Made by a program: the position numbers and the translations under genes | From: Alphaproteobacteria bacterium | GTDB lineage: Bacteria > Pseudomonadota > Alphaproteobacteria > Rickettsiales > UBA998 | DNA: 34,312 nt | Direction of reading: 5' to 3' | Assembly (NCBI GenBank): GCA_004292675.1 | Contig: RDXO01000014.1 | Span: 1 to 34,312, forward strand | Notes under the pieces: model-generated | What the model was told of the DNA's origin: nothing | Seen by the model: the letters and a program-made list of their open reading frames with translations, nothing else | Databases searched by the model: none | In this document: one piece after another, positions 1 through 34,312 of the stretch | Numbering within the stretch: position 1 is the first letter of the stretch | Layout: every line of letters starts with the position of its first letter

Positions 1-77
1 TCACACCCGCGTAAAAAATTATATATTAACGACCATGTGTCGTCAGAAATCTCAATAGGTGACATAAAAAATCTCGT

Positions 78-98
78 ATTTGTAATTTTATTACAAAT
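78..98. repeat. perfect 8-bp inverted repeat upstream of the small gene
   Basis: ATTTGTAA and TTACAAAT are separated by five bases and lie about 54 bases before the ATG at 152. The repeat could be an operator or a weak AT hairpin. The rest of bases 1-151 is AT-rich and shows no gene; the first ~60 bases may belong to a feature starting outside the window. Confidence 0.45.
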
Positions 99-151
99 AT
101 ATAGCAGAATTTTTTGAAAAATCAACAGAACCTAAACTACAGGTGAAAAAA

Positions 152-295
152 ATGACAGAACAAGAAAAGAAAGAACTTGCCGCACGTTTAGCCGCAGAGT
201 ACGCTGCTAAACAAGCAGAAAAAAATCCCACGCCTCAAAACGTGGAAGTCGCACAACAAGCAAACAGCAATGTTGGGAATGTGCGTAACGACTAG
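152..295 (+). CDS. small hypothetical protein, 47 aa
   Basis: This is a short open frame with an ATG preceded by AGGTG at 141-145, a good ribosome-binding-site distance. It encodes a charged, alanine- and glutamine-rich peptide that starts MTEQEKKELAARLAAEYAAK and ends NVGNVRND. The N-terminal half should form one amphipathic helix; there is no signal peptide, membrane segment or cysteine. The stop codon is followed 14 bases later by a strong hairpin (310-348), as expected for a short monocistronic unit. I do not recognise the family. Support for it being real is the RBS, the codon composition and the terminator-like hairpin; a spurious frame remains possible. Confidence 0.55.
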   Translation: MTEQEKKELAARLAAEYAAKQAEKNPTPQNVEVAQQANSNVGNVRND

Positions 296-309
296 ATTCA
301 AGTTCTCAT

Positions 310-348
310 AAATAAACAGCCGTTCCCTCTGGGGGAGGTTGTTTATTT
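310..348 (+). terminator. strong hairpin between the small gene and dnaE
   Basis: The arms are AAATAAACAGCC (310-321) and GGTTGTTTATTT (337-348); they pair over 12 bp with one G-T wobble, and an inner TCCC/GGGA extends the stem. The 3' flank is AT-rich but has no clean T-run, so termination is inferred. The A/T symmetry of the outer arms would suit a bidirectional terminator. Confidence 0.6.
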
Positions 349-381
349 CATGATTAATTATCACGTGCATGAAACACGCAC

Positions 382-410
382 TAGACATGATGATGTTTTT
401 ATGGTTTAAC
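382..410 (+). promoter_or_regulatory. dnaE promoter, leaderless type
   Basis: TAGACA (382-387) and TTTAAC (405-410) are separated by 17 bases and match 5/6 and 4/6 of the sigma-70 consensus. The -10 box ends 7 nt before the ATG of dnaE at 418, so transcription would start at or next to the start codon. No Shine-Dalgarno sequence precedes dnaE, in agreement with this. Confidence 0.4.
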
Positions 411-417
411 CAGCATC

Positions 418-3400
418 ATGCACGCACCTTTTGTTCACCTTCGTAGCCATTCTGCCTATTCCTTACTGGAAGGGGCAATGACAGTCAAAAAGATGGTGGA
501 ATATGCCGCCATGCAGCGTATGCCTGCATTAGCCATCACCGATACGCACAATCTTTTTGGATCATTAGAATTCACCCAAGCATGTTTCAAGGCTGGTGTG
601 CAACCGATTATAGGATGCCATTTTGCCCATATCCCCTATGATGCATCGCCTTCGCGCCCGTATGAGCGGGATTATCTGTTGTTACTTGCCAAAGATGAAC
701 AAGGCTATCAGAACCTTATGCGCCTGAGCAGCGATAGCTATTTGCACCCGCAACAAGGGCAAGAGCCACTACGCCATCTGGAATATATCACGGACTATGC
801 CGAGGGGCTGATTGCACTCACAGGCGGGGTCTATGGTGCGCTTGGCAAGGCATTGATGCGCAACCAGCATGACAAAGCAGAAAAAATCATCCGCACCTTG
901 CATGATAGCTTTGGGGATAGGCTCTATATCGAATTAATGCGTCATGGCTTAGCAGAAGAACAACAGATTGAACCTGCATTGCTGCAACTTGCCCTTGCGC
1001 ATCATATACCGATTGTCGCCACCAATGATGCCTATTTTGTGAAGCGTGACATGTATGATGCGCATGATGCCCTCATGTGTATTGCTGAGGGGCGTTATGT
1101 GATGGAGCAGGATCGTCGCCGTGTCACTGCTGAACATCGCCTCAAGACTGCTGAAGAAATGTGCGCACTCTTTGCTGATCTTCCCGAAGCGATTGACAAT
1201 ACCCTGATTATTGCACAGCGTTGCACGGCTTATTCCCCTGCACGCAAGCCTATTTTGCCCAGCTTTCATATGGAACAAGACGGCGTAGTCCTCTCAGAAG
1301 AAGATGCATTACGCACCCGCGCGCGTGAAGGATTAGAAGCCCGCTTGCTACGGCATGTATTCACTGATGCGATGAGCGATGAAGAACGCGCAATCATTGC
1401 CAAGCCCTACCGTGATCGCTTACAGTTTGAGTTGGAGGTCATTATTGGCATGGGCTTTCCCGGCTATTTCTTGATCGTATCGGACTTCATCACATGGAGC
1501 AAAGAACAAAACATCCCTGTTGGGCCGGGGAGGGGATCGGGGGCAGCATCGGTTGTGGCATGGTCACTCTTAATTACCGATCTTGATCCGTTGAAATATG
1601 ATTTGGTATTTGAACGGTTTTTGAATCCTGAACGTGTATCCATGCCCGATTTTGATATTGATTTCTGCCAAGATCGGCGCGATGAAGTCATTCGCTATGT
1701 ACAGCAAAAATATGGCATGGATCGGGTGGCGCAAATTATCACCTTCGGAAAACTGCAAGCACGTGCCGTTTTGCGTGATGTTGGGCGGGTGCTGCAAATG
1801 CCCTATGGTCAGGTAGATCGGATATGCAAACTCGTACCCAGCAATCCTGCTAATCCCGTTACCCTCGCACAAGCTATTGAGATTGAACCCTTGCTCAAGC
1901 AGCAAATGCAGGAGGATGAGACAGTAGCGCGCCTTGTCGAGATTTCTTTGCAACTGGAAGGCTTGTTCCGTCATGCCTCCACCCATGCAGCGGGGGTAGT
2001 GATCGGCGATCGCCCATTGCATGAGTTGGTGGCACTGTATCGTGATCCAAAATCCGATATGCCCGTGGTGCAATATTCGATGAAATATGCTGAAGAAGCA
2101 GGCTTAGTGAAGTTCGACTTTTTAGGACTCAAAACGCTTACCGTGCTTGCCAAGGCACTCGCATTGCTGAAAAAACGCGGTATCGAGATCGATTTATCCT
2201 GTATTCCACTGGATGATGCCAAAACTTTTGATCTACTAAAAGCAGGGAAAGCCATTGGCGTGTTCCAATTTGAAAGCACGGGCATGAGGGATGCATTGCG
2301 TAAATTGCAGCCCGATCGCTTGGAGGATTTAATCGCACTTGGCGCGCTCTATCGCCCCGGTCCGATGGATAACATCCCCACTTATATTGCCTGTAAGCAC
2401 GGCAAGGAACAACCCGATTATCTGCATCCCTCACTCAAGCCCGTATTGGAAGAAACCTATGGGGTGATTATCTATCAGGAGCAAGTACAAAAAATTGCCC
2501 AGATTCTTTCGGGCTATACGCTTGGCGGTGCAGATTTATTACGCCGTGCGATGGGTAAAAAAATTAAAGAGGAGATGGACGCGCAACGCAAAATCTTTGT
2601 TGACGGTGCGTTGAATAATAATGTGGATGCCAAGCAAGCCAATGATATTTTTGATCTTGTGGCGAAATTTGCAGGCTATGGCTTTAATAAAGCGCACGCC
2701 GCCGCCTATGCCCTTATTGGCTATCAGACGGCATATTTGAAAGCCAATTATCCCGTGGAATTCTTTGCAGCATCGATGACCTATGATATGCACAATACGG
2801 ATAAGCTCAGCATTTTCAAACAAGATGCGGAATCGATGGGGATTGCTGTGCTTCCTCCTGATTTGAACCGCTCGGAAGTCGAGTTTAGCGTTGAAGATCA
2901 TCATGGCGCGCTTAGCATTCGCTATGCTTTGGCAGCGGTGAAGAATGTCGGTGCAGCAGCAATGCATGAGTTAGTGGAAGAACGTGGACGCAGCGGTGCG
3001 TATCAAGGCATCTTTGATTTTATCAGCCGTTCAAGTGCGAAATTATTGAATAAACGACAATTAGAGCATTTATTTATGGCGGGGGTGTGCGATAGCATCC
3101 ACACGAACCGTCATCAGCTTTTTGCTTCGATGGATACATTGCTTAGCTATGGGCAGTTGGTGACGGAGGAGCGTAATTCGACGCAAACCAGTCTATTCGG
3201 GGAACATACGGTGGAGGTGCGCCATCCTGATTTAGTGCAGGTGTCCGAATGGAAAGCATTAGAAAAGCTAGATCAAGAATATAAAGCGATTGGTTTTTAT
3301 TTATCCGCGCACCCGCTGGATGGTTACGCGCCTGCATTAGAGATGCTACGTATTCGCAATATGGGCAGCATTACACCCTTGCTGAATGGTGAATATAGCC

Positions 3401-3888
3401 GTCATAAAATTGCTGCAATCGTGATGGGGAAAAATATCCGTAATTCCGCACGCGGAAAATTTGCCTTTGTGCAACTCTCGGATAGTTCGGGGGCATATGA
3501 AGCCTCCATCTTCAATGATGGTTTGTTGAATGAAGTGCGCCCTTTGTTGGAAATCGGAACATTGGTGATGCTGAATGTTGAAGCCAAGATAGAAGAAGCA
3601 GGTGTACGCCTTATCATACAAGAAATGCGCCTACTTGATGATGTATTAAAATCTACGGAAGGGCGCGCTCAAGGAGGGAATCTTACCCTGCGTATTTATG
3701 ATCATCGTGCGGTTGAACAGATTCATGCTCTGTTGCAACATCCGCATCCACAAGGCACAAAGATCACGTTGCACGCCATGATGCAGGACGGGCGCACGGC
3801 ACATATCGCGCTTAAGCACAATTATCGTCTTTCCCCTGAAGCAATGATTAGTGTGCAGCAGGTGCAGGGATGTGAGGTGGTGAAGTGA
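418..3888 (+). CDS. dnaE: DNA polymerase III subunit alpha
   Basis: This is the catalytic subunit of the replicative polymerase (1156 aa; E. coli DnaE is 1160). It opens with a PHP domain (FVHLRSHSAYSLLEG, residues 5-19; PALAITDTHNLFG). The polymerase core has GPGRGSGAASVV, the acidic pair in MPDFDIDF (D411 and D413, equivalent to E. coli D401/D403) and the third aspartate in VKFDFLGLKT (D567). Helix-hairpin-helix and OB-fold regions follow (MGKNIRNSARGKFAFVQLSD). ATG 418 fits the family N-terminus and the nearby promoter; it has no Shine-Dalgarno. The last four bases overlap the start of the methyltransferase (GTGA), so the restriction-modification gene is probably co-transcribed with the replicase. 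The core catalytic motifs looked for are present and no frameshift was seen. Confidence 0.98.
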   Translation: MHAPFVHLRSHSAYSLLEGAMTVKKMVEYAAMQRMPALAITDTHNLFGSLEFTQACFKAGVQPIIGCHFAHIPYDASPSRPYERDYLLLLAKDEQGYQNLMRLSSDSYLHPQQGQEPLRHLEYITDYAEGLIALTGGVYGALGKALMRNQHDKAEKIIRTLHDSFGDRLYIELMRHGLAEEQQIEPALLQLALAHHIPIVATNDAYFVKRDMYDAHDALMCIAEGRYVMEQDRRRVTAEHRLKTAEEMCALFADLPEAIDNTLIIAQRCTAYSPARKPILPSFHMEQDGVVLSEEDALRTRAREGLEARLLRHVFTDAMSDEERAIIAKPYRDRLQFELEVIIGMGFPGYFLIVSDFITWSKEQNIPVGPGRGSGAASVVAWSLLITDLDPLKYDLVFERFLNPERVSMPDFDIDFCQDRRDEVIRYVQQKYGMDRVAQIITFGKLQARAVLRDVGRVLQMPYGQVDRICKLVPSNPANPVTLAQAIEIEPLLKQQMQEDETVARLVEISLQLEGLFRHASTHAAGVVIGDRPLHELVALYRDPKSDMPVVQYSMKYAEEAGLVKFDFLGLKTLTVLAKALALLKKRGIEIDLSCIPLDDAKTFDLLKAGKAIGVFQFESTGMRDALRKLQPDRLEDLIALGALYRPGPMDNIPTYIACKHGKEQPDYLHPSLKPVLEETYGVIIYQEQVQKIAQILSGYTLGGADLLRRAMGKKIKEEMDAQRKIFVDGALNNNVDAKQANDIFDLVAKFAGYGFNKAHAAAYALIGYQTAYLKANYPVEFFAASMTYDMHNTDKLSIFKQDAESMGIAVLPPDLNRSEVEFSVEDHHGALSIRYALAAVKNVGAAAMHELVEERGRSGAYQGIFDFISRSSAKLLNKRQLEHLFMAGVCDSIHTNRHQLFASMDTLLSYGQLVTEERNSTQTSLFGEHTVEVRHPDLVQVSEWKALEKLDQEYKAIGFYLSAHPLDGYAPALEMLRIRNMGSITPLLNGEYSRHKIAAIVMGKNIRNSARGKFAFVQLSDSSGAYEASIFNDGLLNEVRPLLEIGTLVMLNVEAKIEEAGVRLIIQEMRLLDDVLKSTEGRAQGGNLTLRIYDHRAVEQIHALLQHPHPQGTKITLHAMMQDGRTAHIALKHNYRLSPEAMISVQQVQGCEVVK

Positions 3889-5843
3889 GTGGATTACGGT
3901 TTGTGGATATATTCGCAGGGATAGGAGGATTTCATCTTGCGCTGCATCAACTTGGTTGCGAGTGTGTTTTTGCGTCTGAAATTGATCCCCATGCCCGCAA
4001 GACCTACCGTGAAAATTTCTACGCGTTGAATCCCGCCTTATTTGATGAAGATCGCTATAATGAGGATATACGCAGCATATCCCCTGAAGAAATTCCTGAT
4101 TTTGATATTTTGTGTGCGGGCTTCCCCTGCCAACCTTTTTCTCAGGCAGGGTATAAACGCGGTTTTGCTGATACCCATGCATCAGAACGGGGCAATCTAT
4201 TTTTTGTGCTTGCAGATATTTTGGCAGCCAAACGCCCTAGAGCCTTCTTTTTAGAAAATGTCCGTGGTTTGCTCACGCATGATAACGGTAACACCTTTCG
4301 TATTATCAAGCATATTTTAGAGGAAGAACTAGGATACAGTTTCTATTATCAGATTGTGCGCGCCTGTGACTATGGTTTGCCACAATTACGCCCGCGTTTG
4401 TTCATGATAGGCTTTCGTGATGAAGGCATGTTGAAAAGTTTTCACTTCCCGCCACCGATTCCACTAAAGATGACCATGTCGGATGTATGGGATGCCCCAT
4501 GTGATCGTGAAATTGGTTATACGTTGCGTGTTGGGGGGCGTGGCTCTGCCATTGATGATCGCAGGAATTGGGATGCCTACCGCGTCGATGGCACAGTGCG
4601 TCAACTTATGCCTGAGCAGGGCAAAAAGATGCAGGGTTTTCCTGACGATTTCCGTTTTCCTGTATCCACCAAAGAGGCAATGAAGCAATTAGGCAATAGT
4701 GTTGCCATTGATGCAGTGCGTGTATGCGCTGGGGCGATGCTAGAGCATATGGAACATATGGAGAAAAAAAGCGTGAAACATCATAATACGATGAATAAAG
4801 GTGAGTGGACTGAACTCTATACATTGCTCAAAATCATGTATGAACGCCGTCTTATTTTTGCCAATGCAGATTTAGAACCTATGACACCCGAACAAGCATT
4901 TGATATACATACTGTGCGCACGCTCAATACAGGAAATGCCTATCATCTTTTGCCTGATGCCTCTATTATGATAGAAGAAAATGGCGTACAGCGTAGTGTT
5001 GCTTTGGAAGAGTTAGATTTATCCGATACAGCACATGCCATTAAACAAGGAAAAAGTACATTTTCTCTTGGTAAATTGGATGCCATTCGTCATCAACTAG
5101 GCATAAGTTGGGTAAAAAGTGGCACAAGTTTGCAAAAAGCAGATATTATTCTCGATTGCTCTAAAGATGGCATGGGCTACGCACATCAAGGCTTTGGAAT
5201 AAAATCCTTCCTTGGAAGCAAACCCACATTATTAAATGCCTCGGGTAATACCAATTTTGTGTATGAGGTGCGCGGGCTTCATGCGGACGTTCTTGAAGAA
5301 ATTAATGCGATTAGCACACCGCACAAACTCATTGATCGCGTGAAACGCATCCATGAATTGGGTGGGAGCTTGCATTTTCATCATGTGGAAGCGGATAGTT
5401 TGGAATATAATTTACAGCTTATTGATAGCACCATGCCGCAATTACTAAGCGCGATGTTATTAGAATTTGTCATGCATCGTCGCTCTAAAATAAGTGACAA
5501 TTTGCACGCTGTAGTATCCAGTAATCCGAATGGTGTGATTGCACCAAACCTTGATCATGCCGCCTATGTGATTCGTATCAAACGCTTGCTCATGTCGATA
5601 TTGCTTGGTTTTTTTGCAGGAAAAAAATGGGATGGGCAGTACAGCGCGCAAGGGATTATTATCGTCAAGACAGACGGATCACAATATTGCTTGCATATGC
5701 TTGATGTGGTGCAATTAGAGGAATATCTATTTCGCACCATTATGTTTGATACCCCGTCCACGACCCGCCATCGTTATGGATCGCTGATCAAAGAACATGA
5801 TGGGAAATTATACTTTAAGCTCAATATGCAGTTGCGATTTTAA
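3885..5843 (+). CDS. fused C5-cytosine methyltransferase / HpaII-type restriction endonuclease
   Basis: One 652-aa frame contains a whole type II R-M system. Residues 1-295 are a C5-cytosine methyltransferase: motif I FVDIFAGIGGF (6-16), motif IV GFPCQPFSQAG with catalytic C82, motif VI ENV (124-126), QLRPR (167-171) and motif X LGNSV (269-273). Residues 297-652 resemble R.HpaII (RE_HpaII family, recognising CCGG): NKGEWTELY, FGIKSFLGSKPTLLNAS and C-terminal YFKLNMQLRF; 356 aa against about 358 for R.HpaII. The CCGG specificity is inferred. The GTG start overlaps dnaE by 4 nt. Known R-M systems of this type use separate proteins; the join lies at an A7 tract (4764-4770) where one base fewer would end the methyltransferase at TGA 4774-4776 and leave GTG 4773 as the nuclease start. 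So it is either a true fusion, a slippage product or a sequencing error. Confidence 0.9.
   Translation: MSGLRFVDIFAGIGGFHLALHQLGCECVFASEIDPHARKTYRENFYALNPALFDEDRYNEDIRSISPEEIPDFDILCAGFPCQPFSQAGYKRGFADTHASERGNLFFVLADILAAKRPRAFFLENVRGLLTHDNGNTFRIIKHILEEELGYSFYYQIVRACDYGLPQLRPRLFMIGFRDEGMLKSFHFPPPIPLKMTMSDVWDAPCDREIGYTLRVGGRGSAIDDRRNWDAYRVDGTVRQLMPEQGKKMQGFPDDFRFPVSTKEAMKQLGNSVAIDAVRVCAGAMLEHMEHMEKKSVKHHNTMNKGEWTELYTLLKIMYERRLIFANADLEPMTPEQAFDIHTVRTLNTGNAYHLLPDASIMIEENGVQRSVALEELDLSDTAHAIKQGKSTFSLGKLDAIRHQLGISWVKSGTSLQKADIILDCSKDGMGYAHQGFGIKSFLGSKPTLLNASGNTNFVYEVRGLHADVLEEINAISTPHKLIDRVKRIHELGGSLHFHHVEADSLEYNLQLIDSTMPQLLSAMLLEFVMHRRSKISDNLHAVVSSNPNGVIAPNLDHAAYVIRIKRLLMSILLGFFAGKKWDGQYSAQGIIIVKTDGSQYCLHMLDVVQLEEYLFRTIMFDTPSTTRHRYGSLIKEHDGKLYFKLNMQLRF
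4760..4776 (+). promoter_or_regulatory. GGAG-A7-GC-GTGA junction between methyltransferase and nuclease
   Basis: GGAG (4760-4763) is followed by seven A residues (4764-4770) and GCGTGA. In the frame as read, the ORF continues through. With one A fewer the methyltransferase stops at TGA, which overlaps a GTG start (4773) for the nuclease; GGAG then sits 9 nt before that GTG as a proper ribosome-binding site. The dnaE/methyltransferase junction has the same GTGA overlap. Confidence 0.6.
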
Positions 5844-5855
5844 CAGGCTTAGGAC

Positions 5856-6080
5856 TTACGCATTTTTGCCTAAAGAAGTTGGAAGCGCGAGAGTATTATT
5901 CAACATTTGGTTGATATATGCGTCAAGAAGGGACTGTTTTAGCTAATAAATGTTTATTTTACAGGCATGTGCGACGCGTTTGAGTTTCACCCACGCAATA
6001 TGATTGCGCTGCGCTTTGGCTTTGCGACATTGGCATTTGTCTATAGCCACAAACTGACGGGTGCGGATATTACTCAAAAC
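5856..6080 (-). pseudogene. C-terminal remnant of an IS transposase, with in-frame TAG
   Basis: Reading the minus strand from about 6080 gives VLSNIRTRQFVAIDKC, then CRKAKAQRNHIAW, KLKRVAHACKINIY, a TAG stop at 5943-5945, then LKQSLLDAYINQMLNNTLAL and a final TAA at 5856-5858. The two halves read as one transposase tail: RKAKAQRNHI followed by a Y-Q-L-K segment near the end is a pattern I associate with DDE transposase C-termini (family not assigned). The TAG stands where CAG (Gln) would be expected. GGACTTACGCA (5852-5862), at the transposase end, looks like an IS terminal repeat. No N-terminal two thirds remain. The remnant overlaps the last codons of gpsA in another frame. Bases 5844-6069 hold nothing else I can see. 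Confidence 0.65.
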
Positions 6081-7065
6081 CAAGAGGACGGCTAAGCAAT
6101 TCTTCCATGCCTTCTTGTACTGACATGCGCATACGCAAAATATTGCATACAACTACAGAAATCGGCATAGAAATACCCAATTTCATCGATAGATCATATA
6201 CCGCCTCTGCCGTTGATACACCTTCGGTGAGAGGATTCACTGTTTCCGTGGGTACAAAACCATCAATACTATGTTTACCTACCTGCATACCAAGGCGCAT
6301 ATTGCGCGATTGCTCCGATGCACAGCTCAGCATCAAATCTCCAATGCCCGCTAAGCCCTGAAGCGTTTTCGATTGCCCGCCCTTGACTTCTGCAAGACGC
6401 GCCATTTCTGCAAGTCCGCGAGTCATCACAGCAGCGCGGGCATTTTCTCCCAAATTCGCTCCAATCGTCATACCACAGGCAATCGCAATCACATTCTTAA
6501 TTGCACCGCCAACTTGTACCCCCATCACATCATCGCTAATATAGGGGCGAAAAACATGCCCACTCAACATAAATTGAATGCGCTCCGCCAATCTGCGATC
6601 ACGCGATGCTAAAACGGTGGCCGTGGGCAAACCTTGTGCAGTTTCAATCGCAAAATTTGGCCCTGATAAAATCACAATAGGGTTTTGCGTCAATGTGCTT
6701 TCAAGCACCTCCGACATCAACATAAAACTCCCACGCTCAATGCCCTTAGAAGCAATAATCATCGGAATAGATTCATCAATACGATCAGCAAGCGTGATGC
6801 ATAAGGTGCGCAATGCTTGCGATGGCACGGCAAGAATCAAAACATCCGCTGCGCAAGCAACATCTAAATCATGCGTAATGGTGATAGCAGGATCAATAAA
6901 TTGATTCGGCAAATAACGCGTATTAATCCGTGTCGTGCGCATCATTTGTTCCAGATTACTATCACGCACCCAAAGCGTCACATCCGACCCTGCACGATTT
7001 GCTTGCATCGCAAGTGCTGTTCCCCATGAACCCGCACCTAAGACCGCTATGCGATTTCCTTCCAT
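6070..7065 (-). CDS. gpsA: glycerol-3-phosphate dehydrogenase [NAD(P)+]
   Basis: The enzyme reduces dihydroxyacetone phosphate to sn-glycerol 3-phosphate in the cytoplasm for phospholipid synthesis. It has the Rossmann motif IAVLGAGSWGTALA (residues 6-19), VPSQALR, IIASKGIE, ILSGPNFA and GGAIKNVIAIACG with the catalytic lysine, then LGENARAAVMTRGL. At 331 aa it is close to E. coli GpsA (339). I chose ATG 7065 rather than GTG 7071 because AAGGAG lies five bases before this ATG; the RBS overlaps the stop codon of ileS, so the two genes are translationally linked. The last residues (LGFE) and the TAA overlap the transposase scar read in another frame, so the natural C-terminus may have been trimmed or replaced. 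Confidence 0.95.
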   Translation of the reverse strand: MEGNRIAVLGAGSWGTALAMQANRAGSDVTLWVRDSNLEQMMRTTRINTRYLPNQFIDPAITITHDLDVACAADVLILAVPSQALRTLCITLADRIDESIPMIIASKGIERGSFMLMSEVLESTLTQNPIVILSGPNFAIETAQGLPTATVLASRDRRLAERIQFMLSGHVFRPYISDDVMGVQVGGAIKNVIAIACGMTIGANLGENARAAVMTRGLAEMARLAEVKGGQSKTLQGLAGIGDLMLSCASEQSRNMRLGMQVGKHSIDGFVPTETVNPLTEGVSTAEAVYDLSMKLGISMPISVVVCNILRMRMSVQEGMEELLSRPLGFE

Positions 7066-7074
7066 AGTCACTCC

Positions 7075-10000
7075 TTATGATGCATTGGCGCGTTGTGTGT
7101 GTGCGCGTGTAATAGTTAGGGTTACCTCCGAGTTCATCACGTGATGCGTACTCTTATGCCCTGCACATGATGCGGCATTATACTCTATCCCCACACACAG
7201 CGTCTGATCACAGAAATAAACGCTAAATTGATCCACTGCCTGCACAATATGTTGCTCCGCGTGCAGATGGATGCTAATGCGATCACTCACATCAAACCCC
7301 GCATCCTTGCGCGATTGCTGCACAATACGCACCACATCACGCACGATCCCTTCAGCGATAAGATCATCACTTAACGTAGTATCCAGCACCACCAAGCCAT
7401 CCTGAGAGGGAAGTGCCGCCGCACCGTGGGCAATGGTTGATTCCAAACTGAAGTCATATTCGTCTGGTTGCAACATTTCTCCTGCCACGATAATCGCACC
7501 TGATGCATCACGCGCCCATGCACCTGCACGCGCTGCTGATCCGACTTCTTTCATTTTCGCGCCTAAACGTTTTCCTGCAATCGGAAAATGAATCTTCAGC
7601 TTATGATTGGCAACGCCCTCTAATTCTTTAGAAAAATGCACGGCTTTGACATTGGTTTCATCGGCAATGAGTGTGGCGCAATAATCATTCAACGCACCAA
7701 ACTCCACGCCATAGACTGTGAGGTTTGCCAGCGGTTGACGAATACGTAGCGTGAGTTCATTGCGGAGCGCATGGGCGGTATTGCATATTTCTTGCACCTT
7801 ATCCATCGCGTGCATCATGGTGCTATCTGCCCCATAATCACGTAATTCCGTTGGAAACTCCGCCAGATGCACCGAATGTTGCGCATCCAGCACCCCGCCA
7901 TGCACCAGCCCCGCATACATCGCTTCACTGATTTGTGGCAGAATCGGTGCGACCACACGGCATAATGTGTGCAGTACCGTGTACAGCGTATTATAGGCTG
8001 CTTGCTTATCGCTATCCACCGCTTCGCCCCAAAAACGCGAGCGATTACGGCGTATATACCAATTATTCAGCACTTCCAAAAAGGCGGTGATATGGGTGCA
8101 TACGCTTGGTGTATCATAGGCATCCCATGCACCGCGCACATCTTCCACACAGCGTGTCAACTTAGAGAGGATGTAGCGATCCATCATATTGGTGGATGTA
8201 ATATCATATTCCGCCTTTACGCTATCGGCATTTGCATAGAGCGTGAAGAAATGATAGGCATTCCACAACGGCTTAATATAGAGACGCACGGCATCACGGA
8301 TGAATGCCCCTTGGCTATCCAAGAACAATTCATTGCCCTTCATGATGGTGGAAGAAAGCATGAACCAACGGAGTGCATCTGAGCCGTAGCTATCGAATAA
8401 TTCCATCGGATTGACGTAATTCTTCAGTTTTTTCGATAGTTTACGCCCCTGTTCATCCAGCACCACGCCATGACAAATACAGTTCTTGAACGGGATGCGA
8501 TCAAACAACGCGACCGACAACACCATCATATTATAGAACCATCCACGCGTTTGTGCTTCATATTCCACAATGAAATCCGCAGGGAAATTGGCTTCAAACC
8601 ATGCTTTATTTTCAAACGGATAATGCACTTGCGCAAACGGCATTGAACCTGATTCAAACCAGCAATCAAACACTTCATCGACGCGCTTGATGGTATATTG
8701 AGGGTCTAGGGGGCAGGGCTTCGTGAGCGTATCAATGAAGGGTTTATGCAGATCATCGACTTTCACCCCGAAAAATGCTTCCAGTTCCGCAATCGATCCA
8801 AAGACATAAAGCTCTTTATTATTGGGATTATCCGAACGCCATACGGGAATTGGGCAGCCCCAGAAGCGTGAACGGCTGATCGACCATTCCCGCGCACCTG
8901 CAATCCATTTGCCAAAGCGTCCATCTTTAATATGATCGGGAATCCAGTTGATCTGCTGATTCAGTTCTACCATGCGATCCCGAATCTTCGGCACATCGAC
9001 AAACCATGAGGATTGCGCACGATAAATAATCGGCTTATCAGTACGCCAGCAATGCGGGTAATTATGGGTATAATCTTCTTGTTTGATAAGCTGTTCTGTT
9101 TGCTTGAGCCATTGGATAATCCGTAGATTCGCTAGTCCGTATTTCTCTAATTGCGCTTGCGTGTAGGGTTCATCAGCGTGCTTGCCCTTGGTTTCACAAA
9201 TGACATTCAGCCCTTTCAGAGACAAAGTACGGATGGTAACATCAGGCGCACCCTGCCATGCATCACGTTCAATAAGATAATAGGGTCCCATACTATGCTT
9301 AAATTGGCGATCCCCTATATGCTTCATCCCTAAGCGTTCCATCATGGCGTGCGAGCGTGGGTTTTCTGCCACCGCGCCCCCTGCAATCGCATCATAGCCC
9401 AGCACACGGAAGCCATATTCTAGGGAGGCAGCGCATAATTCTGTGCCGTAGCCACCATGCCAAAAATCAGGCATGAGGGCGCAACGTAGTGTTGGCATAG
9501 CAGGCATACCCTCTGCTTGTGCAACGTAAGATATGCCAGCGCGCCCCATAAATGCACCTGTTTCTTTATGGAACACCGCCCATTGCCCATAGCCATGGGT
9601 GCGGAACTCCGACATATTTTCCCGATGTGTGTCGCGTGCTTGCTCACTCGTCATCAGCCCATCATTGACGGTTGCCATGACGGTTGCATTGGTATGCAGC
9701 GCGATGAAATGATCCACATCGTCTGACGTGGGCATACGCAAAATGCAGCGATCCGTTTCAATATGGCTAAGGTCGAATATAGTGTTCGTATAGCGTCCCT
9801 CATGATTGACGGGAACAAGCACAATAATACCATTATTGGCACAGACGCGCATATCATCTTCACCAAACCCCGGAGCCATATGCACAATGCCCGTGCCTGA
9901 TCCCTCCTCGATGAAGTCGCTACCGTCAAGTACACGGAAGGCTTCTGCGTGATCGGAAAAATAAGGGAATAAAGGTTCGTAGGATAAACCGATGAGGGAT

Positions 10001-11361
10001 GATCCTGAAATAATGGTTGCACCCTCTGTTTTTTGTGCAGTGATATAACATGTACGAGCGGTCAACTCCTCCCCCTGCGTGCGGGGGGAGGTTGGGAGGG
10101 GGGTGTTTTCCAATGTCTGTACAATAGTCTGCACTACCCCTTCAGGATTATCGAGTACATCATTATTCCAGAAACGTAGCACCACAAAGCCCGCTTTTTC
10201 TAAGAATACTGTTCTTTCGGCATCGTACGTCTGTTGGGTTATTTCATCATGTTGTCCGCCATCAAGCTCAATAATAAGCTGATGCGAAAGGCAGGCAAAA
10301 TCGACAATATATGTTCCAATAGGATGCTGCCTACGGAATTTAATATGGTCTAATTGCTTATTTTTCAACAGATTCCACAGTGTCTTTTCTGCATCTGTTG
10401 GATTTTTTCGCAAAACTTTAGCATGTTCTAATGCCACAGGATTTCTACTACTATGATCTTTTCCCCCAATAATTCCTAGCTTTGCTGAAGCATTTTCCGC
10501 CCCCCTCCTGCCTCCCCCCGCAAGCGTGGGGAGAGGATCAGAGTCCACCACAAATGCGCAATACTCCATCTCAGCACTCGCCGCTAAAGCCAAATTGCTT
10601 GGCAATGTCCACGGCGTAGTTGTCCATGCAAGAAGATAATAGGCATCTGCTTCGGGCGCACCTTGAGGGCGTTCCTTCAACTTAAACGCGACCGTAATCG
10701 CCTTATCAACCTTCTCACGTGTGGCATCATCAAGGCGGATTTCTGATGTGGATAATACCGTTTCCGCAGCCCAGCTATAGGGCATTACCTTAAAGCCCTC
10801 ATAAATCAAGCCCTTCTCGTGAAGCTGTTTGAATGCCCACAATACGGATTCCATATAAGGTGTATCCATCGTTTTGTAATCATTATGAAAATCCACCCAA
10901 CGCGCCTGAGTGTTCACATAGGATTCCCACTCACCACGATACGCCATGACGGAGGTGCGACAATGCGCATTAAACGCCTCAACCCCATGCGCAATAATCT
11001 GTTGCCTCCCTGATACACCAAGCTGCTTTTCAGCTTCCATCTCGGCGGGGAGTCCGTGACAATCCCAACCAAAACGGCGTTCAACACGCTTGCCCAACAT
11101 TGTTTGATAACGCGCCACGGCATCCTTCACATAGCCCGTGAGCAAATGCCCATGATGTGGTAAGCCATTGGCAAAAGGTGGACCATCATAAAACACATAA
11201 GCGTTGGTGCTGCCATCGGCATTCAGTGCTGCACGTTCATCAACGGAGCGTTCAAACACGCGTTGTTCTTGCCAAAAGGCACGTATTTCTTGTTCAAGTT
11301 GCGGGAACTCCACATCAGAGCGCGCTTTCGGATAATGAGTATAAGATTCTGACTGTTTCAT
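7075..11361 (-). CDS. ileS: isoleucyl-tRNA synthetase with inserted DUF559 nuclease and GNAT domains
   Basis: The protein charges tRNA-Ile and edits mischarged valine. Numbering is from ATG 11361 (1428 aa). The HIGH motif appears as PHHGH (68-72) and KMSKS as KLSKK (974-978). The CP1 editing domain keeps the threonine-rich TTTPWTLPSN (from T247) and GFGEDD ending at D503. Two foreign domains interrupt CP1 in frame: a DUF559 nuclease-like domain with its flanking palindromes (about 275-432) and a RimJ/RimL-type GNAT acetyltransferase (about 532-711). Without them about 1,090 residues remain, normal for the type-2 IleRS of Rickettsiales and relatives. C-terminal anticodon-binding regions follow (NNWYIRRNRSRFW). 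GTG 11370 is an alternative start, but MKQSESYTHYP fits the family and a promoter ends 7 nt before ATG 11361. The frame is open throughout. A split product or protein splicing cannot be excluded, but I see no intein splice motifs. Confidence 0.95.
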   Translation of the reverse strand: MKQSESYTHYPKARSDVEFPQLEQEIRAFWQEQRVFERSVDERAALNADGSTNAYVFYDGPPFANGLPHHGHLLTGYVKDAVARYQTMLGKRVERRFGWDCHGLPAEMEAEKQLGVSGRQQIIAHGVEAFNAHCRTSVMAYRGEWESYVNTQARWVDFHNDYKTMDTPYMESVLWAFKQLHEKGLIYEGFKVMPYSWAAETVLSTSEIRLDDATREKVDKAITVAFKLKERPQGAPEADAYYLLAWTTTPWTLPSNLALAASAEMEYCAFVVDSDPLPTLAGGGRRGAENASAKLGIIGGKDHSSRNPVALEHAKVLRKNPTDAEKTLWNLLKNKQLDHIKFRRQHPIGTYIVDFACLSHQLIIELDGGQHDEITQQTYDAERTVFLEKAGFVVLRFWNNDVLDNPEGVVQTIVQTLENTPLPTSPRTQGEELTARTCYITAQKTEGATIISGSSLIGLSYEPLFPYFSDHAEAFRVLDGSDFIEEGSGTGIVHMAPGFGEDDMRVCANNGIIVLVPVNHEGRYTNTIFDLSHIETDRCILRMPTSDDVDHFIALHTNATVMATVNDGLMTSEQARDTHRENMSEFRTHGYGQWAVFHKETGAFMGRAGISYVAQAEGMPAMPTLRCALMPDFWHGGYGTELCAASLEYGFRVLGYDAIAGGAVAENPRSHAMMERLGMKHIGDRQFKHSMGPYYLIERDAWQGAPDVTIRTLSLKGLNVICETKGKHADEPYTQAQLEKYGLANLRIIQWLKQTEQLIKQEDYTHNYPHCWRTDKPIIYRAQSSWFVDVPKIRDRMVELNQQINWIPDHIKDGRFGKWIAGAREWSISRSRFWGCPIPVWRSDNPNNKELYVFGSIAELEAFFGVKVDDLHKPFIDTLTKPCPLDPQYTIKRVDEVFDCWFESGSMPFAQVHYPFENKAWFEANFPADFIVEYEAQTRGWFYNMMVLSVALFDRIPFKNCICHGVVLDEQGRKLSKKLKNYVNPMELFDSYGSDALRWFMLSSTIMKGNELFLDSQGAFIRDAVRLYIKPLWNAYHFFTLYANADSVKAEYDITSTNMMDRYILSKLTRCVEDVRGAWDAYDTPSVCTHITAFLEVLNNWYIRRNRSRFWGEAVDSDKQAAYNTLYTVLHTLCRVVAPILPQISEAMYAGLVHGGVLDAQHSVHLAEFPTELRDYGADSTMMHAMDKVQEICNTAHALRNELTLRIRQPLANLTVYGVEFGALNDYCATLIADETNVKAVHFSKELEGVANHKLKIHFPIAGKRLGAKMKEVGSAARAGAWARDASGAIIVAGEMLQPDEYDFSLESTIAHGAAALPSQDGLVVLDTTLSDDLIAEGIVRDVVRIVQQSRKDAGFDVSDRISIHLHAEQHIVQAVDQFSVYFCDQTLCVGIEYNAASCAGHKSTHHVMNSEVTLTITRAHTQRANAS
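9229..9768 (-). other. GNAT acetyltransferase domain inserted in ileS
   Basis: The host sequence runs from NHEGRYTNTIFDL directly to LSLKGLNVI in normal IleRS; here about 180 residues (532-711) lie between them. They read as a whole GNAT domain of the RimJ/RimL type: start ETDRCILRMPTSDDVDHFI, middle GQWAVFHKETGAFMGRAGIS, acetyl-CoA loop HGGYGTE, then AVAENPRSHAMMERLGMKH and a final YYLIERDAW. The acetyl-CoA-binding loop is intact, so the domain may be active. I see no repeats at its borders. What it acetylates is unknown. Confidence 0.9.
10066..10104. repeat. palindromic terminal repeat, ileS-distal end of the DUF559 unit
   Basis: CTCCTCCCCCTGCG is followed by TGCGGGGGGAGG and then TTGGGAGGGGGGTG on the plus strand. 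The first two parts form an internal hairpin. The whole is a diverged counterpart, in the same plus-strand sense as the reverse complement of the coding copy, of the repeat at 10499-10539. Confidence 0.75.
10499..10539. repeat. palindromic terminal repeat, ileS-proximal end of the DUF559 unit
   Basis: On the coding (minus) strand it reads GATCCTCTCCCCACGC, TTGCGGGGGGAGGC and AGGAGGGGGGCG. CTCCCC pairs with GGGGAG as a hairpin. It lines up, with few differences, with the plus-strand sequence 10066-10104, so the two copies are inverted with respect to each other. Confidence 0.75.
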
Positions 11362-11368
11362 GCCCCGC

Positions 11369-11397
11369 ACTCTACGATCTCAAACACAAAGATGCAA
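11369..11397 (-). promoter_or_regulatory. ileS promoter, leaderless type
   Basis: On the minus strand TTGCAT (11397-11392), 17 bases, then TAGAGT (11374-11369). The -10 box ends 7 nt before ATG 11361. No Shine-Dalgarno fits either ATG 11361 or GTG 11370; the GTG lies inside the -10 element, which argues for ATG 11361. Confidence 0.4.
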
Positions 11398-11436
11398 GCA
11401 TATATCACAAAATGTGCTATAGTATTATCTTAGTTT

Positions 11437-11505
11437 TTGACTATATGTTTAGTTCCTTTATTCTTATGGCAAACGCTATCATGATCGAAAGGAGACCAAT
11501 TTATG
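11437..11505 (+). promoter_or_regulatory. orphan promoter, Shine-Dalgarno and start codon
   Basis: TTGACT (11437-11442), 16 bases, TATTCT (11459-11464), then GGAG (11491-11494) and ATG at 11503 eight bases later. The frame from this ATG starts MGSVWHGNAEPVP and soon runs in the wrong frame through transposase sequence to a stop at 11674-11676. It looks like the start of a gene whose body was replaced. Bases 11398-11436 show nothing else. Confidence 0.4.
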
Positions 11506-11509
11506 GGAA

Positions 11510-11824
11510 GTGTATGGCATGGTAACGCTGAACCTGTCCCTACGCAGGGTGCATATGGACATCACCGCGCTGCGTGTTGGCAAACAAAAGCTCTATCTTT
11601 TTGTGGCAATCGACCGCGCCAGCAAATATGTTTATGCCGAGCTTTACCCAACGATGACCTTTTTGCTCTATTATAATCACCAAAAGAAGCTAAAATCCTT
11701 GAATTTTATCTCACCCTACGATAAAATCATTCAAGAATTTGACCAAAAACCCCATCTATTCCACATTAATCCAACCCATAAGTTGATGGGACTGAACACA
11801 TACCTTACTACGAGAAAATCATAG
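11510..11824 (+). pseudogene. internally deleted IS481-type transposase
   Basis: From about 11549 the frame reads VHMDITALRVGKQKLYLFVA then IDRASKYVYAELYPTMT, the start of an rve/DDE core of the IS481 type with its first aspartate (in HMDI). At about 11659/11660 it jumps to FLLYYNHQKKLKSLNFISPY and ends HINPTHKLMGLNTY, which reads as the C-terminal part. The second aspartate and the glutamate of the catalytic triad lie in the missing segment, and the N-terminal helix-turn-helix is absent, so this copy is inactive. The frame upstream of VHMDI is degenerate. Confidence 0.7.
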
Positions 11825-12258
11825 ATAGAATCCAAAAAGGCGAGCATCATATTGGTGTACGTGAAATATTTCCTGACATAAGGTGGGATAAGGTATATCT
11901 TATAAAAGGGCATTATTATCGAATATTGTTTGAACCAGATTGGGTTTCTGCACGACTTCCTCATGAATATAGAGGGTATAAGATGCATCCTATTGATATA
12001 TCATTATCAGGAACATATGAAACAGCTCTTGTTTTTGTTGATAAAGAGAAGAAAGAAAATACAGTGTTTTTAGTTGAGGGTCATTATCATCGCCAGCGTA
12101 ACCGTTATATTTTTTCTAATGAAGATACGCGGATGCAGAAAGGATATAAAGCATCAGATGAACCTTATTTTATCATACAACCGTATGATTTTCTTCCTGA
12201 TATAAATACTTCCATTATGTTAACTTCAAATAAAAAAAGTGAGAACATCCATGATTAA
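11782..12258 (+). pseudogene. 5'-truncated gene of unknown function
   Basis: The frame is open from 11782, just after a TAA, but has no ATG near its beginning; the first possible start is TTG 11926. From EHIPYYEKIIDRIQKGEHHI on, it reads as natural protein (VYLIKGHYYRILFEP, then FLVEGHYHRQRNRYIF), ending KSENIHD. I infer that the N-terminus was removed when the neighbouring transposase copy inserted or recombined. I do not recognise the family: it is a small soluble-looking protein rich in Tyr and His with two similar KGHYYR/EGHYHR strands. The stop codon overlaps the ATG at 12251 of the RTX gene, so the two were probably translated together. An accessory or immunity role is only a guess from position. 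Confidence 0.5.
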
Positions 12259-15200
12259 TCTTTTTGTTGCTATTCCTGTTGGCACTATTGCAGTCGGTGT
12301 TGGAAGTCAAGCATTGTTTTATTATTATTTATTATTATTTTGCACGTTCTACGGCGTTTGCTCAAGCGCATGGCGTATTACCTCAGAATATCGCGGAAGC
12401 AACCACTGAACAAAATAATAACGCAAATGCTATCCAGCACGCACTAACGAGCGGTGACATTGCCAATGATGCAGGTAGATGGGCTTCTGAGGGCTTAGGA
12501 TGGGTAAAAGAAACGAATGCAACCACTGAACAAGCTAGAGATTCATGGAGGGATAAATGGAACAATGAGGTTGGTATTCGTTTGGCGGAGTGGGCGAAAC
12601 AACATGGATATGATTGGGATGAATACCATGATGCTTTAATTATGGATGCTTTTTTTAGGGGGTATTTCATAACAGATTTAGATGATCCGCGCATTGATAT
12701 AAGACAAGAGAAGCCTATCCCTGATTGGAATGCGCCTAGTCCTGATTGGCAAAATGCAAGTAGATCGTGCGCAGTACCTTCATGGGAAGACTTAAAAAGG
12801 GCGTTAGAAGAAGAAAAACGCAGCGTTCAAGAAGAGCGAGAAGCCAACGACACGCCACAAGCGACAAAGCCACAGACACCGGTGTCGCTAGATATGGACG
12901 GGGACGGGTTGGAATTGATTAATGTATCTATGTCACGAGCCTATTTTGATATTGATAATGATGGCTTTAGGGAAAAAACAGCGTGGGTTGCCCCTGATGA
13001 TGCCTTGCTTGCCTTTGATCGCAACGCTAACGGATTGATTGATAACCAAAATGAATTATTTGGGAGGAGACCGGGAACATTTTTTAATGATGGATTTGAC
13101 ATATTAGAAGCCGAGTTTGATAGCAATCGAGACCAAGTGCTGACCAGTGCTGATGCGCGGTTTGGGCAATTACGCGTCTGGAATGATCGCAATGGCGATG
13201 GCATATCACAGGCGGGTGAATTACGAACATTAACACAAGCGGGCATCACACGCATTAACCTTGTGGAAAACAACTTCCCCACGGAAATGTTTTTCGGAAA
13301 TCGCGCCGTTGAGAAATCTGATTTTACCATTAATGGCGTGGTGCGTAACGCATTTGATGTGTTATTTGATGTAAACCAAGTGCAGAGCGAATGGATTCTC
13401 CCCGCGAATTATCAGTACGCTGCGGGTGTCACCGCGCTTCCAAGCCTACGTGGCATTGGCGATATGAAGCCACTTTGGGTTGCCATGACGGACGATGCCA
13501 CGTTGCGTACTATGGTGCAGAACTTTAATAATCAGAACTATGCGCGTGTGAATTTTGGGCAATTACGCAGCACTGTTGAAAATATTTTGCACCAATGGGC
13601 GGGGACAAGCACCGTTCCTCATGAGGGTTCGTGGCAGTTTACGTCAGGGCAACATATGAGTGCGCGCACGGTTGAAACGATGGATCGATGGTTTGGTTTG
13701 GATACGGGTACGAGCGCTCTTGAGTTTACGCAAAATAAGGGGCGTTTATATCTATATGAGTGGAAGGATATTGTCAGTGATACGATGACGAAATTATTAA
13801 TCCAGCACGCGACGCGCCCTGCAGCCTTGCAAGGATTTACGTATGATAAGGCAACAGGCATGATTACGGGGGATTTAAGCGCGGCATTGACATTGATGCA
13901 GACGGCGCAACCTGCCACTGGCGCAGCGCGTCATGCCTATTGGATGGATTATGTGCCGATTATTAACACGATTGCTGATGTGCAAGGATATTCCGACGAG
14001 TTTTATCGTCACACGCTCGCGGGAACGTATTTAGATGCGCTTCCTGATGATGTTACTAACTTCCGTTCACACCGTATCATCAAGCACGAATTAGGGCAAG
14101 ATTATATGCGCGGTACGGATCGCGGGGAATATATTTGGGCGGATGCGACATTTGGGTTAACCAGTTCGGTTACTGTGGATGGTGGCGGCGGTGATGATCG
14201 TATCGAGATTCGCCCGCAACAATCGCTGACGAGTACGGGTAATAATACTGATTATATATATCATCGTGGTGACGGCAATGATACGATTAACGATCATTGG
14301 GGAAGTGATGATCGATTGTTCCTTCGAGGTATTCGTTCCAATGAGGTGCAATTCCGCCTTAGGGAATATGATTTATTGCGATCCGATAATCATAGTACGA
14401 TGAATGATGTGGAAATTAATATCGGCACTGAAGCGACGATATTGTTAGAGAATTTTAATCTGTTCGCGCAGTCAAATTTTGGTATCGTGGAGAGTGTGAA
14501 CACGATTGAGCAAATTGTGTTTGATGATCGCACGGTAACAGCAGCGGAAGTGATGCGTTTGGCGCGACAAAATAGCTACAGCAACGGTACAGACTGGATT
14601 TATGAGCGGAATCAAAGGACTATTGCTGATACCACAGAGCCAACGCAAATCTTTGATGCAAGTGTAGGGAATGATTTCTTTTATTTTACGTCATCCTCAC
14701 CCATCCGTTTGGATTATGACCTTGGGGATGGTATGGATCGTATTTATGGGGAGACTCTGCTCACCGCTCACAATGGTTGGAATAAAAACATTACGGTGAA
14801 TTTCGGTCGAGGAATTAATTATGATAACGTCCAATTTTCTAATATGGGGGCTAGTATTAACCCTATAGCTGTTAATGAGGGAATTGTATTACGCATTAAT
14901 GATAATGATGCCCTGCAATTTGTTGCGCTGCCATTAACTCATGCTCATAACATCACGCTACAATTTAGCGAAGGTACAACACGAACGATTACGCTTAATA
15001 CAGCATTACATGCACGCGGTGCAGGTGCGTTTGTTGAACGTATTAATTTAACCCCATACCCGAATCTTAGCACGACTAATTTTGCGCGAACATTAACGGG
15101 TACGAATAATAATGATACATTGCAAGGTGATGCGCGTAATGAATCCTTAAATGGAGGCATGGGGAATGATATATTACGCGGTGAAGCGGGCAATGATCTT

Positions 15201-16751
15201 TTGGATGCTGGTTTAGGTAATGATGTGTATCATTATACCCTAAATGGCGGGTTTGATCGCATCACAGAGTCTCTGGAAGGTGTTTCTGATGATCGATTAA
15301 TTTTTGGTACGGGTCTTACAGGTTCAAATCCATTTACATTTACTAATCTTAGGTTGGATCGTCCAACATCATTTTTGGATTCCTCTGCAATACTTATGAC
15401 ATTCCAAGGGCAGACAGGCGGTGTGTATCTTGCCAATCAATTTCAAAATGACAATGTGGCTATTGAACATTTTCAGTTTGCTGATGGTACGCGTACAGCA
15501 GCGCAGATACGTGAACTTTATTTTACGCAAAACACAACGTCAGGTCATGATATTATATCCACTTTTACAGGTGATACAGCTAGGATCGTGAATGCTGGTT
15601 TAGGTAATGATCGTATGACGGGATATGGTCATCGTGAACGATTCATAGGTGGTGCAGGCAATGATACGATTTTGTCAATGGGGTATTCTTTTGTCGCAGA
15701 TACCCTAGAAGGTGGTGATGGGCATGATTATATTTTTAATCAAGGTGCGGGAGATAGTATTGTAGCGGGTGCTGGCAATGATGTGATTGCGAGCGCGGTT
15801 ACCACGATGAATGGTAATAGTGTCAGTGGTGGTGATGGTCATGATTTCATACGAGGTTCGGATCAATCAGCAGATGTTTTGAATGGTGATGCTGGAAATG
15901 ATACGATTAATGCACAGGGAGGCAATGATACGCTGAATGGCGGCGTGGGCAATGATATATTATTTGGCTTTGGCGGTCATGATCGGATTATAAGTGGAAC
16001 GGGCATCGATCAGATGATCGGCGGAGGTGGCGCGGATCACTTTGTTGTGACGCGTGGTGTAAATTCACAAACCATCATTCGTGATTTTTCTCCTATGATG
16101 CAAGGCGAATTGATTGATCTTTCGGCATTTGGCACAGCGCAAGCATTAACCTATCGTATCGTGCGTTCAGATATTCATTTCACCTTACCAGATAATCACA
16201 TTTTGATCTTGGAGCGTGTGTCGTGGAAAGAATTAAATGCGGCTAACTTTATTGGTGTCGCATCGTTAACGCCAGATGCACAACATCATGCATCGCTCAT
16301 TAATGGCACGGCAAATAATGATAATCTGAATGGCACGGGCGCAGCAGATATTATACGCGGGTGGGCAGGGAATGATAGCATAAATGGTGGAGTGGGCAAT
16401 GATGTTTTATGGGGGGATGATGGTAATGATAGCGTGAATGGTGGCGCGGGACGCGATCAACTCCGTGGTGGGGCAGGGGGCGATCAATTTATTTGGACTG
16501 CCCATGCGCATAGCACCAAAAGCCAACCCGATGAGATTATTGATTTTGTTGCACGTGTTGATAAAGTGGTATTCAGAGGGCTTGGCTTTACAGGAGGACT
16601 AGATCGGGATGGGGGCAATACGGAAGCAGGTGAATTGCGTATTGTGGTACAAGGAGACATAAGCACCGTTCTCTCTGATCAAGTAGATTTTGCGGTGCAG
16701 TGGAATAATGCCGCGACGCTGATTACTGCAACAGATTTTATCTTTGCCTAG
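12251..16751 (+). CDS. large RTX calcium-binding protein, start region frameshifted
   Basis: A protein of about 1,495 aa, probably exported by a type I secretion system (no classical signal peptide in the main frame; C-terminal domain after RTX repeats). The N-terminal region has NAIQHALTSGDIANDAG and a later WNNEVG, resembling DUF6973-like domains (weak). From 12882 there are Asp-rich EF-hand-like blocks (SLDMDGDG, FDIDNDGF, FDRNANGLIDNQNELFG, WNDRNGDG), typical of RTX proteins. Blocks of GGxGNDxLxG nonapeptides lie around 14180, 15100-15230, 15600-16050 and 16300-16490, followed by the C-terminal EIIDFVARVDKVVF. ATG 12251 (MINLFVAIPVGTIAVGVG) leads into the main frame only if one of two tandem 10-bp copies (12321-12340) is removed. 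As sequenced, the main frame can begin only at a TTG (12264) or by slippage. The target and effect of the protein are unknown. Confidence 0.8.
12321..12340 (+). repeat. perfect 10-bp tandem duplication that shifts the RTX frame
   Basis: ATTATTATTT occurs twice in succession. With one copy, ATG 12251 reads SQALFYYYFARSTAFAQAHG straight into the RTX frame. With two copies the ATG frame ends at TGA near 12405. Confidence 0.8.
15597..16050 (+). repeat. main block of RTX nonapeptide repeats
   Basis: The encoded protein repeats GG-G-x-D-x-(L/I)-x-G units, for example LNGDAGNDTINAQGGNDTLN and GGVGNDILFGFGGHDRI. Such repeats bind calcium in a parallel beta-roll after secretion. A second compact block lies at about 16303-16490. 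Confidence 0.85.
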
Positions 16752-16792
16752 GTTGGGGGGGCGCATAATTGAGTTGACGGGCAGAGGTAATA

Positions 16793-17632
16793 ATGCTAAA
16801 TAATTTCATTATGGAAGGCACACTACTCAAAGATAAAAAAGGCATCATTATGGGCTTGGCGAATGACAAGTCTATAGCATGGGGTATTGCCAAAATGGCA
16901 GCCGCACAAGGTGCGCAACTTGCGTTCAACTATCAGGGGGATGCACTCAAAAAACGTGTTGAGCCGCTCGCAGCGTCTCTTGGTTCAACTATTGTTGAGC
17001 CATGTGATGTCACGGATGATGCTGCTTTGGATGCATTTTTTGCGCGCATACAACGTGAATGGGGGGAGCTAGATTTTCTTGTTCATGCGATTGCCTATTC
17101 GGATAAAAACGAATTGAAAGGTGATTATGTGGATACATCCCTTGCCAATTTCCAAAATACGATGGCGATTTCGTGCTATTCCTTTACCGCACTTGCGAAA
17201 CGTGCCTATCCCTTGATGAAAAAGGGCGGAAGCATGTTGACCCTCACCTATCTTGGTGCAGAGCGACATATGCCACATTATAATGTTATGGGTGTGGCAA
17301 AAGCAGCCCTAGAAGCCAGTGTACGTTATCTTGCTATGGATATGGGCAAGCATAATATCCGTGTTAATGGCATTTCCGCAGGACCAATCAAGACGCTTGC
17401 TGCCTCAGGCATTGGTGATTTCCGCTATATTTTGAAGTGGAATGAATATAATAGTCCGATGCAACGCAACGTCACGATTGAAGAAGTTGGCGGATCAGCA
17501 GTCTATCTGCTTTCAGATCTCTCAACAGGCACAACAGGTGAAATTATCCATGTTGATAATGGCTATCATGTGGTGGGTATGAAAAACGCACTCGCGCCCG
17601 ATTTTTCCGTGGTGCATGGCAATGATGCATGA
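16793..17632 (+). CDS. fabI: enoyl-[acyl-carrier-protein] reductase [NADH]
   Basis: The enzyme performs the last reduction of each fatty-acid elongation cycle and is the target of triclosan-type inhibitors. It is an atypical SDR: cofactor motif [13 protein letters not shown] (21-33), then [18 protein letters not shown] with catalytic Y163 and K170, and [14 protein letters not shown]. At 279 aa it is slightly longer than E. coli FabI (262). I chose ATG 16793 because AGAGG lies 6-7 bases upstream; ATG 16811 ([11 protein letters not shown]) matches the usual family start but has no RBS. It is followed by aroC with a 4-nt ATGA overlap. The 41 bases between the RTX gene and this start contain a G7 run and no clear terminator. 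Confidence 0.95.
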
Positions 17633-18720
17633 CGTGGAATAGTTTTGGTCGCATTTTTCGCTGCACAACGTGGGGGGAAAGCCATGGTGTTGCGATTGGC
17701 TGTGTGGTTGATGGCGTGCCGTCGCAGCTCTTTTTGTGTGAAGCAGATATACAACATTTCCTTGATCAGCGCAAACCTGCACAAAATAAATATACAACGC
17801 AACGCAAAGAATCTGATAAAGTCTCGATTCTCTCAGGTGTCTTTGATGGGGTAACGACAGGCACGCCCATTGCCTTGATGATTCATAATGAGGATCAACG
17901 CTCAAAAGATTATGGGGAGATTGCGCAAAGTTTCCGCCCCGGTCATGCGGATTATACCTATCATGCGAAATATGGGGTGCGGGATTATCGCGGGGGAGGG
18001 CGTTCTAGCGCACGTGAAACGGCGATGCGTGTTGCTGCAGGGGCGATTGCCCGCAAGGTGCTTGCACCCTATGGCATTATCATTCGTGCGTGCATGGTAC
18101 AGATGGGGGAGCATAAAATTGATGTGGCGCGTTTTGATTGGAATGCGTGCAGCCATAATCCTTTTTGGTGTCCAGATAGCGTGATGGCGCAGCAATGGGA
18201 GGATTATTTAGACGGCATTCGCAAGGATGGCTCGTCAGTGGGGGCGATTATTGAAGTTCATGCCGAACATGTCCCCGTTGGATGGGGCGCACCGATTTAT
18301 GGCAAGCTCGATGCCGATTTAGCAGCAGCTTTCATGAGCATTAATGCGGTGAAAGCGGTAGAAATTGGCGATGGTTTTGCTTCCGCTGCATTGCGTGGTG
18401 AACAAAATGCCGATGAGATGTTTTATGCGGAGGGTAAAGTAGGATTCCGTAGCAACCATGCAGGAGGGATTTTAGGTGGTATTTCCACGGGGCAGACGAT
18501 TACTGCACGTTTTGCCGTGAAGCCGACCAGCTCCATTTTAACGCATGTGGAAAGCATTACGAGCGCAGGCGAATCTATGCAATTACGCACCAAAGGCAGG
18601 CATGACCCATGCGTAGGCATCCGTGCTGTGCCTGTTGCAGAAGCAATGATGGCATGTGTGCTTGCTGATCATGCATTATTAGCGCGTAGCTATGGGCATC
18701 CGATTATTCCTAATTTATGA
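17629..18720 (+). CDS. aroC: chorismate synthase
   Basis: This enzyme converts EPSP to chorismate using reduced FMN, the last step of the shikimate pathway. The protein begins [20 protein letters not shown], the family signature start, and has [63 protein letters not shown] and a C-terminal [17 protein letters not shown]. It has 363 aa, as usual for the family. The start codon overlaps the stop of fabI (ATGA) and its own stop overlaps the start of the cysteine desulfurase (ATGA), so the three genes form one tightly coupled operon. The pathway's entry enzyme, a class II DAHP synthase, is encoded separately at 22900-24345. Confidence 0.98.
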
Positions 18721-19829
18721 GCAAAGATCGCATCTATCTTGATTATAACGCCACCGCCCCCATGCTTGAATGTGTGCGTGATGCTATGGTTGAGGTGATG
18801 ATGATGCCGCATAATCCTTCTTCCGTGCATCGTGAGGGCAGGGCAGCAAAATCTCTGATTGAACGATGTCGTAAAGATGTTGCGCAGCATCTCTCATGTT
18901 TTCCGCATGAAATTATTTTTACCAGTGGTGGTACAGAAGCGAATAATTTAGCCTTATGTAGTGTAGGGAATATGCCTTTTGCCGTGGCGGTGACGGAACA
19001 TAGCTCGGTGCGGGCGGTGCGCTCTGATGCGTATTTTATCCCCGTGCTTCCTTCAGGATTGTTGGATATGCAGGCACTTGAAGCATGGTTGATGCGCGTA
19101 CCTGCCCCGATGCTTGTGGCGGTGATGTTGGCGAATAATGAAACGGGCGTGATTCAGCCGATTGCAGAAATTGCTAAGCTCGTGCATACATATGGGGGAT
19201 TGCTGCATTGTGATGCTGTGCAGGCATGTGGGAAAATCCCTGTTGATATGGGGTTGCTTGGTGCGGATATGCTAAGTATTTCAGGGCATAAGATGGGAGC
19301 ATCGCAAGGTATTGGGGCATTGATCGTGCGCCATGAATATCCTATGACCCCGCTTATTGTAGGAGGTGGGCAGGAACTAGGCAGACGCGGAGGGACGGAA
19401 GCTGTACCGCTGATCGTAGGTTTTGCCACTGCCATAAACTGGATGCAGCGCACTACCGAATGGCGCGAAAAAGTGAGGGTGTGGCGCGATGCATGGGAGC
19501 AGCATATTATGATGCACTCGGGTAGCGATGCCTCAATTATTTTGGGTTATGATGCGCCACGCTTGCCTAATACTTCATGTGTGCGCATGAAGGGGAGATC
19601 ATCTGAAGTACAGTTGATGACCTATGATCTTGCATCCATTGCGGTGAGTGCAGGTTCTGCATGTTCGTCAGGGCGCATTGCACCCTCGCACGTGGTGGCG
19701 GCGATGCTTGGCAGTGATGCGGGAAGTGAAAATGATATTGTGCGTATTTCTATGGGGTGGAACAGTACGGAAGCCGACATGCATATCATGCGCGATGCGT
19801 GGTGCGCAGCCTATGATAAAACCACATAA
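18717..19829 (+). CDS. cysteine desulfurase, NifS/IscS-like
   Basis: This is a PLP-dependent class V aminotransferase-fold enzyme that takes sulfur from cysteine to form a persulfide. Visible motifs are YLDYNATAP (7-15), [13 protein letters not shown] (68-80), [11 protein letters not shown] (139-149), the PLP lysine K192 in [15 protein letters not shown], and the catalytic C316 in [10 protein letters not shown]. It has 370 aa, shorter than E. coli IscS (404), and lacks the long IscS C-terminus. It is placed after aroC and not in an isc or suf cluster, so it may serve a different sulfur acceptor or be an additional copy. The gene overlaps aroC by 4 nt and ends one base from the converging gene at 19831. 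Confidence 0.92.
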
Positions 19830-19830
19830 G

Positions 19831-20763
19831 CTAGACGATACCAACAGCAGATTGTTTTTTGCTATTTTCACGCATTTTATCTTCAGACATAGGAACGGCA
19901 GAGGATTGAATGTCGAAGACGCTAACGTTCGGATCATAGCCAACTGATTCACGGAATGTTTTTAGGTCTAAATTCTCAATTTTAATGGAGCTTAAGGATG
20001 ATGGCGCATCAGCGTTTGCAAGCTGTGGCTCATCTTTACCAAGGTTCGCAATACCTAGTGCTTTCGTGCTTTTGTCAAAATTATCTGCAATATCACCCAT
20101 GACCACTCGTGCAATAGATGGCGGCTTTGGCTCAAGAGCAGCTTCTTCAGTCAACTGTGCTTGTTGTTGCATTTGCAAGGTACGCTCTTGTTGTAATTCT
20201 ATTGTTTTCTCTTGTGGAGAGATAGCTTGATCTTGTTGCGATATACTCACCCATGCGCCACCAATTAATGCTTGCCCCATGGTTATGTCAGATGCTTCTG
20301 CTTTAGATTCTAGTTCTTTCACCTGTTCACGTGAGGTGATTTTCCCTCCCATCGTGTCAAATAAACCAGTCAGTTCAGGGAATTCAACAGCAAGTTGCGC
20401 CAGTAAGCCACTATTAGATAAAGATGCCTTGGCGCGTAGTTGATCTTCAGGGGTCATCACATCATTAGCATGTTCTTCAGCGCGGGTCATCCATGCTTGC
20501 GCAAGCGAACTTTCAGGGGGAAGCCATGCTTTAAGCATCCCACCACCGCGATTTTTTTCTTCTTCCACCATGATGTTGACATAATTTGCTACTTTTTGTG
20601 GTTCATAGCCATCGCGTGCCAGTGAGTCTGCAAGAAATTGTGCAACCTTTGGCTCTTTAGGAATAACGCCCGCATTCATTTGTGCAAGCAAGATAAGGCG
20701 TGCCTCATTAGGGACTTTTTGATCGCCAAACTCAACAATAGGTACTTCACTTTCTGTTAGCAT
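19831..20763 (-). CDS. hypothetical protein, 310 aa, glutamine-rich middle
   Basis: I do not recognise the family. The protein is soluble-looking, with no signal peptide or membrane segment. The N-terminal half is helical and well ordered (VPNEARLILLAQMNAGVIPK, QFLADSLARDGYEPQKVANY). Residues of about 170-210 form a Gln/Glu-rich, probably coiled-coil or linker part (EKTIELQQERTLQMQQQAQL). The C-terminal part is likely disordered and carries conserved-looking ends (FDIQSSAVPMSEDKMRENSK). The start ATG 20763 has AAAGG about eight bases upstream. It lies downstream of comEC on the same strand with a 44-base gap and converges on the desulfurase gene. The ends could be a recognition signal for export or partner binding, but nothing shown here proves it. 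Confidence 0.7.
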   Translation of the reverse strand: MLTESEVPIVEFGDQKVPNEARLILLAQMNAGVIPKEPKVAQFLADSLARDGYEPQKVANYVNIMVEEEKNRGGGMLKAWLPPESSLAQAWMTRAEEHANDVMTPEDQLRAKASLSNSGLLAQLAVEFPELTGLFDTMGGKITSREQVKELESKAEASDITMGQALIGGAWVSISQQDQAISPQEKTIELQQERTLQMQQQAQLTEEAALEPKPPSIARVVMGDIADNFDKSTKALGIANLGKDEPQLANADAPSSLSSIKIENLDLKTFRESVGYDPNVSVFDIQSSAVPMSEDKMRENSKKQSAVGIV

Positions 20764-20807
20764 AAGTTACGCCTTTATTTATGTAATAACTTCATTTTAC
20801 TCTAAAG

Positions 20808-22943
20808 CTACTTCTGTTGCAAGGCAATGTTTGTGATCCTTTTATGACAACGCATCCACGGCCAATGATTGCCCTCAAGGCAGGCATACCAGAGGCGTGG
20901 CGCACGTCCCGTTGGTAACCATAGCGCATGTGCGCCTTGTACTTCTAGGGCAGATCGATCAATCCGCAGTGCATGAGGGGAAGCGCATCGCCAGCGATCA
21001 CTATAAAAACTACTAATGACAATATCCGAATCAGGCAAACATAGTGGGGCTTTATCTTTATAATCAAATCGTAGGCGTATGCGTTGCTGATGCCATAGAC
21101 CATCGCACCCAGTTTTGCTGCATGTCCATAAATCGGACGGATCATCTCTTTGAGTGATCCATCTGCCACCAAGGCGCGTCTGCCATTGCTCCACATGAAA
21201 ATTACGCAGCGTGCCACGTAGCAATCGCCATTGCTGATTGTCTTCACGCACTGCTATTGCCCAGCCATCTTCGGCAATGAGTAGATCGGGTGGTGTATGC
21301 AGCGTGCCTTCCAGCATCGGAAGAATGATCAGAATAAGCGCAATGATCGCAGTGCGCCTTTGTGTGGTTTGCAATAAAAGCACTACGCCCGTGAGCGTGA
21401 GAGCCAAACACCATGCGGACATAGTGGGAACATATAATGCAGCATGTTCAAAACCTTCTACCCACTGTGCAATCGCAATCAGCCAGTGCATTCCAAGCCC
21501 GATGCCATCCAGCCCATAATGCGCTAGACCAAACGGCATAAGGATCAAGGTGAGCGCGCACATCGGTACAATGAAAAAACTCATTAAGGGCAACGCCAAC
21601 AAATTCGCAAGGATGGTATAGGGTGTCAACTGATTAAAATGGTGCATGATGATCGGGGTGGTTGCTAGCATAGCAACAAAGGAGGAGATCATCAATTCTG
21701 TCACATACAGCACGACCATACTCACTAAAGACGGCATGGTAGCGCGTACCTTATGATGCCATGGGCGCATACGGCGATAGGTGAGCATCAAGGCTAACAC
21801 CGCCATGAAGGAAAGTTGAAAACTAATATCAAACAAAAGCGCGGGAGAATAGAGCAACATACCCGTTGCAGCTAATACCCATGCACGGATACTGTGCGAT
21901 TCACGCTGCACTATGATGGCAAAAAAGACAAATCCGATCATGATAAAAGCGCGTATTGCGGGTACGGGCGCACCTGCAAGCATCATATAGCCAGCTCCGC
22001 ATAGGCACGCAAAGAAGGCAGCAATGGGAATGATGGGAATGCGCAAGGCAAGATAGGGAATGCAGGCAATAGCATAGCGTAAGAGAAAAAACACACTGCC
22101 AGAAATCATCACCATATGCATCCCTGATATAGCGAGAATATGCGCCAATCCCGAAACACTCATGGAACGCTGCACTTCTTTGGTGATGAGTAGTCGCTCT
22201 CCTGTGATTAAGGTAGCGGTGACACCTGCTTCAGGTTGGGGCAATCGTTGCATGATGGCAGCATTGATGCGTGTACGCCATGGTGTCATGGCATACCATG
22301 GGGCAGGGGGAGCTTCGGTGATGATGGAAATGGTTGAGGTTGCATATCCCACACCATCAATCATGCGTGCATAGAAAAATTGTCCAAAATCAAAGCCATT
22401 GGGCAAAGCAGGGCGTGAAGGCGGAAAGATAGTAGCGCGTACAGAGATGCGATCCCCTTCGCGTGGAATGGTGCGATGCGTGCGTATGGTAATGCGTATG
22501 CGTGTATGCTGATCGCCCCGTTGCAATGCTGTGCTAGTCACATCATTCAAAAGGACACGTATTTTACCATCGGCATAGGCAATTTCGTCTACTGTCCCTT
22601 CCAACAACACATGACGATAATGACGACTTAAAGGCGCATGATGTGGACTATCATAGATTTCATGATGCGCAAGGCTCGCGCCTACGCATAATAACCCTAC
22701 CATGATTCCCCATTGCCCCCGTGCAATATATCCCCCTTGCACCCACCAGAGGCTTAACCCGAGGAGCGCAAAGGCAATGCCCCATGGAATAGCCCATGCC
22801 GTAGCGTAATAGAACGCAATGCCAAAGGCAAGCCACAAAGGAGCAGATGTGCTGATCGTCTGCCACGAACGTGGAGTTCGCAGCGCGTCACTATAAGATT
22901 TAACGTGAGGAAACACCGTGATGTTTACGCAATTCTTCGGCAA
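20808..22943 (-). CDS. comEC: ComEC/Rec2-family DNA-uptake channel protein
   Basis: This is an inner-membrane protein of the natural-transformation channel type (711 aa). It starts with membrane segments (SAPLWLAFGIAFYYATAWAI), a DUF4131-like outer part (RISVRATIFPPSRPALPNGF, FDFGQFFYA), and then the Competence domain with SVSGLAHILAISGMHMVMIS and AGAPVPAIRAFIMIG plus several more helices. The C-terminal portion (DGWAIAVREDNQQWRLLRG, WTCSKTGCDGLW) is a degenerate replacement of the metallo-beta-lactamase domain, as seen in many alphaproteobacterial ComEC proteins; the HxHxDH signature is absent. The start is uncertain: TTG 22943 opens the frame and GTG 22916 is as good. Both overlap the end of the DAHP synthase gene, so the two are probably co-translated. 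Confidence 0.88.
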   Translation of the reverse strand: MPKNCVNITVFPHVKSYSDALRTPRSWQTISTSAPLWLAFGIAFYYATAWAIPWGIAFALLGLSLWWVQGGYIARGQWGIMVGLLCVGASLAHHEIYDSPHHAPLSRHYRHVLLEGTVDEIAYADGKIRVLLNDVTSTALQRGDQHTRIRITIRTHRTIPREGDRISVRATIFPPSRPALPNGFDFGQFFYARMIDGVGYATSTISIITEAPPAPWYAMTPWRTRINAAIMQRLPQPEAGVTATLITGERLLITKEVQRSMSVSGLAHILAISGMHMVMISGSVFFLLRYAIACIPYLALRIPIIPIAAFFACLCGAGYMMLAGAPVPAIRAFIMIGFVFFAIIVQRESHSIRAWVLAATGMLLYSPALLFDISFQLSFMAVLALMLTYRRMRPWHHKVRATMPSLVSMVVLYVTELMISSFVAMLATTPIIMHHFNQLTPYTILANLLALPLMSFFIVPMCALTLILMPFGLAHYGLDGIGLGMHWLIAIAQWVEGFEHAALYVPTMSAWCLALTLTGVVLLLQTTQRRTAIIALILIILPMLEGTLHTPPDLLIAEDGWAIAVREDNQQWRLLRGTLRNFHVEQWQTRLGGRWITQRDDPSDLWTCSKTGCDGLWHQQRIRLRFDYKDKAPLCLPDSDIVISSFYSDRWRCASPHALRIDRSALEVQGAHALWLPTGRAPRLWYACLEGNHWPWMRCHKRITNIALQQK

Positions 22944-24345
22944 TTAAGAATGCGAGTTCAAGGCTTTGTGAGGCATTTAAGCGTGGATCGCAATGGGTAT
23001 GGTAACGACTCCCTAAATCCAGTTCCGATATGGCTTGCGCACCGCCTAAACATTCAGTCACATCCTGCCCTGTCATTTCAAAATGCACACCTCCCGCATG
23101 AGTACCCTCCGCTTTATGAATAGCAAAAAACTGACGCACCTCAGAAAGAATATCGTTGAATTTTCGTGTTTTATAGCCATTGGGTGATTTGATGGTGTTG
23201 CCATGCATCGGATCACATGACCATACAATATGTCGCCCTTCTTCCTTGATGGTACGTATATGTTGGGGCAGAAGTTCACCTACCTTATGGGATCCCATAC
23301 GTGTGATGAAGGTGAGTCGTCCTGCTTCATTGTTTGGGTTGAGAATATCACATAAGCGCAAGAGATCGTCACGCGTCATGCTTGGTCCTAATTTGCACCC
23401 AATAGGATTGCCCACACCGCGCAAAAATTCCACATGGGCATCGTTGGGATCGCGGGTGCGATCACCAATCCACAGCATGTGCGAAGAACACGCATAATGG
23501 CGTTCTTCTTGTTCACAAAAGCGCGTGAAGGCTTGCTCGTAATTCAAAAACAACCCTTCATGCGAGGTATAAAAAGTTGCTTCAGAGAGTTGTTGTTCTT
23601 GCGATGGGCTGAGACCACACGCTGTAATAAAGTGCATACATTCATTGATGCGCTCTACCATCGCTTCAAAGCGTTTGCCTTGCGCCGAGCGTGCGACAAA
23701 ATCCATATTCCAACGGCTGATCGTATTGAGTGAGGCAAACTCACCACGAAATAAGGAACGCAAGAAATTAAGCGTTGCCCCAGATTGAAAATAGACCTTG
23801 GATAAGCGTTCAGGATCAGGCTCACGCGATGCATGATCAAAATCTTGCCCATTGATCATATCGCCACGGTAACTTGGCAGTGAAATGCCTTCAATCGTTT
23901 CAGTATTATCAGAGCGTGGTTTGGCAAATTGCCCTGCAATACGCCCTACTTTCACCACGGGGCATCCTGCTCCATACATAAGCGCAATAGTCATTTGCAG
24001 CATCACGCGGGCATAATTACGTAGATTTTTTTCGCTAAATTCCGCAAAACTTTCGGCACAATCCCCGCCTTGCAGTAAAAAGGCGTTCCCTTCCGCAACC
24101 ATGCCCAATTCACGCTTCAAGGCACGCGCTTCCGCAGGGGATGTGAGTGAAGGATAGCGTGCAAGAGTGCGTTCTGTGGCTGCAAGAGCCTCATGATTAT
24201 GGTAGGTGGGTTGCTGTTTAATAGGAAAAGCGCGCCAACTATCAGGTGACCACCCCGTTGCAATTCCCGTTGCAATGCGAGGAGATGAAGGTTCAGAGGT
24301 AATCGGCATAGCGTCCCGTGTACGAATAGATAAAGATAAGGTCAT
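22900..24345 (-). CDS. class II 3-deoxy-7-phosphoheptulonate (DAHP) synthase
   Basis: The enzyme condenses phosphoenolpyruvate and erythrose 4-phosphate, the first step of the shikimate pathway. It is of the class II (plant-like) type: WSPDSWRAFPIKQQPTY, LLQGGDCAESFAEF, KVGRIAGQFAKPRS, YRGDMINGQDFD, FYTSHEGLFLNYEQ, GVGNPIGCKLGPSM, WSCDPMHGNTIKSPNGYKTR and GGVHFEMTGQDVTECLGG. The lengths of motifs and of the protein (481 aa from this start) are normal. I chose ATG 24345 because a promoter ends nine bases before it; TTG 24366 and ATG 24309 are alternatives. Its 3' end overlaps comEC. It works in one pathway with aroC at 17629. Confidence 0.95.
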   Translation of the reverse strand: MTLSLSIRTRDAMPITSEPSSPRIATGIATGWSPDSWRAFPIKQQPTYHNHEALAATERTLARYPSLTSPAEARALKRELGMVAEGNAFLLQGGDCAESFAEFSEKNLRNYARVMLQMTIALMYGAGCPVVKVGRIAGQFAKPRSDNTETIEGISLPSYRGDMINGQDFDHASREPDPERLSKVYFQSGATLNFLRSLFRGEFASLNTISRWNMDFVARSAQGKRFEAMVERINECMHFITACGLSPSQEQQLSEATFYTSHEGLFLNYEQAFTRFCEQEERHYACSSHMLWIGDRTRDPNDAHVEFLRGVGNPIGCKLGPSMTRDDLLRLCDILNPNNEAGRLTFITRMGSHKVGELLPQHIRTIKEEGRHIVWSCDPMHGNTIKSPNGYKTRKFNDILSEVRQFFAIHKAEGTHAGGVHFEMTGQDVTECLGGAQAISELDLGSRYHTHCDPRLNASQSLELAFLIAEELRKHHGVSSR

Positions 24346-24354
24346 AATAGGCGC

Positions 24355-24383
24355 ACTATAGCACAACGTATCTATATTTGCAA
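24355..24383 (-). promoter_or_regulatory. DAHP synthase promoter, near-leaderless
   Basis: On the minus strand TTGCAA (24383-24378), 17 bases, TATAGT (24360-24355): an excellent -10 box. The -10 ends nine bases before ATG 24345, so the leader would be only a few bases. There is no Shine-Dalgarno sequence. Confidence 0.5.
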
Positions 24384-24408
24384 ACGACTATATATAAAAA
24401 TAGGTACG

Positions 24409-26451
24409 TTACCCTACTAAGCGTTCCAACTGATCACGCAGCTTTGCAGCACGTTCAAATTCCAGATTTTCGGCTGCTTCCAACATTTCTTTGCGTAATT
24501 GAACGCGTAACACTTCCCGATCCGCAGGGGTGCGCGGTTGAAAGGTTGCAGGCTCTTGTTCTGCTGCATAATGCATGGTTGAGGGAGAAGATCGATCATA
24601 ACGTGGCGCAGATGGTGCTTTATTCGTTGGTTCTTTGGTGTCCCCATGATCCATCACCTCTGCAATCGAGCGCGAGGTTGAACGTGGCACAATCCCATGT
24701 GCAACATTATGTGCGATTTGTTTTTCACGCCTCCGTGCGGTTTCTTCTAGGGCAATCTTCATTGAATTGGTGATGCGATCAGCATAAAGAATCACGCGCC
24801 CATCGACATTACGCGCAGCTCGCCCAATCGTTTGAATCAGCGAGGTAGCAGAACGCAAAAATCCTTCCTTATCAGCGTCTAAAATCGCCATCAATCCACA
24901 TTCAGGAATATCTAATCCTTCGCGCAATAGATTCACACCTACCAGCACGTCAAACACCCCAAGCCGCAAATCACGAATAATATCGACGCGCTCCAGCGTA
25001 TCCACATCGGAATGGAGATAACGCACTTTGATGTGATGCTCATCAAGATATTCAGTGAGTTGCTCCGCCATTTTTTTGGTGAGGGTAGTGACCAATATGC
25101 GATAACCCTTGGCAATGGTGGCGCGTATTTCACCATAGAGATCATCGACTTGGCTCGCAACGGGGCGTATGATTGGCTCAGGATCAATCAGTCCTGTGGG
25201 ACGAATCACTTGTTCCACAAACTCGCCTTGTGTCCAATCAAGTTCAATCGTGCTAGGGGTGGCGGATACATGGATGGTTTCAGGGCGCAGCGCATCCCAT
25301 TCATCGAATTTCATTGGACGATTATCCATCGCACTAGGCAGGCGGAAGCCATATTCCACCAACGTCACTTTACGGGCGCGGTCGCCATTATACATCCCAC
25401 GAATTTGCGGTAAACTCACATGACTTTCATCGACAAATAATAAGGCATTTTTGGGTAGATATTGGAATAAGGTAGGCGGTGGCTCGCCCGGTTCTGTTCC
25501 TGCCAAATAACGCGAATAATTTTCAATGCCTTTGCATGATCCTGTTTCCATAAGCATTTCAAGATCATAGGTGGTGCGCTGTTCAAGCCGTTGCGCTTCA
25601 ATCAGTTTTCCTTGTTCGCGTAAGGCATCAAGGCGTTGATTCAACTCCTCTTTGATGGCTTTGATGGATTGTTCAATTACTGGTCGTGGTGTGACATAAT
25701 GGCTATTGGCATAGATGGTGGCATCCTTCATCGTTCCTTGCGGATGCCCCGTGAGTGGATCAAAGGCGCGGATGGATTCAATTTCATCACCAAAAAATGA
25801 GATGCGCCACGCCGTTTCTTCTAAATGGGCGCAGTACAGATCAATCGTATCCCCACGCACGCGAAATGTCCCGCGTTTGAAGCCAATATCATTGCGGTTA
25901 TAATGAATTTCCACCAGAGCGCGCACCAATTCTTCTTGCCGCATCTGCATTCCTTGCGCGATGGGAATAGTCATGGATTGGTAGGTGGTGGCAGAGCCAA
26001 TACCATAAATGCAGGATACGGACGCAATCACGATTACATCAGGGCGTTCCAAGAGCGAACGTGTGGCTGAGTGGCGCATTCGATCAATTTGTTCATTGAT
26101 GGAAGCATCTTTTTCAATATAGGTATCACTACGTGGCACATAGGCTTCAGGTTGGTAATAATCATAATAGGAGACGAAATATTCCACGGCATTATGCGGA
26201 AAAAACGATTTCATTTCATGATAAAGCTGTGCTGCTAATGTTTTATTATGCGCCATAATCATGGCGGGGCGACGGGTGCGCGCAATGATATTTGCCATGG
26301 TGAAGGTTTTTCCCGAACCTGTAACGCCAAGCAATACTTGGTTTTTTTTCTTTGCTTCCAGCCCTGCAATCAGGGCATCAATAGCGGCAGGTTGATCTCC
26401 AGCGGGTGCATAGGGAGAAACAAGTTGGAACAGTGGATCGCGCTCAGACAT
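24409..26451 (-). CDS. uvrB: excinuclease ABC subunit B
   Basis: UvrB is the damage-verification helicase-like subunit of nucleotide excision repair. It has 680 aa (E. coli 673). Walker A is GVTGSGKT (42-49). The beta-hairpin region is [37 protein letters not shown] follows, then [29 protein letters not shown] and [10 protein letters not shown] of the helicase motifs. A C-terminal UVR motif ([20 protein letters not shown]) contacts UvrA and UvrC. A proline/serine-rich linker before it ([20 protein letters not shown]) is expected to be flexible. A promoter with its -10 box six bases from the ATG gives this gene its own start, although it also lies downstream of the SDR gene on the same strand. 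Confidence 0.98.
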
Positions 26452-26457
26452 AAGCCT

Positions 26458-26486
26458 AATATAGCGGACGCATAGTGCTTTTGCAA
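26458..26486 (-). promoter_or_regulatory. uvrB promoter, leaderless type
   Basis: On the minus strand TTGCAA (26486-26481), 17 bases, TATATT (26463-26458). Only six bases separate the -10 box from ATG 26451. I looked for a LexA-type site in these bases and saw none clear enough to call. Confidence 0.5.
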
Positions 26487-26499
26487 GGAGATGCGCGCT

Positions 26500-27198
26500 T
26501 TATAATTTCATTTTAGGGCGCACGCGAGAAAGCCCACCATCCACCGCAAGGGTTTGTCCTGTAATCCAGCTATTGCATGGATCAAGCAAAAACACAATCG
26601 CACGTGCTATATCTTCTGCCGTTCCAAGCCTTCCGAGGGCGTGCATCGCTTCGGAAAATTTACGTGATGTTTCGTTGTTCGTCAATCCTGCCGTCAGGGG
26701 CGTTTGGGTTAACCCCGGAGCTACCGCATTGATACGTAGATTTTGCCCGGCATAGGTTGCTGCAGCAGAAAGGGTAAGCCCGATAATCCCCGCTTTTGCC
26801 GCTGCAATCGCTTCATGATTGGCAAGACCTTCCATGGCAGCAGCGGAAGAAATCAGCACAACTGATCCGCCATGCGTCATATGTTTTCCCGCAGCGCGCA
26901 CCGTAGCAAACGCAGTGGTGAGCGAGGCATCAATCACGGATTGATACTGTTCTTTGCTGGTGAGATGGGCGGATTTCAACAATAATGATCCACTGCAATT
27001 CACCACGCCATCAACGCTACCTGCTTGATGAAATACTGCATCCACGGCATCAAAATCTGTGGCATCGAGGAACGCATCAGGGGTTATTTTTTTATCATCG
27101 CGTGCGGTGGTGAAGACACTATGTCCCGCCTCTTTTAGTAGTGCAGTGGTTGCTTGTCCAATCGCACTGCTTGCTGCAATGATCAAAAAGTGTGCCAT
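26500..27198 (-). CDS. short-chain dehydrogenase/reductase-like protein with replaced catalytic Tyr
   Basis: This 232-aa protein has an SDR Rossmann fold: LIIAASSAIGQA in place of TGxxxGIG, DGVVNCSGSLL (NAG-like position), SVVLISSAAAM with the catalytic serine region, and INAVAPGLTQTPLT plus TGQTLAVDGG near the end. At the active site where YxxxK is expected it reads NHEAIAAAKAG, so isoleucine replaces tyrosine while the lysine is kept. As I recall, the NHEAIAAAK form is shared by a subgroup of bacterial SDRs, so this is probably not a fresh mutation. Its reaction is unknown. ATG 27198 lies directly after the DUF4167 gene, with GAGG as RBS. Confidence 0.85.
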   Translation of the reverse strand: MAHFLIIAASSAIGQATTALLKEAGHSVFTTARDDKKITPDAFLDATDFDAVDAVFHQAGSVDGVVNCSGSLLLKSAHLTSKEQYQSVIDASLTTAFATVRAAGKHMTHGGSVVLISSAAAMEGLANHEAIAAAKAGIIGLTLSAAATYAGQNLRINAVAPGLTQTPLTAGLTNNETSRKFSEAMHALGRLGTAEDIARAIVFLLDPCNSWITGQTLAVDGGLSRVRPKMKL

Positions 27199-27200
27199 GA

Positions 27201-27917
27201 CTAGACCTCTTCTTTAGTGACAATGACTCCATCAGGGCGACGTTTCGGGCGACCACGACGACGAGGTATCCGTGGTGTGCCATCGTCATTTAGTTGGGGT
27301 GCTGCTTTATCGTCTGCAAGAGGTTGAGGTTTTAGCAAAAACGTCGGAAGTGCTTCTGGTGTCTGTGCTTCTTGTTCTGGCGTGGCAGCTTTATCATTCG
27401 GTTGCTGTGCAGTATGGTGACGTTGTGGACGTGTTATCCTTGGGCGTTGGTCATAGCGAGGATGTTCTATGCGTGGTTGTTGTTGCGCCACCTGCGGTGG
27501 TGCAGCGTTGCTTGCTTCTTCGGGCGTTGTCACGTCATCTTCTGCACTATGTGCAGGGCGTTGTTGTGACCGTGATTCATGATCACGACGACGTGCGTCA
27601 TCTTTCGTGCGTTGCTGTTCATCCGCAAGATTGATGGTGCGCACATAATGTTCCACATGCTGCATGTAATATTCATATTCGATGCGTTCACCCGACTGAC
27701 GCGCATTTTTTGCTAAATCAGTATATTTTGTTTGCTGATTCACAGCATGACGACGCTGTTGTGGTGAGATCATTAAACTCTCATCATCTATATCCGTGCG
27801 GGGGCGGTTGCCTCCATTATGATGATTATTCCCACCACCACGACGAAAACGGGAATTATTGTTATTATTATTGTTGTTGTTATGCTTATGAGCATGACGA
27901 TTATTATGGGTGCGCAT
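27201..27917 (-). CDS. DUF4167 domain protein
   Basis: The DUF4167 domain is seen in the part ISPQQRRHAVNQQTKYTDLA through KNARQSGERIEYEYYMQHVE and HYVRTINLA, corresponding to the family's helical segment. It is preceded by a basic, low-complexity N-terminus with a run of nine asparagines (encoded by AAT/AAC triplets) and Arg/Gly clusters, like an RNA-binding tail. A long Pro/Gln/Arg-rich tail ends in a basic cluster (RIPRRRGRPKRRPDGV). The RBS AGGAG lies five bases before ATG 27917. In many alphaproteobacteria this gene follows prfA-prmC, as here. Its function is not established; a link to translation or RNA is inferred from the context and charge. Confidence 0.88.
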   Translation of the reverse strand: MRTHNNRHAHKHNNNNNNNNNSRFRRGGGNNHHNGGNRPRTDIDDESLMISPQQRRHAVNQQTKYTDLAKNARQSGERIEYEYYMQHVEHYVRTINLADEQQRTKDDARRRDHESRSQQRPAHSAEDDVTTPEEASNAAPPQVAQQQPRIEHPRYDQRPRITRPQRHHTAQQPNDKAATPEQEAQTPEALPTFLLKPQPLADDKAAPQLNDDGTPRIPRRRGRPKRRPDGVIVTKEEV

Positions 27918-27941
27918 GAATACTCCTAAAGCCTACGCAGG

Positions 27942-28757
27942 TTAAATATGTGCTACATGATAGTTTTCATTCCATTGCCACACAATTATGCGCGCAATGC
28001 CCGACAAATCTTGACGTATTTCAACGCATCGTAAGCCATGGTTCATTGCGATATGCTGTACCTCATGTTCTTGACCCTGCCCAATTTCGCAGACTAATAG
28101 ACCATGGGGTGATAATAAGCGGTGCATCGCCGCCATTAAAGAGCGATAAGCATCCAGACCATCTATTCCACCATCCAAAGCAAGGATAGGATCATAGGTT
28201 CGTACATCCACATCCAATGTGCAAATATCACGAGAAGAAATATAAGGAGGATTGCTTACAACAACATCATATAACGATTTTTGGTGTAATGTCCAGTCTA
28301 AACAATCAAATTCAACCCGTTTGAGTAAAAAATTATTATGCTGCGCTGCATTATGCGCGGCAATCGCAATCGCATCGGCAGAAATATCAAGCCCAACACC
28401 TGTCGCGTGGGGATATTCATAGAGCAGAGAAAGTAGAATACATCCTGTTCCCGTACCGCAATCAAGGATTTTCAAAGCGCGTTGACGATCAGGGAGATGA
28501 TCAAGGATCGCTTCGATGATGCCTTCCGTTTCAGGGCGTGGATCAAGCGTTGCTTGCGTGGTATGGAACTCATGTTCCCAAAATGCCTTGCGTCCGATAA
28601 TTTTAGCGAACGGTTCACCCGCATCACGGCGTGCGCATAGCTCATCATAGATGGTTTGCTGCGTGGGGCTTAGATCAGGTAGATCGACGGGGAGTGATGA
28701 ATAAGGAACATCCATCACATGCGCCCATAATAATCGTGCTTCGCGTGCGCTCACCAT
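27942..28757 (-). CDS. prmC: peptide chain release factor N5-glutamine methyltransferase
   Basis: PrmC methylates the glutamine of the GGQ motif in release factors with S-adenosylmethionine. It has an N-terminal helical domain (about 1-70, GEPFAKIIGRKAFWEHEF), the SAM motif ILDCGTGTGCILLSLL (97-112) and the catalytic VVSNPPYIS (166-174). At 271 aa it is near E. coli PrmC (277). It starts seven bases after prfA, its substrate gene, the classic order. The stop is 24 bases before the DUF4167 gene. Confidence 0.96.
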   Translation of the reverse strand: MVSAREARLLWAHVMDVPYSSLPVDLPDLSPTQQTIYDELCARRDAGEPFAKIIGRKAFWEHEFHTTQATLDPRPETEGIIEAILDHLPDRQRALKILDCGTGTGCILLSLLYEYPHATGVGLDISADAIAIAAHNAAQHNNFLLKRVEFDCLDWTLHQKSLYDVVVSNPPYISSRDICTLDVDVRTYDPILALDGGIDGLDAYRSLMAAMHRLLSPHGLLVCEIGQGQEHEVQHIAMNHGLRCVEIRQDLSGIARIIVWQWNENYHVAHI

Positions 28758-28764
28758 GCTGGGT

Positions 28765-29844
28765 TTATTCGCTATCCATCGATGCTAAACGCTCTGCCTC
28801 ATCGGCACTGAGGAGCGCATCGATAATCTCATCGAGTCCTTCACCAATCATAATGCCCTCAATTTTATATAAGGTTACATTGACGCGATGGTCAGTGACA
28901 CGCCCTTGGGGAAAATTATAGGTTCGGATGCGTTCAGAACGATCACCCGATCCCACTTGCCCTTTACGATCAGCAGAACGTGCATCGGCTAATTTTTGGC
29001 GTTCCATATCATAAAGGCGTGCGCGTAATACTTGCATTGCCGTTCGACGATTCTGATGCTGTGATTTCTCACATGCAACCACGATCAATCCTGTCGGTAA
29101 ATGCGTGATGCGCACGGCGGAATCTGTGGTATTGACGTGCTGCCCACCTGCACCAGATGCACGCATCGTATCAATGCGAATATCTTCATCACGAATGGCA
29201 ATATCCACCTCTTCTGCCTCGGGAAGAATAGCTACCGTGGCGGCGGAGGTATGAATACGTCCGCTTCCTTCCGTTTTAGGGACGCGTTGCACGCGATGCA
29301 CGCCTGATTCAAACTTCATGCGTCCGAATGCGCCACGTCCTGTGATGGTAGCACTGGCTTCTTTAATGCCTCCAACATCATTTTTGGTGACATCATTTTC
29401 TTCAAAACGCCATCCTTGCAGTTGCGAAAAGCAGCGATACATATGGAATAATTCAGCCGCAAACAAGCCTGCTTCATCGCCACCCGTACCAGCGCGCACC
29501 TCAAGAATCACGTTACGTGCATCATCTTTATCTTTTGGAATTAAGGCACGTTGCAGATTTTCCTGCAAGCTGGGGATAAGTTTTTCCAACTGCATCATTT
29601 CTTCACGGCACATGGCTTTCATTTCTGCATCAAGATCGGGATCGGCAAGCATGGTTTGGGCATCGAGCAATTCCTGCTCGGCCGCCTGTAGGCTAAGGAT
29701 GGTTTCCACAATCGTGTTGAGTTCTGAATATTCGCGTGAAGCATCGGCATAAGCATCACCCATTGCGGAGGGGTTGACTAATTGTTCGCCTAAGCCACGG
29801 TGACGTGCTAAAATAGCATCTAATTTTTCTTTAGGGATGTGCAT
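28765..29844 (-). CDS. prfA: peptide chain release factor 1
   Basis: RF1 recognises UAA and UAG and releases the finished protein. It has the normal 359 aa, the domain-2 segment [20 protein letters not shown] with the codon-reading region, and the GGQ motif (233-235) in [20 protein letters not shown] that reaches the peptidyl-transferase centre. The C-terminal [20 protein letters not shown] is intact. It lies twelve bases after hisS and seven bases before prmC, so the three genes are one operon. Because RF1 reads UAG, the in-frame TAG in the transposase scar at 5943-5945 should be an ordinary stop, not reassigned. Confidence 0.98.
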
Positions 29845-29856
29845 AATATAATCTTT

Positions 29857-31164
29857 CTATTCTCGTGTCGTGGCAAAGGAAGCGGCAAGTAAACGTATTA
29901 ATTTCTCGGTATCGTTAAAAGCAAAACTCTCACCCGTAGCGAGATATTTCAAGGAATAAGTACCTGTTTGTACTTCATTTTCACCAAGAACAACAATATG
30001 AGAAGCCCCTTGTTGTTGTGCTTTTTTAATCGCCTTGCCCATATTTTTATGGGTGATAATATCGGCAGCGTAGCCTATGGTGTGTATCTCACGGCTCATG
30101 CGCAGTGCTGATAATAATGCTTTATCATCCATCACAATAAACATCAGCATCGGTAATAGCGGGTGATGCATATGTTGCGATGATTGTTCGAGCAACAGCA
30201 TCAGCCGTTCCACCCCTACAGCCCAACCAACAGCAGGAATCGCACCGCCTCCCATCTGTTCAATCAATCCATCATAACGCCCGCCTGCACAAACAGTTGC
30301 TTGTGAACCTAAACGATCCGTGGTGAACTCAAAGACAGTATGAGAATAATAATCCAAGCCACGCACCAAACGTGGATTTAAGCGAAACGGTATGTGCAAG
30401 CTATGCAGCATTTCTTGCACCTGCATGATCCATGCTTTAGAATCCTCATTGAGTGCATCGTCAAACAAAGGAGCATCGGCAATGATGGCGCGATCTTCTT
30501 CTTGTTTAGAATCTAAAATGCGCAGCGGATTCTTTTCTAAACGTATGCGACTTTCTTCGGAAAGTGACCCGATATGCGTGCGAAAATACTCAACCAACAT
30601 CTGACGATAGGCATCACGCGATGCTTTGTCACCTAAGGTATTAAGCTCAAGCGTCACATCAAAGGGGGTGGGAGAATCGTCACCATTTAATTGTGCGAGT
30701 GCCTTTAATGCATCATAGGCGCACGCAATCACTTGGGCATCTTGCCACGGCTCGCTTGCTCCGAGTGCTTCCACCCCCACTTGATGAAATTGGCGTAATC
30801 TGCCTTTTTGCGGGCGTTCATAACGAAAAGCAGGGCCACGATACCATACCTTAAAAGGGAGTTGCTGTGTATGCCCACCCGAAATAAAGGCGCGGACAAT
30901 CGCTGCGGTAAATTCAGGACGTAACGTAATATGCTCACCGCCACGATCTGTGAAGCTGTAGGTTTCTTTGCTCACCACATCGGAGCTATCCCCAAGAGAT
31001 CGATGAAAGACATCGGAAAATTCAAAGATAGGGGTTTGCAATTCATGAAAATGGTAACATTCCACTACCGATCCAATCGTTTCCATCACTTGACGGAAGC
31101 GATGCATATCACTGCCACTATAATCGCGTGTGCCTCGAACGGGCTGAATTATCTGTTTTGCCAT
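29857..31164 (-). CDS. hisS: histidyl-tRNA synthetase
   Basis: The class II synthetase charges tRNA-His. It begins MAKQIIQPVRGTRDY, the family start. Visible are TYSFTDRGGEHITLRPEFTA (motif 1/2 area), YRGPAFRYERPQKGRLRQFH (motif 2), the histidine-specific LVRGLDYYSHTVFEF, and the motif 3 region PAVGWAVGVERLMLLLE. The C-terminal anticodon-binding domain follows. I chose ATG 31164 (435 aa), which fits the family better than GTG 31188. It heads the hisS-prfA-prmC-DUF4167-SDR cluster. A possible promoter, TTTACT (31200-31195), 17 bases, TACTAA (31177-31172), ends seven bases before the ATG. Confidence 0.96.
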   Translation of the reverse strand: MAKQIIQPVRGTRDYSGSDMHRFRQVMETIGSVVECYHFHELQTPIFEFSDVFHRSLGDSSDVVSKETYSFTDRGGEHITLRPEFTAAIVRAFISGGHTQQLPFKVWYRGPAFRYERPQKGRLRQFHQVGVEALGASEPWQDAQVIACAYDALKALAQLNGDDSPTPFDVTLELNTLGDKASRDAYRQMLVEYFRTHIGSLSEESRIRLEKNPLRILDSKQEEDRAIIADAPLFDDALNEDSKAWIMQVQEMLHSLHIPFRLNPRLVRGLDYYSHTVFEFTTDRLGSQATVCAGGRYDGLIEQMGGGAIPAVGWAVGVERLMLLLEQSSQHMHHPLLPMLMFIVMDDKALLSALRMSREIHTIGYAADIITHKNMGKAIKKAQQQGASHIVVLGENEVQTGTYSLKYLATGESFAFNDTEKLIRLLAASFATTRE

Positions 31165-31171
31165 AATAATG

Positions 31172-31200
31172 TTAGTACTGCAAAGCACTAGCTAAGTAAA
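31172..31200 (-). promoter_or_regulatory. possible hisS promoter, leaderless type
   Basis: On the minus strand TTTACT, 17 bases, TACTAA, then seven bases to ATG 31164. The match to consensus is only moderate. It is listed because the geometry matches that of dnaE, ileS and uvrB. Confidence 0.3.
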
Positions 31201-31257
31201 TCACAAACTGCATCATAGGTGCATTTTCTTGCTCCACACGATGCTTGTGCCTTTCTT

Positions 31258-31680
31258 TTATGCGGATTGATCAAGTTCCGTAAATGATTTTAGCAAATCA
31301 AGAAAGCGTTTGCGGGTTTTTTCATCTTTGATTGCATAATAAGTGCGCACCAACTCAAGCGTTTCACGGCTGGACATATGTTCATGATCAAAAGCATGTT
31401 GATCTTCGGCAGCGATCATAGAAGGGTACTGTGCTTCCTCGTTTTGATAGGTATCAGATTGTTCATAGCCTTCAAAAAAGAAGGATATAGGCACATCTAA
31501 CAATTTGCTGAATTGATAGAGACGGCTTGAACCAATACGGTTGATGCCACGCTCATATTTCTGCACTTGCTGGAAACTAACCCCAACTTTCTTGCCAATA
31601 ATATCTTGACTTAAACCCAGCATAACACGTCGCGCTCGCAAGCGCGCTCCAACATAATCATCTACAGGGGATGTACTCAT
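31258..31680 (-). CDS. XRE-family transcriptional regulator, PraR/PhrR-like
   Basis: This is a 140-aa DNA-binding protein. Residues of about 10-66 form a lambda-repressor-type helix-turn-helix: VGARLRARRVMLGLSQDIIG, then VSFQQVQKYERGINRIGSSR. The pattern is close to the PraR/PhrR proteins of rhizobia, which control biofilm and quorum-related genes; that role cannot be transferred without evidence. The C-terminal part is acidic and helical (ETLELVRTYYAIKDEKTRKR). The RBS AAGGAG lies eight bases before ATG 31680. A strong promoter is at 31779-31806 and an imperfect 30-bp palindrome at 31831-31860 lies nearby in the divergent region with greA; either could be an autoregulatory target. Confidence 0.93.
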   Translation of the reverse strand: MSTSPVDDYVGARLRARRVMLGLSQDIIGKKVGVSFQQVQKYERGINRIGSSRLYQFSKLLDVPISFFFEGYEQSDTYQNEEAQYPSMIAAEDQHAFDHEHMSSRETLELVRTYYAIKDEKTRKRFLDLLKSFTELDQSA

Positions 31681-31778
31681 CCATTAAACTCCTTCATTTT
31701 ATTATCATACGCATGATCATGGCACTTATTGGACAAAGCACAGCATGATGCGAAATAAGGTAACAATTACTTGTCCTT

Positions 31779-31806
31779 ACTATACACTAGCTTAACTAAA
31801 TGTCAC
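31779..31806 (-). promoter_or_regulatory. promoter of the XRE regulator gene
   Basis: On the minus strand GTGACA (31806-31801), 16 bases, TATAGT (31784-31779): 5/6 matches in both boxes. The leader to ATG 31680 would be about 90 bases and includes the AAGGAG RBS, unlike the leaderless genes here. Confidence 0.5.
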
Positions 31807-31830
31807 GTACTATTTTAACCATTATGTCAT

Positions 31831-31860
31831 TTTGAATCATTGATTAATGGATCATTCAAA
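31831..31860. promoter_or_regulatory. imperfect 30-bp palindrome, putative operator
   Basis: The outer arms TTTGAAT and ATTCAAA and the centre ATTAAT are symmetric, and the inner AT steps also match; 22 of 30 positions fit the dyad. It lies between the divergent promoters of the XRE gene and greA, 25 bases from the -35 box of the former. The remainder of 31681-31984 is AT-rich and holds only the two promoters. Confidence 0.4.
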
Positions 31861-31913
31861 GGCGCACTTAAGCGAAGAAATCACTTTTTTTTCGTTCAAA
31901 ATACAATAAATGC

Positions 31914-31942
31914 TTGCACATTGCCGCTATCTTTCTTACTCA
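31914..31942 (+). promoter_or_regulatory. possible greA promoter
   Basis: TTGCAC (31914-31919), 17 bases, TACTCA (31937-31942). The -35 box shares TTGCA with the ileS, uvrB and DAHP synthase promoters; the -10 box is poor. The leader would be about 35 bases. Confidence 0.3.
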
Positions 31943-31984
31943 TAGAGCCTTACTAGATAAAATAATAATGGTTATGAGAAGCGC

Positions 31985-32470
31985 ATGGATAAATTCCCTA
32001 TTACAATCGAAGGATTCTATAAAATGGAGCAGGAGATTAAACTGCTCAAAACGGTAGAACGCCCTAACGTCATCAAGGCGATTGCAGAAGCACGCGCCCA
32101 TGGGGATTTGAAAGAAAATGCCGAATATCATGCGGCGCGTGAGAAGCAGAGCTTTATTGAAGGGCGTGTTTTGGAACTTGAAGATAAAGTGGCGCGTTCT
32201 GAAATGATTGATATTAGCAAGCTCAGCGGAAGCAGCGTGAAGTTTGGTGCAACAGTGACGGTGGTGGATGAAGATACGGGCGATGAAATCACCTATCAGA
32301 TTGTCGGAGAATATGAAGCGGATATTTCTAAAAACCGTATCGCACTCACAGCACCCCTTGCTCGTGCTTTGATGGGAAAATCAGCGGGGGATAGTGTGGA
32401 AGTCCGTGCGCCCGGTGGAACGCGAACGCTGGAAATTCTTGCGGTGCAATTTATTCCTATCATTTTGTGA
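31985..32470 (+). CDS. greA: transcription elongation factor GreA
   Basis: GreA rescues backtracked RNA polymerase by stimulating cleavage of the nascent RNA in the secondary channel. The N-terminal coiled coil is present (GFYKMEQEIKLLKTVERPNV), and its tip ARAHGDLKENAEYHAA carries D41 and E44, the acidic pair at the same positions as in E. coli GreA. The FKBP-like C-terminal domain includes VKFGATVTVVDEDTGDEITY and ALMGKSAGDSVEVRAPGG. At 161 aa it is of normal length (E. coli 158). It lies upstream of surA and overlaps its start region. Confidence 0.97.
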   Translation: MDKFPITIEGFYKMEQEIKLLKTVERPNVIKAIAEARAHGDLKENAEYHAAREKQSFIEGRVLELEDKVARSEMIDISKLSGSSVKFGATVTVVDEDTGDEITYQIVGEYEADISKNRIALTAPLARALMGKSAGDSVEVRAPGGTRTLEILAVQFIPIIL

Positions 32471-33807
32471 TGGGTGATGAACAGAGAATGATGATGACGA
32501 ATTTTTGGAACTTGTCTTTTTTAACATTGGGGATCGCGCTCGCATCGTCAAGTGTCTATGCGCAAACAGAAGCGTCATCACCACAAAAAGATAGTCTTTT
32601 GACGACACAAGAGAAAAAATCTCCCTTTGAGATCGCGGTGATCGTCAATGATGAAGTGATCACCAATTATGATATTGGGCAACGTCTGCGTTTTATGATC
32701 GCAACCACAACCATGCCACGCACGCAAGAAACGATGCAGAAATTATTTCCGCGCACGGTGGAAATGTTGATTGAGGAAATGTTGCAACGTCAGGAAGCTA
32801 CGCGCTTTAATTATCGTGTTGAACCTTCGGAAATCACGGCAGCGATTGCGACGATGGAAAAAGAGCAAGGCAAACCAGAGGGAAGTTTCTTGAAATTTCT
32901 TGAAGCGAATCAGATTGATAAAAAGACCGTGGAAGATCAAATTTCCACCCAAATTATGTGGGGAAAATTATTACAACAGCGTATTATCCCGAAATTGACC
33001 GTGACACCAAGTGATCTTGCTCGCGCTAATCAGCAAGTGAATAATGCGGAGCAGAAAGTGGAAGAAGTCAATATCTCGTACCTCACACTTCCTATGACGA
33101 TGGGACGAAGCGAGCCAGAAACAAAAGAATTGGCAACGATCATCACCAAAAAATTGCGTGAGGGTGCTAATTTTCGTGTTCTTGGAGCGCAGCTTGCTGT
33201 GAAAGAATTGACGCATCTGCAACCAAGTTGGATTCCTATGCGTGATCTTGATCCTGTGCTTGCAACCAAAATTGCGGAATCCACATTTCCTGCGGTATTT
33301 GGACCCGTGCAAACACCGACAGGTTATCAAATTTTGCACGTATTAGGCAAGCGCACTTCAGATTATCGTGTGAATGTCGAAGTATACTTCAAAGAAATCA
33401 TCATGACTCTTTCAGAACATGCGCAAAAATCAGAAGTGGATGCGTTGATGGTGATTGCGCAAGATGTGCGTCGTAACCCCGGTACATGCACCAATAAAGA
33501 TGTAGCAACAGTCAATAATATCGATGATTTGCAGTTTAAGGTGAATTATGTGCGCACTAAATTATCGGATATTTCACCCGATATGCTTTCCTTAGTCCGT
33601 CCTTTGCGTGTTGGCGAGGTATCAGAGCCGTTTGCTTCACCTGATGGTATTCGTTTGTTGAAATTATGCGAAAAAACTGATCTACCTAGTACGGGTGTTG
33701 ATGAGAAAAAGCTAACATTGAAAGTGAAAGAACAAAAATTCCGTCAAGAAGCGGTGAAATATATCCGCACGCTGCGTCGTGATGCGTTTATTGATATGCG
33801 TCTATAG
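32470..33807 (+). CDS. surA: SurA-type periplasmic chaperone/peptidyl-prolyl isomerase
   Basis: The protein assists folding of outer-membrane proteins in the periplasm. It has a signal peptide (MMTNFWNLSFLTLGIALASS, cleavage likely after SVYA). The SurA N-terminal domain is seen in IAVIVNDEVITNYDIGQRLR and LFPRTVEMLIEEMLQRQEA. A parvulin-like segment follows (SWIPMRDLDP, FGPVQTPTGYQILHVLGKR), and a second, more divergent one near the end (RPLRVGEVSEPFASPDGIRL). At 445 aa it is close to E. coli SurA (428). The start is uncertain: ATG 32470 overlaps the greA stop (TGATG), GTG 32467 is one codon earlier, and ATG 32488 gives the most compact signal peptide. The usual partners pdxA and ksgA do not follow; a BrnTA module on the other strand does. 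Confidence 0.9.
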   Translation: MGDEQRMMMTNFWNLSFLTLGIALASSSVYAQTEASSPQKDSLLTTQEKKSPFEIAVIVNDEVITNYDIGQRLRFMIATTTMPRTQETMQKLFPRTVEMLIEEMLQRQEATRFNYRVEPSEITAAIATMEKEQGKPEGSFLKFLEANQIDKKTVEDQISTQIMWGKLLQQRIIPKLTVTPSDLARANQQVNNAEQKVEEVNISYLTLPMTMGRSEPETKELATIITKKLREGANFRVLGAQLAVKELTHLQPSWIPMRDLDPVLATKIAESTFPAVFGPVQTPTGYQILHVLGKRTSDYRVNVEVYFKEIIMTLSEHAQKSEVDALMVIAQDVRRNPGTCTNKDVATVNNIDDLQFKVNYVRTKLSDISPDMLSLVRPLRVGEVSEPFASPDGIRLLKLCEKTDLPSTGVDEKKLTLKVKEQKFRQEAVKYIRTLRRDAFIDMRL

Positions 33808-33851
33808 TTATTATGAGAGTTATGCAGCGGTACTATAGTGTAGAGAGATGC

Positions 33852-34148
33852 CTACCGCTTTTGCTCTATGGCTTGGCGGTAGGAAGCAAGCACGGTGTGG
33901 ATAATGGTTTGATAGCCTTTGCCATGAGCATCATCCGCTTGCCCACGATACCAATCGAGTAAGTCCGCATCAATACGGAGTGTCACTTGTTTTTTGCGTT
34001 TAGGGTAACTCACCTGTGCATTATGCCAGAATTCTGCACCTGTATCGCTTGTCTCTAGGTCAGTATCATCTAAGGTAGCAAAACGATTCCAATCAGTTTT
34101 GCTTTGTCGTTGCATGTGAGATAGTTCTTCGCTGGTGTAGGTTGTCAT
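33852..34148 (-). CDS. brnA: BrnA family antitoxin
   Basis: The 98-aa protein is the antitoxin of a BrnT/BrnA type II module; it binds and neutralises the BrnT ribonuclease and, through its ribbon-helix-helix part, represses the operon. The N-terminal toxin-binding part includes DTGAEFWHNAQVSYPKRKKQ; the DNA-binding part is VTLRIDADLLDWYRGQADD followed by GYQTIIHTVLASYRQAI. It starts five bases after the stop of the brnT gene, the usual toxin-first order of this family. It ends 44 bases from the surA stop and converges with it; bases 33808-33851 show no clear terminator. Confidence 0.93.
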   Translation of the reverse strand: MTTYTSEELSHMQRQSKTDWNRFATLDDTDLETSDTGAEFWHNAQVSYPKRKKQVTLRIDADLLDWYRGQADDAHGKGYQTIIHTVLASYRQAIEQKR

Positions 34149-34153
34149 GATGG

Positions 34154-34312
34154 TTACCGCTTATGTTGCTCATAAATATCTGTTTCTTCAGGACGCTTGG
34201 CTATGCGAAATGATATAATACGGATTTTTTCTCCTCGCATCGTGTAAATTAGCGTAGCAAGTCTTCCATGTAATGGAGCAAGATCCATATGACGTATTTC
34301 ACCGTTCATCTC
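34154..34312 (-). CDS. brnT: BrnT family toxin, C-terminal part only (cut by window edge)
   Basis: The last 52 codons are visible, entering from the right edge: EMNGEIRHMDLAPLHGRLAT, then LIYTMRGEKIRIISFRIAKR and PEETDIYEQHKR before TAA (34154-34156). The GEKIRIISFRIAKRPEE segment with the Arg-rich strand and the Glu-Xn-Tyr-Glu ending is characteristic of BrnT, a RelE-fold ribonuclease that cuts mRNA. The N-terminus and the promoter are outside the window. Confidence 0.85.
   Translation of the reverse strand, partial: EMNGEIRHMDLAPLHGRLATLIYTMRGEKIRIISFRIAKRPEETDIYEQHKR

Follow-up and report, generated by a model that had tools for sequence, protein, structure and literature searches.

An isoleucyl-tRNA synthetase gene with two in-frame inserts in its editing domain, one of them a likely copy of a palindrome-armed mobile nuclease family

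The ileS Gene and Its Two Inserts

The window, which is the whole 34,312-nt stretch of DNA analyzed here, carries an ileS gene coding for an isoleucyl-tRNA synthetase (IleRS) with two in-frame inserts. The gene is located on the minus strand at positions 7075–11370 and encodes 1431 amino acids from a GTG start codon. An alternative start is the ATG at 11361 (residue 4), from which the gene spans 7075–11361 and encodes 1428 amino acids. Read over ileS, the plus strand contains 45 stops, and the coding strand is therefore the minus strand. The protein was identified as an IleRS by the NCBIfam equivalog TIGR00392, for which it reaches 817.7 bits at a cut-off of 621.4. Along the frame, the Pfam domains tRNA-synt_1, DUF559, Acetyltransf_3, Anticodon_1, and DUF5915 were found.

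The two class I catalytic motifs are intact, namely PHHGH (11146–11160, minus strand, residues 71–75) and KLSKK (8428–8442, minus strand, residues 977–981). The same holds for two motifs in CP1, TTTPWTLPSN (10594–10623, minus strand, residues 250–259) and GTGIVHMAPGFGEDD (9853–9897, minus strand, residues 492–506), both of which we take to belong to the editing site.

A preliminary description of this DNA had reported a single open IleRS frame with all four motifs, interrupted in CP1 by a DUF559 segment of about 158 residues and a GNAT acetyltransferase segment of about 180 residues, with roughly 1,090 residues left after their removal. These claims are borne out, with the frame on the minus strand and 1428 amino acids long from the ATG. 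The insert borders were taken from an alignment with the IleRS frames of 35 relatives and 14 database proteins, which gives 162 amino acids for the first insert, 179 for the second and 1090 for the insert-free core, and Pfam confirms the order of the two domains. The IleRS alignment took 36 of 55 genomes, and 11 more IleRS from the DUF559 search were added in a larger alignment.

A search for a second, intact ileS and a comparison with relatives had also been proposed. No second ileS was found in this genome (G000), whose assembly consists of 45 contigs and is 85.6% complete; the remaining places with a PF00133 match are ValRS, LeuRS, and three unnamed frames of 473–587 amino acids. In the alignment, the IleRS of other genomes also have inserts at these two sites, either singly or as a pair. 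Both together are also present in P0013 and P0016, DUF559 only in the IleRS of G004 and G018, and GNAT only in those of G006, G008, and G009. Insert 1 and insert 2 have been gained or lost independently among these relatives.

The fragmented and incomplete assembly could suggest an artefact at the insert borders or a pseudogene. This is hardly conceivable, because in other genomes, too, these sites hold one insert or both. Furthermore, all 1431 codons are open, the relatives show purifying selection, and no second ileS was found.

Insert 1: A DUF559 Nuclease Between Inverted Arms

Insert 1 (10054–10539, minus strand, residues 278–439, 162 amino acids, 486 nt) is located at core site 273 of CP1, with a predicted beta strand on either side. 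It contains a DUF559 nuclease domain (10111–10428, minus strand, residues 315–420, E 3e-41), which scores 140.1 bits against PF04480 at a cut-off of 20.6 and is thus a member of this family. The sequences IVDF and IELDGGQH within the domain presumably provide the PD-(D/E)XK residues. By sequence, a solved relative of the domain is 3hrl. The only other nuclease-like families matched by Pfam in insert 1 are PF18741 and PF10881, both below cut-off. A transposase was not found in insert 1 by the Pfam scan, so that it does not represent a REPtron (REP plus RAYT).

The nuclease is flanked by two inverted arms, one on the N-terminal side at 10500–10533 and one on the C-terminal side at 10069–10102. 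They are 79% complementary and hence form terminal inverted repeats. Each arm contains its own GC-rich hairpin, which is CTCCCCACGCTTGCGGGGGGAG on the N-terminal side and, in plus strand reading, CTCCCCCTGCGTGCGGGGGGAG on the C-terminal side. The hairpin pattern occurs in both arms and nowhere else in the window, with 0 occurrences expected in shuffled sequences. The GC content is 40% in the nuclease part and 68–72% in the arms. Insert 1 is therefore classified as an in-frame palindromic insertion into a protein gene.

Residues 215–760 were modeled with AlphaFold2 (15 sequences, mean pLDDT 74.9, pTM 0.51). In model numbering, the CP1 strands 55–63 and 224–230 flank insert 1, and pLDDT values below 50 are found in both arms (65–96 and 212–223), in the first 8 residues and in a nuclease loop (158–168). 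The 50 listed PDB fold matches of the model consist of GNATs and one IleRS, and the nuclease is absent among them. A structure prediction showing whether CP1 stays folded had been suggested earlier. The model answers this in part: insert 1 sits between two CP1 strands and confidence is high for the GNAT and moderate for the nuclease, but the placement of the domains is uncertain given the pTM and mean pLDDT.

Like inteins and introns, insert 1 lies in frame in a conserved essential gene, and it might be spliced out at the protein or the RNA level. Both readings were dropped, since the Pfam scan of the IleRS at E 1 found no intein or Hint domain and Rfam, including group I and group II introns, gave 0 matches at E 0.5 in the region 6500–12500. 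In addition, the ends of the insert are palindromes, and both insertion sites of this IleRS fall outside conserved motifs, which makes splicing very improbable. A role in a defence system was rejected as well, as PADLOC gave one weak match only, to DpdF (E 2.5e-4).

Insert 2: A GNAT Acetyltransferase

Insert 2 (9229–9765, minus strand, residues 536–714, 179 amino acids) is located at core site 383 of CP1. Acetyltransf_3 was assigned to residues 541–683 (E 6e-22; 79.2 bits for PF13302, cut-off 25.4), and the closest solved fold is the acetyltransferase PA3944. The insert is a GNAT on both grounds. It contains the sequence HGGYGTE (9439–9459, minus strand), presumably the acetyl-CoA binding loop, of which G426, Y427, G428, and E430 of the aligned segment are nearly invariant. 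No inverted pair brackets insert 2 here.

That no IleRS of such an architecture had been described, as stated earlier, was too strong. P0013 and P0016 carry both inserts, and NCBIfam holds an entry for an IleRS with an N-acetyltransferase domain (NF040702, ileS_w_GNAT). Compared by name and score, the IleRS studied here shares this domain with NF040702, but with 285.8 bits it lies far below the cut-off of 1999 and is not assigned to that family.

At core site 383, one GNAT clade comprises 17 rows of the alignment including the one studied here, and a second GNAT type is found at the same site in G008, G009, and G034. Elsewhere in IleRS, GNATs are located at core site 293 in G054 and P0003, and two are present in G023 (383 and 472). 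By site and by a tree with long branches, at least four separate GNAT captures in IleRS seem to have taken place. The dN/dS values of 0.05 (G009/G008) and 0.21 (own/G006) indicate purifying selection on the GNAT.

LeuRS of G043 contains four stretches of the same GNAT family, which is also embedded in aconitase of G023 and G043 and in CarB of G023 and is therefore not IleRS-specific. RimL acetylates aminoacyl adenylates. These other hosts weaken the idea of a job specific to IleRS, for example the acetylation of aminoacyl adenylates. From the sequence comparison, insert 2 is likely a separate, recurrent and selected capture, which would act as an acetyltransferase. As a separate observation, peptides of the palindrome type, recognized by reading, adjoin the GNAT in P0003, P0011, and P0013.

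The Same Nuclease in Other Genes of the Order and Beyond

The genome studied here likely belongs to the Rickettsiales, and DUF559 is present in 60 of 262 genomes of the order. From 90 listed hits, 69 were studied, 20 being set aside as weaker than E 5.3e-28 and one (G070) as incomplete. Long frames are common among their locations, with 51 of the 69 in frames of at least 270 amino acids and 42 in frames of at least 500, and at least 80 amino acids on both sides of the domain in 45. For comparison, of the 150 GNAT matches listed for this order, 10 have frames of at least 500 amino acids.

The most frequent host is IleRS with 16 cases (by BLAST to the IleRS studied here), followed by ValRS (6), DnaE (3), RecJ (3), LeuRS (2), RecG (2, frames L117 and L160), and Mfd (1). 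One case each was found for a glutamate-synthase-like protein, RdgB, RecO, TsaC, CarB, PriA, a PglX-like methylase, TlyA, the CCA-adding enzyme, HolC, LipB, Pth (at its C end), and GltB (at its N end). In frame L140, AhcY follows the nuclease, and the N part of this frame is shared with L153; L140 may be chimeric. Altogether, 20 named host kinds other than IleRS were recorded for this nuclease. The long frames L121, L132, L153, and L158 contain no named family, and 18 of the 69 copies lie in short frames or free.

The flanks of the nuclease were compared by the best inverted match between two stretches of 200 nt at 65 of the 69 loci, four having no flanks of 150 nt. The median score is 52, compared to 17 in 279 same-locus controls. 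The 99th percentile of these controls (28.2) is exceeded by 56 of the 65 loci and not by the other 9. A harsher control, in which the arms were swapped between genomes, has a median of 20 and a 95th percentile of 39, and 48 of the 65 loci lie above the latter. The ileS element itself has a score of 38, which passes the same-locus control but is just below the 95th percentile of the swapped arms.

Only 4 of the 69 copies have their nearest DUF559 neighbour in their own genome, so that no recent local bursts are visible. In LeuRS, the G153 and G226 copies are 99% alike and look inherited.

Outside the order, relatives of this nuclease were found in 226 proteins of at least 787 amino acids. Listed hosts are HrpA (e.g., in Sideroxydans), primosomal protein N′, methionine synthase (Flavobacterium), DNA polymerase III alpha, valyl- and isoleucyl-tRNA synthetase, and the transcription-repair coupling factor. 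Peptides of the palindrome type are present on both sides of the nuclease in 84 of the 119 proteins examined and in 3 of 316 control stretches, counted with a peptide pattern that was written after the flanks had been inspected. These 119 are the 120 proteins listed among the 226, minus the IleRS studied here. Restriction enzymes and DNA methylases also occur among the 119, and there DUF559 may be a normal domain which is present for other reasons.

Selection on the Nuclease and on the Arms

Selection was analyzed in nine element pairs, eight of them within the same named host, with the arms defined as the 45 codons before and the 35 codons after the domain. The dN/dS of DUF559 is 0.03–0.19 in the five of nine pairs with unsaturated dS. 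The pS of the arms is below that of the nuclease in all nine pairs, and their dN/dS of 0.11–0.90 is above that of the nuclease in four of the five unsaturated pairs. With this combination of lower synonymous divergence and higher dN/dS, the arms look conserved as DNA and the nuclease as protein.

These values also bear on a three-enzyme fusion, one of two explanations put forward earlier. It is taken here to mean that the nuclease and the acetyltransferase would have been recruited to the synthetase for translation quality control or a stress response. Structurally the fusion stands, as none of the three enzymes has lost its motifs. The low dN/dS of both the GNAT and the nuclease and the single GNAT clade shared by 17 rows at one site agree with it. 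Nevertheless, the same nuclease is embedded in the 20 other named enzyme kinds, GNAT domains likewise have aconitase, CarB, and LeuRS as hosts, each insert is gained or lost independently of the other among relatives, and the conservation of the arms appears to be one of DNA. Such a recruitment is therefore unlikely, and because the GNAT capture appears separate and recurrent, a purpose-built three-enzyme IleRS is only partly supported.

Palindromes Without a Nuclease

The pattern CTCCCCN{2,10}GGGGAG has 32 sites in the genome studied here, compared to 0 for the reversed control. Two of them are the ileS arms. Most of the other 30 are of a different arm type; the idea that they are solo copies of the ileS arm was rejected for this reason, and they support the family by architecture only. 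Six pairs among these 30 are doublets of two inverted arms of about 153 bp, and 29 of the 30 lie in no spanning frame of at least 150 amino acids.

Arms of the ileS type occur only twice in this genome, both times in ileS. In G004, the pattern of these arms has 17 sites, two in the ileS element of that genome and 15 elsewhere, and 6 of the 13 non-ileS arms that were read lie in frames of at least 150 amino acids. As the arms are G runs, the reversed pattern also finds matches (1 in G000, 14 in G004, 2 in G008, and 32 in G009, both strands), so that the letters of the arms are telling and the counts are not. In the IleRS of G038, core site 383 is occupied by a full element and core site 273 by a nuclease-less piece of 52 amino acids, which starts like the full element of the same genome over 23 residues with one change.

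At least three palindromes were found in 36 of the 52 genomes bearing DUF559, defined as those with a match at E 4.2e-25 or better among the 60 with any match, and in 15 of the 210 others. The association holds within 11 families, where 34 of 50 DUF559 genomes and 14 of 67 others have at least three palindromes (CMH p 4e-5), 145 of the 262 genomes lying outside this stratified test.

The nuclease gene could also be a passenger, trapped between two ordinary palindromes of the REP or RPE type which are spread by another enzyme. Intragenic REPs and RPEs with no enzyme inside the gene are indeed known from two studies (PMC10969869; PMC3733652), and at least three such palindromes are present in the 15 of 210 genomes without a strong DUF559 match. 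We consider this improbable, as inverted arms flank the nuclease in 56 of 65 loci, palindrome-type peptides flank it outside the order too, and it is under purifying selection.

Interpretation and Comparison With Known Systems

Taken together, we favour, with a probability of about two in three, the reading that the only ileS identified in this genome has received two unrelated inserts in CP1, the DUF559 domain as a likely copy of a palindrome-armed mobile family and the GNAT as a likely separate capture kept by selection. Insert 1 is likely a palindromic element that is mobile, unspliced and translated and brings its own nuclease; its movement and homing we infer from sequence comparison. The other earlier explanation, that the essential gene shelters selfish DNA kept in frame, fits insert 1 in view of its palindromic arms, the roughly 20 other enzyme kinds that host the same nuclease and the conservation of the arms as DNA. 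For insert 2, which lacks such arms here and resembles a selected capture, the explanation is not shown.

To our knowledge, RPEs carry no enzyme. According to PMC10969869, RPEs are about 150 bp long, with 44 insertions in R. conorii, and lie in frame in many protein genes. Their end is CGTC according to PMC3733652, where CGTC repeats, grouped with the R. conorii RPEs, seem to be without a dedicated transposase. Insert 1 resembles the RPEs as palindromic DNA in frame in protein genes of the same order. It differs from them in encoding a nuclease, in its 486 nt and in its arms, whose letters on inspection contain no CGTC end.

For REPs and RAYT, PMC3733652 describes that some REPs lie inside genes for replication, repair, RNA helicases and tRNA synthetases. 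Insert 1 resembles the REPtrons and TIRtrons, as they appear there, in that an enzyme gene is flanked by palindromes or inverted repeats and many solo and paired palindromes are present in the genome. In contrast, the enzyme here is a DUF559 nuclease in place of a tyrosine transposase, and the unit as a whole shares the reading frame of its host protein.

The same Pfam domain is found in VsrA of Caulobacter, a Vsr-like DUF559 protein of the PD-(D/E)XK superfamily with a functional link to a cytosine methyltransferase (PMC12907096). Insert 1 is embedded in another enzyme, whereas VsrA is not described there in this way. A literature search, with preprints and most subscription journals outside its scope, found no paper that connects DUF559 with palindromic elements or with insertions into essential genes. 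Intragenic palindromes such as RPEs and REPs are already known, and a DUF559-carrying palindromic element inside essential genes was not met in the literature searched.

Inteins and homing endonuclease genes also bring a nuclease gene in frame into conserved essential genes, and the flanks of their sites can be co-converted. Insert 1 shares with them the in-frame nuclease in essential genes. For a co-conversion of its flanks, the mosaic with P0009 and the CP1 excess among carrier pairs speak in favour, and the pairs of DUF559-only carriers and the GNAT tree speak against. It differs from inteins by the lack of a splicing domain, by its palindromic ends and by sites outside conserved motifs.

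More tentatively, with odds that we place slightly below even, insert 1 may represent a new kind of homing element which does without splicing. In this proposal, the palindrome-bounded nuclease would persist as a translated side domain in essential enzymes of several phyla, above all in loops of the editing domains of IleRS, ValRS, and LeuRS in Rickettsiales, and would mobilise the solo GC-rich intragenic palindromes. As the mechanism of the reading favoured above, the DUF559 nuclease would cut DNA, and the break would be mended from a copy carrying the element. Through this repair copying, the element and some flanking DNA would spread to empty alleles (homing). The palindromic arms would mark the ends of the element and allow jumps to new sites. 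In essential genes, only in-frame insertions into surface loops would survive; there, without any splicing, host and nuclease would be translated together, the nuclease folding as a side domain and the arms serving as flexible linkers.

A nuclease between in-frame palindromic arms in many essential genes is a candidate for the enzyme that mobilises repeats of this kind and offers a testable system. If this is true, many long housekeeping proteins that are annotated as "fused" in public databases, like HrpA, PriA, MetH, ValRS, and IleRS, would be hosts of a translated parasite and not bifunctional, and CP1 of class I synthetases would be a landing ground for foreign domains.

How Insert 1 May Have Reached This ileS

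The nearest IleRS is P0009, in which the GNAT is present and insert 1 is absent. Compared in windows of 30 residues, the two proteins are 80–100% identical in the 30 windows outside core 210–390, with at least 93% in 26 of them. Inside core 210–390, identity is 18–77% in five of the six windows, and the sixth, which contains the editing motif, is identical. The CP1 studied here is closest to those of the carriers G004 and P0013 (75%), followed by P0016/G099 (72%, with only 65% in the flanks). The non-carrier P0003 is as close as P0016 (72%), and P0009 reaches 70%.

Pairs of carriers at the insert 1 site show a CP1 residual of +0.138 over the prediction from their flanks (21 pairs), compared to a mean of −0.011 for non-carrier pairs (1224 pairs), an excess based on few and non-independent pairs, among which the rows P0016 and L145 are identical and P0016 and G099 have the same sequence. 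No excess was found for pairs of DUF559-only carriers with mixed sites (−0.001, 45 pairs).

The GNATs of the IleRS studied here and of P0009 are sisters (SH-aLRT 90), which disfavours the exchange of the whole CP1 as one block between the two lineages, and this candidate was weakened accordingly. That CP1 evolves fast in general is a further point against. Since the genome contains no other arm of the ileS type, insert 1 more likely arrived by exchange with a carrier allele than by a local jump.

In-frame domains in other enzymes

In the genus comprising G023 and G043, two of the genomes of the order that were compared, GNAT domains were found in frame in LeuRS, aconitase, CarB, and IleRS (L261:1236-5765, L262:1873-5130, L263:995-4213, L264:482-4867, and L058). 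A single LeuRS protein of this genus holds four GNAT stretches, and its IleRS contains two GNAT domains. Judged by these reading frames, GNAT is a putative second type of serial in-frame intruder besides the DUF559 nuclease. Further palindrome-type peptides, like the VIPAKAGIQ and HPREGGD types, were observed near the same CP1 insert sites of IleRS (L053, L055, P0013, and P0003).

A DUF559 domain is present in DnaE of three compared genomes (G004, G006, and G008), while DnaE of the window (418-3888, plus strand) matches its family over a single unbroken stretch. Two other DUF559 frames, in the loci L140 (3626-5566, minus strand) and L153 (4735-5658, plus strand), have an unnamed N part in common. 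The L140 frame continues beyond the nuclease into most of adenosylhomocysteinase; it is either chimeric or the product of a gene fusion that took place at the element.

Neighboring genes and composite repeats

Adjoining dnaE, a C-5 cytosine methylase (PF00145) is fused in one frame with an HpaII-type restriction enzyme (PF09561; 3885-5843, plus strand); the Vsr-like DUF559 domain of ileS lies some 4.3 kb away. A 1495-amino-acid protein (12264-16751, plus strand) shows matches to RTX-type calcium-binding repeats, each below the NCBIfam cut-off.

Intergenic composite repeats were detected in the own genome (loci L168-L169, L178, and L183-L202). Between similar flanks, one position holds either a single hairpin or a 153-bp doublet, which consists of two inverted arms, as if the doublets had originated at solo hairpins.
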